This document shows positions 1 to 64,000 of a stretch of 64,000 nt of DNA, in pieces (the stretch's first letter is position 1; the number at the start of each line of letters is the position of its first letter). The notes beneath the pieces were generated by a model. It had not been told where the DNA came from. It saw only the letters and a list, made by a program, of their open reading frames with translations, and did no database searches. The position numbers and the translations under genes are program-made. The DNA is taken from positions 1-64,000 of the forward strand of contig JAKIUF010000001.1 in assembly GCA_021647705.1 (NCBI GenBank), in the 5' to 3' direction. Source of the stretch: Gammaproteobacteria bacterium (GTDB taxonomy: Bacteria > Pseudomonadota > Gammaproteobacteria > SZUA-152).

Positions 1-383
1 TTGATGGCAACGTTATTTTGAATGCCAACGATGGCAGTCTGGGTGTAGGCAAAGTTGGTGTTGGTAGTTACAACGATTCTGCGTATTTTGATGATGTGAA
101 TGTAACCAGTGCGGTATCCGGTGGCGGTGGTTCGACTGGTGGAGGTTCCACAGGTGGAGGCTCAACGGGAGGAGGTTCAACGGGTGGGGGCTCGACGGGT
201 GGGGGCTCGACGGGTGGGGGCTCCACAGGTGGTGGTTCAACTGATGAAGGTTCCAGTGGCGGCGGTAGTTACAGTCCGCTGGGGTTGTTGATGTTGGCTG
301 CCCTATTGCCTGTATTGCGACGCCGAAACAGAGCAGGCCGTGTCACTCGTACGGTAAATATCACTGCTGCTAATGGTCAATGA
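1..383 (+). CDS. GlyGly-CTERM-like secreted protein, C-terminal part (5' end outside window)
   Basis: This is the last ~126 codons of a modular secreted protein; the frame is open from base 3 and ends with TGA at 381-383. The first ~35 residues match the end of the concanavalin/LamG-like module of the proteins at 5947-8664 and 8918-11620 almost exactly at DNA level. Then come about eight GGGST units, a short GSS/GGGS stretch, a hydrophobic segment (SPLGLLMLAALLPVL) and an Arg-rich tail (RRRNRAGR). Gly-rich linker, membrane helix and basic tail together resemble the GlyGly-CTERM sorting signal processed by rhombosortase; this is inference, as no rhombosortase gene is in the window. Unlike its paralogues it has ~20 extra residues after the Arg cluster. 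The catalytic or binding domain lies upstream, outside the window. Confidence 0.8.
   Translation, partial: DGNVILNANDGSLGVGKVGVGSYNDSAYFDDVNVTSAVSGGGGSTGGGSTGGGSTGGGSTGGGSTGGGSTGGGSTGGGSTDEGSSGGGSYSPLGLLMLAALLPVLRRRNRAGRVTRTVNITAANGQ
121..243 (+). repeat. 15-bp minisatellite encoding GGGST (about 8 units)
   Basis: Tandem 15-bp units encode Gly-Gly-Gly-Ser-Thr. The same array recurs in the two downstream paralogues with different copy number, so this is a likely site of slippage or recombination between paralogues. Confidence 0.85.
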
Positions 384-465
384 TTCTGGCAATTTAAGGT
401 GTTAATGTGTCATCGGATAGTTGCTCGGGTTAGTGATGTAGAAGGGTATGCAATGCCATAACTTA

Positions 466-560
466 AACCGAGTTTCTGTTTGTTGTAGATTGGTGGTAGT
501 AGTACCTTGGCTACGTTAAAATATGAATTAAGGGTTAAGTTCATATTTTAGGTTACCTCT
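466..560. repeat. degenerate dispersed composite repeat with hairpin
   Basis: In the 460-base gap between the first two genes, 466-505 (core TTGTTGTAGATTGGTGGTAG) resembles the left arm of the long hairpin at 31781-31854. Bases 518-549 form an AT-rich near-perfect inverted repeat (AAAATATGAATTAA / TTAAGTTCATATTTT). The TGAATTAAG core recurs near 11674 and 31913. The rest of 384-843 shows no gene. Confidence 0.45.
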
Positions 561-843
561 TTATCATTCGTGAACGCGTATTCCCTGTTGTTAATCGCAT
601 TATCACCCTGTTAAATTTTCACACTAAAACAAAACTGTGCTGACTGACAGGGAAGAGTGCAGCTAACATGATTCCCTTTGTCTTACAATAGACTGATTAC
701 CGAGACAAAAAAGAATCATCCATGGCATCATGCGCTTGCGTGCCGAGTAGTTTTTCCCATTGAATACCATTCTTTCCGGCAAGGCAGGAAAATCAAAGAA
801 ACAATTATTATAAGGCACTTTTTGTTTGTGCCGGGGGCATTCT

Positions 844-1479
844 ATGAAATTACGTCGAATGATGTTAGTTACACTGTTGAGTGTTTCTTTCGTCTTGTTC
901 CCCATTGTACAGGCCGCCGAGCTGGCACTGCCGTCCGGAGATCTGATTGCTCCAGTCATCGAACATGCACCGATTGAAAAAGACATTTACGCAGGTCAGC
1001 AGGTTGATATAAAAGCCACTGTTACGGATAACGTAGGGGTTAAAAACGTCATCCTATTTTATCGTGATGCCAATGTAACCGAATTCAAACGCCTGAAAAT
1101 GAATCGTGATCTGGATTCATTTGTTTATACTGCCCAACTCACGGCTACCGACTCACCCGGTCTGGAATATTATATACAGGCAACAGATCTAGCCGGAAAT
1201 ACACTGTTATTTGGCTATTCATTCTCACCGTTAACCATTGCAGTAGTACCTGCCGCAATGGGTGACATTGCAACTGAGAATGGCACTACAACTGTTGCCA
1301 GTAGCACCAAGGTTGGTGAAGAAAAGTCCGGTATCAGCAAATGGGTGTGGATCGGTCTGGGTGTGGTGGTGGCTGGTGCAGCGTTATCCGGTGGTGGTGG
1401 TGGTGGTGGCGGTGGTGGTAATGGTCCAGAACCACCACCCACAGGCACTTTGACCATTTCAGGGCCGACACCTCAATGA
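844..1479 (+). CDS. secreted Ig-like domain protein with C-terminal membrane helix and poly-Gly
   Basis: A 211-residue protein of unknown function. The ATG at 844 is chosen because a GGGGG ribosome-binding stretch lies about 7 bases upstream and the product then starts with a signal peptide (MKLRRMMLVTLLSVSFVLFP...QAA). Residues ~30-130 look like an Ig/Fn3-type beta sandwich; the segment around GVKNVILFYRDANV and YYIQATDLAGN is typical of bacterial extracellular Ig-like repeats. A single membrane helix follows (SGISKWVWIGLGVVVAGAAL), then ten or more consecutive glycines and a Pro-rich end. It probably displays a small beta domain in the periplasm with a Gly-rich tail across the membrane. No enzymatic motif is seen. 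It stands alone, about 170 bases before the next gene on the same strand. Confidence 0.65.
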   Translation: MKLRRMMLVTLLSVSFVLFPIVQAAELALPSGDLIAPVIEHAPIEKDIYAGQQVDIKATVTDNVGVKNVILFYRDANVTEFKRLKMNRDLDSFVYTAQLTATDSPGLEYYIQATDLAGNTLLFGYSFSPLTIAVVPAAMGDIATENGTTTVASSTKVGEEKSGISKWVWIGLGVVVAGAALSGGGGGGGGGGNGPEPPPTGTLTISGPTPQ

Positions 1480-1652
1480 GGGTTTATTAATACCCCATCA
1501 ACGTGCGGCAGAAAAATGTATTCAACGCCACTTTTTAAAATAATAAAAATCATTTGAAAGTTTCATTTTCGTATCACAAGAAATCGAGCCACTGTAAAAA
1601 AGTCTTGCTTTGGAGATTTTTATTTCCATAGAAAAATGAATGGGTAGAAAGC

Positions 1653-3866
1653 ATGCAAACTCAAATTAATATCCAGGAAAACAAAACCACTTGCCGTAAA
1701 TTATATCAGTGTTTGGGATTACTATTTTTCAGTCTCATCCTGACCGCCTGTAGCCAGGGCTCAGACCCACAACAAGGCGTCATTTCTGATGACAAGCTCA
1801 GCGCCCCCTTGCCTAAAGCCATTGCTGCGCTTTCAGTGGATGGTTCCACGCTTATTGTGGATGTGGTGGTCAATGGGAATACAGATAAGCCATTGCGGGT
1901 TGAAAACCTCGTTGTTGATACAACCGCAGGGACTTTTTCTGGCAATGTACCTGGATTTCCGACAGGTACATCTACTTTGTCATTGGTGTATTCCATCATT
2001 GATCCCACTCAGGGAACCGTTGAAGTTATCACGACCTCAGACATTACCGTCACTGTTGTAGCCAATCAGGAAGCACCCGCAGATTTCTCTTTTGCCGAGA
2101 TTAGTTATACCGATACAGACGGGGATTCCATCAGCAACCTGGATGAACTAAATGCGGACACCAGTGCCAGCATCCCTAATTATACCGTGAGTGGACAAGT
2201 CGAAGGGCTGATGGGCAGTGGACTTGTTTTACAAAATAACGGTGGCAATGATTTACCGGTTAGTGCCGACGGTACTTTTAGTTTTGGTAATGCAAGTGCA
2301 ATGACCAGTGGTAGTAGCTATACCGTCATTGTACTGACTCAACCCAATAGCCCAAACCAAACTTGTGCTGTCAGCAATGGCAGTGGCATCATTAGTGGTG
2401 CAGTGATATTTGATATCACCGTAACTTGTTCAACGATTTCTTACACGATTGGTGGCACTGTTTCCGGGTATACAGGCAGTGGCTTGGTTTTACAAAATAA
2501 CGGTAGTGATGACTTGGCAATCAGTAAAAATGGTACCTTCATCTTTATCTCCGAGATAACCGATGGTGATCAATATGCTGTTAGTGTACAGGCTCTACCC
2601 AGCAGTCCAAACCAGGCTTGCACCGTTAGTAATGGCAGTGGTGTTATTAACGGTGTCGTGGTAACTGATATCGACGTTATCTGTTCAACAGCTTCTTACA
2701 CAGTTGGGGGAACTGTCACTGGCCTGAATGGAAGTGGATTAATTTTACGTATCAATAGCGGTGACACTTTGCCAATCAGTACAAATGGCATGTTTACATT
2801 CAGTAACGCACTCGCAGACGGAAGTCCCTATCTTGTTACTGTGTTGGCTCAACCTGACAATCAACCACAACTTTGTACCATATCCACCGGTAACGGTATG
2901 ATTAGCGGTGCAAATACGGTTAACGTGGATGTCACCTGTACCGATGTTACTAACCCATTCTCCAATCCACGCGGCATTGCCCTAGATATTGTAAACGGTC
3001 GTGATCGTGCCCTGGTAGCGGATGAAACTGTGGTGATTGCAGTGGATCTGACCACGGGTGAGCGCACAATTCTGTCAGACAATACCACGCCCAATATCAA
3101 CAATCCCTTCTCCAGTCTGCGGGGAATTACCGTGGATACGACAGATGGCCGCAATCGAGCTTTAGTAGTAGACCAGGCTTTGGGTTCAGTGATCGCTGTA
3201 GATCTGACCAGCGGTGAACGCACGGTGCTGTCAAATAGCACTACACCTGATTCTGATAATCCATTTTCTTTTCCGGTGGATATTATCCTCGATGCGGCGC
3301 ATAACCGGGCTCTTGTGGTAGCTTTTTCCTTGAATGCGGTGATTGCGGTAGACCTGACTACCGGTAAACGTACGGTACTGTCAAACAACACTACACCCAA
3401 TGCCAATAACCCATTTTCTGTTCTACGAGGCATAACTCTGGACAGGGACAAAAACCGTGCATTGGTGCTGATGGAGGATCATCTTGATACAGTGATCGCG
3501 GTAGATTTGAGTAACGGTACACGCACAATATTGTCGAATAATATTACTCCCGATGTTGATACTCCATTTTTTGGCCCACGGGGCATAACATTAGATACGA
3601 GCAATAATCGAAACAGGGCTCTGGTCGTAGACGATAATTTAGATGCAATATTGACAGTAGACCTGAGCAATGGTGTCCGCAAAGTGCTATCGAATAGCAC
3701 AACGCCTAATGACAATAATCTGTTCTCTGGCCCGCTACGCATTGTGGTGGATATGGCAAATGGGCGTGAGCGGGCACTGGTGGTCGATTTTCAGCTGGCA
3801 GCGGTGATTTCGATTGATTTGATGAGTGGCGAACGTACAGTGTTTTCAGACGCCGTTACACCTTAG
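1653..3866 (+). CDS. beta-propeller lipoprotein with three GSGLVLQNNG-type repeats
   Basis: A 737-residue predicted lipoprotein. The signal peptide ends in the lipobox LTAC (Cys33). A TSP3/EF-hand-like calcium motif (DTDGDSISNLDE) lies near residue 160. Three ~88-residue beta repeats follow (residues ~170-430), each with a GSGLVLQNN-like strand and an NGSG...VTC ending; this module is common in surface proteins of marine gammaproteobacteria. The C-terminal half has six ~48-residue repeats, each with (N/T)PF...RGI..D, RALVVD, VIAVDL..G.R and LSN.TTP, as expected of a six-bladed NHL/SMP-30-like beta propeller. It is probably a cell-surface binding protein; no catalytic residues can be assigned. 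The ribosome-binding site before 1653 is weak (GTAGAAAGC), so the start is moderately certain. Confidence 0.7.
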   Translation: MQTQINIQENKTTCRKLYQCLGLLFFSLILTACSQGSDPQQGVISDDKLSAPLPKAIAALSVDGSTLIVDVVVNGNTDKPLRVENLVVDTTAGTFSGNVPGFPTGTSTLSLVYSIIDPTQGTVEVITTSDITVTVVANQEAPADFSFAEISYTDTDGDSISNLDELNADTSASIPNYTVSGQVEGLMGSGLVLQNNGGNDLPVSADGTFSFGNASAMTSGSSYTVIVLTQPNSPNQTCAVSNGSGIISGAVIFDITVTCSTISYTIGGTVSGYTGSGLVLQNNGSDDLAISKNGTFIFISEITDGDQYAVSVQALPSSPNQACTVSNGSGVINGVVVTDIDVICSTASYTVGGTVTGLNGSGLILRINSGDTLPISTNGMFTFSNALADGSPYLVTVLAQPDNQPQLCTISTGNGMISGANTVNVDVTCTDVTNPFSNPRGIALDIVNGRDRALVADETVVIAVDLTTGERTILSDNTTPNINNPFSSLRGITVDTTDGRNRALVVDQALGSVIAVDLTSGERTVLSNSTTPDSDNPFSFPVDIILDAAHNRALVVAFSLNAVIAVDLTTGKRTVLSNNTTPNANNPFSVLRGITLDRDKNRALVLMEDHLDTVIAVDLSNGTRTILSNNITPDVDTPFFGPRGITLDTSNNRNRALVVDDNLDAILTVDLSNGVRKVLSNSTTPNDNNLFSGPLRIVVDMANGRERALVVDFQLAAVISIDLMSGERTVFSDAVTP

Positions 3867-4210
3867 AAATGAACACGGCAACACTAGACTCTGCAAGTAC
3901 GTGCATTAATTCAGCACAAATTTCTACGCTGCAAATGGAGCTTTTCGACAGTAACAATAAGAATTACGTTCAACGTTGTCATTTGCCTTGTAAATCAATA
4001 TCGCGTGCTGCGTATGGTGCTGTGGCTGTCTGAATATTGAGCAGCCGGCTCATTGTGTCAGACGGTATTTATTCGTCGGCGAGAAATTTTACCATGCAAT
4101 AGTATTTTGCTTACTGATGGATGTTTCTGTAGGGTTTTTTGAGGAGAATTAGTAGGCTATTCGAGGCTTGACCGTTATGATACGCGTGGAATTTGGCACA
4201 TTACACCGGA
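3867..4210. other. intergenic, nothing recognisable
   Basis: A 344-base gap between the propeller lipoprotein and the beta-helix protein. I see no ORF with a ribosome-binding site, no strong hairpin-plus-T terminator and no repeat shared with the rest of the window. A promoter for the next gene could lie here, but no consensus is convincing. Confidence 0.4.
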
Positions 4211-5632
4211 ATGGACTTGCTCTTGAAAATGCGGATATTCAGTGCGGATTGTTTTGGAGGGGGCGGAACGAGGAACCTCTGGCCGTTATTTGTCATATTA
4301 GCGTTGCTTTTTTCATGGCATGGAGCACAGGCCCAGACTTTTTCTGCCGACCCTGCAACCTATCGCTCAATGTTAGGTTTGCTTAAGCCAGGGGATATCC
4401 TTTCGTTGCGTTCAGGCACCTACGAAGACGGGTTATCAATAACCCGTCTGCACGGACGGGCTGGAGAGCCTATTATTATCACCGGGCCCGAGGAAGGGTT
4501 TCCTGCCATTTTTCTCGGTAGTCAGAATAAATCCAGAAATACCATACAAATCAAAGACTCGAGTTATGTCACTATTCGTAACTTGAAACTGGACGGAATG
4601 GGGATAGCTGATATTGATGCCGTCAATGCGCGTGGTATCACCCACCACATTACTATCGAAAACCTCAAGATCCTTCGTCATGGTGGCGGTCAATTAACGG
4701 TAGGAATTGCCACGCGCGGCCCTGCTTGGAATTGGGTTATCCGCAGGAACCTGATTGTTGGTGCAGGTACCGGAATGTATCTGGGGAATTCCAATGGTGC
4801 TGCCCCGTTTGTGGCGGGATTGATCGAGGGTAATGTGGTGTTACACACGCTGGGTTATAACCTGCAAATCAAACACCAGAAGCCACGCCCTCAAGACGCA
4901 GGATTGCCGAAGGGGAAAAATACAACCATCATTCGCCACAACGTCTTCAGCAAGGCTGAAAATGCAGCCATGGATGACCGCTGGGCTCGTCCCAACGTCT
5001 TGCTGGGGCATTGGCCTTTGCGGGGAGAGGGGCAGGATGATCAATATCTGGTGTATGGCAATTTCTTCTACCAGAATCCCAGCGAAGCGCTGTTCCAGGG
5101 TGAAGGGCATATTGCTTTTTATAATAATCTACTGGTCAATGATGCCGGTTCTGCGCTGAATATACAAAAACATAACGATAAACCCCGGCGAATCGATATT
5201 TTTCAAAACACTATTGTGGCGCGCAATACCGGTATCAGGATGTATCACGGTGCCGCAGATTATGTACAGCGGGTAGCTGCAAACGCAGTGTTTGCGTCTA
5301 CGCCGTTACGACTGACTTCTTCGGCGCAAAAACAGGATAATTTTGCTGGAACCTATCGTTCGGCTTCATCGTTGTTAATGAGTCCGCAGGATGAGCCAGG
5401 GGAGCTGGATTTTTTTCCCAAACCTGCAAAGTTGAGAGGCTCACCGATTGACATGTCGCCATTTACGCATTTCGAGGATTGGGGACGAGATTTTGACGGT
5501 GCTCCGCGTTCAGGCGTGTATCGTGGTGCCTATGAAGGAGGACGTGGCGGTGCTGCATGGCTCCCCGAGCTTGCACAGAAGCCGCTGCCTCCAAACGCGC
5601 CTATTAAACGAGAGCGGATCGAAGATCGCTAA
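4211..5632 (+). CDS. secreted right-handed parallel beta-helix protein, polysaccharide-lyase-like
   Basis: About 473 residues with a signal peptide ending in AQAQ. The opening ADPATYRSMLGLLKPGDILSL followed by RSGTY and GRAGEPIIITGPE is the characteristic N-cap of PL6-type lyases and related parallel beta-helix proteins. The body has repeated short strands and N-rich turns (IRRNLIVG, IEGNVVLHT, FYNNLLVND, IFQNTIVARNTGI) typical of pectate-lyase-like coils. It probably acts on an acidic polysaccharide in the periplasm or outside the cell, but catalytic residues cannot be fixed by eye, and mannuronan epimerase-like or binding-only roles remain possible. A TTG at 4193 would extend the N-terminus; ATG 4211 or 4229 gives a better signal peptide. 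The alginate-lyase-like gene downstream supports a polysaccharide role. Confidence 0.65.
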   Translation: MDLLLKMRIFSADCFGGGGTRNLWPLFVILALLFSWHGAQAQTFSADPATYRSMLGLLKPGDILSLRSGTYEDGLSITRLHGRAGEPIIITGPEEGFPAIFLGSQNKSRNTIQIKDSSYVTIRNLKLDGMGIADIDAVNARGITHHITIENLKILRHGGGQLTVGIATRGPAWNWVIRRNLIVGAGTGMYLGNSNGAAPFVAGLIEGNVVLHTLGYNLQIKHQKPRPQDAGLPKGKNTTIIRHNVFSKAENAAMDDRWARPNVLLGHWPLRGEGQDDQYLVYGNFFYQNPSEALFQGEGHIAFYNNLLVNDAGSALNIQKHNDKPRRIDIFQNTIVARNTGIRMYHGAADYVQRVAANAVFASTPLRLTSSAQKQDNFAGTYRSASSLLMSPQDEPGELDFFPKPAKLRGSPIDMSPFTHFEDWGRDFDGAPRSGVYRGAYEGGRGGAAWLPELAQKPLPPNAPIKRERIEDR

Positions 5633-5946
5633 AAAGTGATCGTTGGGCAAAACATTTGACACCCTAATTTTTGACTCTGAATAGGAAATAGAGAGTCACA
5701 GGAGAGGCTGTTTCACAATTGTGACTGTGTTCTCGTTTCTGGTCAGCTGTCAGGAGTCCAGGATTCAAAAGTGAACTTGCTCACACAATACATTAGTTAA
5801 CTTTTCGATACCTGAAGTTGGATGCTACATACACATGGTTTGTTATTTTTGCTTTGCCAGCTAACAAAATTTTGAGGTTATTATCGATGACATTTTTTTC
5901 ATTGAGCTTGCGCTCACGGACATATCAAGTGAAAGCCAAAAGTATT
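5633..5946. other. intergenic / leader region
   Basis: About 310 bases between the beta-helix gene and the most likely start of the alginate-lyase-like gene. The reading frame is open from 5818 (TTG), but the translated stretch 5818-5946 does not look like part of a signal peptide. No hairpin or other gene is evident. Confidence 0.35.
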
Positions 5947-8664
5947 ATGAGGCTTTTTGGTAAAACACTCTGGGCTGCATTGCTGGTAAATATATTTTTA
6001 GCGGGCAGCATGACAACGGCTATTGCCCATGAGCAACACCCGAATATCCTGCTAAACGCGCAGGAAATTATCACAATTAAGGCCAAGATCAGTGTCTCTG
6101 AGGAGGGTGAGGTTACAGGTGAGGAACCCTGGAGAAGCGCCTATGAAAAAATGATAGAGCAGGGAGAGGCCGCACTTAAGCTTCCAATGATGAGTGTGAC
6201 ATTTGGTGGCAGAAATTCAGGTGATGAAAACTGTGCCAATATACGGATATTTTGTAATGGTCGCTTTTATGATGATGACAGAGACGGTTATGATTCTGAC
6301 AATGGCTCCTGGCCAATCGGGGCCGGAGTTCGTGACTTGGGTATGGCCTACGCTTTTACGGGGGATGCTAAGTATGCCATCCACCTTATCAAGTTGGTAA
6401 AAGTCTGGGCTATCGATCCGACAACCGGCATGTTGCCTCAATTCAGTAATAATCAGTCGCGCATTAGCCTGATGCCAAGTATGAGTGGCTTGATCTATGG
6501 TGTGGATCTTGCCTGGAATTACCCCGGCTGGGATCAAGCTGACAAGGATGCATTCAAAGATTGGGTGCTGACCTTTGGTAGGAACGCTGTTTATGCTTTT
6601 GGTCAGGCGGAGACAAATGCTTCGGACAATAATTTTGAAAATTGGCGGAATGCCTTTCTCAGCGTTGCTGGTGCATTTACAGGCGACCAAGCTCTTTTGG
6701 CTACCGCGTATCGGAATTTCCGCCGGGCGATTACCTGGCAGGTTGATTGTACAGGGCTTATGAATCAGGAATATAGTCGTGTGAAAGGTTGGGCTGGTCG
6801 TGGTTATTCGCTGTATGCCATGCATGCTATGACGATAACGGCAGAAGCGGCTCGACATCAGGGCGTTGACCTCTATAACTACACGACTAAAGTGCAATAT
6901 CAGGATTGGACTCAAGATCAGCAGAAGAGTCAGTGTGGTGTAGCCAGAGGTCTAAAAGTGGCTTTAGATTATCACGCTCCTTTTTTGTCAGGTGCCGCAC
7001 CATGGCCTAATTCGATCATTTCAGGCAACCCCCTGAATGCTTCGCACGGGATGGGCATTTATGAGTTAGCCTATTCTGTATGGGAGGAAGATCAATATTT
7101 GGCGGTGGTTAATAAGTGGGGTAGACCCCTGGGAACAAATAATTGGCCGCTGGGTGTTGTGACTCTGACTCACGCCAATCGCTATCCTCTGACTTTTACT
7201 TTTACACCCACCGCGCCGAGCGTTGTAAGGCAGCCTGAACCCGTAACGGTGACAGAAGGTGAGGATGCTAACTTCAGTGTGGTTGCTTCAGGAAGTGGCT
7301 CGCTGGTTTATCAATGGTACCGTGGTAATAGTCCTGTTGGTGCCAACAGCAGCAGTTATACGGTGGTTGATGTCAGTGAGTCGGACAATGGTGTTGCCTA
7401 TAGCTGCCGGATCACTAACAGTGAGGGAAGCGTTAACAGCAGTGAGGTAGTGTTGACAGTGTCGCTGGACTCTACTGCGCCAACACTGACCTCAGCACTG
7501 GCGCTTAGCGACACCCGTGTCGATATTCTGTTCAGTGAAGCCGTCAATGCTAACAGTGCTGAAAACAGTGCTAATTATGAAGTTGATCTCGGTGTTGCCG
7601 TGACATCTGCCACCTTGAATGGGAATGGCCGCACCGTCAGCTTGGCAGTCAGCCAGCTTACGGAAGATACGACCTACACGGTGCAGGTCAGCAATGTGCA
7701 AGATTTAGCACAAACTCCCAACACCATTGCCGCCCAGAGCAGCCGCTCCTTTACCTATCGCACGGCCGACGGGTTCGAAGATGGTACTGCCGATGGTTGG
7801 AGTGGCTTAGTTGCCTCCAACTGGAGTGTGGAGGTGGATGAAGGTGACATGGCGTATTACCTCAATACAACAGATTTCGATAGCCCAGGCGGTGGTCGGT
7901 TGGGCGAATATTCTTTGCTACCTACGGAGTATGGTGACTTTACCTTTGCGGTACGAGCCAAGTTGGGGGATGACGTAGTTGACAATGCAACGGCCGACTA
8001 TGCCATGGTATTTGGGTTCCAGGATTCGGATAACTACTATTACATGTTGTTTAACAATGATCAGAATTACACCCAATTATTCAAAGTCATCAACGGTAGT
8101 CGTACATTGTTAGAGACGGCGAACAGTGCTGACTGGTTGAATGATAATGCGTACCACAGCATTGAAGTTAAGCGCATTGGAAGCGATATCAGTGTACGTT
8201 TTGATGGCAACGTTATTTTGAATGCCAGTGATGGCAGTTTGGGTGCAGGCAAAATTGGTGTTGGTAGTTATAACGATTCTGCATATTTTGATGATGTGAA
8301 TGTAACCAGTGCAGTGTCCGGTGGCGGCTCTAGTGGCGGTGGCTCAACTGGAGGAGGCTCAACTGGAGGAGGCTCAACTGGAGGAGGCTCAACGGGTGGA
8401 GGCTCAACGGGTGGAGGTTCAACCGGAGGTGGCTCAACTGGAGGAGGTTCAGCTGGCGGTGGTTCCACAGGAGGAGGCTCAACTGGAGGAGGCTCAACTG
8501 GAGGAGGCTCAACTGGAGGAGGCTCAACTGGAGGAGGTTCTGTGAATGGTGACACTGAAGGCGGTGGAGCCTTTAACCCTCTCTTTGCCGGTCTCATGTT
8601 GTTACTGATGGGTGTTCGGGGGTTACGTCGAAAGATACCGCTCGTGGTGTCAACACAGGTTTGA
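5947..8664 (+). CDS. modular alginate-lyase-like protein with Ig, concanavalin-like and GlyGly-CTERM-like regions
   Basis: About 905 residues. The start is ambiguous: ATG 5947 gives a clean signal peptide (MRLFGKTLWAALLVN...AIA), while ATG 5887 or TTG 5818 would only extend it. Residues ~20-420 form an alpha-helical domain of the alginate_lyase (PL5/PL38-like alpha/alpha toroid) type, with WPIGAGVRDLGMAY, NNFENWRNAFLSVAGAF, GWAGRGYSLYAMHAM and NASHGMGIYELAY. Then come an I-set Ig domain (PSVVRQPEPVTVTEG...YSCRITNSEGSV), a SwmB/Big-type domain (APTLTSALALSDTRVDILFSE), a ~180-residue concanavalin/LamG-like module (from DGFEDGTADGW), about 15 GGGS-type units, and a hydrophobic helix plus RGLRRK tail. 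It probably cleaves an acidic polysaccharide while held at the outer surface by the GlyGly-CTERM route. The last ~330 residues are shared with the genes at 1-383 and 8918-11620. Confidence 0.75.
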   Translation: MRLFGKTLWAALLVNIFLAGSMTTAIAHEQHPNILLNAQEIITIKAKISVSEEGEVTGEEPWRSAYEKMIEQGEAALKLPMMSVTFGGRNSGDENCANIRIFCNGRFYDDDRDGYDSDNGSWPIGAGVRDLGMAYAFTGDAKYAIHLIKLVKVWAIDPTTGMLPQFSNNQSRISLMPSMSGLIYGVDLAWNYPGWDQADKDAFKDWVLTFGRNAVYAFGQAETNASDNNFENWRNAFLSVAGAFTGDQALLATAYRNFRRAITWQVDCTGLMNQEYSRVKGWAGRGYSLYAMHAMTITAEAARHQGVDLYNYTTKVQYQDWTQDQQKSQCGVARGLKVALDYHAPFLSGAAPWPNSIISGNPLNASHGMGIYELAYSVWEEDQYLAVVNKWGRPLGTNNWPLGVVTLTHANRYPLTFTFTPTAPSVVRQPEPVTVTEGEDANFSVVASGSGSLVYQWYRGNSPVGANSSSYTVVDVSESDNGVAYSCRITNSEGSVNSSEVVLTVSLDSTAPTLTSALALSDTRVDILFSEAVNANSAENSANYEVDLGVAVTSATLNGNGRTVSLAVSQLTEDTTYTVQVSNVQDLAQTPNTIAAQSSRSFTYRTADGFEDGTADGWSGLVASNWSVEVDEGDMAYYLNTTDFDSPGGGRLGEYSLLPTEYGDFTFAVRAKLGDDVVDNATADYAMVFGFQDSDNYYYMLFNNDQNYTQLFKVINGSRTLLETANSADWLNDNAYHSIEVKRIGSDISVRFDGNVILNASDGSLGAGKIGVGSYNDSAYFDDVNVTSAVSGGGSSGGGSTGGGSTGGGSTGGGSTGGGSTGGGSTGGGSTGGGSAGGGSTGGGSTGGGSTGGGSTGGGSTGGGSVNGDTEGGGAFNPLFAGLMLLLMGVRGLRRKIPLVVSTQV
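8320..8541 (+). repeat. 15-bp minisatellite encoding GGGST/GGGSA (about 15 units)
   Basis: Tandem 15-bp units inside the alginate-lyase-like gene. Most encode GGGST; single GGGSS, GGGSA and GGGSV variants mark its edges and middle. Copy number differs from the arrays at 121-243 and 11285-11505. Confidence 0.9.
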
Positions 8665-8706
8665 TGCAGTTGCTGGTTGGCCTTCCTCTGTTGGTGATTT
8701 AATCCT

Positions 8707-8735
8707 GTTGCTGGGCGACCAAAACGCCCAGCAAC
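8707..8735 (+). terminator. hairpin, possible terminator
   Basis: A perfect 11-bp stem (GTTGCTGGGCG / CGCCCAGCAAC) with a 7-base loop, about 40 bases after the stop of the alginate-lyase-like gene. No T-run follows, so intrinsic termination is only possible, not shown; the stem may instead stabilise the mRNA 3' end. Confidence 0.45.
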
Positions 8736-8917
8736 TGTTGCCTAGCGCTCAACCACACTTGTTTCACATGTTCGGTAGTCTTAATGCTGTAGCTGATTTT
8801 ATGTGCGCTAATGATTTTGAATAAAACCCTGAAAATATATTTTTCCTCGACGGTGAGAAAATGGAAACGAACACAGGCATGCACATGAGTCCAGCAATAG
8901 GGTCAGGAGAATGGATA

Positions 8918-11620
8918 ATGATGACACGATTAAGAGCACTGGGCTTGAGTTTATTGTTGATGATAGTTTCAGCGCCCGGATTTACGGCGAGCAATTTGAC
9001 TAAGCTTGCTGAGCTTGCTGCGACAGTCCAGCCGGGTACTTTTGTAGAGCTTGAGATTGATGGAGATATATCAACATGCGAGGCGATGGTGCCCACCTTA
9101 CCTAAAAGGCATCCCGACGCATGCACGACTGGCCAGTCGTTTAGTAATCCTGAACACTGCCTTGTGCCACAGACTCCGTGGAAAAGTCTTGGGAATATTC
9201 TCGAATTTACCGATGAGGCTTTGTGGGATCCAGTAGATCGTGAGGTTTACATCATGGGTACGCGGAGGCCGTATAAGCGATGGGATCAAGGATTTGCTAA
9301 ATACTCCGAAGAGACGAACAGCTGGACGATTCTGGATCTTCCGCCGTTTGGTGTCGGAGCCCATGGTTATGATAATGGCGCTATCGATGTTGTCGGCAGA
9401 CGATACTATTGGTCACGGATATCAGCTGCCTACATTGTGTGGTCAATGAACCTGGATACGGGTGAATGGCAACGACTGCCCGATGCCCCCATAGATACGG
9501 GTGAATTTAGCGCCATCGATTTTTTCCCAGAACTTAACAAACTGGTTTTTTTTGATGGACATTATGGAGCCAGATCTGGCTCATACGGGTCTGAATATTC
9601 GCTATATGACCCGAATACGAACAAATGGGAGGCATCCACTGCTTTGGATGGACCCACTGCCGTGACTCAAGCACCCTTCGGTGCAATTTCTCATTTTAGT
9701 GAATACAATCCAAGCCACGGCGTGATGTTTTTCGGTGGTGGGTATCACCATACTAATGGTGGTCAACTTCCAGACCCAACACCGGGCATCGATGAGTCAC
9801 GACGATTCTACATGCTCGATAAAGACAGAGTAGTGACTCGGTTAGCGGATGCCCCAACCAAACTTGGGCAGCATGGTGAAGGTCCACTGCAAACCATCGA
9901 CCCCAACAGTGGCAATCTCGTCGTCTTTCAGGGGAAGCTCAACGATGGTTCTTGTCCCAATGGCCCGCTTCCGATCTGGGAGTACGATCTTGAAGAAGGA
10001 ATATGGAACCAAACGGGGGAGCATAATCTTTCGAATCTGTATTGCGATATGGATTCGGTCGTAGTGCCACTTTACGAATATGGGGTCAACTTCATTGTCT
10101 CCGTCAGGAATAACTCAAATTGCCGTGTGCATCTATATCGCCATTCCGCTATGGAGGCAACGCTACCAAGTATCACTACCCAGCCTGCTTCGCAAAGCAT
10201 TGAAGAAGGTTCAGCAGTAACATTCAGTGTGGCCGCCAGTGGCAGCGGTCCTCTGGAATATCAATGGTTTCGTAATGGTGATGGTAATGATGAGTTAATT
10301 GTTGGAGCGAACAGCGCCAACTTTACAATAGAGCCAGTAATGGTAGTTGATGATGGAGCAAGATATCGCAGCAAGGCAACCAACAGCTTGGGTGATGTGT
10401 TTAGTAATTACGCGACATTAAGTGTTGTCCGGGATGAAACTGCGCCAACACTGACCTCTGCAATGGCGCTTGGTGACACCCGCGTCGATATTCTGTTCAG
10501 TGAAACCGTCAATGCTGACAGTGCTGAAAACAGTGCCCATTATGAAATTGATCTTGGTATTAGCGTGACATCTGCCACCTTGAATGGAGACGGTCGCACC
10601 GTCAGTCTGGCAGTTAGCCAGCTCACGGAAGATATGATTTACACGGTGCAGGTCAGCAATGTGCAAGATTCGGCACAAACTCCCAATACTATTACTGCCC
10701 AGAGCAGCCGGACTTTTACCTATCGCACGGCAGACGGGTTTGAAGATGGTAACGCCGATGGTTGGAACAGTCTGAATACTGTTAACTGGGAAGTAGCACT
10801 AAATGAAGGTGATATGGCGTATTACCTCAATACAACAGATTTCGATAGCCCAGGCGGTGGTCGGTTGGGCGAATATTCCTTGTTGTCTGCGGAGTATGAT
10901 GACTTTACCTTTACGTTAGAGGCCAAACTGGGTGACGACGTAGCAGACAACGCAGCTGCTGACTATGCTGTGGTATTCGGGTTCCAGGACGCAAACAACT
11001 ATTATTACATGTTGTTTAATAATGATCAGAATTTAACCCAGTTGTTTAAAGTCATCAACGGTAGTCGTACATTGTTAGAGACGGCGAACAGTGGTGACTG
11101 GTTGAATGATAATGCGTACCACAGCATCGAAGTTAAGCGCATAGAAAGCGCTATCAGCGTACGTTTTGATGGCAACGTTATTTTGAATGCCAACGATGGC
11201 AGTCTGGGTGCAGGCAAAGTTGGTGTTGGTAGTTACAATGATTCTGCGTATTTTGATGATGTGAACGTAACCAGTGCGGTATCCGGTGGCGGCTCTAGTG
11301 GCGGTGGCTCAACAGGAGGAGGCTCAACGGGTGGAGGTTCAACCGGAGGTGGCTCAACGGGTGGAGGTTCAACCGGAGGTGGCTCAACCGGAGGAGGCTC
11401 AACCGGAGGAGGCTCAACCGGAGGAGGCTCAACCGGAGGAGGCTCAACCGGAGGAGGCTCAACCGGAGGAGGCTCAACAGGAGGTAGTTCAAGTGGTGGT
11501 GGGGCAGCGGGAGATGACGAAGGTGGAGGTGGCGCTCTTAGCCTCTTCTCAGGTCTTGCGTTATTACTGATCAGTGCTGGGAGGCTTCGTCGAAGAGTAC
11601 GTTTGTGTCATCAACTGTAG
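8918..11620 (+). CDS. modular kelch-type beta-propeller protein with Ig, concanavalin-like and GlyGly-CTERM-like regions
   Basis: About 900 residues. The start is set at ATG 8918 because AGGAGA lies 7 bases upstream and the product then begins MMTRLRALGLSLLLMIVSAPGFTA, a good signal peptide. Residues ~60-400 contain kelch / galactose-oxidase-type blades (VYIMGTRRP, YNPSHGVMFFGGGYHH, GNLVVFQGKL) with N.W and D.G.W turns, so a propeller that binds or oxidises carbohydrate is likely; no copper ligands could be assigned. An Ig domain (PSITTQPASQSIEEG...), a SwmB-like domain, the concanavalin-like module, 12-13 GGGST units and a GlyGly-CTERM-like end (hydrophobic LFSGLALLLISAG then RLRRRVR) follow. 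The C-terminal third is nearly identical to the preceding gene, indicating tandem duplication or domain shuffling with exchange of the N-terminal domain. Confidence 0.72.
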   Translation: MMTRLRALGLSLLLMIVSAPGFTASNLTKLAELAATVQPGTFVELEIDGDISTCEAMVPTLPKRHPDACTTGQSFSNPEHCLVPQTPWKSLGNILEFTDEALWDPVDREVYIMGTRRPYKRWDQGFAKYSEETNSWTILDLPPFGVGAHGYDNGAIDVVGRRYYWSRISAAYIVWSMNLDTGEWQRLPDAPIDTGEFSAIDFFPELNKLVFFDGHYGARSGSYGSEYSLYDPNTNKWEASTALDGPTAVTQAPFGAISHFSEYNPSHGVMFFGGGYHHTNGGQLPDPTPGIDESRRFYMLDKDRVVTRLADAPTKLGQHGEGPLQTIDPNSGNLVVFQGKLNDGSCPNGPLPIWEYDLEEGIWNQTGEHNLSNLYCDMDSVVVPLYEYGVNFIVSVRNNSNCRVHLYRHSAMEATLPSITTQPASQSIEEGSAVTFSVAASGSGPLEYQWFRNGDGNDELIVGANSANFTIEPVMVVDDGARYRSKATNSLGDVFSNYATLSVVRDETAPTLTSAMALGDTRVDILFSETVNADSAENSAHYEIDLGISVTSATLNGDGRTVSLAVSQLTEDMIYTVQVSNVQDSAQTPNTITAQSSRTFTYRTADGFEDGNADGWNSLNTVNWEVALNEGDMAYYLNTTDFDSPGGGRLGEYSLLSAEYDDFTFTLEAKLGDDVADNAAADYAVVFGFQDANNYYYMLFNNDQNLTQLFKVINGSRTLLETANSGDWLNDNAYHSIEVKRIESAISVRFDGNVILNANDGSLGAGKVGVGSYNDSAYFDDVNVTSAVSGGGSSGGGSTGGGSTGGGSTGGGSTGGGSTGGGSTGGGSTGGGSTGGGSTGGGSTGGGSTGGGSTGGSSSGGGAAGDDEGGGGALSLFSGLALLLISAGRLRRRVRLCHQL
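11285..11505 (+). repeat. 15-bp minisatellite encoding GGGST (about 13 units)
   Basis: Tandem 15-bp units inside the propeller gene. The last six to seven units are nearly identical in DNA, suggesting recent expansion. Confidence 0.9.
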
Positions 11621-11639
11621 TAGTTCAGATGCAGATGTG

Positions 11640-11860
11640 GTTTAGGTATCAGTGTTTTTCCCGTAGCGTTTAATATGAATTAAGCGCTAAAAACACACTT
11701 AACCGATTAAAAGTCATTGCTTTACGTTCGATGGAACAAGTTGTTCTTCGATTATGAATCGCAGTATTTGAGATTTTCTATCTCCTTTGCGCTGGATTTT
11801 TATTATTCAGCTTCGGCTAACATACCTATGAAAATAGGATGATTTAGCCAATGCTATTGT
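11640..11860. repeat. dispersed intergenic repeat, copy 2
   Basis: TGAATTAAGCGCTAAAAA near 11675, TATGAATCGCAG near 11753, CTTTGCGCTGGATTTT near 11787 and GATGATTTAGCC near 11840 line up in the same order with 31913-32160 (TGAATTAAGTGCTAAAAA, TATGAATCACAG, CTTTGCGTTGGATTTT, GGCAATTTAGCC). This copy lacks the long internal palindrome found in the other. It is non-coding. Confidence 0.55.
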
Positions 11861-12440
11861 TTGTGTTAACGGGCTATAGTTTTAACTGCAAGTTGTTACT
11901 ATTTATTCGCTATCTCTAATATTGCTTTGGCTTTTTGTTAGGCGCAGCCATCACTTCTATGAGCCTTACCATGGCATTATTATCACCTGAGCGGTTTTCG
12001 AAAATCGGCCTACTGCTTTTTTGCCATTTTTTTGGGTGTTTTCAGCGAAAACAGGGACTGTTGGCTTGTAGGCGTTTTCTGAAAAACACGTAGTCCCTCA
12101 CCTTGGTTGCATCTGTATGTGAGCGTTGATTATTTATCAACCCTTTGTTTTTATGAGGTAAATGTAAATCATGCTATCGTTATCACGTTAAGTGGTATTG
12201 AAAGTGCCACTTATAAAGACTTGTGATGAAGTGATGATTTGGTATTATAGATCTCGATTCCGCAGATTGCTCTTCGGGGCAAATACAGGGAAAGTGGCAA
12301 GGATCGGAATGGAGTATTGTCGAAGGATCGACGTGGTCAAGGATTGACCAGTACGGAGGTAAACGGGGGCGGTTACTGGGATGTGCCGCCTTCGCTCGTT
12401 CCGCTTTGGATATCTTTCCTCAGTCGGAATACTTCTTATA
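11861..12440. other. intergenic, no recognised gene
   Basis: About 580 bases downstream of both the propeller gene and the convergent nuclease gene. Short imperfect palindromes occur (for example GGGACT...AGTCCC at about 12053-12095), but there is no convincing ORF, RNA gene or terminator. An AddA/UvrD-type helicase gene, the usual partner of the neighbouring nuclease, is absent here. Confidence 0.4.
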
Positions 12441-15422
12441 TCAATTTTCAGCTAAATCCCGCCAGGTTTCCCGGCGACAAATACCCGACATCTGGCAATA
12501 TCCGCAAGTAACTTCATCACCCCAGGCTGGCATGGGGGTTCCCGTAGTCATTTGATTGACCAACAGGTCCAGTCGTGTGGCAGTGTTTTGCACCAATGTG
12601 TCCAACGTCTCTGTTTCCAACGTTCCCATGGCTTTCACCATTGGAGTAGCCCCTTTTTTGGTGGTCGCATCCAGCGCAAGATATTCAACTTGAGTGATGG
12701 TTTCGTTACCAACGTGTTCTGCCAGCAAGGCATAAAAGGGTAATTGCACGGACTCACCACTGAGTACATCCGCATTTTTGGGGATAGTGCCGGTTTTGTA
12801 GTCAATAATGCCAACAATGGGCGCGCCGGAGTCACTATCGGTGCCCGCATCGATTCGGTCGAGACGACCGCGAAGCGTTATCTGCCCATGTTCACGGGTA
12901 ACATTCAGTTCCGTAGATTTCACTCGCCACTGTTGCTGTCGCTCAAGTTGCCACTCAATGTAAGCAGGAATCATTTCCCGCCAGCGTCTAAGCCAGCCAC
13001 GGTGTAAAAAATTGTCTTCGAGATCACGGGCAAAAACTGCTGCGGCAATTTCGTTGAGGTATTTAATGGCTGCGGGTTTATTCTCACGGGTGATTGTTGC
13101 GTTAAATGGCCCGGGCAGGTCGTCTACGTTTTCGTGAAATGCTTGCAGGCTAAGGTGTACCCGTTCGCCATAATCTGCCTTGGCGAGCATTTCACGAATG
13201 CTGTCGGGTGCCTCCAGTTGCAGGCAGCGCGCTGCAAAAAACTGATATGGGCAGTTGATGAGCTGCTGGTAACCGCTGGCCGATAAATGTGCGGGAAAAA
13301 GCTCGCCGGAAATACGAACGGTGGGATTGGCGGGCACTGGTTGAGGCATAGGCTCGGCAGGGTGTGTGACCTGTATGTCTGCCCGATTGACAAGTTCGGT
13401 CAGCGAAGTGTTGATGAGCCGGTCGGAATAGGCAATCTGATGAAAGGATTGCAGCCGCTCCAGCCAGGGAGAGGCAACAATTTCCTCGCCGTCCTGTTCG
13501 CTGCGACGGGTGAGCAAGATGGTGTCAGCAGATTCCAGCAGGCAGCGGAAGTCATAAAATTGTTCCGATAATTGTTGTGTGTGGCTGGTCAACCCAAGGG
13601 ATTGACGCACGCCATCATTAAAAAACGGCGAGCCAGGGTTGCTGCCCGGCAGGTATTCGGCTTCGGCTCCGGCGATAATCAGCGCATCGAATCGTGCCAG
13701 GTTGCTTTGCGCCAAGCCCATCAACTGCACTTGCCCGGATTGTGCAGGGGGCTGGAAGTTGAAGCGTTCCAATGTGCGTCCCAGCCAAACGCGAAACTCG
13801 TCCCAGCACATCTGCAGCTCGCTGTTATTGCTTGCTGTTTGCATGGCATGCAGTTCTTCGAGGATGCGTTCTCCTGCGGCATCAGCGGCCAGAGATGTAT
13901 TGAGCCCTAATTGTGTAAAACTGTCATTAAGGGCATGCAAAAATGCTGTCGGTGCATGTTTTTTGTTATCGGCGTCGTTGCCGATTAACGCACGCAGGGG
14001 TGTAGCGGCGGATTCGATCACATCCAGCAATACGTGGATGTCATTATAATCGGCGGCCAGATTGGCAGGCAGGCGATTCTGCCGATATTGCAAATGTTCC
14101 CGATAGCGGGCCATATTACGGGCGATATTCTCTTTTAGTACCACGCCTTGTTCAAAACGATAAACACAGGATAACAGCGTTTCGCGTTCATGCTCTGGCA
14201 ATAAAAAAGGTGACTTGAGAAAATCCAGCAATGGCTGGTGGGCAAAATCCTCCTCCACAGTTTCCAGCCAGCGCTCTACAGTGGCTGCGGCACTGGTGGT
14301 GGACAGTGCCCAACCTGCGGCATCCTGCAATTCAATACCTGAGCGTTCCAGCAGGGCGCGCACCCGCCGTGCCAGCCGTCGGTTTTCTGTGACGATGCCG
14401 ATGTTACGTTTGCCTGCGTTCCACCAAAGTCGCACTTGCACATCAATAGCCTGCGCCTCTTTTTCCGCGTTGTTGGCATCGAAGATGGACAGGTTTGCAG
14501 ATAGGGGACTTTTAGGAATATCCCGGGCCAGATTGTGGGCGCGGGTACGCAATGGAGATTCACTGTTGCTGAACACACTGTCCAGACAGCGTGTGTACTC
14601 GCTGTCTGTATGCGAGAAAGCTGTATCTGCTGGTTCGGGCGGTAAATTGATAGCCCGCAATAACTGTTGTGCGACGGCATCCGGGTGATAATCAGCGCCG
14701 GTTTGTTCTCCTGAGCTTTGTAACAATAAAAAAGCACGCTTTTGTTGCAGCAGCGGGTTAAGCCACTGTGCCTCAGCGGTGGAAAGCCGGGGCAGGCCAG
14801 CGATGTAAAAAACAAGGTTGTCGGGCAGGGTTTCACGACTGCTGGCGAGCTTCAGTGTGTAGTCTGTATGCCGGTCAATAACGCCATTTTGCTGCATTTC
14901 CTGCTGCCAAGCCTGCCACAGGGTATGTACCAGCCGGGCCTCGCCAAACAGGCTGTCGTGGGTTTTGTTGTTCAGGCCATAAGCGGTGCCCAGCGTGTCG
15001 AGAAACTGCTCCAGTGACTCAGGTAGGTCGAGGTGGGTGGAGCCTAGATCGTCAAACAGAGCCAGCAGGCTATGGGCCAGTGTCCAAGGATTCCCTTCGC
15101 CGTAAAGATATTTGTGGCTGACCAGTGCCTCTACCAGCATCAGCTCGCGCTGGTGTTCAGAAAGTACCGGTCGTTTACTGGGTGACTGCTGACTGATCCA
15201 GCGTGGCAGTGTATCGATATTCGGCCCTAATAATGCCGAATGATGGTGGTTGGCGGCAGCGTCGAGTAAAAGCTGTCGAAAACGGGTGGCTGCCTGAGGA
15301 TTAGGCAACAAAACAACAATATCAGTGAGGTTGGGTAACGCGGCATGGTGTTTTTCAACAATATGCTCTGCAAGCCTGCGCAGTGGATCGTCACCATAGG
15401 TGATGATATGCAGGTTGGACAC
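12441..15422 (-). CDS. AddB-like RecB-family PD-(D/E)XK nuclease (probable DNA repair protein)
   Basis: A 993-residue protein resembling the gammaproteobacterial 'probable DNA repair protein' family (TIGR03623-like), distant relatives of AddB. The N-terminal part resembles an inactivated superfamily-1 helicase fold without a proper Walker A. The C-terminal nuclease domain has GRLDRID and IIDYKTG, with Asp874 and Lys876 as PD-(D/E)XK catalytic residues. Three C-terminal cysteines (973, 976, 982; C-x2-C-x5-C) plus a cysteine in INCPYQFFAARC near residue 700 match the [4Fe-4S] staple of AddB-type nucleases. It probably processes DNA ends with a UvrD/AddA-type helicase, but no such partner is in the window. 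It starts 3 bases after the fdxA stop codon and is probably co-transcribed with it. Confidence 0.75.
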   Translation of the reverse strand: MSNLHIITYGDDPLRRLAEHIVEKHHAALPNLTDIVVLLPNPQAATRFRQLLLDAAANHHHSALLGPNIDTLPRWISQQSPSKRPVLSEHQRELMLVEALVSHKYLYGEGNPWTLAHSLLALFDDLGSTHLDLPESLEQFLDTLGTAYGLNNKTHDSLFGEARLVHTLWQAWQQEMQQNGVIDRHTDYTLKLASSRETLPDNLVFYIAGLPRLSTAEAQWLNPLLQQKRAFLLLQSSGEQTGADYHPDAVAQQLLRAINLPPEPADTAFSHTDSEYTRCLDSVFSNSESPLRTRAHNLARDIPKSPLSANLSIFDANNAEKEAQAIDVQVRLWWNAGKRNIGIVTENRRLARRVRALLERSGIELQDAAGWALSTTSAAATVERWLETVEEDFAHQPLLDFLKSPFLLPEHERETLLSCVYRFEQGVVLKENIARNMARYREHLQYRQNRLPANLAADYNDIHVLLDVIESAATPLRALIGNDADNKKHAPTAFLHALNDSFTQLGLNTSLAADAAGERILEELHAMQTASNNSELQMCWDEFRVWLGRTLERFNFQPPAQSGQVQLMGLAQSNLARFDALIIAGAEAEYLPGSNPGSPFFNDGVRQSLGLTSHTQQLSEQFYDFRCLLESADTILLTRRSEQDGEEIVASPWLERLQSFHQIAYSDRLINTSLTELVNRADIQVTHPAEPMPQPVPANPTVRISGELFPAHLSASGYQQLINCPYQFFAARCLQLEAPDSIREMLAKADYGERVHLSLQAFHENVDDLPGPFNATITRENKPAAIKYLNEIAAAVFARDLEDNFLHRGWLRRWREMIPAYIEWQLERQQQWRVKSTELNVTREHGQITLRGRLDRIDAGTDSDSGAPIVGIIDYKTGTIPKNADVLSGESVQLPFYALLAEHVGNETITQVEYLALDATTKKGATPMVKAMGTLETETLDTLVQNTATRLDLLVNQMTTGTPMPAWGDEVTCGYCQMSGICRRETWRDLAEN

Positions 15423-15425
15423 TCC

Positions 15426-15749
15426 TTAACGTTCCAGATGTTCCAGTTTGTTGGGCACATCTTCCCACTTTTTGGCGTCAGCGGGGGCCGGTTTCATTTC
15501 GCTGATCACTGGCCACAGTGGGCTCAATTCAGCGTTCAGGGCAATGAACTGCTCCTGGTCTTCCGGCAGATCGTCTTCGGAATAAATCGCGTTAACGGGA
15601 CATTCGGGTTCGCAGAGGGTGCAGTCAATGCACTCGTCCGGATCAATGACCAAAAAATTGGGTCCTTCATGGAAACAGTCCACCGGACATACTTCCACGC
15701 AATCGGTGTATTTACATTTGATACAGTTTTCGGTGACGATGTAAGTCAT
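15426..15749 (-). CDS. fdxA: ferredoxin FdxA, 3Fe-4S/4Fe-4S type
   Basis: A 107-residue seven-iron ferredoxin, the usual family length. Cysteines follow the order [20 protein letters not shown] and [15 protein letters not shown]; the second cluster has the standard CxxCxxCxxxCP spacing. Start is ATG 15749, preceded by GGAGGA, and gives the standard N-terminus MTYIVTENC; an upstream in-frame ATG at 15788 lacks this support. It transfers electrons in the cytoplasm; the partner is not evident. In Pseudomonas-like genomes fdxA sits next to mutS, but here mutS is about 9 kb away. The next gene on the same strand encodes a probable Fe-S nuclease. Confidence 0.93.
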
Positions 15750-16162
15750 TGGTTCCTCCCAGCCAATTTTCCGCCGCAAGTCTATCAAGGAAAGGGGCGT
15801 TCAGCCATGTAGCATCAAAAAATAATGTGGGGTTTTTTAAGGACGGCAATTTTCCCGGTGAGTCACAAAAAAGAGTACCTCTTAACGTTTTCAGATGAAT
15901 AACGGGCCGTAAACTACTTTGGGATGGTCAGCCAAAGCCCGTTAACGGCATCAGGAATCATTTTTGCAGAGAGATTTACCGGGTATTGGTGGGCACTGAT
16001 ATTAAAGTTATGTGTGCATTATAATCACTGGTCAGGAAAGGGAGTTTGGATTGCAGCGAAGAGCATGGAGTCAGTCAGTTTTCGAGCAAGCGCTCAGGAG
16101 TATCGAAAGTGGCGTTATTGCAAAATAAGGGAATCCAAAATGAACAATATAGTGTGGGCAAA
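15750..16162. other. divergent intergenic region between fdxA and the GH17 gene
   Basis: A 413-base region that must hold the promoters of fdxA (leftward) and of the GH17-GT2 operon (rightward). I see no strong consensus promoter or operator. The GH17 frame is open from 16046, but the extra residues look like non-coding sequence rather than part of the protein. Confidence 0.4.
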
Positions 16163-17056
16163 ATGACAGCGTTACTTTTCCGGATAGTTTTATTGTTTTC
16201 TGTCAGCCCTCTGGTCTATGCAGAGTCGCCCGTTTTGTTGCCTGACACATTGCAAATGACCGGCCCCGCAATAGCATACCAACCGAGAGAGTACGTCCCA
16301 ACGGACGAGGCTTCGGTTCTTTCTGACGAACAGATAATAGCAGACCTGCAACTACTAGCAGGTGTGGGCTTCAGAAGCCTGGTAACGTATAGCGCAACCG
16401 ATGAGATGGCAAAAATTCCGGGTATTGCGCGTAAAGAAGGTTTCGATGAAACCATCATAATGGGGATCTGGGATCCATTTTCCAGTGAAGAATGGCGCAA
16501 TGCCGTGAAAAATGCACCTTTTGTTGATGGTTATTGTATTGGAAACGAAGGGCTGGGTATTCGCTACACTCCGCAAGAGCTGGCAGTGAAGATGGAGGAG
16601 TTAAGACGCTTAACCGGAAAGCCAGTGACGACTTCTGAGCCAATAGATAGTTACATCAGTGGTCATCACAAAGAATGGTTATTAAAGCATTCAGACTGGC
16701 TGTTCCCCATAGCCCACCCTTATTGGGCAAATTATGAAGACCCGGCAAAGGGCGTTGCCTGGGTAGTCGCGTACCATGACCTTCTGGTGGTCTTGGCCAA
16801 TAGACAGGTCATGTTGAAAGAAGTGGGGCACCCAACGATTTTTCCTGTCGAGTTTAACGAAAACCGTCAAACCGAGTTTTTTCAGTTGCTTGACTCACAC
16901 AGAATATCTTTTTTCTTTTTTGAAGCGTTTGATCAGCCATGGAAGGGAAATACCATTGAAGAACGCCGTGTAGAAGCTTACTGGGGGATATTTCGTGCCG
17001 ACGGGACACCGAAAAAAGTGGTTCCATGGATAACGAAAAAATGGGGTAAATTGTGA
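16163..17056 (+). CDS. secreted GH17-family beta-glucan hydrolase/transglycosylase
   Basis: About 297 residues from ATG 16163, which starts a signal peptide (MTALLFRIVLLFSVSPLVYA). The fold follows the GH17 pattern: AIAYQPREYVPTD...LSDEQIIADLQLL, FRSLVTYSA, IPGIARKEGF, IIMGIWDP, then GNEG with the acid/base Glu129, LKEVGHP with the nucleophile Glu220, FFFEAFDQPWKG and EAYWGIFRADGTPKK. Both catalytic glutamates are present, so it should be active. Proteobacterial GH17 proteins paired with GT2 synthases often act as beta-1,3-glucan transglycosylases rather than degradative enzymes. The next gene starts inside its stop codon (GTGA overlap), so the three genes form a tight operon ending in a GT2 synthase. 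Confidence 0.82.
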   Translation: MTALLFRIVLLFSVSPLVYAESPVLLPDTLQMTGPAIAYQPREYVPTDEASVLSDEQIIADLQLLAGVGFRSLVTYSATDEMAKIPGIARKEGFDETIIMGIWDPFSSEEWRNAVKNAPFVDGYCIGNEGLGIRYTPQELAVKMEELRRLTGKPVTTSEPIDSYISGHHKEWLLKHSDWLFPIAHPYWANYEDPAKGVAWVVAYHDLLVVLANRQVMLKEVGHPTIFPVEFNENRQTEFFQLLDSHRISFFFFEAFDQPWKGNTIEERRVEAYWGIFRADGTPKKVVPWITKKWGKL

Positions 17057-17736
17057 ATAGTCATCTATTCATAATCGTGTTTTTCCTGGTCAGCATTTTT
17101 TCGGCTCAGTCTGCTTTTGGCTCTGGCGGAATGGCTGCGGGTGTTGGCACTTTCACAACCGGAGTGAGTGATAGCGGCACTAAAAGATATCGTGTCGTGC
17201 TTGACGAAACCGGCCAACGACTTCACGGCAGTGTAAATGGTGAAATAGTTGAACGGATCACAATTGACGCGCCTGATACCGATATTCGGGAAATATTAAT
17301 CCGGGAAAGCAAAGACAGTCATGGTGATGTTTCCTTGCTGATTACTGCCGAAGATGAATTTCTGGAAAAATTTAATCAGGCGACATTGTATGTAAAGTCC
17401 ACTTACTCAACGCTAAAACTTGTTGAGCGTGTTGACGGATACTGGGAGCAACGGCACCCTGTATCAATTCCATTGACACAGAATAACCCCGACCAAAAAT
17501 TACAAGATCATATTGTAGCCTTTCAATTGACATCTTTAGGTGAAAAAAAGTTAGTAAAGAATGCATCCCCCTTTATCGAAGGCGAAAATAATTATTCAGG
17601 TATATCGGCGGGAAATACTTCAGACAGAAATATGACCAGTGCGTTATGGCCCTGGGTAATGTCTGGCGTGTTGCTGACCATGGCATGGTTTATTTCCCAT
17701 TGGATGCATGCCCTGGGCTGGCGAGGCGGGCGTTGA
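17053..17736 (+). CDS. unknown periplasmic protein with C-terminal membrane anchor
   Basis: A 227-residue protein I do not recognise. It starts with GTG 17053 overlapping the GH17 stop by 4 bases, which indicates translational coupling. The N-terminus is a signal peptide (residues 1-22); a Gly-rich short segment and a mostly beta-strand domain follow. The C-terminus has one membrane helix (ALWPWVMSGVLLTMAWFISHW) and a short basic tail. It is probably a periplasmic domain tethered to the inner membrane. Its position between a GH17 enzyme and a GT2 synthase suggests an accessory role in export or modification of the glucan; this rests on context only. Confidence 0.6.
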   Translation: MNSHLFIIVFFLVSIFSAQSAFGSGGMAAGVGTFTTGVSDSGTKRYRVVLDETGQRLHGSVNGEIVERITIDAPDTDIREILIRESKDSHGDVSLLITAEDEFLEKFNQATLYVKSTYSTLKLVERVDGYWEQRHPVSIPLTQNNPDQKLQDHIVAFQLTSLGEKKLVKNASPFIEGENNYSGISAGNTSDRNMTSALWPWVMSGVLLTMAWFISHWMHALGWRGGR

Positions 17737-17737
17737 C

Positions 17738-19261
17738 ATGGAATGGCCTGCGATTACCTTGTTAATTACCCAATGCATATTGCTGATTGTTTTTTGCTTC
17801 TTTGCCTTTTTTAATTATTTATATGGCTTTGCCAGTTTATGGACACCGAAAATTCAGCGGGTCAAACCATCAAATAAACAGGTGGCCGTCGTGGTGGTTT
17901 CTTTTAACGAAAAAAACGTGATAGAAGAAACAATAAAAGCTTGTGATCAGCTGACGTACAAAAACAAGCTGATTGTTCTGGCAGATGACTCATCAGATAT
18001 TGAAACCATCGAGAAAAACAGGGGAATCGCCAAGGCGCATGGATGTAAACGGGTTGAACAGCATTCCTTTGTACAGGAAATCATAAAGCCGGATGGGACA
18101 CATTATTGTGAACCCATTGAAATATGGGAGTCACCGGGTTTTGTCTTTTTTCACCGGCCAGTGAATGCCGGGTTCAAAGCTGGCAGCTTGAAAAAAGTAC
18201 ATGGCTATCTCAAAGAGCGGGGCATTGATTTGATGTATCTGCTTGACGCAGATTGGCACCCCCAAAAGGATGCGATTGAACGCACCATGGAAGTGCTGGA
18301 GGCTGACAAGAAAGCCGCTTTTGTACAAACGAAAAGAGTGTCATCAAGGGAGGGAATGAATCTCTTTCAAAAATATGTCGCTCTTCATGAAGAGGGGTGT
18401 TATTACTCCGACTTCGAAGGGCGTCAGGTGTTGAATCATCCGACACTTTTTTCTGGCTGTTGCACATTGTTAAAGCTGGATGTGATTGAACAAATAGGCG
18501 GATTCACACCGGGACACCTTACGGAAGATCTGGATTTGACCGACCGGTTTTGGCTCAATGGTTGGAAAGGCATTTATCTGAGCAGCGTCGTCAACCACGG
18601 TGAAGTCCCCTTTACCTATGAGCATTTTCGCCGTCAGCAAGAGCGCTGGGCTGCAGGCTCTGCAAGGGCTTTGCGGGAGTTTTTCTGGCCGATTTTGAAA
18701 ACGAACCAACTGGGAGGGATCGCGAAACTTTCTGCCATTCGGCAGAATGCCTATTTTACCAGCACACTGTTTACTGGGATTGCATTGATCGTTGGCATCA
18801 TTACGATTACCTGGCTGGCGGCCAACTGGAACACGTATTCCGCAGAATATTATCTTTATCTTTTCAGCATCATAAAGGGCCCGTTCCTGGTATTGGTCTA
18901 TGCCTGCATCCTTGCAAATTTTATTGAACCGTTAGTCATGATACTGATAAAAAAACGCAGTTATGAAGAGTTGTTTCATTTACCTATGTCATTCTGGTAT
19001 GCGTGGGGCAATCTTCATACTTATATCGCCGGGAATATAAAAGGACTGTTTAATCTGAAGCTGGGCTGGTTTTGTACGCCAAAATTCAATCGCGACAATG
19101 TGGGTCATTTACCCCGTATACCCACATCCATGCGTCTGTTGAATATCTTCACTTTTGTGGCTTTTTTGGGGCTTTATTTCAGTGAAGGGTGGGTGTTTGG
19201 CTGGCGTGATGAGTTTGCCCTCCTTTGGCTGCCTGCATTTTTAATTGCTTCGGTGAAATAG
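17738..19261 (+). CDS. GT2-family membrane glycosyltransferase, probable beta-glucan synthase
   Basis: A 507-residue processive GT2 synthase. ATG 17738 follows the upstream stop codon by one base and sits behind GAGGCGGG. One N-terminal membrane helix (residues ~5-30) precedes the GT-A domain with ADD (82-84), DAD (170-172, the DxD motif), TED (262-264, catalytic base) and QQERW (300-304), the full D,D,D,QxxRW set of cellulose-synthase-like enzymes. About four C-terminal membrane segments follow. The sequence resembles NdvB- or curdlan-synthase-like enzymes more than BcsA, and no PilZ domain is present. With the periplasmic GH17 enzyme upstream, a beta-1,3-containing glucan is the most likely product; the linkage is inferred. 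Confidence 0.82.
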   Translation: MEWPAITLLITQCILLIVFCFFAFFNYLYGFASLWTPKIQRVKPSNKQVAVVVVSFNEKNVIEETIKACDQLTYKNKLIVLADDSSDIETIEKNRGIAKAHGCKRVEQHSFVQEIIKPDGTHYCEPIEIWESPGFVFFHRPVNAGFKAGSLKKVHGYLKERGIDLMYLLDADWHPQKDAIERTMEVLEADKKAAFVQTKRVSSREGMNLFQKYVALHEEGCYYSDFEGRQVLNHPTLFSGCCTLLKLDVIEQIGGFTPGHLTEDLDLTDRFWLNGWKGIYLSSVVNHGEVPFTYEHFRRQQERWAAGSARALREFFWPILKTNQLGGIAKLSAIRQNAYFTSTLFTGIALIVGIITITWLAANWNTYSAEYYLYLFSIIKGPFLVLVYACILANFIEPLVMILIKKRSYEELFHLPMSFWYAWGNLHTYIAGNIKGLFNLKLGWFCTPKFNRDNVGHLPRIPTSMRLLNIFTFVAFLGLYFSEGWVFGWRDEFALLWLPAFLIASVK

Positions 19262-19289
19262 TCTGTCTCTGTCGTTATTGAGGTGTCTC

Positions 19290-20189
19290 TCATATGTTGA
19301 TACGAGGCTTTGCCAATATAACGCCTCCTAGGATCAGGATCATGCTTAGTAGAAACCACCAACTGAGTGCTTCGTTGAGCATGCCCCAACCAAGCAGGCT
19401 ACTGAACACGGGAATCAAGAGATAGATGAACCCGGCATAAGAAGGGCCGATGAGATCTATGGCTTTGTTCCATGCCAGGAACGCGAATACGGAGGCTACG
19501 ACCCCTACGTACACCAGGGCAAGTATGATATCAGGGCCCCAATCGACAGGCCCGGTTTGATGCCATTCCCATAAGTATGCTGGCAGTAAAAATACGGTGC
19601 CAACTCCAAAGGTGACAAATGTGAATGTCAGTAATGTCAGTTCTTCAGGTTTGCGTTTGATCATGATTCCATATCCCGCGAAGAGCAAAGCGGCCAGTAA
19701 CACGTATAGATCTCCGATGACAAAACCATCTTGTAGCAGCTGATCAGGTGTTTTGTTGGTCACAAGGATGAAAATACCGAATATCGCTACGGTCATTCCC
19801 AATATTCGTCGATAACCCAATGCTTCACCGAGTACGAGTCGGGCGAATAAAAGGGTGAATATGGGAGTGAAAGCGGCGATCAAAGCGAGATTCCCAGCTT
19901 GGCTCGTCTGACCAGCAGTATAGATGAGTGTATTGAAACAACTGATGCCGATGAAGCTTGTCATGGCAACATAGCCGAGGTGTTTTTTGTATATCCTCCA
20001 TTGGGCAATAAGTCCCGGCAGTGCGAAGGGGGTCAATACAACGACGGCAATGCTCCACCGCCAAGTCGATAATGTAATGGGGCCGATGTCCGTTGAAAAT
20101 GCCCGGGCGATGATAAAATTTCCCGACCAGGCCAGGGTGGCGGCTATCGCCAACAGCAGGCCTAACGCTAATGTTGGTCGATTGCTCAT
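19290..20189 (-). CDS. EamA/DMT-family transporter
   Basis: A 299-residue inner-membrane protein with about ten hydrophobic segments in two EamA repeats (MSNRPTLALGLLLAIAATLAWSGNFIIAR... and the second half from FVIGDLYVLLAALLFAGYGIMIK). This family exports metabolites, often amino-acid-like compounds. It begins 13 bases after the formyltransferase gene, so it is probably the last gene of a four-gene unit with the oxidoreductase and glutathione-synthetase-like genes, and may export that pathway's product. It is convergent with the GT2 gene, with only 28 bases between the stops. Confidence 0.85.
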   Translation of the reverse strand: MSNRPTLALGLLLAIAATLAWSGNFIIARAFSTDIGPITLSTWRWSIAVVVLTPFALPGLIAQWRIYKKHLGYVAMTSFIGISCFNTLIYTAGQTSQAGNLALIAAFTPIFTLLFARLVLGEALGYRRILGMTVAIFGIFILVTNKTPDQLLQDGFVIGDLYVLLAALLFAGYGIMIKRKPEELTLLTFTFVTFGVGTVFLLPAYLWEWHQTGPVDWGPDIILALVYVGVVASVFAFLAWNKAIDLIGPSYAGFIYLLIPVFSSLLGWGMLNEALSWWFLLSMILILGGVILAKPRINI

Positions 20190-20202
20190 GAAAGAGAGTC
20201 GC

Positions 20203-21045
20203 TTAGTTCGGTGGTGGAGGGAGGCAGGGAACGCGATGCCGACCGAGTAGCCGTCTTTTCAACCACAGATTAAGATCCATCCAGGGTTTACGGCTGCTGT
20301 GTCGAAATAATTGTCCTTCGCTGGTTTGTGGCGTGACCGCTATAGGAGCATCACCGTTTTCGAATGCTACCAAAAGGGTAAATAAACGCTGCATCCCGTT
20401 GTGTAGTGCCCGACAATACAGATGTTCGTCGTTGTCATGAGGATAAATCGGTGGCCGTATGACTTCAATGACTTCACCGCCATCCAGTTGGGGAGTGACA
20501 AGATGCAAGGTTGCGCCAATTTTTTCGAAATCACTATGGTAATAGGCAAAAAATACACAATGATTACCACGGTAATCGGGCAAATAACCCCCGTGTATGT
20601 TGATCATTAAACCGGATGCCGCAATGATCCGGCTGGGGATATAGCCTGTGCCGCATACAATGGTAATGTGAGGTGCCACATCCTGAATGGTTTCAAGGGT
20701 GCGGTCGGAGCCGATCCAGTCTACAGCGACTGTTTCTGGAATGTTCGGGGCATCCATCAGGGATGCGAAATACTCTCGCCGGTAACGGGCTCGACCACTC
20801 CATCGTTGGCGCTGGTTTTGCCATTGGCGGTAGAGGCCATCTTTATAACGGCCTTGTTGCCACAGACGGTGGAGTTGTGCCTGACCTGGTTCGACGATCG
20901 CACCCACCAGATTGAAGCGGGCATTAAGTTCAGCGAGTAAATACTGTTGCTGAGGGTCATCGGAGCATAGAGCTAAGATGCGAGGCCGTTGTCCGCTTGC
21001 TGACGCATCGAACCAATAGCCATTTTCGTCTTCGATTATACGCAC
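20203..21045 (-). CDS. formyltransferase (Fmt/GART-like fold)
   Basis: About 280 residues. The best start is GTG 21045, which overlaps the end of the oxidoreductase gene by 10 bases with GGAG upstream; the frame is open further but overlaps the previous gene deeply. The formyltransferase core has the catalytic triad Asn149, His151 (INIHGGYLPDYRG) and Asp188 (QLDGGEVI), as in methionyl-tRNA and GAR formyltransferases. It lacks the Fmt C-terminal OB domain, so a small-molecule amine such as an amino sugar or amino acid is a likelier target than Met-tRNA; the donor would be 10-formyl-tetrahydrofolate. The neighbours suggest N-formylation in a peptide or amino-acid-derived pathway (inference). 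Confidence 0.78.
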   Translation of the reverse strand: MRIIEDENGYWFDASASGQRPRILALCSDDPQQQYLLAELNARFNLVGAIVEPGQAQLHRLWQQGRYKDGLYRQWQNQRQRWSGRARYRREYFASLMDAPNIPETVAVDWIGSDRTLETIQDVAPHITIVCGTGYIPSRIIAASGLMINIHGGYLPDYRGNHCVFFAYYHSDFEKIGATLHLVTPQLDGGEVIEVIRPPIYPHDNDEHLYCRALHNGMQRLFTLLVAFENGDAPIAVTPQTSEGQLFRHSSRKPWMDLNLWLKRRLLGRHRVPCLPPPPN

Positions 21046-22826
21046 AATAACGGCTGCTCCGCTGTATTCGTAAATGCGCTGTAACGGGCCGGGTGATAAA
21101 GCGTTTGCATGGGGTGATGTTTCCCTTGAAGGCTTGCCAGAACAGCCATGCCGATGGCTGGAGCTTGAGCAAAACCACCGGTGTTGTGGCCGCCAGTGAT
21201 GATGAGCAAACCATCTTGTGCTGTCTGCATGCTCTCGAAAATGCCCAAACCCGTCGCTGTCCAGGGGCGGATACAATACCGTCGTTGAGCTTTGAGGCTA
21301 CCGTCAGCCTGGGCCTGATTGTACGCAGCAGGGAAGAAATGCCGGGCTGTGTCTTCTATGCCCTGATAGATGATGTCCAATTGTTCTGCCGCAATGTTTT
21401 CAGGGTCAATCCCGGTAAAGCCATAACCCGACCCCAGGATCAGGATAGGCTGGCCCTGGGAATCCGTCGCCACAGTGACGTTCATATCTTCGGTTATGTG
21501 GTTTTTGCGAGCAATTTTGAGTGAATGATGCAATCGTGGCTCCAGGTTAGGCAGAACTGCCCAGGCACCCAATACCCCATGGATGGCACCATCGCTGACA
21601 CTCCCCCGAAGCAGCGCATTGCCGAAGGCACCAGGAGAGAGTACATAGTGATCGGCGACATGCTCCCCTTTGTTTGAGATCAGGCCGGTTACATCACCTT
21701 CGTCATTACGGAGAATTTTTTTGATGGGCTGTTTCCAGCAACAGTGGACACCTTGTTTTTCCAGGTAAGCCAGCAACCGCGTTGTCAGCTGGTGTATGTT
21801 AACTGTAAAACCAATGGTTTCCATGGCTCCGGCGATCATGCCGTTAGCGCTGGGGATGGCTAACCCTGGATAGGTTTCACTAAGTTCTTCTTGCGTCAAG
21901 GCTTTGACCAACGAATCCAGTTTTGAATGTCGCACTTTAGCGGCCTGATAGTGGGACTTGTCCGCAAACAGGCGCACAATACCGTCGTGCAACACTCCCT
22001 CAAACAATTCGGGACACTCGGCTCTCATACTTAACCAAAGCGGCAGGCTTTCGGCATTGAAGCTGAGTATGTCACGCTCATATATTCTCGCCAGCCAGGG
22101 AGGAACTGCCTCATAGCGTTGTATCCATTTTGCATCGGTGACGCTTTCATTTTGTGGCTTTCGAGCATCCCAACCTAAGTTGCCGACAACGTTTCGGAAT
22201 AGGGAATTATGCTTCTTTCCTTTCTGGGGTGGTGATTGGTCGTGGTAGCTGTCAGCTTCAGTCAGGGTGAACATACGTGCATCGTGGCCGCCGTGGCTGC
22301 AACCGTAATCAGACCAGAGGCCATTATCGCGGGGATCCTGTAACGCATCTATGATAACGACGTGATAATCAGCGCGCACCAGATAAAATGCAGTGATCAA
22401 ATTAACGATGCCAGCACCGACCAGGATAACTTGCTTATTCTTTGGTCGGCTTGCCGACATTGCGGGTATGGCGAGCTTGCGGGTGCTGATTCGCTCGGCC
22501 AATTGCAAAGCCCAGAGATCTGGATGAATATCCAGGTTTTCCTCTGGTTGATAAATCCGTATGCCACCTATTGTTTTGAGCGTCGTTATTGAGAGTTGCC
22601 CCACCAGAATGATGGCCGGGGGTGACGGCATGGCTGCATACCAGTCACAGAGGATGGCTTCGCTCGGTAGCGTACGGGTAATGAGAATATCTGGGCGATG
22701 TTTAGCCAATGTTGGCTGAAGAAAGCGTTTCCCCTTGATTTCCAGGTCAGGCCGATAGGTGATGTTATCCGCCAGAATTGTTGTTAACACTTTATCGTCT
22801 AGTGGGTAGGTAATCAGTAGTTTCAT
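21036..22826 (-). CDS. FAD-dependent oxidoreductase (DAO family) with extra N-terminal domain
   Basis: A 596-residue protein in two parts. Residues 1-125 resemble the substrate-binding half of D-2-hydroxyacid dehydrogenases (KLLITYPLDDKVL..., HRPDILITRTLP) without the NAD-binding half. From ~132 (QVILVGAGIVN) a DAO/DadA-type FAD fold runs to the end, with a C-terminal GGHNTGGFAQAP segment near the flavin. The reaction is probably oxidation of an amine or amino acid with transfer to O2 or the membrane chain. The start codon is supported by AAGGATGG about 10 bases upstream. The last codons overlap the formyltransferase start. The partial dehydrogenase-like N-terminus is unusual for the family. 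Confidence 0.75.
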   Translation of the reverse strand: MKLLITYPLDDKVLTTILADNITYRPDLEIKGKRFLQPTLAKHRPDILITRTLPSEAILCDWYAAMPSPPAIILVGQLSITTLKTIGGIRIYQPEENLDIHPDLWALQLAERISTRKLAIPAMSASRPKNKQVILVGAGIVNLITAFYLVRADYHVVIIDALQDPRDNGLWSDYGCSHGGHDARMFTLTEADSYHDQSPPQKGKKHNSLFRNVVGNLGWDARKPQNESVTDAKWIQRYEAVPPWLARIYERDILSFNAESLPLWLSMRAECPELFEGVLHDGIVRLFADKSHYQAAKVRHSKLDSLVKALTQEELSETYPGLAIPSANGMIAGAMETIGFTVNIHQLTTRLLAYLEKQGVHCCWKQPIKKILRNDEGDVTGLISNKGEHVADHYVLSPGAFGNALLRGSVSDGAIHGVLGAWAVLPNLEPRLHHSLKIARKNHITEDMNVTVATDSQGQPILILGSGYGFTGIDPENIAAEQLDIIYQGIEDTARHFFPAAYNQAQADGSLKAQRRYCIRPWTATGLGIFESMQTAQDGLLIITGGHNTGGFAQAPAIGMAVLASLQGKHHPMQTLYHPARYSAFTNTAEQPLLCV

Positions 22827-23161
22827 TGCTTGTAGACCATCCTTTGTCTTATTGTTATTGCTCCAGCCACACTCATAACCAGATAACCTGGCTATATTTT
22901 AGGGGTGTGGGCACTCCGGCCTTTAATTCCAAAACAGCGTTAGAGTAATCCTTCTAGCCCGGTTTACCTTAGTTGTTATTTATTGTTATTTACTCTCGTT
23001 GCGACTCCATGGAAAAAATCTGGCGGTATTATAGATGGTTGAATAATGAAAGATATATAATCTTGGAGAAATAATTGGATTGTAGAAGCCTATGCCTATA
23101 GCAGTGCTTATGAGTTTTCAGGTGTATCGAACCAGAATGGTATCGTGCGATAGATGCGAAT
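22827..23161. other. intergenic, nothing recognisable
   Basis: 335 bases between the oxidoreductase and the glutathione-synthetase-like gene, both leftward. No ORF, strong hairpin or shared repeat. It may hold the promoter of the oxidoreductase-formyltransferase-EamA unit. Confidence 0.4.
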
Positions 23162-24565
23162 TCAGTCTACAAGGCAGGGGCTGTCCAATACTGCGGCACG
23201 CGCGACGATACCACCTTCTTTTTCTGTTTCCGGCTTAGTGCGTAGCAGATGCCCTAATGCACGGTTTTCGAGTAATGTATCACCTTGGTTGAGACACATG
23301 GAAAAGATACCCAGCTCGCTTACCGTTGGAGTTTCTGCCGAGCATTGCCCGTCTCGTATCAGAAAATTACTGGACCGGGGTGGACGGATATATTCCATGA
23401 GTATCCAGCCAGGGAATTTGGATTTATCCATCGCCGCAAGCGCCCGCCGCATATCCTGACCATACAGGTTGTTGCCGCCGCCTTCGCGCTGGGGTTTAAG
23501 CACGTAATTTTCGGGGTTCATGAGGGCGCGATCCACTGCTTTCCGGTCATCCAGTCTGTATAGCCCGGCGAAACAGGAGCGCAGGCGTTGACATTGTTCC
23601 TTATCATCAAGAAACTGCTCCAGCATATTGGGCTCCGTCAAGCATTGCTGCATTTTTTTAGTACCGCAAAGCTGCATTGCCAGCGTCGGGCATTTGATGG
23701 CAATCGAGCGTTCCAGCAACACACGCCCTCGCCACGCGCGCTCATCATCGTAGTCGCTTGGTGTGTAACCCGCTCGAAAATAGACCAGTGCCACTTCCTG
23801 GTTTTCGATGCGCAAGCGATGACTGTCAGCGCTAAGGCGGGCGTGCTCACTAAGCTGGGCCAGGGTACGACGCACAACGGCTATGCCGTGACGGGTCCAC
23901 AGCATATGTTCCATATGCCGTTGGTCGAAAATATTGCGCTCGTCTGCTTGAATGACGAACAGGATAACGGCATCAGCCTCTCCATAATGTCGCCAGGCAC
24001 TGGCCAGCGCGTCCACCATTCCGCTTTGGGCCGGGTTACTGGGCAGTACCTGTGAATCGATATTTCCGTGGCGTGTGGCCAAGTAGTGATGCAGCTCGCT
24101 GAGGCGACTGCTTAGGGCACCAAAAGCGGATGATATGGTGTTGATCTCTACTTGGCGTAACGCATTGCTCCAGTCACCCGAGGTAGCAGCACTGGCCTGC
24201 AACAAATAATCTGACCGAAAGAGTCCCAATCCGGGAGGTAAAGCCCCATCGGCTGAACGTGTTTCAAGATAACTGTTGAATAATCTAGCTGTAAAAGGGT
24301 CTGCCGAAGCAATGTCGTGAGTGATTCGAGCAAGGAAATCGTGATCCATCGCCACCCGGATTATCAATTGGTTAAAATCAATGGCAACGGCGACGGCTTT
24401 ATTATAAGCCGCGCGTGGATAGACTGAGGGAAATGCGGTAAAGGGAGCATGGGTAAACGAGGCATGGGTAAACGAGGCATGGGTGTCCGCCATAAGCACG
24501 CCTGATGCGAGGGCGAGATCCACGGCTTCCTGGATACGTTCTGGCGAAGGCTGGCGGTAAGACAT
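23162..24565 (-). CDS. eukaryotic-type glutathione synthetase (ATP-grasp ligase)
   Basis: A 467-residue protein, close in length to animal and plant glutathione synthetase (about 475) and unrelated in sequence to bacterial GshB. Matching motifs run end to end: APFTAFPSVYP (40-50), IDFN (62-65), FTARLF (91-96), LFRSDY (115-120), QVEINTISSAFG (138-149), YFRAGYTPSDY (262-272), AIKCPTLAMQLCGTKK (289-304), the ATP-grasp loop VLKPQREGGGNNLYG (355-369), ILMEYI (388-393), SELGIFS (416-422), GHLLRTK (438-444) and GGIVARAAVLDSP (451-463). It should join glycine or a related amine to gamma-Glu-Cys or an analogue. The substrate loop reads GGIVARA where animal enzymes have GGVAAGV, so specificity may differ. 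Near residues 28-40 a five-residue THASF repeat looks like a recent 15-bp expansion. Confidence 0.88.
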   Translation of the reverse strand: MSYRQPSPERIQEAVDLALASGVLMADTHASFTHASFTHAPFTAFPSVYPRAAYNKAVAVAIDFNQLIIRVAMDHDFLARITHDIASADPFTARLFNSYLETRSADGALPPGLGLFRSDYLLQASAATSGDWSNALRQVEINTISSAFGALSSRLSELHHYLATRHGNIDSQVLPSNPAQSGMVDALASAWRHYGEADAVILFVIQADERNIFDQRHMEHMLWTRHGIAVVRRTLAQLSEHARLSADSHRLRIENQEVALVYFRAGYTPSDYDDERAWRGRVLLERSIAIKCPTLAMQLCGTKKMQQCLTEPNMLEQFLDDKEQCQRLRSCFAGLYRLDDRKAVDRALMNPENYVLKPQREGGGNNLYGQDMRRALAAMDKSKFPGWILMEYIRPPRSSNFLIRDGQCSAETPTVSELGIFSMCLNQGDTLLENRALGHLLRTKPETEKEGGIVARAAVLDSPCLVD

Positions 24566-24625
24566 AAATATAGTTACCGTTTATCCCGTTAACAATAATT
24601 AGTTGAGCAGGAGTTTGATCGGGCG

Positions 24626-27247
24626 TCATTCATTGTTCAAATCACGCAAACGATAAAGAGCGTCCAGCGCTTCGCGTGGCGTCAGCTCGTCGGGGTTGAT
24701 TTCTTTGAGTGCATCCAGTGCGGGATGATCTTCCGCCGGGGGAGCGAACAGTGAAAATTGTTCAACAGCTTCTCCAGCAGGTGTATTGGCGCTCTGGCTT
24801 TCCAGTTGCAGCAGACGTTGCTGCGCACGTTTGATCACGGTTTTAGGCACGCCTGCCAGTGCGGCCACTTGCAGGCCATAACTTTGATTAGCTGGCCCTT
24901 CTTTTACTGCATGCATAAACACGATGCCATCGCCGTGTTCTACCGCATCAAGATGTACATTGGCCACTGGCGACAGGGTTTCCGGCAGGGTAGTGAGCTC
25001 AAAGTAATGCGTGGCAAACAGGGTAAAAGCCTGCACGGTGGTGGCCAGCTCTTCAGCACAGGCCCAGGCCAGTGACAGGCCATCGAAAGTGGAGGTGCCG
25101 CGACCCACTTCGTCCATTAATACCAGACTGCGATCCGTGGCGTTGTGCAGGATGTTGGCAGTTTCAGTCATTTCCACCATGAAGGTGGAGCGGCCCCCGG
25201 CGAGATCATCAGAAGCACCGATGCGGGTAAATATGCGATCAAACGGGCCGATCACCGCGCGACTGGCAGGCACAAAGCTGCCGACGTGGGCGAGCAGGGT
25301 GATTAATGCAGTCTGGCGCATGTAGGTGGATTTACCGCCCATGTTGGGGCCGGTAATTACCAGCATGCGCCGTTGTTCGTCGAAGCGCACGTCGTTGGGA
25401 ATAAACGGGTCTTCCAGCACCTGTTCCACCACCGGGTGGCGACCGCCCTCGATCAACAGGCCGGGTTTGTCCACTAATTCCGGTTGGCACAGGTTAAGGG
25501 TTTCGGCACGTTCGGAGAGATTGCTCAGTGCATCCAGTTCCGCCAGTGCCGTGGCGCTGTCCTGCATCGCAGGTAATACGTCAGCCAGCTGATCAAAGAG
25601 TTTTTCGTAGAGTATTTTCTCCCGCGTCAGCGCACGTTCTTTAGAGGACAGTGCCTTGTCTTCAAAGGATTTTAATTCGGGAGTGATGTAACGCTCAGCA
25701 CCTTTCAGAGTTTGGCGACGGATGTAATCATCCGGGGCATTGGCGGATTGCGCCTTGCTGATTTCGATGTAATAACCATGCACGCGGTTATAGGCAACTT
25801 TCAGCGTGGCGATACCGGTGCGTTCACGTTCGCGGGTTTCGAGGTCTAACAGGAATTGTCCGGCGTTGTCTTTTATGGCGCGCAGTTCATCCAGCTCGGC
25901 GTCGAAGCCAGGAGCAATCACACCACCGTCGCGGATCAGCATCGGTGGCACGTCAATGATAGCGGCACTGAGTAGAGCATGTTGCTCGGGGTAGTCACCG
26001 ATGCGGGCGTCGAGCGCTTCCAGCAGAGTGCAGTCTTTTCCGGCGAAGATGCCGGTTAACGTGCTGCGCAACTCCGGTAGACGTTCCAGCGTATCGCGCA
26101 GCTGAGAAAAATCCCGTGGCCGGGCATTGCGAATGGCAATACGCGCGAGAATACGCTCCACATCGCCAATGGCGCGCAGGATGCTTTGCAGTTCCTCGTA
26201 GCGGTGGCCGTCCAGCAACACGGCAATAGCCTGATGACGTTGACGCAAAGCAGTGTGATTGGCCAATGGGCGATTGATCCAGCGCCGCAGCAGACGACTG
26301 CCCATAGGGGTCGAGGTACGGTCCATTACCCAGGCCAGAGTGTGCTCACGGCCACCGCCGAGATTGGTCTCCAGCTCCAGGTTACGACGGCTGGCGGCGT
26401 CCAGCACAATGCTGTCTTCGCGGCGCTCCACTTGCAGATCACGCAAATGCGGCAGGGCGGTGCGCTGGGTGTCCCTGACGTATTGCAGCAGACAACCGGC
26501 GGCACTTACGGCGAGGTAAAGCTGCTCACAGCCAAAGCCAGCCAGATCGTGGGTGCCAAATTGTTGGGTAAGCAGGCGGGTGGCAGTGTCCCGTTCAAAA
26601 TACCACGGTGGCTGGCGGCGCAGGCCGGGGCGTGCAGTATCAATACCCGCAGGTATGGCCTCTTCATTCAGTAACAGCTCTGAGGGATTCAGTCGCTCCA
26701 GCTCACCATGCAGTGCTTCTTCACCTTCTACTTCCAGTACGCTGAAACGACCGCTGGTGACATCCAATGCGGCGATGCCGAAAGACTCGTTGAGCGCCTG
26801 TACCGCCACCACCAGATTGTCACGGCGTTCTTCCAGCAGAGCTTCATCGGTGACCGTGCCGGGTGTAACGATGCGGACTACCTTGCGTTCCACCGGCCCT
26901 TTGGACGTGGCCGGATCGCCTGTCTGCTCGCAAATGGCAACGGACTCCCCCTTGCGCACCAGTTTGGCAAGATAGCCATCAGCTGAGTGATAGGGAATGC
27001 CACACATGGGAATGGGATCACCACCGGACTTGCCGCGAGCGGTGAGGGTGATATCCAGCAGTTTCGCGGCCTTGCGGGCATCCTCGAAAAACAGCTCGTA
27101 AAAATCGCCCATGCGGTAAAACAGCAGAGTATCCGGGAATTCGGCCTTGATGCGCAGAAACTGGGTGATCATCGGCGTGTGCTGACCGGTGGGTTTTGGG
27201 CTTTTTGACGAGCCGGTTTTTGGAATTTGGGGGGCAGTAGTAGACAT
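24626..27247 (-). CDS. mutS: DNA mismatch repair protein MutS
   Basis: An 873-residue full-length MutS. The N-terminal mismatch-binding domain includes [10 protein letters not shown] (Phe-x-Glu) and [15 protein letters not shown]. Connector, lever and clamp domains follow. The C-terminal ABC-type ATPase has Walker [36 protein letters not shown], Walker [18 protein letters not shown] and the H-loop ATHYFELT. It recognises mispairs and small loops and recruits MutL. A degraded copy of part of its 5' region lies at 32258-32449. The N-terminal ~25 residues (Thr/Ser/Pro/Lys-rich) are a disordered extension, and the ribosome-binding site before 27247 is weak, so ATG codons slightly downstream are possible. 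Confidence 0.95.
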
Positions 27248-27313
27248 CAGTGAAGTTTATCGAAATTGAGGGGCGGGTACTACCGGTGGTCGGGATTTCC
27301 GGGGAGTAATGTT

Positions 27314-27355
27314 GTGAGTGTCAAGATGAAAAAAGGCAATGTTGACCAGGAGTAG
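27314..27355 (+). pseudogene. truncated 5' end of the coiled-coil lipoprotein gene
   Basis: GGGGAG, 7 bases, then GTG and a 13-codon frame (MSVKMKKGNVDQE, stop) match the ribosome-binding site and first codons of the lipoprotein at 32517 (GTG, then V..MKKRNV). The intact gene and this stub each lie beside mutS sequence in the same relative orientation, so this is a leftover of a duplication (see 32258-32449). Confidence 0.55.
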
Positions 27356-27662
27356 GGTGTCTGTTGGTTAGAGGCAGACCTGTTGATGAATGCTTGTATT
27401 GGTGAAACGTATTGAAGCGTTGGAACGGGTAGTGGTCAGGTTAAATTAATGAAAAAACAACGCAGTAGGAAGCGTTGTCGGACTGACTGTGTCACTTGCT
27501 GATACCGGGGGAAAATTAATCGTAACCACTGTAAAGTTAGTGGTAGGTTGTCTTTCCAGATAATTAAAACAATCGGCAATGTAGTCAATGTTACTGTATT
27601 ACAATAAAAATATTGTCAATTTATGGTGCCTTGTCAGCATTCAGAGCTGGAGAGATGCGAGT

Positions 27663-27981
27663 ATGGAGGATAAGACGATCCGGCTGATTGAACAGCTGGC
27701 TGCTGAGTTGATGCTCATTTTGGTCAGGAGTGGAGTAAACAGCAGTTACGCCATTGTCTCCCCACTGTGGAGACAATTGAGCTGGAGCCATTTCGAAAAA
27801 ACTGGAACAGATGATTCGAAATGAATTGGCAACGTTGCAAGAGCAAGGGTCGATGAATGCGCAGCTGATATTAAAAGACACCTATGTGTTCAATTTTCTG
27901 GAGTTAAATGACAGTTATTTGGAAAATGCCATTTTGCGCGATCTTCAACAGTTGAATCTATTTTTCTTGAACGAGAGGTGA
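27663..27981 (+). pseudogene. DUF1016 (YhcG-type PDDEXK nuclease) remnant
   Basis: Two adjacent frames hold pieces of one family. The first contains IVSPLWRQLSWSHFEK, matching the IVSTLSRQLSWSHF signature of the DUF1016 N-terminal domain. After a frame change the second reads LEQMIRNELATLQEQG, then LKDTYVFNFLELNDSYLENAILRDLQQ, matching the start of the C-terminal nuclease domain. The catalytic part is missing. It is a decayed gene, not a functional small protein. Confidence 0.65.
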
Positions 27982-27986
27982 AAAGA

Positions 27987-28256
27987 AGAACAGTTTGATC
28001 CCGATGATTTTGTTGCGACACTGGAGCGGATACAAACACAGTCCAGTTTTGTGGTCGCTGAGAACGAAAGTGAACTACAAGGTATGTTAATGCACCACTG
28101 GATAAGTGGCGTGTATTTCTTCACAAATGGTTAGCCAAAAATGTGGAGGATGATACAAAGAAGATATTGTTTACCGCTTTTACATGGTTATTGGTTTTGA
28201 GAATCAGCTTGATGAGCCTGGAAGATGCTGGTCGCTTTCTGCGTCAGCAATATTAA
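27987..28256 (+). pseudogene. UvrD-like helicase remnant
   Basis: The first frame reads FDPDDFVATLERIQTQSSFVVAENESEL. After a shift, the next frame reads PLDKWRVFLH, then WLAKNVEDDTKKILFTAFTW. These match three consecutive landmarks of bacterial UvrD-like helicases (DPDDF..., the LEKWRVFLHPSQ region, KILFTTFT), but the Walker A segment between the last two is deleted. It is non-functional; with the DUF1016 remnant it marks a decayed accessory island. Confidence 0.5.
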
Positions 28257-28305
28257 AGATGTGATGACAAACTTCGTTCCTTGATTGTCGAGCAGGGAGT
28301 ATAAA

Positions 28306-30654
28306 ATGAGTTGGAGCTGTAATAAGTCCGACCAAAATCGGAGAGATGAAATGCTGGAAAAAATTACCACAGCGTTGGCAGAACTCAAGCCACAAGGTGC
28401 TTTTTCGGCGAAAAAAGCCACCGATGTTACCGATCTGCATATTGAGATCAAACCTGTCGGACGATTGAAGTTTCCGATCAAACCGGCTGTTGCCAAAAAA
28501 CTGATCAAGGTAGCAAAGCCAGCGACTTTCGGTTGGCGGGAGGAGACCCGTCTGGATAGGGAAGTGCGTGATGTCTGGAAGATCCCCAAAAGTCGGGTAA
28601 AAATCGATAAGCGACGGTGGAACCAAACACTCAATCCCACGGTGGAGCGTCTTAAGGATGAGTTAGGGCTACCGCAGCAGAGTCGGCTTAAGGCTGAGTT
28701 GCACGATATGTTGATTTACGCACCCGGGCAGTTTTTCTTGCCTCATCAGGATTCAGAAAAGAGCGATGGTATGGTTGCGACGCTGGTGGTGGTTTTGCCG
28801 TCATCTCATAGCGGCGGGACATTGATCGTCGATCACCAGGGTGAGAAAAAACGCTATCAGAGCAGTCGGGCAGTAGACAAGCTGACGTTTTTCGCTTTTT
28901 ATGCCGACTGTCACCATGAAGTCAAACCGGTGAAAGAGGGTTATCGTATCGCGCTTGTTTATAATCTCCTGCTCAATGGGGAAGATGAGACGCTGGCGAT
29001 TTTGCCTACGCCCACCGCCCAGCAGGTTGTGACCGGGGCGTTAGAGAACTACTTCGCTTCTTCTTTCGACAAAGAAGCGACAGGCCATCCACGTACCAGC
29101 AAACTCATCTATTTTCTTGATCATGAATATACACCCAAAGGGCTTTCCTGGAAGCGGCTCAAAAATGGTGATCGACTGCGGGCCGCAGCGCTTTCCGAGG
29201 CGGCTGGTGCTTTGGATTTGGAGATATATCTGGCACTGGCGGATATCGAGGAAATGTGGGATTGCGAGAGCCAGGATTGGGATTATCGCTCAGGGCGACG
29301 GCATTGGGGCTATGACGATGATGAGGACGATAACGAGGAGGATGTCGAATTGCTCTATCTGGTTGATGGCTCCACGACCATCAAACACTGGCGCGATGCG
29401 ACGGGAGCGACAGTCAGGTTGCCAGAGTGGCAGGTAGGTGATGAAGAGTGTTGCTGGACCAAAGCCAATGATGCGTTGACTCCTTTTCAGTCGGAGTATG
29501 AGGGCTGGATGGGTAACTACGGCAACACGATGGAGCGCTGGTACCACCGTGCTGCGATTATCCTCTGGCGTCGTGACGAGCGCTACGGCGCGCTGCTTGA
29601 TATTGCTCCGGAACTGATGGTTCGGGAATTACTCCCGTTGGCACAAAAGAAGGCGACGCGGCCTCAGGCGCAGGTCGCTGTTGAGCAGTTGCTGCCCAAC
29701 TGGTCCGGATTCCAACGGTATGAGATAAAATCATCTTCCTTCTCTGCCGTTTTCAGACTTGCGCTAAAACTTGAACGTTCCGACCTTGCCCGCCCACTTC
29801 TGTTGCCGCTGGGCATCAATGCACTTTCCCCTCAAACTGCTCAGGCGATGATCCGCCTGCAAACCGCCTATGGTGCAGCGTGGTTAGTCGAGATTATTCA
29901 ACACTGGTTTACCGCCCCTTCTTATTTGCAAAATGGCGGAATGATTGACAAGTTAACCCCGTTGATCAAACGCTGGGTGGAACAGAGCGTTGATGCACAT
30001 CATACGGTGACGCACTGGTTACAGGCCCATCAACTGAATGCATTAGCGCAGCAGCATAACGAACAAGCCGGGACTGAGAGTGTTGCGGCCCGGCAGAGGG
30101 GTGCCTCCGACCGGGTAAAGCAGGTGATTGACCTGCTCAATGCCGCTCTGTCGAGTCGTGATGATGTGATCTGCAACAGCATCATTGATTATCTGATTGA
30201 CAACGAAAACAACTATTTTCTGTTGGACCTGGTGGCAATTGCTCGTCATATCAAACGGCAGCGTCCAAAACTCGACACGACGGAACAACAGCGTACCCGG
30301 TTTCTGGCATTTGTCCTCAGCCAATTGACCATTGCGCTCGACAGCCCACCACGCCAGGCCGGTGACTGGTCGATCATCGTAACTGATCGCTGTGGTTGCG
30401 CTGACTGCAAAGAGCTAAACGCATTCCTGCGAGCCAGCGATCTCGATCATAAAATCTGGCCACTGGCCAAAGGGCGGCGACAACACATTCACGGGATCGT
30501 CGATGGAATGGCTATCCCGGTGAGTCACCAAACAGAGCGCAATGGATCACCCCACAAGCTGCATCTTAAAAAAGGTGAACAACTTTTTCGGGACGCGCAG
30601 ATGCAACGGGAGCAGTTAGAAGAAGCGCTGCGTGTATTACAGGCGTCGTTTTAG
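28306..30654 (+). CDS. large 2OG-Fe(II) oxygenase family protein
   Basis: A 782-residue protein starting at ATG 28306 (GGGAG about 7 bases upstream; an in-frame TTG at 28285 is less likely). The prolyl-4-hydroxylase-type 2OG-Fe(II) domain has iron ligands His147 and Asp149 (FLPHQDSEK) and His204 (HEVKPVKEGYR), with Arg214 for 2-oxoglutarate. An acidic linker (DDDEDDNEEDVE, ~340) and a long mostly helical C-terminal region (~450-700) follow; the C-terminus has CGCADCKELNAFL, perhaps a small metal site. Such long 2OG proteins occur sporadically in bacteria and their targets are unknown; protein hydroxylation is the simplest guess. It sits among gene remnants and a CoiA-like gene, so it is probably accessory DNA. 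Confidence 0.75.
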   Translation: MSWSCNKSDQNRRDEMLEKITTALAELKPQGAFSAKKATDVTDLHIEIKPVGRLKFPIKPAVAKKLIKVAKPATFGWREETRLDREVRDVWKIPKSRVKIDKRRWNQTLNPTVERLKDELGLPQQSRLKAELHDMLIYAPGQFFLPHQDSEKSDGMVATLVVVLPSSHSGGTLIVDHQGEKKRYQSSRAVDKLTFFAFYADCHHEVKPVKEGYRIALVYNLLLNGEDETLAILPTPTAQQVVTGALENYFASSFDKEATGHPRTSKLIYFLDHEYTPKGLSWKRLKNGDRLRAAALSEAAGALDLEIYLALADIEEMWDCESQDWDYRSGRRHWGYDDDEDDNEEDVELLYLVDGSTTIKHWRDATGATVRLPEWQVGDEECCWTKANDALTPFQSEYEGWMGNYGNTMERWYHRAAIILWRRDERYGALLDIAPELMVRELLPLAQKKATRPQAQVAVEQLLPNWSGFQRYEIKSSSFSAVFRLALKLERSDLARPLLLPLGINALSPQTAQAMIRLQTAYGAAWLVEIIQHWFTAPSYLQNGGMIDKLTPLIKRWVEQSVDAHHTVTHWLQAHQLNALAQQHNEQAGTESVAARQRGASDRVKQVIDLLNAALSSRDDVICNSIIDYLIDNENNYFLLDLVAIARHIKRQRPKLDTTEQQRTRFLAFVLSQLTIALDSPPRQAGDWSIIVTDRCGCADCKELNAFLRASDLDHKIWPLAKGRRQHIHGIVDGMAIPVSHQTERNGSPHKLHLKKGEQLFRDAQMQREQLEEALRVLQASF

Positions 30655-30699
30655 TCAAATATTTTCCAGAGGCCGTCGTGCTTTAGTTTTGGTATAAAA

Positions 30700-31584
30700 A
30701 TGGGGGCGGGCAGGGTGACGGTTGATTTTAGTCTCATACCATTTGGTTTTAACCCTGTCGATGAAACATTCGTTGACGTCAGGGATGTTCCCCGTGGGGC
30801 TAAATGTGGTTGTGTCTGCCCATCCTGTAAAACCCCGTTAATTGCCAGGCAAGGTGAGGAAAAGGAATGGCACTTTGCGCATGCCAGCCGAACGGTTTAC
30901 CAGAGAACCCAAAAAGAGTGTGAATATTCTTTTTACCTTTCGGTGAGGATGATGGCGAGGCAGATGATTGGCAACAAGCTGAATATCAGGCTGCCGGAGT
31001 ATACAGACGTTGTTTCAAAAGTTGCACCGTTGTCAGGAGACACATTGCGTGAACCATTTCGGATCACCGCATCGAAAGAAATTTGTCTTTCTGACGTGGA
31101 GGTTGAGGCGATTTTTGAAGGAGTGCCAGTTGATATTGTGGGTTATATTAACGACTTCAGGTTTGTTGTCTATTTTACTCATCCCGGAAGGTGTGTTCCC
31201 CAGGAGCTGAAATCACCGGGCGATCATCATAGCGGTGTTATTGCTGTCGCTCTGGATGAACTTCGCGGGACAATTTTTCGCAAGGCAAAAGAAAAAAACC
31301 AGTCATATCTGTCTGTCCTGACAGAACATCTTTCAAATGATTTATCCTCCAAACAGTGGGTTTACCATCCGCGATTTCAGAGTTGTCGGCAGAAAGCTCT
31401 GGAGAAGCTGGATGTAAAGGTTGCGTCATCAGAGGCGAAAAACACCCGAACCCGATATTTTGAGAGCCCTGTTTCCCGTCGTTTTGAGGTGGATATAACG
31501 CCACCGAACATCACCGGGCCGCTTGTGTCGTTTGAGTGCCTGATTTGTGATTCCCGGTGGCAGGGGTCGGGAGCCAGGGGGTAG
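30700..31584 (+). CDS. CoiA-like protein, C-terminus frameshifted
   Basis: 294 residues as read. The N-terminus has the zinc-ribbon and HFAH pattern of CoiA-like proteins (CGCVCPSCKTPLIARQGEEKEWHFAHAS), which in competence systems act on incoming DNA through a restriction-endonuclease-like fold. The middle (VEVEAIFEGVPVDIVGYI, FVVYFTHPGR) fits a nuclease-like core. The frame stops at 31584 just after FECLICDSRW. One frame over, after a GGGGG run at 31577-31581, the sequence continues VCPECNTHLYSRPIKMPEEG to a stop at 31660, supplying the second half of a C-terminal CxxC...CxxC ribbon. The gene is thus probably 30700-31660 with a one-base homopolymer indel, real or a sequencing error. The start is uncertain; no clear ribosome-binding site precedes 30700. 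Confidence 0.6.
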   Translation: MGAGRVTVDFSLIPFGFNPVDETFVDVRDVPRGAKCGCVCPSCKTPLIARQGEEKEWHFAHASRTVYQRTQKECEYSFYLSVRMMARQMIGNKLNIRLPEYTDVVSKVAPLSGDTLREPFRITASKEICLSDVEVEAIFEGVPVDIVGYINDFRFVVYFTHPGRCVPQELKSPGDHHSGVIAVALDELRGTIFRKAKEKNQSYLSVLTEHLSNDLSSKQWVYHPRFQSCRQKALEKLDVKVASSEAKNTRTRYFESPVSRRFEVDITPPNITGPLVSFECLICDSRWQGSGARG

Positions 31585-31780
31585 TGTTTGTCCAGAATGT
31601 AATACGCATTTGTACAGCAGGCCGATAAAAATGCCGGAAGAGGGTGAAGGCACTGTATAGAAGTAACAGTTGCCCCGGACAAGTGGTGTGTGGTCGGGTG
31701 AGGTTGATCATTTCGGCGGGTGAGAATTCCGTTCCGGCAAGGCGGGTTAGCTATAAATTAAGCTAAAATTCCTGCTTGTT

Positions 31781-31854
31781 GTAGGTTGGCGGTGAGCTTG
31801 CGAACCTCAACAGCATTGGCAACGTTGGGGTTCGCAAGCTCACCGCCAACCTAC
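31781..31854. repeat. long hairpin, 31-bp arms
   Basis: Left arm 31781-31811 (starting GTAGGTTGGCGGTGAGC) and right arm 31824-31854 pair at 30 of 31 positions around a 12-base loop. Shorter relatives with the same GTAGGTTGG opening occur at 33801 and, degenerate, near 480. It is a REP/MITE-like dispersed palindrome rather than a terminator, as no T-run follows. Confidence 0.8.
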
Positions 31855-31908
31855 GAATTTGTTAACTTAATGCTATTGGGACACGGTCGTACTTTGTTCT
31901 TTGTTCTC

Positions 31909-32165
31909 TAATGTGAATTAAGTGCTAAAAATATCCCGGAAAATAAAATCATTGGCTTGTATTCAGCAGAACAGACCATCCCCTGCTATGAATCACAGTG
32001 TCATAAAATCGAACGCAAAGAAGCGGAGACACAAAGAACACAAAGCGATTTTTTGTCCGTTATCCTCTCATCCTTTGCGCTCTCTGCCTCTCCGCGCCTT
32101 TGCGTTGGATTTTCATTACCCGGACTCTGCTGTATATGTTGAAAACAAGGCAATTTAGCCCTTAA
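31909..32165. repeat. dispersed intergenic repeat, copy 3, with internal palindrome
   Basis: Same order of blocks as 11675-11850. It contains an inverted repeat at 32005-32114 whose arms begin AAAATCGAACGCAAAG and end CCTTTGCGTTGGATTTT; related palindromes are at 33899-33986 and 57102-57187. Non-coding; the short open frames across it are shadows. Confidence 0.65.
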
Positions 32166-32257
32166 CTCATATTCTATTTCCAGTATGCTGAAACCGCTGA
32201 GGATAATATCCGGTATAACAATACAAAAGGTTCGCTTGCTAACTATATGGCTACTGA

Positions 32258-32449
32258 CAGATTGTCGCGACGTTCTTCCTGCAGAGCCTCATCGGTGACT
32301 GTGCCGGGGGGCACAATGCGTGCTATTTTACGGTCCACTGGCGCTTTGGATGTGTTCGGGTTACCTAGTCGCTTGCAGATGGCAACGGATTTCCCCTTGC
32401 ATACCGGGTTGGCAGGATAGCCGTCGGTCGCGTGCCAGGGAATGCCGCA
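32258..32449 (-). pseudogene. fragment of a second mutS copy
   Basis: Read on the minus strand, this stretch translates without stops as [11 protein letters not shown]...KGKSVAIC...TSK.PVDRK...[14 protein letters not shown], matching MutS residues ~82-145 (intact DNA 26816-27004) at about two thirds of positions and without indels. Many changed residues are conserved ones (Trp for Tyr, Pro for Leu), as expected of unselected drift. Just after it (32459-32560) the sequence also matches the intact mutS upstream region 27226-27345, with the intervening MutS N-terminus deleted. Confidence 0.75.
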
Positions 32450-32516
32450 GGGGTTCCTGAATTTGGAGCGAAGTTTATTGAAGTGGGTATCCGGGTTTTT
32501 CTGGGGGGAAATTATT

Positions 32517-33770
32517 GTGAACGTTGAGATGAAAAAAAGGAACGTTGGCAGGAAGCGGAATATTTATTGGTTGGGAATAAGTCTGGTGTTGTTGACCGCT
32601 TGCGCGAGTGAGCCGAAGGTGGTGGTTGATGCCATCGAAGTACAGCAGCAATTCAAGGGGCAAACCGTTGCCCAGGCGCTAAAAGAGACAGAAGCCACGA
32701 TGGCTCGTGCCGAGCAGGATGAGCTGGCTTTTTATTCCCCCGGTTTTTTTGCGGTAGCGCAAAAGGCGCTGGATGAAGCACGATTTTTGATACTGGAGCC
32801 CAAAGAAGCCACTCTAAAGACATCCTCGGATACACAAATCTTCAGCAAACTACTGTTGGCGGATAAAAGCCTGGCACAGGCTGTTGCCACTAAGCCGGAA
32901 GTACAACAACGTTTGGGCGAGATTTTGAAAGTACGTGATTCTCTCGTTACCAAGGGTATTGATCAATCTGCTGCGGATGAATACAACGATGTGTTGAATG
33001 AATTATCGGACTTGTTTCGACGTATTGAGCGAAAGGAACTGGATGGGTTCGAGAGAATCAGCAGCATCACCCTGCATCAGTTTCAGCGGTTGGAATCACA
33101 ATCCGTTAAAACGGCAAAATTGGATCAGGTTATTACCGTGCTGGAGCAGGCGGAAGCCATGGGGGCTAGGGGTGCCGCACCCAAGAGTTATCAAAAAACC
33201 CGGCAGGCATTGGAAAATGCCCAAGCTGTCATTGAACGAGACCCGAATGACCAGAGGGCGATTGAAAATGCGGTAAAGCATTTTGCATTTGAGGCCAATC
33301 ATCTGGTGCATATTACACAAGCCGTAAAAGAATTGCGGGCGCTGAATGATACGGCGATGGAAAATATTTTGCTTGCTGCTGAATCACGGTTACTGGCCAT
33401 TGCCGATGCTCTGGGGCAACCTGACCCAAGACAAAAAAACTTACGAAAGCAAACAGAAACGCTGGCCAATGCAGCGGCCAGACTGGTTGCTGACAAAACG
33501 GGACAAAGCACAAAATTACGCACCCGACCGGTTAATAAAAATGAACTTGAGGAAGCCTATTTGCACAACGCACAACTGCAAGCACAGTTGCGGGGTATGC
33601 AGACAAAAAATGCTCAGCTTAAAAGAGACGAAAAACCATTGAAGCGACGTATTAACGAATTGAAGCGGGTAGTGCTTCAGTTGAATAATGAAAAGACGGT
33701 GTTGGAGGAGGAGTTAGCGAAGATGACAGCGCCTCCAGCCGGTGGGGTAGAGATCATACCGATTAAGTAA
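32517..33770 (+). CDS. coiled-coil lipoprotein
   Basis: About 417 residues. GTG 32517 is preferred because GGGGGGAA lies 8 bases upstream and this arrangement is conserved in the duplicated stub at 27314; ATG 32529 is the alternative. The signal peptide ends in the lipobox LTAC ([14 protein letters not shown]). The rest is almost wholly charged alpha helix, with heptad-like stretches at ~150-230 and at the C-terminus ([22 protein letters not shown]...[17 protein letters not shown]), resembling DUF4398-type envelope lipoproteins. Unlike many relatives it has no C-terminal OmpA domain. It is probably a periplasmic or outer-membrane structural protein. The DNA in front is a duplicated mutS upstream region, so its promoter was probably carried with that segment. 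Confidence 0.7.
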
Positions 33771-33804
33771 GAAAAACAGTATGGTCTTAATATTTGGTGC
33801 GTAG

Positions 33805-33836
33805 GTTGGGGTGAATATTTTTTTATGAACCCCAAC
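33805..33836 (+). terminator. hairpin after the lipoprotein gene
   Basis: An 8-bp stem (GTTGGGGT / ACCCCAAC) with a 16-base T-rich loop, 35 bases after the lipoprotein stop. It belongs to the GTAGGTTGGG repeat family and may act as a weak terminator; no T-run follows the stem. Confidence 0.35.
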
Positions 33837-33898
33837 GTGCCCGGGTAACAAGCTGTCTCCAAAACCCTGTTTAGAGCACTTCAACCTGGCCCAGACTA

Positions 33899-33986
33899 TA
33901 AAATCTAACGCAAAGGCGCGAAGGTGCAGAGAACGCAGAGATATGTTTTTTGCCTGTTATTCTTTGCGTCTTCGCCGTGGATTTTA
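33899..33986. repeat. CTTTGCG-type palindromic repeat
   Basis: Left side AAAATCTAACGCAAAGGCGCGAAGG, right side TTCTTTGCGTCTTCGCCGTGGATTTTAG: an imperfect inverted repeat like those at 32005-32114 and 57102-57187. Its right end supplies the stop codon of the ABC ATPase gene (TTA at 33984-33986), so the element was inserted at, or has replaced, the end of that gene. Confidence 0.65.
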
Positions 33987-34664
33987 GTCGTCTTGATCGC
34001 CATGCTGTGAGTCACGTATGATCTTTCCATCATGAACCGTAACGACTCTTTGCGCATATGAAGCAATAGAAGCATCATGGGTTACAATAATCAACGTTTT
34101 CCCCTGCTGATGTAGCTGGCAAAACATATCCATAATATTCTTCCCGGTTTTACTGTCCAGATTTCCTGTGGGCTCATCTGCGATGATGATGTTCGGGTCA
34201 TTGGCCAAAGCCCGGGCAATAGCAACGCGCTGACGCTCTCCCCCGGAGAGTTTATTGGGTAAATGGGAGGCGCGATCAATTAAGCCGACTTGCGCTAGCA
34301 GTTGAAAAGCATTCTCTTTCCTTTTTTGTCGCGGGAGTTTTGCATATGCCATCGGCAATGCCACATTCCGCCATGCATTTAAACGTGGAAGCAGGTTAAA
34401 GTTTTGAAAGACAAAACCTATTTCACGTAGCCGAAGATTGGCCAGCTCAGTTTGTGTTAATGCTTTTACATCCTGCGATAAAAATGTCATGTGACCCGTC
34501 GTCGGTTTATCCAAAAAACCGATGATGTTCATTAATGTTGACTTTCCTGAGCCAGATTTCCCCATAATCGCAACAAATTCACCTTGTGATATGGAAAGGC
34601 TTGCATCTTCCAGCGCATGCAGTTTTGGCGGGTATATTTTGCTTATGTTTTCTAATTTAATCAT
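33984..34664 (-). CDS. ABC transporter ATP-binding protein, MacB/LolD type
   Basis: A 226-residue ATPase with Walker A (GKSGSGKSTLM), Q-loop (FVFQNFNLLPRL), signature LSGGERQRVAIARA, Walker B IIIADEPTGNLDS and H-loop VTHD. The motif set and length fit the stand-alone ATPases of type VII (MacB/LolD/FtsE-like) exporters. It starts 40 bases after the permease gene and is the last gene of the exporter operon (C39-TolC, adaptor, permease, ATPase). It should power the mechanical cycle that pushes periplasmic substrate through the adaptor and TolC. Its 3' end lies in a dispersed palindrome, so the last residues may be altered. Confidence 0.9.
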   Translation of the reverse strand: MIKLENISKIYPPKLHALEDASLSISQGEFVAIMGKSGSGKSTLMNIIGFLDKPTTGHMTFLSQDVKALTQTELANLRLREIGFVFQNFNLLPRLNAWRNVALPMAYAKLPRQKRKENAFQLLAQVGLIDRASHLPNKLSGGERQRVAIARALANDPNIIIADEPTGNLDSKTGKNIMDMFCQLHQQGKTLIIVTHDASIASYAQRVVTVHDGKIIRDSQHGDQDD

Positions 34665-34704
34665 CGTAAATTAAGCAATAAGCAGAGTTGGAGTATGTGG
34701 AAAT

Positions 34705-35898
34705 TTATTCATAGCGCAAGGCCTCTACAGGCGAAAGTTTAGAGGCATAAGCTGCCGGGTAAAGTGAGAAGAAAAGCCCGACGCCAGAAGAAAATACTAA
34801 CGCAACGATAATGGCTGACCAGGATATTTTTACGGGGATTTCCATCAGTTCAGCGACCACCTGTGCGCAGGCAATACCAAAAACAGTGCCGACTACGCCA
34901 CCGAGAACACACAGCATGACACCTTCCAGTAAAAATTGATGGAGAATACTTGCATCAGTGGCACCAATCGCTTTTCGTATTCCAATTTCTTTGGTTCTTT
35001 CTTTTACAGTGACTAACATAATGTTCATTATGCCGATTCCGCCAACGAATAATGACAAGCTGGCAACACCTGTAATAATCAGTGTTGTTTGCATAATGAT
35101 CGCTTTTTCGCCCTTTAGCAGATCGGTCATGCCTTTGACCCAGTTTTTGCTTGTTTCACCATAAATCTGCCGAAGCACAGACTTAACTTCTCCAATGCTT
35201 TTTTCTACCGCATAGTCTTTATCAATGGTCAAATAAACGGTATCCAGAAACAGATAGGGCCACTCTTTTTTCATCACCGTGTATGGTATGTAGGCTTGTT
35301 CCGGCTTCGCATTATTCTGTAATGGCGGTAGATCATTCACAATACCGATGACTTTATATCGTCGGCCATCAATAATGATATTCTGGTTAAGAATGTTCTT
35401 CCCATTGGTTGACAGGCGTTTTGCGGCGGATTTGCTCAGCACACAAACCCGTTTTTTATGTTTTTCCTCGAAAACTGAAAAGTAGCGTCCGGAAAGCACT
35501 TCAAGATTTCGAACAATTTGATAACTGGGATATGTGCCATTGATAAAAAATTTGATGGACTTGCTTTGGTATTTGAAGCGGCTGTTTATGCGTAAAACAG
35601 GGGAGATGGCTTCAATCGCCGGAATTTTCTTTTCCAATGTTGCAATTGCTTTTAAATCGACAAATGTTGGCATCCCTGCAAGTATTTTTCCATCATCAAA
35701 TTCAGAGTTTTGCAACGTGATGGCGAGAAGATTTGCTCCCATCATTTTGATTTTATTCTGAATGACTTCCCGGTTTCCTTCTCCAATGGCAATGACGATA
35801 ATGACTGCGGCAATACCGACGACGATACCAATTGTTGTTAAAAAACTGCGCAACGGATTGGCAACAATATTCCATAAGGCAATTATTACTGCTTCCAT
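34705..35898 (-). CDS. MacB-type ABC permease (FtsX/MacB_PCD)
   Basis: A 397-residue permease. One N-terminal membrane helix (PLRSFLTTIGIVVGIAAVIIVIAIGEG) precedes a ~230-residue periplasmic domain of MacB_PCD type. The FtsX core follows with three helices (LIITGVASLSLFVGGIGIMNIMLV, GVMLCVLGGVVGTVFGIACAQVV, IIVALVFSSGVGLFFSLYP) and the KEIGIRKAIGATD coupling segment. The permease is split from the ATPase, unlike E. coli MacB. Proteins of this family move substrates from the periplasm, not the cytoplasm, through a TolC channel, which fits a Sec-exported precursor and a periplasmic C39 domain. A 44-base gap separates it from the adaptor gene. Confidence 0.9.
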   Translation of the reverse strand: MEAVIIALWNIVANPLRSFLTTIGIVVGIAAVIIVIAIGEGNREVIQNKIKMMGANLLAITLQNSEFDDGKILAGMPTFVDLKAIATLEKKIPAIEAISPVLRINSRFKYQSKSIKFFINGTYPSYQIVRNLEVLSGRYFSVFEEKHKKRVCVLSKSAAKRLSTNGKNILNQNIIIDGRRYKVIGIVNDLPPLQNNAKPEQAYIPYTVMKKEWPYLFLDTVYLTIDKDYAVEKSIGEVKSVLRQIYGETSKNWVKGMTDLLKGEKAIIMQTTLIITGVASLSLFVGGIGIMNIMLVTVKERTKEIGIRKAIGATDASILHQFLLEGVMLCVLGGVVGTVFGIACAQVVAELMEIPVKISWSAIIVALVFSSGVGLFFSLYPAAYASKLSPVEALRYE

Positions 35899-35942
35899 AA
35901 AAACTCTCGCTGCGTTTTCATTTGTGTAAGGCCGTTATCGCA

Positions 35943-37436
35943 TTAATCCGAGGGGATTTCTGGAAAGGCTGCAAAATCTCCCTCGGCGTCATTGAAGTCA
36001 GGAAAGTCTTTCGGGTTGATAATGTTAATAGAAAATGATGAGCCATCGTCTTTAACCGATTGTCCACTTATATCACCCTGGTGATTGAAGGCGTCCCCAA
36101 ATTTTTTAAACATAGCATTTTCACCAGCAGTAAAAATCTCTGGATCATCATGTACCGTAAAATTTTGGTCGGGGGAGGACTCTGCGACAGCAATAATTCT
36201 ACTACCATTTTTGATGCCAATATTTCCTGTTGTAATCACTCTGTCGTCCACGCTGATCCCATGTACAATTTCGACATATTCGGTATCACTTAAACCGGTT
36301 TGCACGTATATTTTTTTAGCAATGCCTTGGTTATCGTTATACACAAATGCATTGCCACTTTCTTCGAGAATAGACTCTATGGGAAGTACCAGCTTATTTT
36401 TACTTTCAGCCACGATAATTTCTGCTTCAGCTTCAGTACCTAATTTCAAATTACTGGGTTTACTACCAATGATATTTGCGGTGACTTCGATGATATTGGG
36501 GCTGTCCCCACCAAAGACAGCCTGTTTTTTAATGACTTCCATGCCAATATCATTGACCCGGCCAGTGAGTACCTGTCCGTATTCTTCAAGATAAATTTCT
36601 ACTGTTTGACCGACGCTAACACGCGCAATGTCATAGGTATCAATTTGAAGCTTAACCTGCATTTTCTCAGGGTTAGCGATGCTCATGAGCGCTTCTTTTT
36701 CTCCAGAAGAGTTGTTATTGAGTTTTTTTCTGAGTTTAATCACTTTTCCATCAAATTCGGCGCGCTTGACTAGGTCGCGTTCTTTTTCAGCCAGCTCGTC
36801 ATATATGATTTTGGCTTTTTCATAAGTCAGTCTGGCAACCTTTACATCTACCACTTGTTTGTCACGTAACCTGTGAAGATTGGCTTGTTCTCCGGTGTAA
36901 CGTAGTTCCGCTTTTTTCAACTGTATGGTTGCTTCTTCATAGCGTTTAAAGGAAATTGCTTTTGCGTTAAATAGCTCCTTGGATACTTCTGATTCTTTTT
37001 GTTGTTTTTCATATTCAATTTTTGCCAATGTCATTTCTCGATTAGCAGTAACAATACTTTCTGACTCTTCTCCGCGCTCCAGTTCCTGAAGTTTATATTC
37101 TGCGGTGATCATATCCATTGTAGCGCTATTTTTTTCTTTTTTGATTTTATGGTCTTTTAGCGTGACTAGCGGTTGACCTTTTTTTATTTTTTCGCCTTGT
37201 TTGACATGAATTGTTTTTATATCATTAATGTCTTCCACCCATATTTCACTGTTTTGAGCAGAAATTATTTTCCCTCGTCCTTTTACCTTTTGCTTGATAT
37301 CCTTGAAAATAGCTGAAACGGTGACGACCTGAGGAATGTCTTCATCGGGGCTCATGTTTGAGCTAAAGCTCGGAATATAATAAATCAATACGGCTGATAT
37401 AATTAAAAATACGGCACTGATAATTATTTTTTTCAT
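35943..37436 (-). CDS. HlyD/MacA-type periplasmic adaptor with acidic C-terminal tail
   Basis: A 497-residue membrane-fusion protein. An N-terminal membrane anchor (KKIIISAVFLIISAVLIYYI) is followed by the lipoyl/barrel half (KGRGKIISAQNSEIWVED), a long coiled-coil hairpin (~100-230), the returning lipoyl half (GKVIKLRKKL...), the beta barrel and the membrane-proximal domain. It should link the MacB-type permease to the TolC domain encoded 6 bases upstream. The final ~75 residues, past the usual end of the family, are acidic and Asp/Phe-rich (DFPDFNDAEGDFAAFPEIPSD) and predicted disordered. Such a tail is not typical and might bind the substrate or the C39 domain. Confidence 0.87.
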   Translation of the reverse strand: MKKIIISAVFLIISAVLIYYIPSFSSNMSPDEDIPQVVTVSAIFKDIKQKVKGRGKIISAQNSEIWVEDINDIKTIHVKQGEKIKKGQPLVTLKDHKIKKEKNSATMDMITAEYKLQELERGEESESIVTANREMTLAKIEYEKQQKESEVSKELFNAKAISFKRYEEATIQLKKAELRYTGEQANLHRLRDKQVVDVKVARLTYEKAKIIYDELAEKERDLVKRAEFDGKVIKLRKKLNNNSSGEKEALMSIANPEKMQVKLQIDTYDIARVSVGQTVEIYLEEYGQVLTGRVNDIGMEVIKKQAVFGGDSPNIIEVTANIIGSKPSNLKLGTEAEAEIIVAESKNKLVLPIESILEESGNAFVYNDNQGIAKKIYVQTGLSDTEYVEIVHGISVDDRVITTGNIGIKNGSRIIAVAESSPDQNFTVHDDPEIFTAGENAMFKKFGDAFNHQGDISGQSVKDDGSSFSINIINPKDFPDFNDAEGDFAAFPEIPSD

Positions 37437-37442
37437 GATATT

Positions 37443-39476
37443 TTACAGGGAGTCTGTTCCTAGTACACCGACGGCTTTGGTTAATTCAATCTCTGATAGC
37501 TTGTAATCGACCAGCGCACTGAAACGGTCAACTTTTAATTGCAGGAGTTCCAGTTGTGTTCGCTGTAAATCGTTACTGGCAATAACACCGCGGCTAAACC
37601 GTAATTCATCAATGCTCAAATTTTCTGCCGCAAGTTTTAGTGTTTTTTCAAGAATTTCATACCGTACTTTGGTGGATTGTAAATTTCTTATTGCTTCATT
37701 GACTTCGAAGGAAATCTGGTCTTTTGTTCGTCTTATGCTGACGGAAAGATCAAAAATCCGGGATAATATTTGTGCTGTTCGGCTTTTTGTTGTGCCATTG
37801 TCATTAAGAGGAATGGTGACAGTTGCACCAATCCGCCAGGAGTCTTGCTCAATTCCATTTAAAGCTCCATTGAAGCGAGGTTGTTCTCCTCTGCGTCGAA
37901 ATGAGGCATTCAACGATAGCGATGAGTCGTCAGTGCTTTTCGCATCAGACAAATCAAGGTTGAGGTTTTCTCTTGCGTAAAGAAAATGCTTCAATTCTTT
38001 TCTTTCTTTTAGTGCTTTATTGATCATATTGTTTTGGTCAACATCTATGGGGCTATAATTGATATCTTGTACAGGATTTATGTGCTTCACGTTGGACTGC
38101 CCGATCAGTATAGCCAGTTGCTCTTGTGAAGATTTATAACTTCGTTTCGCATCAATCAGGTTGCTTTGGTCTCTGGAAAGCTGTACTTCCATTTTTGATG
38201 CCTCAATTTCGGCTAAATTTCCCAACTTAAATTGGATTTTTGCAGTTTCTAGCTGCTTCTGGGTTTGTTTGAGGTTTTCCTCGGTAAATCTTACCAGTTG
38301 CACGGCTTTGACAAAATTATAATAGCTGCCAATGACTTCAAAAATGATACTTTGTTGATCAAGGTCATACTGGTTTTGTGCGGTGCGCCAAGTATTGAGT
38401 GACCTTGACAAGGGAGAGTATCCCGCAACACGCCCATCTTTTGTCAGTGGTTGTAAATAGTCAATACGAATGCCGGGTCCTAGTGTATATTTTTTTTCGT
38501 TTTGTCCTGGGGTGGAGGGATCATTCATCGCGACGCCGATATCTACCGTAGTGGTCAATTTTCCGCCCAGTTTGCTGGAAACTAACTTATCCATTTTCCA
38601 TTGATATTTTGCTTCATTTTGGGTTGTTGTATTGAGCGTTCGATTAGCATCTATTTCATCTAAATTCCTGCTGGCAGAGAAAACCAACTCGGTTTTGGGT
38701 GTGTAGTTAGCAAATACAGAGTCAAGCTGTGCCTGGCTGAGTTTTAACCTCTCTTCTGCGGCTTTAATGGCGGTACCATCGGAAAGCGCCATTTCCACGG
38801 CTTTTTTTAAGGATAGTGCCAGGCCTGATTTTTGTGGGATAGATGATGTGGGGGGAAGTGCAAATGATGAGGTTTCCAGAGTTTGAGTGGGGAAGGCTAA
38901 AACAATTCCATCCCATATTGTAGAAAAGTCTTCTCTGCTGTGTGTGGCTTTTCCTGTTCCAGGATCGAAAAAAGTAACGGTTTTTGCATCGCTTGCCAGG
39001 ATCACCACATAATGACTATCACTAATATAAGCAAGAACAGGGTTTTTCTCTTGTATCAGGCGTGCCCAGTTCCAGCGCTGCCCTTTTGTTTTTACGCCAA
39101 GAGATTCTGCGGATTGTTTTAACCCCAGCAATGTGGTTCCCACGTTCATTTTGGTTCTGGACAGTTTTGCCAGTTTGTCTTCTGTGATTTCTATATCATA
39201 GCGTGACAGTATGAAACGTAAGGCTGCTGGGCCACATGTCCATGAGGTTGTTTGTAAAAAAGGCGTGTAGTCCGAGTGCTGCGATATATTTTTATTATTG
39301 GTGAATGCCGGGGCCGACGTAAAAGTTATATTTTCAGATGATGGTCTTATATCAATTTGCGTGTCAGCATCGGAAAAACCTGAAGTAATAAATAATACCA
39401 AAAATATAACTGGGGACTGAAAAGCATCGCCGAACCTAGCGTATTTCATGATAAATTGAAAATAATTATTAAACAT
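37443..39476 (-). CDS. C39 peptidase-TolC fusion outer-membrane protein
   Basis: A 677-residue fusion. A Sec signal (hydrophobic SPVIFLVLFITSGFSDA, to ~37) is followed by a C39 peptidase domain (~68-195) with all expected residues: oxyanion Gln75 and catalytic Cys81 (FLQTTSWTCGPAALRF), His155 (DSHYVVILA) and Asp171 (FFDPGTG). After a Pro/Ser linker, ~220-675 is a TolC-type outer-membrane efflux protein with two repeats (LKKAVEMALSDGTAIKAAEERL..., and the second half from MINKALKERKEL). C39 domains normally sit on the cytoplasmic N-terminus of bacteriocin ABC exporters and cut after a double-glycine leader; here the domain would be periplasmic, at the channel entrance. It is the first gene of the exporter operon. 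An alternative start at ATG 39449 gives a shorter signal peptide. Confidence 0.88.
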   Translation of the reverse strand: MFNNYFQFIMKYARFGDAFQSPVIFLVLFITSGFSDADTQIDIRPSSENITFTSAPAFTNNKNISQHSDYTPFLQTTSWTCGPAALRFILSRYDIEITEDKLAKLSRTKMNVGTTLLGLKQSAESLGVKTKGQRWNWARLIQEKNPVLAYISDSHYVVILASDAKTVTFFDPGTGKATHSREDFSTIWDGIVLAFPTQTLETSSFALPPTSSIPQKSGLALSLKKAVEMALSDGTAIKAAEERLKLSQAQLDSVFANYTPKTELVFSASRNLDEIDANRTLNTTTQNEAKYQWKMDKLVSSKLGGKLTTTVDIGVAMNDPSTPGQNEKKYTLGPGIRIDYLQPLTKDGRVAGYSPLSRSLNTWRTAQNQYDLDQQSIIFEVIGSYYNFVKAVQLVRFTEENLKQTQKQLETAKIQFKLGNLAEIEASKMEVQLSRDQSNLIDAKRSYKSSQEQLAILIGQSNVKHINPVQDINYSPIDVDQNNMINKALKERKELKHFLYARENLNLDLSDAKSTDDSSLSLNASFRRRGEQPRFNGALNGIEQDSWRIGATVTIPLNDNGTTKSRTAQILSRIFDLSVSIRRTKDQISFEVNEAIRNLQSTKVRYEILEKTLKLAAENLSIDELRFSRGVIASNDLQRTQLELLQLKVDRFSALVDYKLSEIELTKAVGVLGTDSL

Positions 39477-40276
39477 AACTTTTTAGTTTGCGGTAACTTT
39501 TTAGTCAAAAAAATAGTAGCTATTGAAAGGTATTTTATGAATTTACGTTCTCTATAAATGAGCCTGTGAAAAGTTAATTTATATAGAATTATATTATAAA
39601 TTAATGGCGGTTTTCATGTGCCAATATGCAAATAATATACTTCTTTTAAGGTTTTTAATTAATGTCTGAAATGAACTTTCCCTGTTTTTTTGTGGTAGCT
39701 AATGGCCCAATACGATAGACAGTGCGTGATTACCATTGTGTGCTATTAAACGGAGTATATGCAGTTGTTTACTCGTTATTAATATTCATTATTATGGCTA
39801 TTTGTTTGTATTGATCATTGCTTTAAGCATGAGCACTATTATTGCATTTTTATGTATGAAAGTATTATTTATTATCAATTTGAGATAATAAATTTTTTAG
39901 GTTTATATTTTTTAAACATTATTTTATTTAGTTTAAGCCGATATTTTTTGATCACTTTATAGGCAAATCCCCGCTGTTTCTGTCGCCAGTTTTTCTGTAT
40001 TTTTAATGGTTGATTACTGGTGTAACCCACATCTTTGTGCGCCGAAATTGGTCACAATTGGATTTTGTATGCGGGTTATTTTTTATTGGTTGTTTTTTGT
40101 ACTGAAAATACTCTTATTTGTCGTTAATTCTTAATAGAGTGGTATTGGATGTGTTGAATATACAGAGGAGTCCTGTATATTTAGTTAAAGTTGTATGGTT
40201 TGAAAAGTGGGTCGAAGATAGAGGGTTGTTGCTAACGGTCAGGGGTGGAAGCTGACTTTGCCAGGGAGGGGGAATT
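39477..40276. other. AT-rich divergent control region
   Basis: 800 bases, very AT-rich, between the leftward exporter operon and the rightward AraC-type gene. Two direct copies of AACTTTTTAGT within ~30 bases just upstream of the C39-TolC start could be an operator. No RNA gene or small ORF with a good ribosome-binding site is seen. The promoters of both units must lie here. Confidence 0.4.
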
Positions 40277-41161
40277 GTGCCACATAAAAATTCGACAAAA
40301 CTATCCCACAAAGAGCGTGTTAATACTATTATTGAGTATATTGACGTACACATTGAAAATCCTGCATGCCGACTGGATTTGGACACATTGGCTAGCGTAG
40401 CCTGCCTTTCACATTATCATATTTCCCGAATTTTCAAGTCGCATACCGGCGAAGGAATTCACCAGTACGTTAAAAGGTTGCGTTTAGAAAATGCGGCTAA
40501 ACAGCTTTTATACAGCAAAAAAACAATTCAACACATTGCGGAATTAAGCTCATATAATAATTTCCCAGCATTTACAAAAGCCTTTAAACAACACTTTGGA
40601 TGTCCGCCCAGCGATTTTCGAGAAAGAAAAAATATAGTTAATTTTCATGATATATATCCTGTTCATACCGAAAGACCGGTAAAAGGTAAAAATATTATTG
40701 ATATGCAAACAAAAAATTTACCTGATCAAAAAGTGGTCTTTATGCTGAAAATTGGTCCTTATGAGGATGCTGCAAATCGTGCCTGGGCAGGTTTAATGCA
40801 ATACGCCTATTCTCAACAGCTCATAACCAGAGAAACAATAAATATTGGCATTACGTACGATATGCCTGAATTCACACATGAAGAAAAAATTCGCTATTGT
40901 GCTTGCATCACAATCGATCATAATCACAAAACACAGGGGGATATTGGTACAAAGTTAATTTCGGGTGGCCGCTTTGCAACTTTTATACACCAGGGACCGT
41001 ATGCAGAATTATGTTACACATATGATTACATATATAACGATTGGTATTCCAAAAATAACGTTACTCTCAGTAATCATCCCAGTTTTTCAATTTATCTCAC
41101 CGACCCAACAAAAGTCGATCCTGAAAATTTACTTACGGAAGTTTATGTGCCGATTGAATAA
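40277..41161 (+). CDS. AraC-family regulator with GyrI-like effector domain
   Basis: A 294-residue protein starting at GTG 40277 behind GGGAGGGGGAA. Residues ~15-115 form the AraC/XylS double helix-turn-helix (LDLDTLASVACLSHYHISRIFKSHTGEGIHQYVKRLRLENAA; IAELSSYNNFPAFTKAFKQHFGCPPSDFR). Residues ~140-294 are a GyrI/Rob-like small-molecule-binding domain (KIGPYEDAANRAWAGLMQYA, GGRFATFIHQGPYAEL, VYVPIE). Rob- and SoxS-like members activate efflux genes in response to ligands. Lying divergent to the exporter operon, it is the likely local regulator; the ligand is unknown. Confidence 0.85.
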   Translation: MPHKNSTKLSHKERVNTIIEYIDVHIENPACRLDLDTLASVACLSHYHISRIFKSHTGEGIHQYVKRLRLENAAKQLLYSKKTIQHIAELSSYNNFPAFTKAFKQHFGCPPSDFRERKNIVNFHDIYPVHTERPVKGKNIIDMQTKNLPDQKVVFMLKIGPYEDAANRAWAGLMQYAYSQQLITRETINIGITYDMPEFTHEEKIRYCACITIDHNHKTQGDIGTKLISGGRFATFIHQGPYAELCYTYDYIYNDWYSKNNVTLSNHPSFSIYLTDPTKVDPENLLTEVYVPIE

Positions 41162-41280
41162 TTTTCTACGTGTTTTTTTTGCATGCTTTTCAATTTAATA
41201 GGTTTTATTTATTGAGAGAAAAGATAGAATTTTGTGAGTTAAAATATTCTTTCTAAAGGCTTAATGTTTCCCGTAAAAAA

Positions 41281-42426
41281 TTATTCATTAGATATTGTTA
41301 CCCAGTGTGGAAAATTATTATTTAACCCCTCATTTGTTAACCGTTTTGGGCCTTCTTTTTTGTTGATGGATAATTTCCATATGTCAGCATAAGGTTCTTC
41401 CCGAAGAAAACTTTTTGGAATGTTTTTAAAGTCTGGAATGTCTTCAGGAAGATATTCATGTTTGTGCGCATCTCCAGGGTAGTGCTTATCTTCTGATAAA
41501 TTATGATTTCGCAAATGGGTTGCATTTATTCGGCTATATGTAAGATATTGGCTATCTGGGGACCAAGTCGGTGAAAAATTTACATCGCCTTCCTCAGTTA
41601 ATCGCCTAACCAATTCTCCATCCTGATTGGCCAAATAGATGTTGCCTGGACTGGCGTCCATATATGCTAAAAATCTACCGTCCGGGGACCATTTTCCCAA
41701 TATTCCATTATCAATAAAGAATGCCTGATTTGAACCATCTTCATCCATCGTGAACATTTGCCATTTTTCGTTACGATTGGTCGTGAAAAGTATTTTTTTG
41801 CTGTCTTTGATGGTGCCTGGGGCGCTATTAACCACATTTTTTTTCGCAAAAGTCAGTTGTAGAGGTTTTGATCCATTAGTATTCATCACCCATATATCGC
41901 TTTCTGTTGCTGTTAACATGTTTGTTATGGGGTCGCTGAATATTTTGCTGCGGGTGAAATATATTTTGTTTCCCGACAGAGACCAGACTGGGTCAGAGTC
42001 CATTACCTTTCCGCTGGTTAATTGTTTGAATTTTCCTTTTTTATATAACCATATATGACTATTTAGCCAATCAGTGTTGTGGTTTTTATTGGGTGAATGA
42101 TCTGGAGAAATTAACAATAATTCACTTTTTCCAGGTGATGCCTGGATGGAGAATATGGATTTCCCTTCAATTATGGGTATGCCGTCATTACCATTTTCTG
42201 TCATGGCCTTGATGGTAAAAATCTTCTTTTCTTTAGAGGTAAGGGAACTATTGTAGGACTCAGAGATATAAATAATATTTTTTGTTTTGGGGATGTTTTC
42301 ATTTATAACTTTAAAAAAATATTCTTTATCGTCATTCGGTTGATCAGCAAAAAGGGTAGGGCTAAGTAAAAATAAAGCTATTACTAAAATCCCGGGTGTA
42401 TAAGTATGGATTAATTTGTTTGTCAT
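41281..42426 (-). CDS. TolB-like periplasmic beta-propeller protein
   Basis: About 381 residues from ATG 42426, which opens a signal peptide (MTNKLIHTYTPGILVIALFLLSPTLFA); an upstream in-frame ATG at 42522 would bury it. The body holds WD40-like PD40 blades: SDPVWSLSGNKIYFTR, KKILFTTNRNEKWQMFTMDEDGSN, LGKWSPDGRFLAYMDA, FSPTWSPDSQYLTYSRI and NNFPHWVTI. TolB-type propellers bind proteins or peptides in the periplasm. It lies between the candidate precursor peptide and the exporter on the same strand as both, so a role as chaperone, carrier or immunity factor for the exported peptide is possible but unproven. Confidence 0.72.
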   Translation of the reverse strand: MTNKLIHTYTPGILVIALFLLSPTLFADQPNDDKEYFFKVINENIPKTKNIIYISESYNSSLTSKEKKIFTIKAMTENGNDGIPIIEGKSIFSIQASPGKSELLLISPDHSPNKNHNTDWLNSHIWLYKKGKFKQLTSGKVMDSDPVWSLSGNKIYFTRSKIFSDPITNMLTATESDIWVMNTNGSKPLQLTFAKKNVVNSAPGTIKDSKKILFTTNRNEKWQMFTMDEDGSNQAFFIDNGILGKWSPDGRFLAYMDASPGNIYLANQDGELVRRLTEEGDVNFSPTWSPDSQYLTYSRINATHLRNHNLSEDKHYPGDAHKHEYLPEDIPDFKNIPKSFLREEPYADIWKLSINKKEGPKRLTNEGLNNNFPHWVTISNE

Positions 42427-42926
42427 ATTTTTACTTGTTTTAATTGTTGTTTTATTCAATAGGGGATTTATAGGCTGCGGGAAGTTAATTCTAAAGTTGT
42501 ATTTTTGTGGTTTAAATTTCACCCGGCAAGATGGGTGCTTGTATCTCTAGCACGAATTTCTTGCAAGTCTAATTGTTTGGTTTTCAAGGGTGGGATAATT
42601 ATTTATTTTTTATGATGATATAAATGCCCCGCTCAAAAAATAATAGTGGTAAATATAAAGGAAAAAAATCGTGTTTTTCTTCCTTTTCATGAAAAACATC
42701 ATGTTTTTTAGGATGGCTTAACAAAGTTTTTCAATATCATACCTTCTGATGGTTTTATAAAAGAAGAGTCAAGAAAAAGAAGTCAATAATCTTAACAAAT
42801 AAAATATTAATATCCTCTTCCTGACCCTGATGGACTGCCGGGTTTATTTCATGTGTCGCATGATAACTGCACTTTAATTTCTATTTTTATTCAGTTAGCA
42901 GAAACAAACCTATCCGTTACCTATGC
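42427..42926. other. intergenic, AT-rich
   Basis: 500 bases between the propeller gene and the precursor peptide gene. AT-rich with no recognised gene or clear terminator; a promoter for the propeller gene is likely here. Confidence 0.35.
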
Positions 42927-43289
42927 TTAACATCTAAGGCCAATGCTGTAATTCGGCATGTTGAATTGTCCTTGACGAAACACGTTTCCTCGACACCATA
43001 CCTGAATAAACTGTCCAGCATTAATGTTATGTCCTCCGATGTTATACCATTGGCCACTAGGCAGTGTGGCTTGATGTGGTGGGTGAGAATTACTGTCAGC
43101 TTGGAAAACTTGTGTCCCTGAGGTGGAAATACTCCAATATATTTGGCCTGCACCAACAGCGGAAATCATTTCCTGTGAGTTGAGGTTTTGAACCTGTGGC
43201 ACTTGGTCATTCATGTTTGAGGCAAAAGTCGTCGATGCGCCAGCTAAAGATAAAGCCATTGTAAATGCAAGAGCAGTAAGTTTATTCAT
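42927..43289 (-). CDS. candidate double-glycine-leader peptide precursor with Sec signal
   Basis: A 120-residue protein with a strong AAGGAGAG ribosome-binding site. Residues 1-23 are a Sec signal peptide (MNKLTALAFTMALSLAGASTTFA). Residues 24-47 then resemble a double-glycine leader: relative to a cut after Ala47 there are Leu at -12, Asn -11, Glu -8, Met -7, Gly -2 and Ala -1 (LNSQEMISAVGA). The remaining 73 residues (48-120) are rich in Gly, Asn, Gln, Ser and aromatics, with two cysteines (99 and the C-terminal 120) that could form a disulfide. It is most simply a secreted bacteriocin-like or signalling peptide matured in two steps, with the second cut by the periplasmic C39 domain encoded at 37443-39476. 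No homologue is recognised; a non-peptide-toxin secreted protein remains possible. Confidence 0.7.
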   Translation of the reverse strand: MNKLTALAFTMALSLAGASTTFASNMNDQVPQVQNLNSQEMISAVGAGQIYWSISTSGTQVFQADSNSHPPHQATLPSGQWYNIGGHNINAGQFIQVWCRGNVFRQGQFNMPNYSIGLRC

Positions 43290-44436
43290 TGTTTGTCTCT
43301 CCTTGATTTAACTACTAGCATGCCCAAAAAAGTGGGCGATATATTACAGCGGTTTTTAACCCTCTGTATAACTGATGTAATGTTGATGCTTTCCATGCAA
43401 GGCCACATTCGTCAATGTAATTTTATAGAAAACTTCATATCTTCAGTTACGTGGATTATGGTAGAAATTATTTTATAGAATGACAATAAATCTAACTTAT
43501 CCATTCGTGCTATGTTTTTATAAATGATTAAAAATAATTCAAAATTTACTTTTTTATTTATAATTTGGGGGGGGGTGAAAATGGCTGGTTCATTTTCGTA
43601 ATCTTTGGTTGAGTGTTTCAGGTGATTATTGATAGTGTGATTTAATGGATGACTTTATAATTTATGTAATGCTGCGTTAATAGTTTTGGAAAAAATGTGG
43701 TAAGAGAAATAAATAACTTAAACGTAATGCTTTATATGTTTGTAATATTGTTCGTCGGCTGTAAGGGGGATGAACTGATGGTTTTCTTTATTGCTTAGTT
43801 TTTGATGTTCAGGGTAAATGTCTGTAAATGTATAAATAATAAACATGGAGGATGACGGCTATATTTATTCATCAAAGATTTCAGGTTGTCACAGGCATTT
43901 TTTTCATTGAAAATTGTATGCTTTGTTTTTATACAACTATTGGCTTGATAGTTCATGTAAAACGGTTGTGCTAATTAAAAAGGTATGTGTTTGACGATTT
44001 AAAAAAATAATAATGTGAAATTACCACCGTTGCTTAATTGTGGATTATGATAGGCCGTTTTTGTTAGTGTTTTGTCACTGAAATTGCCGTGTTGTGGAGG
44101 CGGGAGTTGCAGAGCTGCAAGGGCGGCCAAGAAAAATCCTTCAAATAATACTCGTCAAAGGCACTGTTGGTTGCGGCTCATCCCGTAATGAGTAAATATC
44201 TCAGGGAGTTGCGCGGCTTGGTTTTTGGGTGCAGTGGGCAAATACTTATGTTGACAAATTTCCTGTACTTATTTAATTTCCTGTACCTATTGAAAAGGGC
44301 AACGGTAAAGTAAGCTGGTTATCTGCGTTCATGTGCAGGTATACGCAGGAGGAGGGAGGTGTTTTATCTCATCCAGTGGACCTGAAGGTGGATTTTTATA
44401 ATTTGGCGGTCATCAACACACATGCTGCAATATTGA
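43290..44436. other. AT-rich intergenic region
   Basis: About 1.15 kb without a supported gene. It contains a G9 run at 43567-43575 and two direct copies of AATTTCCTGTAC at about 44258-44285. The promoter of the precursor gene must lie at the left end. The composition contrasts sharply with the tRNA/rnr region that follows, so this is probably the edge of the acquired segment. Confidence 0.4.
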
Positions 44437-44523
44437 TGGTGCCCAGGAGAGGACTTGAACCTCCACGGGGTTTCCCCCACTAGCACCTGAAGCTAGCGTG
44501 TCTACCAATTTCACCACCTGGGC
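44437..44523 (-). tRNA. tRNA-Leu (anticodon CAG)
   Basis: The minus strand folds as a class II tRNA. The acceptor stem is GCCCAGG/CCTGGGC with an encoded ACCA end, the D arm contains GGTAGACAC, the anticodon stem is GCTAGC with loop TTCAGGT (anticodon CAG), a long variable arm follows, and the T loop is GGTTCAAGTCC. It reads CUG leucine codons. tRNA-Leu genes are frequent integration sites, and the AT-rich block lies directly beyond its 3' end. Confidence 0.95.
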
Positions 44524-44572
44524 CCGAGTGCAATCATGCCGGACGAGCGTCCCCTGATTGCAACCGGCGGCA

Positions 44573-44601
44573 ACTCTACCTACAGACGGTATTTTTGTCA
44601 A
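44573..44601 (-). promoter_or_regulatory. sigma-70 promoter of tRNA-Leu
   Basis: On the minus strand, TTGACA (44596-44601) and TAGAGT (44573-44578) are separated by 17 bases, ~50 bases upstream of the tRNA. A GC-rich discriminator (GCCGCC) follows, typical of stringently controlled stable-RNA promoters. Confidence 0.7.
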
Positions 44602-44635
44602 TTACCCATTGCAGGTCTGACAAGCTCTGCTGGGC

Positions 44636-44664
44636 AACTTTTATCCACTAAAAGCGCGTATACT
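44636..44664 (+). promoter_or_regulatory. possible promoter of rnr
   Basis: TATACT at 44659-44664 is a good -10 hexamer about 67 bases before rnr; the -35 region at about 44636-44641 is weak. Confidence 0.4.
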
Positions 44665-44730
44665 CCATTGCACATAACAAGCGGTTCTGTTCAAAGCCGC
44701 GCTTAACAGAGATTTTCAAAGAAATATTAC

Positions 44731-47220
44731 ATGTCCAAAAAACGTTCAAAACCAGCCCGCGATCCCCATGCCGAGCGCGAGGCACGCAAATACGATAACC
44801 CCATTGCCAGCCGTGAGCTGATCCTCGAAACCCTGGCCGCAGCCGGTGAGCCCATGACCTGGGAGCAGGTGGCTGAGGCGCTGGATCTTCTTGAGGAGGA
44901 TCAAACCATTGCTCTGACCCGCCGCCTGCGGGCCATGGAGCGCGATGGTCAAGTGGTGCGCAATCGGCGTCATGCCTATGGTCCGCTGGACAAAATGGAT
45001 CTGGTGCGTGGTCGTATCCAGGCTCATCCTGATGGTTTCGGGTTTCTGGTACCCGATGATGGCAGTGATGATTTATTCATGTCGGCACGGGAAATGCGCG
45101 CGCTGATGCATCGTGACCGTGTGGTGGCACATGTTTCCGGTATTGATCGCCGTGGTCGCCGTGAAGGTGCGGTGGTGGAGGTGCTGGAGCGCAATACTCA
45201 TCAGGTAGTGGGTCGTTTCCAGCTAGATAATGGTCTGGCTTTCGTGATTCCTGATAATAAACGTATTGTGCATGATATCGCCGTGTCGCCGGAAAATATG
45301 GGGGCTGCCGAGCACGGTCAGATTGTGCTGGTGGAGCTGGTGCAACAGCCCAGCCGTCGCCGCCAGCCCATGGGGCGTGTTATCGAGACCTTGGGTGACC
45401 ACATGGCACCGGGGATGGAAATTGATATCGCGTTGCGCTCTCATGAGCTGCCGCATGACTGGCCAGAAGAAGTGGATGACGAGATTGCCTCACTTAAAGC
45501 CGAGGTACCGGAGTCCGCCAAGCAGGGACGTGAAGATATTCGTGATTTGCCACTGGTGACTATTGACGGTGCAGATGCGCGTGATTTTGATGACGCCGTA
45601 TTTTGTGAGCCAAAAGGTAAAGACTGGCGTCTGCTGGTGGCTATTGCTGATGTTTCACATTATGTGGCAGTGGATTCCGAGTTGGATAAAGAGGCCATCG
45701 AAAGAGGTAACTCTGTGTATTTCCCTGGCCGGGTGATTCCCATGCTGCCGGAGGTGCTGTCCAACGGACTGTGTTCCATTAATCCGAAAGTGGATCGTTT
45801 GTGCATGGTTTGCGAGATGATCGTCGGCAGCGGCGGCAAGGTCAAAAGCCATCGTTTCTTTGAAGGTTTGATGCGTTCCCACGCACGACTGACTTATGAT
45901 CAGGTGGCAGCCATGCTGGATGGGGACAAAGCCTTGTGCGAAGAATATGCTGCCCAGTTGCCGCATTTGCAAAACCTGCACAAGCTGTATCGTGTCTTTG
46001 ACCGTCGTCGCAAACGTCGTGGTGCCATTGAATTTGAAACCACCGAAACCACCATCGTTTTTGGTGAGGGTAAAAAAATTGACTGCATTGTGCCGCTGGT
46101 ACGCAATGACGCGCACAAGATGATCGAAGAGTGCATGATCGCCGCCAACGTGGAAGCCGCCAAATTCCTTGCCGCTAACGATATGCCTACGTTGTATCGT
46201 ATTCACGAGCCCCCCAAAGAAGAAAAGCTCACCGATTTACGGGCATTTTTATCCGAGCTGGGGCTGAACCTGCCCGGTGGCGATACGCCCGAGGCACAAA
46301 ATTATTCCAAATTACTGGCGGAAGTACGCGAGCGCCCCGACGCACATCTGATTCAAACGGTGATGCTGCGCAGTCTCAAACAGGCGGTGTACAGCCCTGA
46401 AAATAAAGGCCATTTTGGTTTGTCGCTGGAAGAATACGCGCATTTCACATCACCTATTCGTCGTTATCCTGATTTGCTGGTGCATCGCGCCATTCGTCAT
46501 GTGCTGCGTGCAAGTGGGGGGAAAAAGAAATCCGGGATGGCGCGGGTAACGCGCGCGCTGAAAAAGCTGGTGGGCAGTGGCCCGGCCAAAACTTTTCATT
46601 ACAGCACCGCTGATATGCAAAAACTGGGCGAAAATTGCTCGATGACAGAACGTCGTGCCGATGAAGCCACCCGTGATGTTACTGACTGGCTCAAGTGCGA
46701 GTACATGATGGACAAGGTAGGCGAAGATTTTGATGGCATTGTTACCTCGGTGCTGGGTTTTGGCTTGTTTGTAGAACTGGCCGATATTTACGTCGAAGGG
46801 CTGGTGCATATTACTTCGCTGCGCAACGACTATTACCATTTTGATGCGGCCAAACATACGCTCACTGGCGAACACAGCCGCAAGTCCTACCAGTTGGGTG
46901 GTAGGGTGCGGGTGAAAGTTGTGAGAGTGGACCTGGACGATAAAAAGATCGACTTTGAAATGCTGGATGACGAAGGTGAATCCCTGCCCAGTGAGCGACC
47001 AGCCCGTGCCGGAAAAAAGAAGGGTGTTAAACGAAGTCGTAAAAAACCTGCTGAAAAAGCAGAAAAAAAGACTGTAAAAAAGAAGGTCGCCAAGAAAAAA
47101 GCAAGTAAGAAAAAAGTAGTAAAAAAGAAAGCGGTCGTTAAAAACCCGGTGGATGATAAACAAGGCACGGTGAAGAAAAAACGTCGTCGCCGCCGCAAGC
47201 CTAAACCCAGCAGCGAATGA
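44731..47220 (+). CDS. rnr: ribonuclease R
   Basis: An 829-residue RNase R. The N-terminal winged helix (REL-ILETLAAAGEPMTWEQVAEALDL) is followed by two cold-shock domains (RIQAHPDGFGFLVPDDG...), the RNB catalytic domain with DGADARDFDDAVF carrying the metal-binding aspartates, an S1 domain (GEDFDGIVTSVLGFGLFVELADIYVEGLVHI) and a long Lys-rich C-terminal tail (~755-829). It degrades structured RNA 3' to 5' in mRNA and rRNA quality control. The basic tail is as expected for RNase R rather than RNase II. The last codon overlaps the rlmB start (ATGA), so the two are translationally coupled. Confidence 0.96.
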   Translation: MSKKRSKPARDPHAEREARKYDNPIASRELILETLAAAGEPMTWEQVAEALDLLEEDQTIALTRRLRAMERDGQVVRNRRHAYGPLDKMDLVRGRIQAHPDGFGFLVPDDGSDDLFMSAREMRALMHRDRVVAHVSGIDRRGRREGAVVEVLERNTHQVVGRFQLDNGLAFVIPDNKRIVHDIAVSPENMGAAEHGQIVLVELVQQPSRRRQPMGRVIETLGDHMAPGMEIDIALRSHELPHDWPEEVDDEIASLKAEVPESAKQGREDIRDLPLVTIDGADARDFDDAVFCEPKGKDWRLLVAIADVSHYVAVDSELDKEAIERGNSVYFPGRVIPMLPEVLSNGLCSINPKVDRLCMVCEMIVGSGGKVKSHRFFEGLMRSHARLTYDQVAAMLDGDKALCEEYAAQLPHLQNLHKLYRVFDRRRKRRGAIEFETTETTIVFGEGKKIDCIVPLVRNDAHKMIEECMIAANVEAAKFLAANDMPTLYRIHEPPKEEKLTDLRAFLSELGLNLPGGDTPEAQNYSKLLAEVRERPDAHLIQTVMLRSLKQAVYSPENKGHFGLSLEEYAHFTSPIRRYPDLLVHRAIRHVLRASGGKKKSGMARVTRALKKLVGSGPAKTFHYSTADMQKLGENCSMTERRADEATRDVTDWLKCEYMMDKVGEDFDGIVTSVLGFGLFVELADIYVEGLVHITSLRNDYYHFDAAKHTLTGEHSRKSYQLGGRVRVKVVRVDLDDKKIDFEMLDDEGESLPSERPARAGKKKGVKRSRKKPAEKAEKKTVKKKVAKKKASKKKVVKKKAVVKNPVDDKQGTVKKKRRRRRKPKPSSE

Positions 47221-47966
47221 GCGATTATCTTTACGGCCTGCACGCCGTACAAGCGGTACTGGAACGGGTTCCCGGTGACGTGTCGGAACTATGGGTGGAT
47301 AGCAAACGTCACGATCAGCGCATTGCCACTATTCTTCAGTTGGCCAAGGAAGCCAGCGTCACCGTGCATGCGGTGGACAAGCGCAAGCTAGAAACGCTAG
47401 TGCCGAATGGCCGACACCAGGGCGTGGTGGCACAGGCTGTCGCACCCAGAGTGCATTCCGACGCCGAATTGAGTGCGTTGCTGGGCAGTATTTCTGAACC
47501 CCCGTTCCTGTTAATTCTCGATGGAGTTACCGATCCACATAACCTCGGTGCCTGCTTACGCAGTGCCGATGCTGCCGGTGTACAGGCGGTTATTGCTCCC
47601 AAAGACCGTGCAGCTTCATTGACGCCCACGGTAATCAAAGTGGCCAGCGGTGCAGCGCAAACTGTGCCCTTTGTACAGGTCACCAACCTTGCCCGTTGTC
47701 TGCGGGATCTGAAAGAACGTGGTATCTGGCTGGTGGGGCTGGATGGTTATGCTGAACAGACGGTATATGACACCGACCTCAAAGGCCCACTGGCTATGGT
47801 TATGGGGGCAGAAGGGCAGGGCTTGCGGCGACTCTCCAAAGAACACTGTGATTTTCTGGTGAATATTCCCATGGCAGGCACTGTGGAAAGCCTTAATGTT
47901 TCTGTAGCCACTGGTGTGTGCCTGTTTGAAGCACTGCGGCAGCGTAGGGTGGGCACTGCCCCATAG
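47217..47966 (+). CDS. rlmB: 23S rRNA (guanosine-2251-2'-O)-methyltransferase RlmB
   Basis: A 249-residue SpoU/TrmH-family methyltransferase. The N-terminal L30e-like domain begins YLYGLHAVQAVLE. The knotted SPOUT domain has ILDGVTDPHNLGACLRSADAAGVQAVI (motif 1), AMVMGAEGQGLRRL (motif 2) and VNIPMAGTVESLNVSVATGVCLFEALRQ (motif 3). It methylates the 2'-O of G2251 in 23S rRNA. It overlaps rnr by 4 bases, the standard gammaproteobacterial arrangement. A damaged copy of its last ~90 codons follows at 48279-48560. Confidence 0.96.
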   Translation: MSDYLYGLHAVQAVLERVPGDVSELWVDSKRHDQRIATILQLAKEASVTVHAVDKRKLETLVPNGRHQGVVAQAVAPRVHSDAELSALLGSISEPPFLLILDGVTDPHNLGACLRSADAAGVQAVIAPKDRAASLTPTVIKVASGAAQTVPFVQVTNLARCLRDLKERGIWLVGLDGYAEQTVYDTDLKGPLAMVMGAEGQGLRRLSKEHCDFLVNIPMAGTVESLNVSVATGVCLFEALRQRRVGTAP

Positions 47967-47979
47967 GTGATGCTCCTTT

Positions 47980-48240
47980 TCACCTTTCATTCTTAATTTT
48001 GTTATAGGCCTGGCGGGCATATGAATTTAGCCTCCCATCTCGCCTTTTTGCCAAAGCATTAATTTTCTCCAAGCTGGTATTTGCCAACTTTCCGTATTCA
48101 GATAAAGCAGCCTGGCCCGAAACATTGTTGTTTGGGTCTTCTAATCATTTATCGAATGGTGCTATCGCGTTTGGTAAAACATCCGCATAAAGCGCCACGC
48201 CATAGGCACCATTTTCTCTTATCGTGTGCTGCTCGGTATG
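47980..48240 (-). pseudogene. possible HEAT-repeat protein remnant
   Basis: On the minus strand one frame reads RENGAYGVALYADVLPNAIAPFDK, one stop codon, then LEDPNNNVSGQAALSEYGKLAN and LEKINALAKRRDGRLN, ending at 47980. The LEDPNNNV..AALSEYGKLA pattern recalls HEAT-repeat helices. One internal stop and no start make it a likely gene fragment; confidence is low because it is short. Confidence 0.35.
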
Positions 48241-48278
48241 ACAACATGGCTACAATTTCACAGTGTGGATCAATTGTG

Positions 48279-48560
48279 TGGGTAACCAATCGCGCCCGTT
48301 GCCCGCAGGATCTGAAAACGTGTGGTAACTGGCTGGTGGGGCTGAATTATAACACCAATGCCAAAGGTCTACTGGCTATCGTTATGAGGGCAGAGGGCAG
48401 AGGGCAGAGGGCAGAGGGCAGAGGGCAGAGGGCAGAGGGCCATGACTTTCTGGTGAATATTCCTATGGTAGGCACTGTGAAAAGTCTTAATATTTTCGTG
48501 CTCACACAGTGTGCGCCTGTTTGAAGTACTGCAGTAGCGTAGGGTGGGCATTGCCCACCA
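48279..48560 (+). pseudogene. partial duplicate of rlmB (3' end), frameshifted
   Basis: Translated across frames it reads VTNRARCPQDLK..GNWLVGLN, KGLLAIVMRAEG, then HDFLVNIPMVGTVKSLN, matching RlmB VTNLARCLRDLK...IWLVGLD, KGPLAMVMGAEG and CDFLVNIPMAGTVESLN in order. Frameshifts and a 7-bp repeat expansion between the last two blocks make it non-functional. Its end also copies the sequence after the rlmB stop (GCGTAGGGTGGGCA...GCCC). Confidence 0.8.
48386..48440 (+). repeat. heptanucleotide tandem repeat (GAGGGCA, about 8 copies)
   Basis: Perfect tandem GAGGGCA units inside the rlmB remnant, placed where intact rlmB encodes GAEGQG. The expansion probably arose by slippage after the copy lost function. 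Confidence 0.9.
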
Positions 48561-48714
48561 ATGACACTGGCCATAAGCGCGTCGAAAGACCAAATGTCGA
48601 ATTAGTTCATGTTTTGAAATAATGCTATGAAATAGTGCGATCCTTAATGTTACTAAGTTAAGAATGGCTTATTCAGCTGGTTATACAGACACTCCTATAA
48701 AAAACCATCCATAT

Positions 48715-48880
48715 TATATACCCGTAGCGTTTGGGATTTAGGTTTAAGTGTGCGTCATATTTTCTCCATGGCAAGGCAAAATGACGCGGAATAGTCGTTC
48801 TATTGCAAGGAGTTTCAACGCAGCCATGGGGTAAATAGGGCGTATAATTAGACCTAAATCTCAATCGCTACGGGTATATA
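48715..48880. mobile_element. MITE-like element with ~30-bp terminal inverted repeats
   Basis: A 166-bp element bounded by TATATACCCGTAGCGTTTGG (left) and its near complement (CGCTACGGGTATATA) at right; arms of about 30 bp pair with few mismatches. Inside is a second inverted repeat, GCGTCATATTTT / AAAATGACGC. A half copy lies at 53636-53700. No coding capacity, so if mobile it depends on a transposase elsewhere. Confidence 0.65.
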
Positions 48881-49007
48881 GGTATCATGAAATAATATGC
48901 CCGGTTACTGTCTTGATGTCTTGAAAGGAGTGTAATTATTTCACTGAATTTCAAAAATAAGCATGCTAATTTCCAAAACGATTCAGAGTTAAAGCAAGGA
49001 GCGTCTC

Positions 49008-52000
49008 TTGAAGAGGTGTATGTCAATAAAAACGGTGCGTCCCAGTTTTCGGCATGTGTATTTTCGTGAGCGTGTGTTTAACGAAATTGACCAACAATGC
49101 GATTATCCAATGATCTGGGTAGAAGGTCAACCAGGATGTGGAAAAACTACGTTGATTAGCTCATATCTGGAAAAAATTAATGGTAATTATCTTTGGTACC
49201 GAATCAGCGAATCAGATAACAATCTAGTTGAGTTTTTATACCGGTTTTCATCTGCATTGAGTGACTTTTTACCAAAAAGCTCACAATCACTTCGTATGTT
49301 ATCTCTACCTTTTCAGCCTGAACCTGAATCTTTGTTTAAATCCATGTTTAAAGAACTTCACCAAAATATTTCACCGCCTTTTTATCTGATATTTGATGAT
49401 TTTCATTTAATATCCAATAACGATTTTCATAATATGTTAGTTGAAGCTTTAATCCCAATGGATGTTGGGAATATAAATATATTCATTATCAGCCGTCATA
49501 AACCCGCCGATCCATATTCCCGACTTAGAGCCCGACAAAAATTCTCACGACTCGGAAAAAAATATTTAGACTGGAGTGAGGATGAGGTTATTGCATTAAC
49601 CCAAATGTTATCGGATGACGAAAAATCCAAAGATCTGGGTAAAGCTTTTTTTGAAATCACGCATGGCTGGGTATCGGGTGTGATATTGCTTATTGAAATG
49701 CTAAAAGAAAAATCTTCCACAGTAAGTAGTGTCACGCTACTTGATAAAAGTTTTCTATTCGAATATTTTGCCAGTGAAATATTTTCAAGCATGAGCGAAA
49801 CTACCCAGAAACTATTAATTAAAGCCTCTTTTTTTAATGAGGTGGATGTAAAGCAAAGAAAATTTTTACTTGATAAAAAAAGACTGAAAACGGTTCTTGA
49901 AGAATTGTGTAACCGAAATTATTTTGTCAACGATAACTATAATAATAAGTCTGTTTATACATTTCACCCGCTATTTAAAGAATTTTTGCAAAAAAAATCA
50001 TTTTCTTACTTCAGTAAAGATGAGTTAAATGAATTCAGGAATGAAATGGCTCATTCTCTGTGCAGTGCCGCTCACTACGAGCGTGCTATAGAATTATATC
50101 TTAAGGCTAGCAATTGGGAAAAAGCAGCTCATATTATTATTCAGCAGGCGGATATTTTGTTTTCCCAAGGAAAAATGCCTCTCATTTTACATTGGATCAA
50201 ACAATTTAACAAGGATGCTTATAATAAATATACTTGGCTACATTACTGGGAAGCGATGTGTTACCTAGCCACAGATCAAAATAAATCTTATTCAATGCTC
50301 CTCAATATCTTTAAAAAATTTCAACAAGAAAGAGATTTAAACGGCGAATATTATACCATTTGCAGCTTGCTGGAATCCATTGTTTTCAGTTTCAATTATT
50401 ATGATAGATTAATCCCCTGGATTGATATTGTTACTGAAAAATATAATAAAAACATCAAGCCAAAAAATATTGTGTTACAGGTAAGATTAGCTGCCAATAT
50501 GCATACAGCATTACTTTTTAGTAATCCAACACATAAAGACCTGGAGAAATGGGAGAAAAATGTTTGCTACCTTATGAAGGTTTTAAAAATTACGCTTAAT
50601 AATGATCATTGTGTATTGGTTGGCATCAATCTTTTTTATCAATATTTATGGAGTGGAGAAAAATCAAAGGCGGAAAAAATTATTAAAATAACTCACATTG
50701 ACAAATTTAGCGGGACATCGAACCCGGTCAGTCAAGGTGCTTGGTATGTCATGGTTTCGGTAAATGCATGGATGAACGGTGATGCAAATAAGGCAAAACA
50801 GGCCGCTGATGACGGATTAAAAGTCGCCGAAGAGAGCGGAATTTATTTTTGGTTTGATCTACTTTTGTTACAAAAAACATATGCCTGCCTTATCAATATG
50901 GAATTAGAGGAAGCACAGGGTCTACTAACGATTGTTGCACGTCGTGAAAATGCTGATTCTCAACTTATTGCCTCAATGTATTATGATGCATACAGTCAAT
51001 GGGAATATTTACAGGGGGATCTTGATAGCGCCCTCGAACATAAAAAACTCTGTATGATTGAAATTAATAAAATGACCATGCCTTATGCTATTCCAGGGTA
51101 TCGGCTGGGATTGGCAGAAATTCAAATTGCACGCGGAGAATATAAGCAAGCGAAAGACAGTTTGATATTATCGCGTAAAGAATGTGAAAAAATGCGCAGC
51201 GATATTTATCTTTATCGTTGCAGTTTACTGGAGTCTCAACTTTCTATTGAAACCGGAAATAATGTTGACGCAATAAAACATATGACAGTGGCCATGGGCT
51301 TAGCGGAATTCAGAGGTTTCGAAAGCCACCCCTGGTGGAACGCAAAAAATATTTCTTTGTTGTATGAATTTGCGCTCAAAGAAAATATCAATACAGATTA
51401 TGTGATTCACTGTATAAAAAAACGTAATTTACAGGTCAATATCCATTTGATTGAATATGAAAACTGGGATTGGCCTGTTAAGATTTATACTTTCGGTAGT
51501 TTTCGTATCATTATCAATCACATTTTGCTACCTCTTACCGGAAAATCTCAACGTAAACCCTTAATTCTTTTAAAGGCTCTCTTGTCTTTCGGTATGTGGC
51601 GCATCAGCCAATCTCACTTGGCTGGAAGGTTGTGGCCGGAAGCAGATGGTCCAGAATCGCTGCAAGCACTTTACGTTAATACTCACAGGTTAAGGCGTCT
51701 ACTGGGTACCAAATCCATTTTGGTTAAAGATGGTTATATTGGGCTAAACCCTGAAATAGTCTGGGTTGATGCCGGGCTGGCAACATACTATGTTGCTAAA
51801 CTCATGGATGCCCTACACAAAAAACCAACCGTCCAAAAAAAATCGAAGTGGGGAAACAATTTGCTGAATTTATATGCCGGGAAATTTCTTGAAAGTGAAC
51901 AAGATGATGTTTGGTGTTTCCAGTATAGTGAAGAGTTACACAATAAAGTACTGACCAGTTTAAAGCTATATGCTGGCTACCTCAGTGAACAACATCAATA

Positions 52001-52232
52001 TGAAAAATCTTTAGCGTTGCTGAAAAGAATAACTCAACTGGATATTCTGGATGAAAAAATATATCAGGATCAAATAACACTATTAATTTCACTTAAACGA
52101 TACCCGGAAGCAATTACTGTTTATAATGAATGCAGGAGTTTGTTATCCCGAGTTCTTGGCGTTATGCCTTCCGCCACTTTATCATCGCTGTTAAAGGATG
52201 AATTGCATAAAGAGAAAACAACCAATCATTAA
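49008..52232 (+). CDS. large STAND-type transcriptional regulator with BTAD output domain
   Basis: A 1074-residue regulator. TTG 49008 is chosen because AAGGAG lies 6 bases upstream; ATG 49020 is the alternative. The N-terminal AAA/STAND ATPase has Walker A EGQPGCGKTTL (39-49) and Walker B FYLIFDDFH (125-133), MalT-like. Residues ~350-800 are helical repeats of TPR type. The C-terminus combines a winged helix (~828-920, IYTFGSFRIIIN...HRLRRLLG) with a bacterial transcriptional activator domain (BTAD, ~930-1070, ending YPEAITVYNECRSLLSRVLGVMPSATL). Such proteins activate target promoters after ATP and ligand binding, often for secondary metabolism or carbohydrate genes. The DNA is AT-rich. Nearby candidate targets are the secreted protein at 52524 and the peptide-export locus. 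Confidence 0.82.
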   Translation: MKRCMSIKTVRPSFRHVYFRERVFNEIDQQCDYPMIWVEGQPGCGKTTLISSYLEKINGNYLWYRISESDNNLVEFLYRFSSALSDFLPKSSQSLRMLSLPFQPEPESLFKSMFKELHQNISPPFYLIFDDFHLISNNDFHNMLVEALIPMDVGNINIFIISRHKPADPYSRLRARQKFSRLGKKYLDWSEDEVIALTQMLSDDEKSKDLGKAFFEITHGWVSGVILLIEMLKEKSSTVSSVTLLDKSFLFEYFASEIFSSMSETTQKLLIKASFFNEVDVKQRKFLLDKKRLKTVLEELCNRNYFVNDNYNNKSVYTFHPLFKEFLQKKSFSYFSKDELNEFRNEMAHSLCSAAHYERAIELYLKASNWEKAAHIIIQQADILFSQGKMPLILHWIKQFNKDAYNKYTWLHYWEAMCYLATDQNKSYSMLLNIFKKFQQERDLNGEYYTICSLLESIVFSFNYYDRLIPWIDIVTEKYNKNIKPKNIVLQVRLAANMHTALLFSNPTHKDLEKWEKNVCYLMKVLKITLNNDHCVLVGINLFYQYLWSGEKSKAEKIIKITHIDKFSGTSNPVSQGAWYVMVSVNAWMNGDANKAKQAADDGLKVAEESGIYFWFDLLLLQKTYACLINMELEEAQGLLTIVARRENADSQLIASMYYDAYSQWEYLQGDLDSALEHKKLCMIEINKMTMPYAIPGYRLGLAEIQIARGEYKQAKDSLILSRKECEKMRSDIYLYRCSLLESQLSIETGNNVDAIKHMTVAMGLAEFRGFESHPWWNAKNISLLYEFALKENINTDYVIHCIKKRNLQVNIHLIEYENWDWPVKIYTFGSFRIIINHILLPLTGKSQRKPLILLKALLSFGMWRISQSHLAGRLWPEADGPESLQALYVNTHRLRRLLGTKSILVKDGYIGLNPEIVWVDAGLATYYVAKLMDALHKKPTVQKKSKWGNNLLNLYAGKFLESEQDDVWCFQYSEELHNKVLTSLKLYAGYLSEQHQYEKSLALLKRITQLDILDEKIYQDQITLLISLKRYPEAITVYNECRSLLSRVLGVMPSATLSSLLKDELHKEKTTNH

Positions 52233-52523
52233 TGATAAAATGATTGCAGTATCAAACAATTAACAGGTCAATACATGCCAGGAAAATGGCACTATAAATA
52301 GAAGGCGAATTTGCCTGAAGTGTAGTACAGAAAACCGAACAGGACTGTAACAGGGTAATAGCATTTTAAATAGTTGCTATTACCCCGATTATACAATTGT
52401 AGTCTATAGTGCCTTGTCTTTAATAGCTAAATTGTTTGTTGGACAGTCAATATTTCAGTCGTAAATCAGATGATTAATTCAATTCGTTAGATGTTATGAA
52501 TTACTTTCCTGATTTAACTGCCA

Positions 52524-53129
52524 TTAAGGAGTGGCGTCTATATTAAGTGGGAAGTCAATTCCACTAAAAGTAACTTTTTGTGCGGCATTTGATCGCTTGA
52601 TTTTAACTAAAAAGTGGTATAAACGGTCTTTTCTTAATGAATGATTTAGAGGGATAGTTTTTGTTGTGTTGGTTAAAATGCCGGGAAGACACAGGGAGCC
52701 AATATCTCCAGCTGTCCACGATGTCCATTTGTTACCCACTGACTGCATTCCTCCTGTATTACGATAGCGTAACTGTACTTGTACACCCATAAGACTTGAG
52801 CAATTATTCGGATCTTTATAATATACCCGGTAAGAGGTCATTCGCATAGTAGGGTTATTCCATTTTTGAGTATTCAAGCTGACACCTGACTTCCAACCGT
52901 TTAAAGGTAATGCACAAAGTAATGATGCAGTTCCTATTTTGTTGTTTTTAAAAACATATGCGCCATTTTTGATAGTGACTTTATCGAGTGTTTCACTATT
53001 TGCAGGCAAACAAGCATTTGCAGGTATTGTGTAGGCCGCTAGATTAACGTCATTTGCAAATGCTATAGATGAAAACAATGACGTGCTTATTACTAATGCA
53101 CCAACAGTTTTTTGGTTGAGTATATACAT
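52524..53129 (-). CDS. small secreted protein of unknown function
   Basis: 201 residues with a strong AAGGAG ribosome-binding site before ATG 53129. The signal peptide ends IAFA (residue 25). The mature part has five cysteines, is rich in Asn, Thr and Ser, and has beta-strand character (MRMTSYRVYYKDPNNCSSLMGVQVQLRYRNTGG). I do not recognise a family. It is convergent with the BTAD regulator, shares its AT-rich composition, and is a plausible regulated product. No double-glycine-type leader is present, unlike the peptide at 42927. Confidence 0.65.
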   Translation of the reverse strand: MYILNQKTVGALVISTSLFSSIAFANDVNLAAYTIPANACLPANSETLDKVTIKNGAYVFKNNKIGTASLLCALPLNGWKSGVSLNTQKWNNPTMRMTSYRVYYKDPNNCSSLMGVQVQLRYRNTGGMQSVGNKWTSWTAGDIGSLCLPGILTNTTKTIPLNHSLRKDRLYHFLVKIKRSNAAQKVTFSGIDFPLNIDATP

Positions 53130-53718
53130 TTATGATCTCCTTGACGGAAGTTTAATAAAATGAATCCAGAGTTCTCACATTAAGTGAGTATTTCCTGAAA
53201 ACAAGATCAGTATATGTGGCTGTACCTTACAAATCGTATACAAAAATCAATTTTTATTTTAATTAAATCAATGTATGCGCGTATTACTACAGCATAGCGG
53301 AGGATTGTAGTGTGGAGGTTTACCACATCTGTGGGAAACTTGGCTTTAACACAAGTATCACTCGTGTGGGAAATTTTGATCTATGCCAACTTTTGGTAAT
53401 AAGTATTTTAACCTTCGGCAGGCAAAGGTTTATTGTGCTTCATGATTGATTGCCGCCTGATTTGATAAATCTACATGATATCGCTCGTAACTCTGAGTGT
53501 AATTCAGGTGTTTTACCTATTTTAATAGGTCTCGGTTGACCATTGTCCGCCAATGAGGTTTCGTCACTGAAATCAACAAAGAATGCATTGAAATGACACA
53601 AGCCAGGAGCGTTGATCCTCTGGCTACGCGAATATACTCATAGTGTTTGGGAATTAGGTCTGAATGTGCGTCATATATTATCGGAAGAGCCAAGTCTCTC
53701 TGTTTTTAAGTCAAGTGG
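53130..53718. other. intergenic with half MITE copy
   Basis: No gene recognised. Bases 53636-53700 (TAGTGTTTGGGAATTAGGTC, then GTGCGTCATATATTATCG) match the left half of the element at 48715-48880; the right half is missing. The promoter of the secreted protein gene lies at the left end. Confidence 0.5.
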
Positions 53719-56700
53719 TTATGGCGCAACTATTTTATACAAACGTCCGCTGCCTCTGTTCAGTGCATAGACTTCGTAACTTTCGTCATACCCAAAAGAA
53801 CTCAGGTTATTGACAGTAGGGCTGAATGACCGTTCTTCAGAATAGCTGTCGATACCATCGTAACGCAGGCCTCGCACGTAGTTGGCGACATAGTCTCCGT
53901 ATAAATAAACGCCACATAAATCAGGAATGTCCGAGCCACGATAGACCATACCGCCAGTAATCGAATACCAGCCTTCGTTTCTGGGCGGGGCGATGATCGG
54001 TGGTTCATAGGCAGCAAGATTACAGCTCGTCACAAAACAGATATCACCCTCAACTTCATTCCAGCCGTAGTTCAGCCCCTTTTTAATAATGTTCACTTCT
54101 TCCCGCATGACCTGCCCGACATCCGCTGCGTAGAGGTCGTCCGTTACCGGGTCAAAACTGAAACGCCAGGGGTTGCGCAGACCATAGGCCCAAATCTCCC
54201 GGCGTGCATCAGCGACACCCGCCCATGTGGGATTGTCGGCAGGGATGGCGTATTCCAGTCCGCTGTCCTTGTTGTTGACATCAATGCGTAACATGCCACC
54301 CAGCAGGGTAGTGAGGTCCTGCCCGTAACCATCCGGGTCTCCGCCGCTGCCGCCATCGCCCATGCCGATATAGAGGTAAGGAGTTGTTTCGGGGCCAAAG
54401 GCAAGTTGTCCGCCGTTGTGATTGCCGTAAGGCTGAGTGACTTCAAGGATGATTCGTTCACTGTCTTCCAGCGTTGCTGTGGCTCCGACGGTGAATTCAG
54501 AAACGATGGTGCATCGATTGCTGCTGGTGCATTGTGAATTTGTTTCGCTGGAGTCTGATACATAATTGACGAAGAAGCGTCCATTGCTGGAGAAGTCAGG
54601 ATGAAAGGCAATACTTAACAATCCCATTTCGCCGCTGTTACGCACCCGGTCCTGAATGTTCAGGAAATTACCCGCTTGCAGAGCGCCATTCTGGGCGATG
54701 CGTACGGTGCCGCGTTGTTCAACGATAAACAACCGACCACTGCCGTCTCCTGCATGGGTGACATGTACGGGGGCAGACAGTCCGCTGACGATTTCCTGTA
54801 TGGCAATATCCGGGATGGCGGGTGGCGGATCGTTGACTTCACAAGGCGCAACCGTTGCCTGAGTTTGCGCAAACGTTGCGGTGACATTTCTGTCCGCTGA
54901 CATGTTGACAGTACAGCCCGCTGAACCGGTGCAGTCGCCACTCCAGGCATCAAGCCTGTAACCGGTATCAGGTATGGCGGTGAGTGTGACAGCCGCATTT
55001 TCGCTGAACGGTGCCGTACAGTCGGGGGCGCAGGTGATACCGCCGGGTGAGCTGGATACGCTGCCGTTGGTTTCAGTGCTGACGGTCAGTGTGTAGTTGA
55101 CGATCGTTGGTGTATAGCTGGCGGTCACGTTTTGTCCGCTGTTGAGTGCAAACGAGCATGCGCTCCCGGTTTGCGAGCCTTCGTTACAGCTTGTACCGCT
55201 CCAGTCGGAGAACGTGTAGCCATCAATGTAATTCGCATTCAACGTGATGGATGATCCCGGCAGAAAATTGTAATCACAGGTGTCCGGGCAGTTTATGCCG
55301 GGCTGGCTGCTGGTAACGGTGCCTGCGGGGGGAATCGTAACGCCGGAAATAATGGTGTCCAGACGATAGGTTGCGGAGAAGGTACTCTGGCCTTGCAGAA
55401 AGGCGGCAATGTCTTCCGCTGCCTGATGGGTGATGTTAATGCCGCTCATGGCAGGCACCGTTTGTATCGCCTTTAATATCAAAGAACCCGATGTCCGTTG
55501 TATGCGTGGAAATTGCCAGCTATTTCCTGTGAGGCTGCCGATGCCATTTTCCCCATGGCAGCCTTCACAAAGGTTTCCGTAGAGCATGCTTCCCGCTGTG
55601 GTGTCCGTGGAGGTGATGACTGGGGCAGTCAGGGGGTGCACATCTGTTCCGGGGATAAATTGTTTGTCATCTGCATTGCCCGTGTTGCGCAGACGGCGGA
55701 ATTCCACTGTCCAGCGTCCGCTTGCAGAGTCCCAGGATGCGCCGGATATGATATCGGCACGACTGTTGTCTGGTGTTTGGGTGATCACCGCCGGTATTTG
55801 ATCGCCATTGTTCGGGTTGCCATTGAACATAGTGGTATCCGCCTGCAAAAGCACATCACCGGTATAAGTCAGGCCACTGGTATGCATGGAAGCAGGGTTG
55901 TTGCTGCTGAGAGCATTGATGGTATAGGTGGGATTTCCGGTATCGGGAACGAAGCCGCTATCGCCCGTGGATGAATACGTGAGCAGCAGGTCATCGGCAA
56001 TACTTGCGGGTTCGGTCCTGCTGGACTGCCACCGCCAGACATCGGCAGTGTCACCACTGTTATTGGTATGCATCATGGCGACATCGGTGCCGGTATAGTT
56101 CTGGAAAGGATTGTCTGCGCCAAGGTTGGCGTGACAGAAAGCTGCGCAACCCAGTCCGTTAGCCGTGAATGCATTTTCACTGTCAGTGACCGGAAACATG
56201 AGATACACACGATCTTCATCCTCGCTGCCCGCAAGCACATGGCTGGCGTTGGCCGCTGATTCATTGGGGCTGCCAGAGCTGATGCCTGTATGAACTTTTG
56301 CTGTCCAGCCGGTTTCACCATTGCCCTGATCACCATAAATCCATTTTCGATATTGCGTGCTTTGTGTGTGGCCAGCGTCTTCCCACTGAACCAGAAAATA
56401 AAGGTACTCATCATCCCAGGCAGAGCCGATGGTGATGTCGGTGGGGACAGCATCAATGAACTGGCTCAGGGGATAATTATTTTGTACCAGACCTTTGATC
56501 GTGGTCAGGTTAGCGTTGTTCCAGTCGGTGCTGTCACCATCGGCAGTAATACTGTTATTACTGATACGCGGTGAAATAACGACATTGTTAGCGCCAGCAC
56601 TCGTAGCGGGCGCAGTTTCCACGAAATCGAGTAAAAGGATTCTGGCACCTGTGTGATTGTGCGAATTTTCAGTGACGGCCAGGGAAAAGTAGCTGTCTGC

Positions 56701-56844
56701 CGGAATGGAGGCAGGAGTGGGTGTCGGAGCGGGCGTCGTGTCATCAGGTCCGTTGGACCCGCTGCAGGCAGATACCAACAGAATGACTGCTGGCAGCAGG
56801 ACATTCAGTCGGTGTGCCATTCGAGGGGCCGTGTGTATCTTCAT
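53719..56844 (-). CDS. multidomain redox lipoprotein: heme domain, cytochrome c, InlB-like repeats, sorbosone-dehydrogenase propeller
   Basis: 1041 residues. The lipobox is VSAC (Cys27), followed by a Thr/Pro linker. Residues ~85-400 resemble the ethylbenzene-dehydrogenase gamma-subunit heme-binding domain (ITADGDSTDWNNA, SAWDDEYLYFLVQWED, DRVYLMFPV) and contain CAAFCH (233-238), a CX3CH-like motif. A cytochrome c domain has CEGCH (426-430) and a later Met. Two InlB-B/Flg_new-like repeats span ~495-670 (GYTFSDWSGTSC, GYRLDAWSGDC). The C-terminal ~370 residues are a PQQ-type glucose/sorbosone-dehydrogenase beta propeller (LSAPVHVTHAGDGSGRLFIVEQRG, EMGLLSIAFHPDFSSNGRFFVNY, YLYIGMGDGGSGGDPDGYGQD, GLRNPWRFSFDP, GGMVYRGSDIPDLCG). 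It probably oxidises a sugar or alcohol in the periplasm with internal electron transfer to heme. Confidence 0.82.
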   Translation of the reverse strand: MKIHTAPRMAHRLNVLLPAVILLVSACSGSNGPDDTTPAPTPTPASIPADSYFSLAVTENSHNHTGARILLLDFVETAPATSAGANNVVISPRISNNSITADGDSTDWNNANLTTIKGLVQNNYPLSQFIDAVPTDITIGSAWDDEYLYFLVQWEDAGHTQSTQYRKWIYGDQGNGETGWTAKVHTGISSGSPNESAANASHVLAGSEDEDRVYLMFPVTDSENAFTANGLGCAAFCHANLGADNPFQNYTGTDVAMMHTNNSGDTADVWRWQSSRTEPASIADDLLLTYSSTGDSGFVPDTGNPTYTINALSSNNPASMHTSGLTYTGDVLLQADTTMFNGNPNNGDQIPAVITQTPDNSRADIISGASWDSASGRWTVEFRRLRNTGNADDKQFIPGTDVHPLTAPVITSTDTTAGSMLYGNLCEGCHGENGIGSLTGNSWQFPRIQRTSGSLILKAIQTVPAMSGINITHQAAEDIAAFLQGQSTFSATYRLDTIISGVTIPPAGTVTSSQPGINCPDTCDYNFLPGSSITLNANYIDGYTFSDWSGTSCNEGSQTGSACSFALNSGQNVTASYTPTIVNYTLTVSTETNGSVSSSPGGITCAPDCTAPFSENAAVTLTAIPDTGYRLDAWSGDCTGSAGCTVNMSADRNVTATFAQTQATVAPCEVNDPPPAIPDIAIQEIVSGLSAPVHVTHAGDGSGRLFIVEQRGTVRIAQNGALQAGNFLNIQDRVRNSGEMGLLSIAFHPDFSSNGRFFVNYVSDSSETNSQCTSSNRCTIVSEFTVGATATLEDSERIILEVTQPYGNHNGGQLAFGPETTPYLYIGMGDGGSGGDPDGYGQDLTTLLGGMLRIDVNNKDSGLEYAIPADNPTWAGVADARREIWAYGLRNPWRFSFDPVTDDLYAADVGQVMREEVNIIKKGLNYGWNEVEGDICFVTSCNLAAYEPPIIAPPRNEGWYSITGGMVYRGSDIPDLCGVYLYGDYVANYVRGLRYDGIDSYSEERSFSPTVNNLSSFGYDESYEVYALNRGSGRLYKIVAP

Positions 56845-57287
56845 GCTGCTTTACCTCATGCGGGAATGCGGAATGTTTTCCCCCGACACTCTAATTTGAC
56901 GGGAATACAACGTACCTGTCAAACGGGTAACACAGGGCAAAATGCTGATTGCTGTAGAGACGGTGGCGCGCGCACTATTGTTGCTCGTTGGATAAAAATA
57001 TGTGCGTTAATGAGGGTGTGAGCAATATCAGAAGTGCTTGGACAATCGTTCCAGTGTATTGAGAAGTTATGTTGTTGTGGTAATAATAAGTGGCGAGCTA
57101 TAAACGCAGAGGTCGCAGAGACACAGAGGCGCAGAGTTTTTAAGGTTTTTCTCTGCGTTCTTTGCGCCTCTGCGACCTCTGCGTTAAATACTCGGTGATT
57201 CTTAAAACAGATGTTTTTAGCGTTTAACTCACAGCTAATGTGATGACATAACAATACGCGATGTTGATGCTTTGTGTTTATCACCCG
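56845..57287. other. intergenic with palindrome
   Basis: 443 bases between two leftward genes. Apart from the palindrome at 57102-57187 no gene or RNA is seen. Confidence 0.4.
57102..57187. repeat. CTCTGCG/CGCAGAG palindromic repeat
   Basis: Left arm AACGCAGAGGTCGCAGAG..., right arm ...CTCTGCGACCTCTGCGTT pair over most of 86 bases. It belongs to the same loose family as 32005-32114 and 33899-33986 (AACGCAAAG-type arms), which is widespread between bacterial genes; its function is unknown. Confidence 0.8.
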
Positions 57288-58469
57288 TCAGCTCAATACC
57301 CCCTTTATCGCATTGGCCAACAGTTCCGCATAGTCATTTTTTGATAACCGCAGGGGATTACCGCCAGCGGAGGGGTCGTGAGTAGCCATTTCCGCAATGG
57401 CCGGTATCCGAGCTGTATCAATGCCGACAAATTTCAAATCCTGTGGAATACCGAGTTGTTGTCGTAAATCAATAATGAAAGCCAAAATGGCATCTACCCC
57501 GGTTGATGTGATTTCCAGTTCAAGAGTACGCGCAAGACGTCGCATTCTGTCTTCTATCGCTGCCCGGTTATAGGCAATGACATAAGGCATCAGGACTGCA
57601 TTTAACAAACCGTGATGTACGTCGTACAAGGCACCCAAAGGGTGAGCCAGCGCATGCATGGCTCCTAGGCCTTTTTGAAAGGCGGTGGCACCCATGCTGG
57701 AGGCGATAAGCATGTGGCCTCTTGCTGTCAGATTTTCCGGTTCATTGTGAGCCACGGTCAGCCATTGCTTGATCAGGCGCATTCCTTCCAGTGCAATGCC
57801 ATCGGCCATGGGGTGATAGCCCGGTGAACAATAGGCTTCAAGGTTATGCGATAACGCATCCATCCCCGTGGCGGCAGTGATTTCCGGCGGCAGGCCCACT
57901 GTGAGCTGAGGGTCTGCAATCACAATGCCGGGTAATATTCCGGGATGAAATATAATAACTTTTCGCTGATGGTTTTCATCAACAATCACCGCAGCGCGAC
58001 CCACCTCGGAGCCGGTGCCTGCTGTGGTGGGGACTGCGACGAGCGGGGCGATACCGTCTGCGTTCACTTTTTTCCAGTTATCACCCACATCTTCAAAATC
58101 CCAAAGACTGTGTGACTGACTGGCCATTAGCGCGATAGCCTTGCCCGCATCAAGCGCACTGCCACCACCAAATGCAATAACGCCATCATGCTGGTCATTG
58201 TTGTATTGTTTGACTCCGGCTTCGATATTTGTGCCGTTGGGATTGGGTTTGATGTCACTGAACAGTCCACTGATCATGCCCGCCTGCTGGTTGGTGCTAA
58301 GCGCTTCTGCAATCATGGGCAGTGTTGCTAGTCCCGGGTCGGTGACCAGTAACGGATGATGCATACCCAATGTTGAACAGGCGCTGGGCAGTTCTGATAT
58401 CCGGCCATTACCAAACCAGATAGTAGTTGGGTAATTCCAGTTAGCTTTTTCGGTTTTCTGTAACGGCAT
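57288..58469 (-). CDS. iron-containing alcohol dehydrogenase
   Basis: A 393-residue group III (Fe-dependent) alcohol dehydrogenase. The NAD(P)-binding part has FGGGSALDAGKAIA and PTTAGTGSEVGRAAVI. The metal-binding region has ATGMDALSHNLEAYCSP, GAMHALAHPLGALYDVHHG, supplying the iron-binding histidines. It interconverts an alcohol and an aldehyde. Its ATG follows the stop codon of the aldehyde dehydrogenase gene directly (TAAATG), so the two enzymes form a coupled pair oxidising an alcohol to an acid. The substrate is not known. Confidence 0.9.
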   Translation of the reverse strand: MPLQKTEKANWNYPTTIWFGNGRISELPSACSTLGMHHPLLVTDPGLATLPMIAEALSTNQQAGMISGLFSDIKPNPNGTNIEAGVKQYNNDQHDGVIAFGGGSALDAGKAIALMASQSHSLWDFEDVGDNWKKVNADGIAPLVAVPTTAGTGSEVGRAAVIVDENHQRKVIIFHPGILPGIVIADPQLTVGLPPEITAATGMDALSHNLEAYCSPGYHPMADGIALEGMRLIKQWLTVAHNEPENLTARGHMLIASSMGATAFQKGLGAMHALAHPLGALYDVHHGLLNAVLMPYVIAYNRAAIEDRMRRLARTLELEITSTGVDAILAFIIDLRQQLGIPQDLKFVGIDTARIPAIAEMATHDPSAGGNPLRLSKNDYAELLANAIKGVLS

Positions 58470-59867
58470 TTAGTCACCCGCTCTGAGATAAAATGATTTC
58501 GGTCTTGTCAGTCTGTGATAGGCAAACCCTGACAAGCTGCATCCCTTGCCGGACTGTTTAATACCGGCCCATGCCAGTGCCGGGTCGAGATAGTCACAGC
58601 GATTCATAAACCAGGTGCCGGTTTTCACCTGTTGACCAATGCTGATGGCAGCCTGTTGATCCTGTGTCCACACTGATGCTGTCAAGCCGTAAATACTGTC
58701 ATTCATCAATTGAATGGCTTGCTCATCCGATGAGACTTTCATGATGCCGACCACGGGGCCAAAGGTTTCTTCGGTCATTATTGGCATTGTGTGATCGACA
58801 TTGAGCAATACCTGGGGTGCCAGATAGGCCATGCCGTGTTTTTCCGGGTCGATAGCAAATATCTTGTCGTCGATACAGGCCTGCGCACCTTTTTCCACGG
58901 CATGTTGAGTGTGTTTTCTGATCCGGTTTGCGATATCTGCGCGTACCATTGGGCCAAGATGGGTTTCCGGGTCGAGAGGATTGCCGAACCGGTATTGTTT
59001 TACCCGCTCCACCAGGTCATCCACGAAGGGCTGATAAATATCCTCATGCACGTAGATGCGTTCAATGGCACAACAGGATTGCCCGGAATTGAAAAATCCG
59101 CCATCCATAATGTTTTCCACCGCAAACGCCAAGTCAACATCGGCGCGCACATAAGCGGGATCTTTTCCACCCAGTTCCAGGCCGATATCAATAAAGCGCC
59201 CGGCAGCAGCATGCTCAATGGTTTTTCCACCCTCCACGGAACCGGTGAATGCAACGTAATCAACTTCTCCAGAGGCAACAATTTTTGTTGTTGCTTCATG
59301 CGTCAATAATAAGTGTTGAAACACACCTTCGGGAAGATTGGCGGATTTGAACGCCTCGGCGATGCGCTCTGCGGTAATCGCTGTTTGTGACGAGGGTTTC
59401 ATCAACACCGAGTTGCCCGCCATAATGGCAGGAATGATTGAATTTACGGCGGTCAGATAGGGGTAGTTCCAGGGTACGATGGAAAAAACCACCCCAAGCG
59501 GTTCGCGCTGAATGTAACGGGTAATATGCTTGTCATTGGTGAGCGGTGTATCGGACAGATACTGTTCTGCGATACTGATCATATAACGGGCTCTTTCCGC
59601 AAACCCGTCTATTTCACCGGGTGTATACCGTATGGGCCGCCCCATCTGCCAGCTGAGCTCTTCACCCAGCGTTTGTTTGTTTTTCAGTAATGCATCGACG
59701 GCTGCCAGACAAATGGACTGGCGCTCTGCAAGCGGTGTTTGTTGCCATTCAGACTGGGCTGTACGGCTTAAGTCCAGCGCGTGGTTGATATCCTGTTCCG
59801 GGGAAAACGGCCGTTCTGCATACAGGCTTCCATCCACTGGCGATATAATTTTTATGGCATCCATCAT
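58470..59867 (-). CDS. NAD(P)-dependent aldehyde dehydrogenase
   Basis: A 465-residue aldehyde dehydrogenase. ATG 59867 is preferred over the in-frame TTG at 59873. It shows VPWNYPYLTAVNSIIPAIMAGN, the cofactor loop FTGSVEGGKTI, base Glu231 (LELGGKDPAYV) and nucleophile Cys265 (NSGQSCCAIER), so it should be active. The Cys-Cys at 265-266 is common in semialdehyde-type members. It is the first gene of the pair with the Fe-alcohol dehydrogenase. Confidence 0.9.
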   Translation of the reverse strand: MMDAIKIISPVDGSLYAERPFSPEQDINHALDLSRTAQSEWQQTPLAERQSICLAAVDALLKNKQTLGEELSWQMGRPIRYTPGEIDGFAERARYMISIAEQYLSDTPLTNDKHITRYIQREPLGVVFSIVPWNYPYLTAVNSIIPAIMAGNSVLMKPSSQTAITAERIAEAFKSANLPEGVFQHLLLTHEATTKIVASGEVDYVAFTGSVEGGKTIEHAAAGRFIDIGLELGGKDPAYVRADVDLAFAVENIMDGGFFNSGQSCCAIERIYVHEDIYQPFVDDLVERVKQYRFGNPLDPETHLGPMVRADIANRIRKHTQHAVEKGAQACIDDKIFAIDPEKHGMAYLAPQVLLNVDHTMPIMTEETFGPVVGIMKVSSDEQAIQLMNDSIYGLTASVWTQDQQAAISIGQQVKTGTWFMNRCDYLDPALAWAGIKQSGKGCSLSGFAYHRLTRPKSFYLRAGD

Positions 59868-59970
59868 GTTCAACCCATTTCAAATTGAGAGTATAAAAAA
59901 CTATAGATCAGATTCAATTTAATTTAATCTTTCCGGGTTGAGTTTCTTGCAGTTTGCTGCGAACCACGTA

Positions 59971-59981
59971 CCCCCCCCCCC
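59971..59981. repeat. poly-C tract (11 C)
   Basis: Eleven consecutive C bases between the serine-hydrolase stop and the aldehyde dehydrogenase gene; possibly slippage-prone. It lies outside coding sequence and its length may also be a sequencing uncertainty. Confidence 0.7.
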
Positions 59982-59987
59982 TGTTGA

Positions 59988-61055
59988 TTATTCCATTAGC
60001 GCCCAATTTTTCAGTTTCTGCGAAACAGATTCGAATAACTTAATACCTTCCTGAAATGTACCGAGTTCCCCTTGTCTGGCTAAAATTCCATAGTATCCAT
60101 TTTCAAAATCAATGAATGGATATGCTCCATAAGCCCCAGGGGATGATATTTTTTTCACTTGGGTACAATTATATGGATTTTCCTTGCATTCAATCCAGAC
60201 GCCATAACCGTAATGCCAATCTTCCCCAAGCGCAATTAGCGCAGGAGAATTTCCGATTGAAGCTGTGCTGATTTGGTCTGAGCTTAACTGGCTAATGAGC
60301 GTATCAGTTAAAATTTGCTTGTTATATAAAGCATCTAAAAAGAACAGATAGTCATTTGCCGTCCAGTGCATGCCTCCGGCTAACCGAGGGTTGTTGGCAG
60401 AAGGTAAATCATAATTGGAATTTAGAAATAGTCCTGTTTCTGACTGGAACTGTACAAACACCGAACTCCAGTCTGTATTTTTGGATGCTTTAATAGCCAT
60501 AAGTCCGGCGACTTGAAGGTGGGATGGAGAATAATAAAAAACATCACCGGGTATAGTGGAATCAGCATTAACATTTATTATGTTATCGATACATGATTCA
60601 AAGTCAGCACCAAAAAAATTTATACATGCCGGCGCGTTAGATAAGCCAGAAGTAAAGCTAAGCAGGTGTTTTAGTTTTATCGCAGAAAGATTTCCCGTTA
60701 TTGGCCATGAAGAAATATAATCCTGAGGGCTGTCTTCAAGAGACAAAACTCCATCATTAACAAGTGATAAAATGACTACTGATGTAACTAATTTAGAAGT
60801 TGAAGCAGATTGGTATGATACGGACTCGCTGGAATTTCCCGTACTATGCAAAAATGAGTTTCCATTTTTAGATTTCACATATAACGTGAAATCCACGTTG
60901 GTAATATAATTATCCAAGTCGTTTCTTATTTCAGACTCAACCTCTTCTATATTTTTTCCCGAACTGAGATTGTTGTCAGTTTCTCCACACCCTACAATGC
61001 TTAAGGGGATCAATAACAGAAGAGAAAACATTGGGATTATCTTTGATTGTTTCAT
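59988..61055 (-). CDS. serine beta-lactamase-family lipoprotein
   Basis: About 355 residues from ATG 61055 (GGGAAA upstream; ATG 61070 is also possible). The lipobox is SIVGC (Cys23). A class-C/EstB-like serine hydrolase fold has the nucleophile motif STSK (Ser85-Lys88) and LKHLLSFTSGLSN after it. The second motif reads YYSPSHLQ where the family usually has YSN, so the YxN asparagine is missing. A possible third motif lies near WHYGYGVWIE. It is probably an esterase, D-aminopeptidase-like or degenerate member rather than a true beta-lactamase. Confidence 0.8.
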   Translation of the reverse strand: MKQSKIIPMFSLLLLIPLSIVGCGETDNNLSSGKNIEEVESEIRNDLDNYITNVDFTLYVKSKNGNSFLHSTGNSSESVSYQSASTSKLVTSVVILSLVNDGVLSLEDSPQDYISSWPITGNLSAIKLKHLLSFTSGLSNAPACINFFGADFESCIDNIINVNADSTIPGDVFYYSPSHLQVAGLMAIKASKNTDWSSVFVQFQSETGLFLNSNYDLPSANNPRLAGGMHWTANDYLFFLDALYNKQILTDTLISQLSSDQISTASIGNSPALIALGEDWHYGYGVWIECKENPYNCTQVKKISSPGAYGAYPFIDFENGYYGILARQGELGTFQEGIKLFESVSQKLKNWALME

Positions 61056-61127
61056 TATTTTTCCCATCATAATGTATGTCTAACACCTAAGTGTTTATGC
61101 CTTTCACATGCAATTAATGCTTAAGTT

Positions 61128-62711
61128 TCAATTGCCCAGGTTTTTAAGTAATGCGGGGTAGTCAATTTTTGCATTATGCCGCTTATCCATAGGAATAGAG
61201 CCAATAACCCGAATTTCATCAAGCTTGGCCCAGGCTAATACATCAAAAAGTGATTTTATAACACAATCACCTTTATGCTCCTCCTGGACTAATAATAACC
61301 GTGTATCTCGATGTTGTATCAATGCAGCGCGATAGACGCCTGGGAAATGTAAGGCTGCACTTTCAACCGCAAAGGGGTATAGATAACCTTTTTCATCATT
61401 GATGAGTGCGGCACAGCGTCCCATTAACCAAAGTCGCCCCTGTGAATCCAGATAACCCGCATCACCTGTTCTATGCCAGCGCTGTGTGCCGACAGTAAAC
61501 TTGGTTTCCTCATCACCTATACCCTTTAAATAACCTTGTAATACATGTTCGCCTGAAACAACAATTTCGCCAACTTTGTTTTCCGGTAATGCTTCATTTT
61601 TAAAGTCGTTTTCATCGTATGGCATAAGCACATTTCCCCATTGCATTTTAATAATTTGCAATGAAATGCATGATACCGGTGCGCCGGTTAATAATCCCTT
61701 GCCGGACATCATTGCCTGAATGTCCTCTGTGCTGATTTCAGAATAGGTGATATGAGCAATTGGTTCAGCTTCTGTTGAGCCATAAACAGCGGTTACTTCA
61801 CCTTCAGGAGTCAGTTTTTGAAGCTCAGCTAAGAGTTTCGGGAAAACAGGGGCTCCTCCTGTATATATTTGTTTGAACGAAGAGAGGGAGTGCTGATGTT
61901 GTTGACAATATTTTATTAAACATTCATAAAATGCGGGTGAAGCCGCCGTACGATCAGGATTAAATCGATTGATTTGTTGAAACACTTTTTCGGCATCAAT
62001 ATTTGCCGGACGACGTAAATCAGTATCAGGAATTAAACTTGTTACCCCAGATGCCAAATTTGCCAAAACAAAAATGGGTAATGTGCTTAAATCGACTTGT
62101 CCCGCCTTCAGCGCCAAATTGGTTTGCAAGGCTTGATGTTGTGCAACTAAAAAACCATGGCTGCGTACAGCGCCTTTCGGGTTTCCTGTGCTGCCGCTGG
62201 TAAATGTAATCAATGCGGGATCATTTGTATTGCGGTGAATAATATCGTTGTTTGCTATTGTTGTATTGGCAGAGCGCCAGTTAATAGCCGCCGGGACATA
62301 AACACCAATGAAAAATTTATGCGGAATACGACGTAAGGCCGGACTCAATAGCCGCAATAAATGCGATTTTGTCGTACCAATAAACCCTTGAGGGGCATGT
62401 AAATTACAACAATGTGTTATATGCGTTCGCCCGGCTGAAGGGTCAATAAACATTGCAACCAGGCCAAGGCGGAATATTGCGATTAACGTGACATAAAGAT
62501 CAATGGAGACGGGTAAAAAAACCAATATTGCATCACCGGGTTTAAAACCTTGCTGGTGCAATAATGCCGCCGCTTTTGCACTTTTTTTGTCCAGTTCAGA
62601 AAAACTGCATTGCTGATCAACGCCATGAACAGTGTTGATCAGTGCGATGGCATCCGGGTTGCGTGTAGCCTGTATTTTTATAATTTCACCAATATTCATC
62701 TGATTTTTCAT
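61128..62711 (-). CDS. AMP-dependent acyl-CoA ligase-like protein (OleC-like)
   Basis: A 527-residue ANL-superfamily enzyme with the P-loop LITFTSGSTGNPKGAVRSH, IYTGGAPVFPKLLAELQKL, AVYGSTEAEPIAHI (motif A5) and WHRTGDAGYLDSQGRLWLMGR (motif A7). Motif A10 ends with a lysine region (DKRHNAKIDYPALLKNL), so both adenylation and thioester half-reactions should be possible. The PVFPKL and YGSTEAEP stretches resemble OleC-type 'fatty acid CoA ligase family' proteins; OleC forms beta-lactones from 3-hydroxy acids. No OleA, OleB or OleD gene is visible in the window. It starts one base after the GNAT stop codon, so it is coupled to that gene. Confidence 0.8.
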   Translation of the reverse strand: MKNQMNIGEIIKIQATRNPDAIALINTVHGVDQQCSFSELDKKSAKAAALLHQQGFKPGDAILVFLPVSIDLYVTLIAIFRLGLVAMFIDPSAGRTHITHCCNLHAPQGFIGTTKSHLLRLLSPALRRIPHKFFIGVYVPAAINWRSANTTIANNDIIHRNTNDPALITFTSGSTGNPKGAVRSHGFLVAQHQALQTNLALKAGQVDLSTLPIFVLANLASGVTSLIPDTDLRRPANIDAEKVFQQINRFNPDRTAASPAFYECLIKYCQQHQHSLSSFKQIYTGGAPVFPKLLAELQKLTPEGEVTAVYGSTEAEPIAHITYSEISTEDIQAMMSGKGLLTGAPVSCISLQIIKMQWGNVLMPYDENDFKNEALPENKVGEIVVSGEHVLQGYLKGIGDEETKFTVGTQRWHRTGDAGYLDSQGRLWLMGRCAALINDEKGYLYPFAVESAALHFPGVYRAALIQHRDTRLLLVQEEHKGDCVIKSLFDVLAWAKLDEIRVIGSIPMDKRHNAKIDYPALLKNLGN

Positions 62712-62712
62712 A

Positions 62713-63705
62713 TCATAATTGTTTGTGATAAAGGCTGTAACGACGTATCACTTTGGCATAATGACTGCTGATGTTGCGCGAGCTGTTGTCATCGTACATC
62801 AACGCATGTATGGCACGACGATAGCCCATTTTATGTGCGCGGCATTGTGCCTCACCGACTAATAATCCCCCCAGTCCACTACCACGATACTGAGAGGCTA
62901 CAGTGACTGTTTTAATGATAAATGTATCGATGGTTTTTCCACGTTGCTTCTGTAATAAATCGGGAATGGCAAACAAATATCCGACAAGCTCACCTTTATG
63001 TTCAGCCAATAAGGTCAAATCTGCTTGCACATACGGTTTGATTTTGGCATACATTTCGATAAATTCGTCTTTATCAATAGAGGTGTAGAGAAAGTTTTCC
63101 TGGAAGCTTGTGACTGAAAGTGCATAAATACGGGTGAGCTCATCGTCAAAATTCATCATATCTAATGAGCGCACGGTAATACCTTGCGCTTCCAGACGCT
63201 GACGAACATCGACTAAACGCTTGTCTTGCACAGTAAGGTCGGTATTTAAGGCGGAGCTGTAACTCGCCATTTCACTAAAACCATTTTCTGTAAATTCATC
63301 AGGCCAGTGATCCGCATTGTCAGGCTCAAGAAAAAAACCTGCTTCATTACCCCTTTCGCTAATAAAGCGATAGTGCCGCCAAGTATTACCATCCATCGGG
63401 CCGACTGCTAGGCTACAACTAGCCTGGCGTAATACATCACAGGCATAAGTTAATAAAAATTCTGTCGCTTTTGGGTTGTCAGAGAAAAAATGTCCGATGA
63501 CACCCAGGCGCTCATTGGGATAAGTGGGTACCATTTTCCACCATAAAGAACAGCGTGCGTGAACTTGCTCGTTTTCATCGATATAAACCGCATGATGGTC
63601 AACTTCATGTGATTGTATTGAATGAATATCAAAATGTTTATAACAAAAACTGTTTTTATAAGCCGTCAGTTGATGCGTATTGATAATGTGAATAACTTTC
63701 GACAC
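62713..63705 (-). CDS. GNAT-family acetyltransferase
   Basis: About 330 residues. GTG 63705 is preferred: it follows the upstream stop codon directly and has GGGGA about 8 bases before it; an ATG at 63738 would overlap the previous gene. The C-terminal GNAT core shows the acyl-CoA loop VTVASQYRGSGLGGLLVGEAQCRAHKMGY. The N-terminal part has VGPMDGNTWRHYRF, typical of long GNAT proteins that occur beside acyl-CoA ligases. It probably acylates an amine with the product of the neighbouring ligase; the substrate is unknown. Confidence 0.78.
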   Translation of the reverse strand: MSKVIHIINTHQLTAYKNSFCYKHFDIHSIQSHEVDHHAVYIDENEQVHARCSLWWKMVPTYPNERLGVIGHFFSDNPKATEFLLTYACDVLRQASCSLAVGPMDGNTWRHYRFISERGNEAGFFLEPDNADHWPDEFTENGFSEMASYSSALNTDLTVQDKRLVDVRQRLEAQGITVRSLDMMNFDDELTRIYALSVTSFQENFLYTSIDKDEFIEMYAKIKPYVQADLTLLAEHKGELVGYLFAIPDLLQKQRGKTIDTFIIKTVTVASQYRGSGLGGLLVGEAQCRAHKMGYRRAIHALMYDDNSSRNISSHYAKVIRRYSLYHKQL

Positions 63706-63706
63706 T

Positions 63707-64000
63707 TTATATTTCCCCAAATAAATATAGTGGGACACTGCTAATTAATGCCGCTGATATTGCTATGCTGCCTTGTCGCCACCACCGTGCATTATCGGTC
63801 GGGCAGTCCTGCATTTGTGGTTGCCAGTGTAGAAATAAATAAGCGGACAAAAAAACAAGCACAGCCGCTATTAGTGCGTAATAGATTGAGCCCAGTGTGA
63901 ATGCTACTATCGTCAATGGAATCAGTAATAATATCCATCCTTGAAAACTTGCTTGAAGTAAAACGCGTGTGTTGTTGAATTCGGCATGATCAAATTTGAT
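63707..64000 (-). CDS. membrane protein, C-terminal part (UbiA-like?), continues beyond window
   Basis: The last ~97 residues of an integral membrane protein. At least three hydrophobic segments are seen (GWILLLIPLTIVAFTLG, YYALIAAVLVFLSAYLFLHW, GSIAISAALISSVPLYLF). The preceding FDHAEFNNTRVLLQASFQ and the pattern of TR, hydrophobic helix, LG.IYY recall the C-terminal end of UbiA/CyoE-type prenyltransferases, but this is a weak match. It is the most upstream visible gene of a tight operon with the GNAT and ligase genes. Confidence 0.5.
   Translation of the reverse strand: MKFDHAEFNNTRVLLQASFQGWILLLIPLTIVAFTLGSIYYALIAAVLVFLSAYLFLHWQPQMQDCPTDNARWWRQGSIAISAALISSVPLYLFGEI

Follow-up and report, generated by a model that had tools for sequence, protein, structure and literature searches.

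Pumps of the MacAB type move substrates from the periplasm to the outside of the cell by mechanotransmission, including Sec-exported proteins such as STII and the dispersins, and they also export macrolides and lipids (PMC8277102). In Aat/CexE, too, a Sec-exported protein is taken from the periplasm by a MacAB-class pump (PMC7943197). The leaders of C39 peptidase substrates carry hydrophobic residues at positions −12, −7 and −4 and end in GG, GA or GS (PMC10885120). Finally, one C39 peptidase, FapD, is periplasmic, and its active-site cysteine is required for secretion (PMC5557850).

The locus described here lies within a 64,000-nucleotide stretch of a gammaproteobacterial contig (JAKIUF010000001.1), referred to below as the window. 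It encodes a C39 peptidase fused to a TolC-type channel, a MacAB-type pump and, nearby, a candidate secreted substrate.

A C39 peptidase domain on a TolC-type channel

The fusion gene (37443..39476, minus strand; 677 aa; PF03412 and PF02321) has homologs in two other assemblies. The initial annotation had described a signal sequence, a C39 domain and a full TolC-like domain, and all three are recovered. A signal-peptide-like hydrophobic stretch is found at residues about 23–33, and no lipobox was seen at this N-terminus. The peptidase domain (residues 73–195; 38892..39260, minus strand) matches Peptidase_C39 (PF03412, E=4e-25) in Pfam and is aligned by phmmer to PCAT1 (4ry2, E=4e-9) and ComA (3k8u, E=9e-6). 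The channel part (residues 221–677; 37446..38816, minus strand) matches TIGR01844 and, in two stretches, the Pfam family OEP (PF02321, E=9e-33), and residues 369–674 are matched by TolC structures (phmmer). The proposed active-site residues are likewise present where predicted: Cys81 (39234-39236), His155 (39012-39014), Asp171 (38964-38966) and the oxyanion Gln75 (39252-39254), all on the minus strand. These four residues, a Cys–His–Asp triad with oxyanion glutamine as in an active C39 peptidase, are invariant across the three fusion homologs; in the alignment with PCAT1, the triad falls on that enzyme's catalytic residues. By alignment, the active-site geometry would be that of solved C39 structures. 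An AlphaFold model of the full-length fusion, with only three sequences as input, reached a mean pLDDT of 33.

These observations support an intact, periplasmic C39 domain carried by a TolC-type channel. The earlier suggestion that the peptidase sits in the periplasm at the mouth of the channel thus stands for the compartment and the channel, but is not established for the mouth: TolC has its N-terminus on the outer face of the barrel, in the equatorial region. For this reason, the C39 domain is probably suspended alongside the duct by the flexible linker of about 20 residues (about 198–220) that separates it from the channel part.

Conservation and rarity of the fusion

A search for other proteins combining C39 and OEP domains, as the initial annotation had proposed, returned two further fusions. 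One, 76% identical, occurs in a same-genus genome (G382:C178; contig JAADIL010000257.1 of a Gammaproteobacteria MAG); the other, 84% identical, occurs on a 5,954-base contig (L041; JAJRQN010000038.1) from a MAG labelled Bacteroidetes. Both are uninterrupted and accompanied by the pump operon as in the window. In G384, the locus is as in the window, with a permease 98% identical, and its two contigs end on either side of the expected position of the channel gene. L041 carries a complete pump cassette despite the Bacteroidetes label of its MAG, and its own assembly (G768) returned no match to the candidate substrate described below; this contig is probably misbinned or, as another possibility, its cassette was acquired by transfer. 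dN/dS is 0.12–0.13 for the C39 domain and 0.11–0.12 for the channel part. The C39 half is under strong purifying selection equal to that on the channel half and, with a ratio of about 0.12 like that of the channel part, the peptidase has been retained by selection.

Within the class and phylum genome samples, the C39–TolC fusion is rare. No second fusion was found among 369 genomes of the class, with the channel domain checked in the best 30 loci only, or among 399 genomes of the phylum, where the threshold was E<=1e-20 and only a few candidates were scored in each. No relative was found in viral contigs, and no plasmid record reached 80% query coverage. An alphaproteobacterial match (L043) proved to be an ordinary TolC with MacAB and without C39, and the other C39 matches inspected within the order were ABC-type or lacked the cysteine. 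The arrangement had been put forward as undescribed. This holds for the fusion itself, of which we found no description in the open-access literature (which omits most subscription papers), but not for a periplasmic C39 peptidase as such, given FapD (PMC5557850).

A MacAB-type pump operon

Three genes follow the fusion gene directly on the minus strand, with gaps of 6–44 bases. The first begins 6 nt after the fusion gene and encodes a MacA/HlyD-type periplasmic adaptor (35943..37436; 497 aa; PF13437 1e-9, TIGR01730 2e-23); the others encode a MacB-type permease with MacB_PCD and FtsX domains (34705..35898; 397 aa; PF12704 1e-33, PF02687 5e-21, NF007826 4.5e-60) and a MacB/LolD-type ATPase (33984..34664; 226 aa; PF00005 1e-34, MacB NF007826 6e-75). 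The NF007826 matches fall under the full-length cut-off because the permease and ATPase halves are separate genes. A MacB-type permease and ATPase are therefore encoded in one operon with a MacA-type adaptor and a TolC-type factor, as in MacAB–TolC systems. Because pumps of this type work on periplasmic substrates, a periplasmic C39 domain on the duct makes sense. By analogy, the pump of the window would draw its substrate from the periplasm, and the Sec signal on the candidate precursor is consistent with this. An AraC-type regulator with a GyrI-like ligand domain (40277..41161, plus strand; PF12833, PF06445) lies between the precursor gene and the pump operon, and has an equivalent position in G382. 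Promoter and terminator scans returned sites no more numerous than in shuffled sequence.

A candidate substrate with two leaders

The initial annotation had guessed that the peptide encoded at 42927 is the substrate, and its sequence strengthens this guess. The proposed precursor (42927..43289, minus strand; 120 aa), encoded outside the transcription unit of the channel gene, matched no Pfam family and belongs to a family of eight members in five genomes of the genus, with at most three per genome. Residues 1–23, MNKLTALAFTMALSLAGASTTFA (43221..43289, minus strand), form a Sec signal peptide, found in all eight members. This is followed by a second leader of the double-glycine type (residues 24–47; 43149..43220, minus strand), ending LNSQEMISAVGA, with a predicted cut before Gly48. 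The predicted mature domain (residues 48–120; 42930..43148, minus strand) is beta-rich and contains the invariant cysteines C99 and C120. In every member of the family, the Sec signal is followed by a leader ending [DEN]L[SN].QEM.S[VA][VI]G[AS], in the register L−12, E−8, M−7, (V,I,A)−4, G−2, (A,S)−1; at position −4 the window precursor has alanine in place of a larger hydrophobic residue. What looks like “GAG” varies at its third residue (GAS in L058), and this variation supports a cut after GA or GS. Mean pairwise identity within the family is 0.76 for residues 35–47, the best-conserved part, compared with 0.56 for the signal, 0.54 for the spacer and 0.48 for the core. An AlphaFold model leaves the leader unordered and places a confident beta-domain from residue 50, just past the predicted cut. 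Fold searches returned generic beta-sandwich matches only, none at E<=0.001, and one leader resembled lantibiotic-leader models weakly (E 0.04–0.25), at a level not significant alone.

Adjoining the precursor gene is a gene for a secreted TolB-like beta-propeller (41281..42522, minus strand; 413 aa; PF07676 2e-12, TIGR02800 4e-22). Such a propeller stands beside three precursors, those of the window (41281-42522), G382 and G384:C154 (L039:9784-10929 and L060:7783-8904), and may be a candidate partner, immunity protein or chaperone.

Distribution and exchange of the precursor

Among same-genus genomes, the pump cassette occurs in three of the five with precursors—one of them G384, with its channel gene in an assembly gap—and in none of the seven without. 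Two genomes share one arrangement of precursor, regulator and pump, and a third agrees over the length that its contigs cover. G385 and G386, which are 86% and 73% complete, have precursors and no detected cassette. Orphan precursor copies adjacent to carA were also observed in the window's own genome (L062:737-1105; G000:C30) and in G384 (L061:3546-3911; G384:C55), with identical cores and diverged leaders. Orphan precursors would have to be processed by a machine encoded elsewhere.

The precursor cores of the window (42927-43289) and of L057:4568-4933, alleles of one locus beside rnr, are only 56% identical (dS 1.3), while the permeases of the window and G384 loci are 98% identical (dS 0.34). 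This disparity suggests that the precursor gene may have been exchanged in place, as we would expect of antagonistic or otherwise variable cargo.

Proposed mechanism and alternative explanations

Taken together, and on the evidence of sequence, these features make it likely that the locus encodes a two-step secretion and maturation machine, running from Sec export through a periplasmic C39 cut to expulsion by a MacAB-type pump. The precursor, with its two tandem N-terminal leaders, would be exported by Sec, and signal peptidase would remove residues 1–23 by cutting at 23|24. The duct-tethered C39 domain would then recognize the second leader (residues 24–47) and cut after Gly-Ala or Gly-Ser, at A47|G48 in the window precursor. 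Once released, the beta-domain (about 73 residues, probably with one disulfide) would be carried by the MacA/MacB-type pump and pushed out via the fusion's own channel. The fusion could raise the enzyme's local concentration at the exit, or could make cleavage a condition for entry; in the latter case, a protease on the duct might turn cleavage into a ticket for exit, coupling it to the outer-membrane step.

It is also conceivable, if unlikely, that the pump performs ordinary MacAB-type efflux, that the C39 domain has another target, such as incoming peptides, destroyed for self-protection, or an envelope protein, and that the precursor's partner is encoded elsewhere. The export of macrolides and lipids by MacAB pumps (PMC8277102), the genomes with precursors and no cassette, and a second, PA2778-like C39 lipoprotein (L063) encoded in the window's genome would all fit such a reading; the conserved arrangement of precursor, regulator and pump, and a precursor leader that obeys the C39 rules in register, argue against it. 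Less probable still is a C39 domain that holds its substrate without cutting, like the C39-like domain of HlyB. Some type I exporters do have non-catalytic C39-like domains (PMC8277102), and cleavage by the fusion is something we infer; but domains of the HlyB type have lost the cysteine, whereas the three fusion homologs retain all four residues (Cys, His, Asp and Gln), and the adjacent precursor has a cuttable GG-type leader. That an assembly or gene-calling artifact joined two genes, the error against which the initial annotation had cautioned, is improbable in the extreme: every copy seems to stem from a draft assembly of many contigs, and the two named assemblies are metagenomic, but the identical junction recurs uninterrupted in three independent assemblies at 76–84% identity (G382:C178 and L041 besides the window), without stops and with dN/dS of about 0.12 in both halves.

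If the favored machine of Sec export, periplasmic cleavage and pumping is real, it would place the protease that matures the substrate on the exit duct and unite maturation and outer-membrane passage in one complex, which suggests a previously undescribed way to finish a protein during its exit from the cell. The model also makes definite predictions of the substrate and of the site where it is cut.

Origin of the C39 domain and tandem leaders beside free enzymes

A tree of 51 rows divides, with support of 98/96, into 34 secreted FapD/FilB-like domains on one side and, on the other, 14 exporter-type (ABC) domains together with the three fused ones; the exact place of the fused domains is unsure, because their long branch joins another long branch. 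The separation from FapD/FilB-like domains suggests that an exporter-type C39 domain may have reached the periplasm by a route separate from that of FapD. The fused domain is not of the FapD type, scoring 44 bits against NF058616 where the cut-off is 330 and falling on the exporter side of the tree; nor is the protein a PCAT/AMS transporter, its C39 domain being fused to OEP and the pump encoded on separate genes.

Second leaders are not confined to the precursor family. A strict leader motif was found in six of 136 signal-bearing ORFs in the DNA examined: five precursors and one neighbor of an unrelated secreted C39 gene. Sec proteins beside free secreted C39 enzymes often have a second leader of this type, examples being LSDEELGGLRG[R], LTDHELSSLRGG and VDATELNSIRGG. 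With the motif fixed beforehand, held-out loci contained it in 5/63 signal-bearing ORFs near secreted C39 genes and in 0/122 elsewhere (Fisher p=0.004, a value that overstates the true significance, because the matches partly share descent, several being FapE-like). Sec proteins of this kind, whose double-glycine-type second leader is in canonical register, were observed beside secreted FapD-like enzymes at L078:7102-7968(-), L083:9479-10315, L087:9007-9534, L088:7874-8224 and 8929-9453, L089:6469-6816(-), L097:5550-6347(-), L103:7645-8187(-), L104:7624-8142 and L108:7361-8161. The free secreted C39 enzymes match FapD, and several neighbors, three of the six second-leader Sec proteins scanned, match FapE (NF058559). 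With the window's proteins as queries, no TolC or MacAB neighbors were found at the standalone secreted C39 loci. The window's genome additionally encodes a lipoprotein-type C39 protein (L063:9267-10265; G000:C1), with a PA2778-like N-terminus and a weak PF03412 match, unlinked to the cassette.

It is tempting, at somewhat less than even confidence, to propose a general and hitherto unrecognized “tandem leader” pathway of Gram-negative bacteria, in which Sec export is followed by a periplasmic C39 cut, at a double-glycine-type leader, that licenses outer-membrane crossing. Such a pathway would have had two or more origins, one involving free FapD-like enzymes, with FapE-like and other substrates, and another in which an exporter-type C39 domain was moved onto a MacAB-type TolC duct. 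This bears on what FapD cuts: the published Fap paper gives the FapD substrate as unknown and canonical C39 sites as absent from Fap proteins, and FapE-like proteins beside FapD-like enzymes carry a similar second leader.

Comparison with described secretion systems

The locus shares with FapD a periplasmic C39 peptidase and, on the proposed mechanism, an outer-membrane secretion step that needs it and Sec-exported substrates. However, FapD is a free protein that works with a pore, FapF, that is not TolC-type, and without an ABC pump, whereas the C39 domain of the window is fused and groups with exporter-type domains. The PCAT/AMS transporters (PCAT1, ComA, LahT, CylB) share with it the C39 triad and leaders with hydrophobic residues at −12, −7 and −4 and GG, GA or GS at −2/−1. 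PCATs, though, carry the peptidase in the cytoplasm as part of the ABC transporter; here it is fused to an outer-membrane duct, and the substrate would first pass through Sec. The composition of the locus is that of MacAB–TolC (STII) and Aat (dispersin/CexE), each with a MacB-type permease that has a periplasmic core domain, an ATPase, a MacA-type adaptor and a TolC-type duct, and each collecting a Sec-exported substrate from the periplasm, as proposed here. The substrate would also be finished in the periplasm, as in Aat. But MacAB–TolC and Aat have no peptidase, and finishing in Aat is acylation by AatD, whereas the window has a protease on the duct and a second leader on the precursor. The system is thus a variant of MacAB-type two-step secretion, whose parts are known separately and whose combination is new.

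What the first reader, a model, noticed from the sequence alone, without database searches (positions are those of the whole stretch)
42927..43289. Precursor peptide with a Sec signal followed by a double-glycine-type leader
After a normal Sec signal (1-23) the protein carries LNSQEMISAVGA, which matches double-glycine leaders at -12, -11, -8, -7, -2 and -1. Dual targeting of this sort is expected only if leader removal happens in the periplasm, as the C39-TolC fusion nearby would do. The 73-residue mature part with two cysteines may be a new bacteriocin or signal.
Basis: partly seen in the sequence, partly recalled or inferred. Interest (0 to 1): 0.8.

Follow-up and report, generated by a model that had tools for sequence, protein, structure and literature searches.

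The report
Secreted protein with two stacked leaders
A small bacterial protein appears to cross the inner membrane by the general Sec route and then to lose a second, bacteriocin-style leader in the periplasm, cut by a protease built into its own outer-membrane export channel; this is inferred from sequence and can be tested at the bench.

Summary
Observation confirmed. The 120-residue minus-strand gene (42927-43289) encodes a Sec-like signal, a 24-residue pro-leader and a 73-residue mature part with two cysteines. All eight family members found (five genomes, one genus) keep L(-12), E(-8), M(-7), G(-2) and A/S(-1), the register by which C39 peptidases read double-glycine leaders; the leader is the most conserved region. 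The only canonical C39 peptidase found in this genome is fused to a TolC channel, with an intact Cys-His-Asp triad; no C39-ABC exporter was found. Precursor, TolB-like propeller, AraC regulator, C39-TolC, HlyD adaptor and MacB-like permease/ATPase keep their order at two chromosomal sites. Best explanation: Sec export, periplasmic leader removal by C39-TolC, MacB-driven export through the same channel. Cleavage and export are inferred; the product's activity is unknown. Against: two incomplete genomes have precursors without the exporter, and three further copies lie away from it. Closest precedent: FapD, a periplasmic C39 peptidase of amyloid secretion; 16 of 16 FapE-like proteins examined show a Sec-like N-terminus plus a leader in the same register. 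Verdict: new variant of a known kind.

The parts
42927..43289 (-). Precursor gene, 120 aa (stop codon 42927-42929)
   Evidence: ORF; 7 further family members in five genomes of the genus, own genome included; pN<pS over the whole gene in 8 of 8 pairs
43298..43304 (-). Shine-Dalgarno-like AAGGAGA before the ATG
   Evidence: Read directly; also in the two homologues printed
43221..43289 (-). Sec-type signal peptide, residues 1-23 (judged by eye)
   Evidence: n/h/c regions; hydrophobicity; no predictor available
43149..43220 (-). Pro-leader, residues 24-47 (24 residues after the presumed signal-peptidase cut)
   Evidence: Same length as the 24-residue CtA leader of PCAT1 (PMC6959990, passages)
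43149..43184 (-). Conserved double-glycine-type motif LNSQEMISAVGA, residues 36-47
   Evidence: Mean pairwise identity 0.78 against 0.50 in the mature part; columns
42930..43148 (-). Mature protein, residues 48-120, Cys99/Cys120
   Evidence: Predicted 7-stranded beta domain, best-model pLDDT 86.6, other four models 55-70
41281..42522 (-). TolB-like beta-propeller protein with signal-like N-terminus (likely start at internal ATG, residue 33, near 42426)
   Evidence: PD40, TIGR02800 below cut-off; found in G000, G007 and G008 only, of 13 genomes searched; near a precursor in each
40277..41161 (+). AraC-type regulator with GyrI-like effector domain
   Evidence: PF12833, PF06445; kept in the G008 block
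37443..39476 (-). C39 peptidase-TolC fusion, 677 aa
   Evidence: PF03412 residues 73-195 and PF02321
38892..39260 (-). C39 domain of the fusion; Cys81, His155, Asp171 at the catalytic places
   Evidence: Alignment to PCAT1 4ry2; positions; Cys78, His152, Asp168 in G008
37446..38819 (-). TolC-like outer-membrane factor part of the fusion (from about residue 220)
   Evidence: PF02321, TIGR01844 below cut-off; PDB TolC chains E~1e-6
35943..37436 (-). HlyD/RND-type periplasmic adaptor
   Evidence: PF13437, TIGR01730
34705..35898 (-). MacB-like permease (periplasmic core plus FtsX domain)
   Evidence: PF12704, PF02687; MacB model E 4.5e-60, below its full-length cut-off
33984..34664 (-). MacB/LolD-like ATPase
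   Evidence: PF00005; MacB model E 6e-75, below its full-length cut-off
44437..44523 (-). tRNA-Leu between the block and the RNase R gene (context only)
   Evidence: ARAGORN; RNase R

Best explanation
The gene encodes the precursor of a small secreted protein that is matured twice. (1) A Sec signal (1-23) takes it into the periplasm and signal peptidase removes it [inferred from sequence]. (2) The remaining N-terminus is a 24-residue double-glycine-type leader (24-47) that docks by L(-12), M(-7) and residue -4 on the C39 domain fused to a TolC-like channel and is cut after Gly46-Ala47 [motif and intact peptidase shown; docking and cleavage inferred]. (3) The released 73-residue protein, probably folded and disulfide-bonded in the periplasm, is pushed out through the same TolC channel by the co-located HlyD/MacB-type pump, which works on periplasmic substrates [gene block shown; export inferred]. 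Where a genome has two or three precursor genes with shared leaders and different mature parts, one exporter would serve them. The most likely role is a secreted competition or interaction protein, with the TolB-like propeller as accessory or self-protection factor [weakly supported].
For: Leader columns invariant in 8 of 8 family members at the positions of the PCAT consensus L(-12)XXXE(-8)L(-7)XXXXG(-2)G(-1), where L(-7) and L(-12) substitutions greatly weaken binding (PMC6959990, passages). Motif rare in shuffles. Leader-only peptides of 3 of 4 members tested (not the window's own) hit type-2 lantibiotic models weakly (TIGR03893 E 0.011-0.1; PF16934 E 0.007-0.09; that those leaders are cut by C39 peptidases is recalled). 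C39 domain with triad. PF03412 in the own genome: this fusion and a PA2778-family protein below the Pfam cut-off, no PCAT. Seven genes in the same order in G008 at another site; no flanking ORF of 100 aa or more shared, either way, in the stretches compared. Exporter, TolB-like gene and precursor co-occur: permease at 86-100% and TolB-like gene each only in G000, G007 and G008 of the 12 genus genomes. G007, which seemed to lack the fusion, has the permease on a contig that ends inside the adaptor gene, and a precursor on a contig beside RNase R. C39 tree groups the fusion with FapD, 86/84. The mature segment alone gives a good best model, the full precursor does not. Precedents: MacAB-TolC exports Sec-delivered STII from the periplasm (PMC5985334, passages); FapD acts in the periplasm (PMC5557850, passages).
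Against: G003 and G004 (73% and 86% complete) have a precursor but no close permease or C39-TolC; G003 has no PF03412 match at all, G004 has a PCAT-like one. Three further copies (G000:C30, G007:C55, G007:C154) are not beside an exporter, although C30 lies at a contig start. The window's own leader has N(-11) and A(-4), and its peptide alone hit no leader model. By score the fusion's C39 domain is slightly nearer to exporter-type models than to FapD (NHLM 2.6e-13, FapD 1.1e-11; top class hits are 942-948 aa proteins), so its periplasmic ancestry rests on a tree with long branches. The fusion was found only in this genus plus one probably misbinned contig. The good mature-domain model is one of five. 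Cleavage, disulfide and export are all unshown.
Confidence: 0.65

Rival explanations
1. An ordinary Sec-exported small periplasmic protein. The LxxQEMxxVVG[AS] stretch is conserved for another reason, and C39-TolC serves a different, unseen substrate.
For: Precursor genes without a detected exporter in G003 and G004, and away from it in G000:C30, G007:C55 and G007:C154. Mature domain predicted to fold alone.
Against: The conserved stretch has the C39 recognition register in 8 of 8; it is more conserved than the mature part; the precursor keeps its place beside the exporter at two sites; a leader-only profile found no other credible substrate in 12 genus genomes (the 8 known members, then 7 matches with E 0.15-1.7).
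Confidence: 0.18
2. The C39 domain binds the leader as a docking tag or chaperone without cutting it, as the C39-like domain of HlyB does with its substrate.
For: Inactive C39-like domains exist in type 1 secretion (PMC8277102, one passage).
Against: Cys, His and Asp are all present here and in G008; position -1 is always A or S.
Confidence: 0.07
3. The hydrophobic N-terminus is only an extension of a long leader handled by a cytoplasmic peptidase-containing ABC exporter.
For: The motif is that of PCAT substrates; G004 has a PCAT-like gene.
Against: No PCAT found with PF03412 in the own genome or in G008 (both incomplete); N-termini look like Sec signals in all 8.
Confidence: 0.04
4. Periplasmic cleavage happens, but the product stays on the cell surface or in the matrix as a structural or adhesive subunit, as FapE does in Fap fibres, rather than acting as a free bacteriocin or signal. 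(Compatible with steps 1-2 of the best explanation.)
For: The C39 tree groups the fusion with FapD; small predicted beta-sandwich with background-level transthyretin- and adhesin-like matches.
Against: No FapE match in the own genome at E 1e-8; a MacB-type pump with a soluble substrate is a better parallel.
Confidence: 0.25

Closest known systems
FapD/FapE of the Pseudomonas functional-amyloid (Fap) system
   Same: C39 peptidase with Sec signal, active in the periplasm; neighbouring Sec protein FapE, and FapE-like proteins show a leader in the same register ([LVI](-12), [LM](-7), G(-2)). FapE was the only Fap protein with its N-terminal region missing by mass spectrometry, and FapD's Cys is needed for secretion (PMC5557850, passages).
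   Different: FapD stands alone, the channel is the FapF barrel, products go to amyloid fibres, position -1 is K/R; no TolC and no ABC pump in that account. No FapE match in this genome.
Peptidase-containing ABC transporters (PCAT) with double-glycine peptides, e.g. PCAT1/CtA, class II microcins
   Same: Leader consensus, leader length of 24 residues after the presumed Sec cut, C39 peptidase with triad.
   Different: The PCAT peptidase is cytoplasmic and on the transporter; here it is fused to the outer-membrane channel, and the substrate first uses Sec.
MacAB-TolC tripartite pump exporting enterotoxin STII
   Same: MacB-type permease, adaptor, TolC; Sec-delivered, disulfide-bearing small protein (PMC5985334, passages).
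   Different: No second leader on STII and no peptidase on TolC in the passages seen; here ATPase and permease are separate genes.
FilB (Acinetobacter putative pilus system) and PA2778-family C39 proteins
   Same: C39-family proteins that are not ABC exporters; weak NCBIfam matches to the fusion (3.7e-5 and 0.0075).
   Different: No TolC fusion in those models; their substrates were not looked up.

Membership tests
Double-glycine leader peptides (class II bacteriocins, microcins) | Leader L(-12)xxxE(-8)[LM](-7)xxxxG(-2)[GAS](-1) | tested here: met
   8 of 8 family members; consensus from PMC6959990
Double-glycine leader peptides (class II bacteriocins, microcins) | Leader at the very N-terminus, no Sec signal, exported by a PCAT | tested here: not met
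   Sec-like N-terminus precedes it in 8 of 8 (by eye); no PCAT found in the own genome
Double-glycine leader peptides (class II bacteriocins, microcins) | Antimicrobial or signalling activity, with immunity gene | not testable with these tools
   Needs experiment; the TolB-like neighbour is only a candidate accessory
Peptidase-containing ABC transporter (PCAT) | C39, transmembrane and nucleotide-binding domains in one protein | tested here: not met
   C39 is fused to TolC; the ABC genes are separate and MacB-like
Periplasmic C39 peptidase (FapD type) | C39 domain with Cys-His-Asp triad | tested here: met
   Cys81, His155, Asp171
Periplasmic C39 peptidase (FapD type) | Exported across the inner membrane | tested here: inconclusive
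   Hydrophobic N-terminus and TolC fusion imply it; no signal-peptide predictor available
Periplasmic C39 peptidase (FapD type) | Passes the FapD model cut-off and has a FapE partner | tested here: not met
   NF058616 44 bits against cut-off 330 (the 4 FapD-like proteins scanned also fall below it, at 74-281 bits); no FapE match in the own genome
MacAB-TolC type tripartite pump | MacB periplasmic core plus FtsX permease, ATPase, adaptor, outer-membrane factor | tested here: met
MacAB-TolC type tripartite pump | ATPase and permease in one polypeptide, as in E. coli MacB | tested here: not met
   Two separate genes, 33984-34664 and 34705-35898

The most novel reading that the evidence does not exclude
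Double-glycine maturation has a second, periplasmic branch: precursors carry a Sec signal followed by a double-glycine-type leader, and a C39 peptidase outside the inner membrane reads it. The window's system is the extreme form, with the peptidase built into the outer-membrane channel so that cutting and exit are coupled and a MacB-type pump drives release; the Fap amyloid system (FapD reading FapE) is a more widespread form of the same principle.
Probability: 0.5. Interest if true: 0.82.

Novelty: new variant of a known kind. Interest (0 to 1): 0.7.

Why it matters
Double-glycine leaders are understood as signals read in the cytoplasm by an ABC exporter. A precursor that first uses Sec and is read in the periplasm by a peptidase fused to TolC would be a different secretion logic, and would let a protein fold and form disulfides before it is unmasked and exported. 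It also gives a concrete candidate for an open question: the substrate of FapD was 'yet to be determined' in 2018 (PMC6173800, passage). The 16 FapE-like proteins examined here carry a leader in the same register, which predicts a cleavage site.

Tried and rejected
Precursor relatives beyond the genus: a profile of the 8 members over 369 genomes of the class (12 or fewer candidates scored per genome) found the two own-genome copies plus 7 weak matches (E 0.006-0.05), 5 of them interrupted by stops, not followed. The genome-contig scan gave what I take to be G007's copy (L010) and one false hit, the lipoprotein signal of a Pseudoalteromonas protein. No Pfam or PHROG hit for the precursor and one meaningless NCBIfam match to the Spy signal region; nothing better than E 0.5 in the PDB by sequence.

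Fold: the full precursor gave a poor model (pLDDT 41). The mature part gave one good model of five. Its matches are at background level: Foldseek E 0.07 or worse in the PDB, 0.025 or worse in BFVD; best VIA Z 7.4 to a transthyretin-like protein, under the Z 8 that the tool calls common. No function is drawn from this.

C39-TolC elsewhere: in 369 class genomes (E 1e-14 or better, at most 3 candidates scored per genome) only the own copy, a 97% fragment on G201:C175, and 7 matches to the TolC part alone in frames of 446-503 aa. The G201 contig's matching stretches are 93% and 97% identical to the window in DNA, so I take it as misbinned. In plasmids one weak match to the TolC part. C39-only search of the class: 20 genomes, own included; of the 19 others I read the ORFs of 11 loci and judged the rest by frame length only.

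Chance explanation of the motif: set aside after shuffles and conservation. A first impression that G007 lacks the system was dropped. Promoter-like sites were fewer than in shuffles and terminator-like sites equal. Repeats at the block edges showed no clear insertion element. Besides the block, G008's locus shares one 167-base stretch with window 48717-48880, not followed.

Selection choices to know: the FapE leader was anchored on the pattern RG[KRG][FYN], and where several such sites existed one with a hydrophobic residue at -7 was preferred; the printed column labels there are one off (the G printed as -1 is -2 in the double-glycine register). None of the 16 FapE-like proteins reaches the NCBIfam cut-off. 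An earlier count said FapD-like genes stand by 13 of 16; the count, by a short sequence pattern, is 14 of 16. In one search, 7 of 8 stand-alone-C39 loci were given (L100, with no FapE-like neighbour in view, was left out). For the tree only 16 of the 30 loci tried gave a C39 stretch by my pattern, and the tool warns of long branches. The association of exporter and precursor in the genus (3 exporter genomes all among 5 precursor genomes of 12; by hand 10/220) rests on incomplete genomes.

Full report
WHAT IS THERE. The finding's gene lies on the minus strand at 42927-43289 and encodes 120 residues, with AAGGAGA shortly before the ATG. The protein has no Pfam hit and only a meaningless NCBIfam match to the signal region of Spy. 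By eye, residues 1-23 form a Sec signal, 24-47 a pro-leader that ends LNSQEMISAVGA, and 48-120 a mature part with two cysteines. Searching 96 genomes around the window's genome found the gene family in 5, all of the same genus: two copies in the own genome (the second on contig C30, 38% identity), three in G007, one each in G003, G004 and G008. A profile of the eight over 369 genomes of the class found no credible further member.

THE LEADER IS CONSERVED. In all eight proteins the positions -12 L, -9 Q, -8 E, -7 M, -5 S and -2 G are invariant, and -1 is A in six and S in two. Mean pairwise identity is 0.78 in residues 36-47, against 0.58 in the signal, 0.55 in the spacer and 0.50 in the mature part. 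A relaxed leader pattern present in 8 of 8 appeared in 0, 3 and 10 of 200,000 shuffles of the three proteins tried. The PCAT1-CtA structure paper gives the consensus L(-12)XXXE(-8)L(-7)XXXXG(-2)G(-1), a hydrophobic knot made by -7 and -12, and specificity at -4; CtA's leader is 24 residues long (PMC6959990, passages). Here the stretch left after a signal-peptidase cut at 23/24 is also 24 residues. Leader-only peptides of three of four members tested hit type-2 lantibiotic models weakly (E 0.007-0.1; register not shown by the tool); the window's own peptide hit nothing. The window's copy has N at -11 and A at -4 where six of the eight have S and V.

THE PEPTIDASE. About 3.5 kb away, 37443-39476 encodes a hydrophobic N-terminus, a C39 peptidase (PF03412, E 4e-25) and a TolC-type channel (PF02321, E 9e-33) in one chain. 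Aligned to PCAT1 (4ry2), Cys81, His155 and Asp171 sit at the catalytic places; the G008 orthologue has them at 78, 152 and 168. PF03412 finds two proteins in the own genome: this fusion and, below the Pfam cut-off, a PA2778-family protein. No cytoplasmic C39-ABC exporter was found, so the fusion is the only evident reader of a double-glycine leader in this 96%-complete genome. In a tree of 16 C39 stretches its domain groups with FapD peptidases (86/84), but branches are long, and by score the exporter-type NHLM model (2.6e-13) is slightly nearer than FapD (1.1e-11).

THE PUMP AND THE BLOCK. Downstream follow an HlyD/RND-type adaptor, a MacB-like permease and a MacB/LolD-like ATPase. Between exporter and precursor lie an AraC/GyrI-type regulator and a TolB-like propeller with a signal-like N-terminus. 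In G008 the same seven genes stand in the same order (protein identities 48-88%), while none of the window's flanking ORFs of 100 aa or more matched the 20 kb of G008 examined, and none of G008's flanking ORFs matched the window; the neighbours are RNase R in the window and NAD kinase in G008. So the precursor has kept company with the exporter at two sites. In G007 the permease (98% identity) is on contig C17, which ends inside the adaptor gene, and one precursor is on contig C58 beside RNase R as in the window; the missing fusion there is most simply an assembly gap. Within the 12 genomes of the genus, the close permease and the TolB-like gene each occur in the same 3, all among the 5 with precursors.

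AGAINST. G003 and G004 have precursors but no close exporter; they are 73% and 86% complete. G003 has no PF03412 match; G004 has a PCAT-like gene. Other copies (G000:C30, G007:C55, G007:C154) are not beside an exporter, although C154 is followed by a TolB-like gene and C30 and the G003 and G004 copies lie near contig ends. A shared exporter for scattered precursors would explain this, but it is not shown.

THE PRODUCT. Mature parts range from identical (G000:C30 and G007:C55) to 34% identical and differ in charge (net -3 to +13), while pN is below pS over the whole gene in 8 of 8 pairs. The full precursor modelled poorly (pLDDT 41); residues 48-120 alone gave one good model (pLDDT 86.6, pTM 0.72, seven strands; the other four 55-70). 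This fits a domain that begins near the predicted cut. Fold matches are weak and of a common beta-sandwich kind. Activity cannot be read from this.

HOW IT LIKELY WORKS. Sec export; signal removal; folding and disulfide formation in the periplasm; docking of the exposed leader on the C39 domain at the periplasmic part of the channel; cut after Gly46-Ala47; MacB-driven release through the channel. MacB takes substrates from the periplasm, and MacAB-TolC exports the Sec-delivered, disulfide-bonded STII (PMC5985334, passages). The gene order, the intact peptidase and the leader are shown; every step of transport and cutting is inferred.

A PARALLEL THAT WIDENS IT. FapD is a Sec-exported C39 peptidase whose Cys is needed for amyloid secretion; FapE was the only Fap protein with its N-terminal region missing by mass spectrometry (PMC5557850, passages), and the substrate of FapD was called undetermined in 2018 (PMC6173800, passages). 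In the loci of stand-alone C39 proteins brought in here I saw Sec-like proteins with an LSxxELxxxRG[KR]-like stretch; NCBIfam matches 5 of the 6 such neighbours scanned to FapE and the 4 peptidases scanned to FapD, all below the curated cut-offs. A FapE search of 369 genomes gave 16 proteins in 15 genomes, none over the cut-off. In all 16, with G placed at -2, there is L/V/I at -12 and L/M at -7; 15 of 16 have M/L/I at -4, 10 of 16 have E at -8; -1 is K or R, unlike G/A/S here (with the anchoring rule told under Tried and rejected). A FapD-like sequence pattern lies in the same locus in 14 of 16. PMC5557850 says that Fap proteins lack canonical C39 sequences and points to GG and GA motifs in FapE; I found no paper naming this leader (searches; passages seen).

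NOVELTY. Searches for C39-TolC fusions or MacB-linked C39 peptidases in the held library listed none that I could recognise (listings and abstract beginnings, with passages of PMC3223724, PMC3897388, PMC5557850, PMC5985334 and PMC8277102, the last held only in part); the library lacks most subscription papers.

Noticed in passing
L108-L123 (16 FapE-like loci): FapE-like proteins carry, after a Sec-like N-terminus, a leader [LVI](-12)...[LM](-7)..[MLIQ](-4)RG[KR] followed by [YF], in the register of double-glycine leaders, mostly beside FapD-like genes. This predicts FapD's substrate and cut site.
   Followed up: yes
L041 906-2334 (own genome contig C1); also L032, L033, L036, L037: A PA2778-family C39 protein stands beside a small Sec-like protein (PA2779 family in the two scanned) with an E-E-V...LPAG(x)G-type stretch before a C-terminal hydrophobic segment. 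This may be another periplasmic C39 substrate pair.
   Followed up: partly
L070 (G201:C175:1-9607): A contig in a genome of another family carries this genus's exporter genes and a mutS-like gene (named by eye) at 93% and 97% DNA identity to the window; probably a misbinned contig.
   Followed up: partly
window 49008-52232: A 1074-residue regulator with MalT-like and BTAD domains.
   Followed up: no
window 52524-53129: A 201-residue protein with signal-like N-terminus and several cysteines, no Pfam or NCBIfam hit, weak PHROG of unknown function, convergent with the regulator gene.
   Followed up: no
window 31781-31854 and 32005-32113: Strong inverted repeats (31 nt at 97%, 41 nt at 80%) left of the exporter block; copies of the first also match L069 and L070.
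   Followed up: no
L002 versus L009: The mature parts of the precursors in G000:C30 and G007:C55, both upstream of carAB-like genes (named by eye), are identical over 73 residues, while signal and spacer differ.
   Followed up: partly
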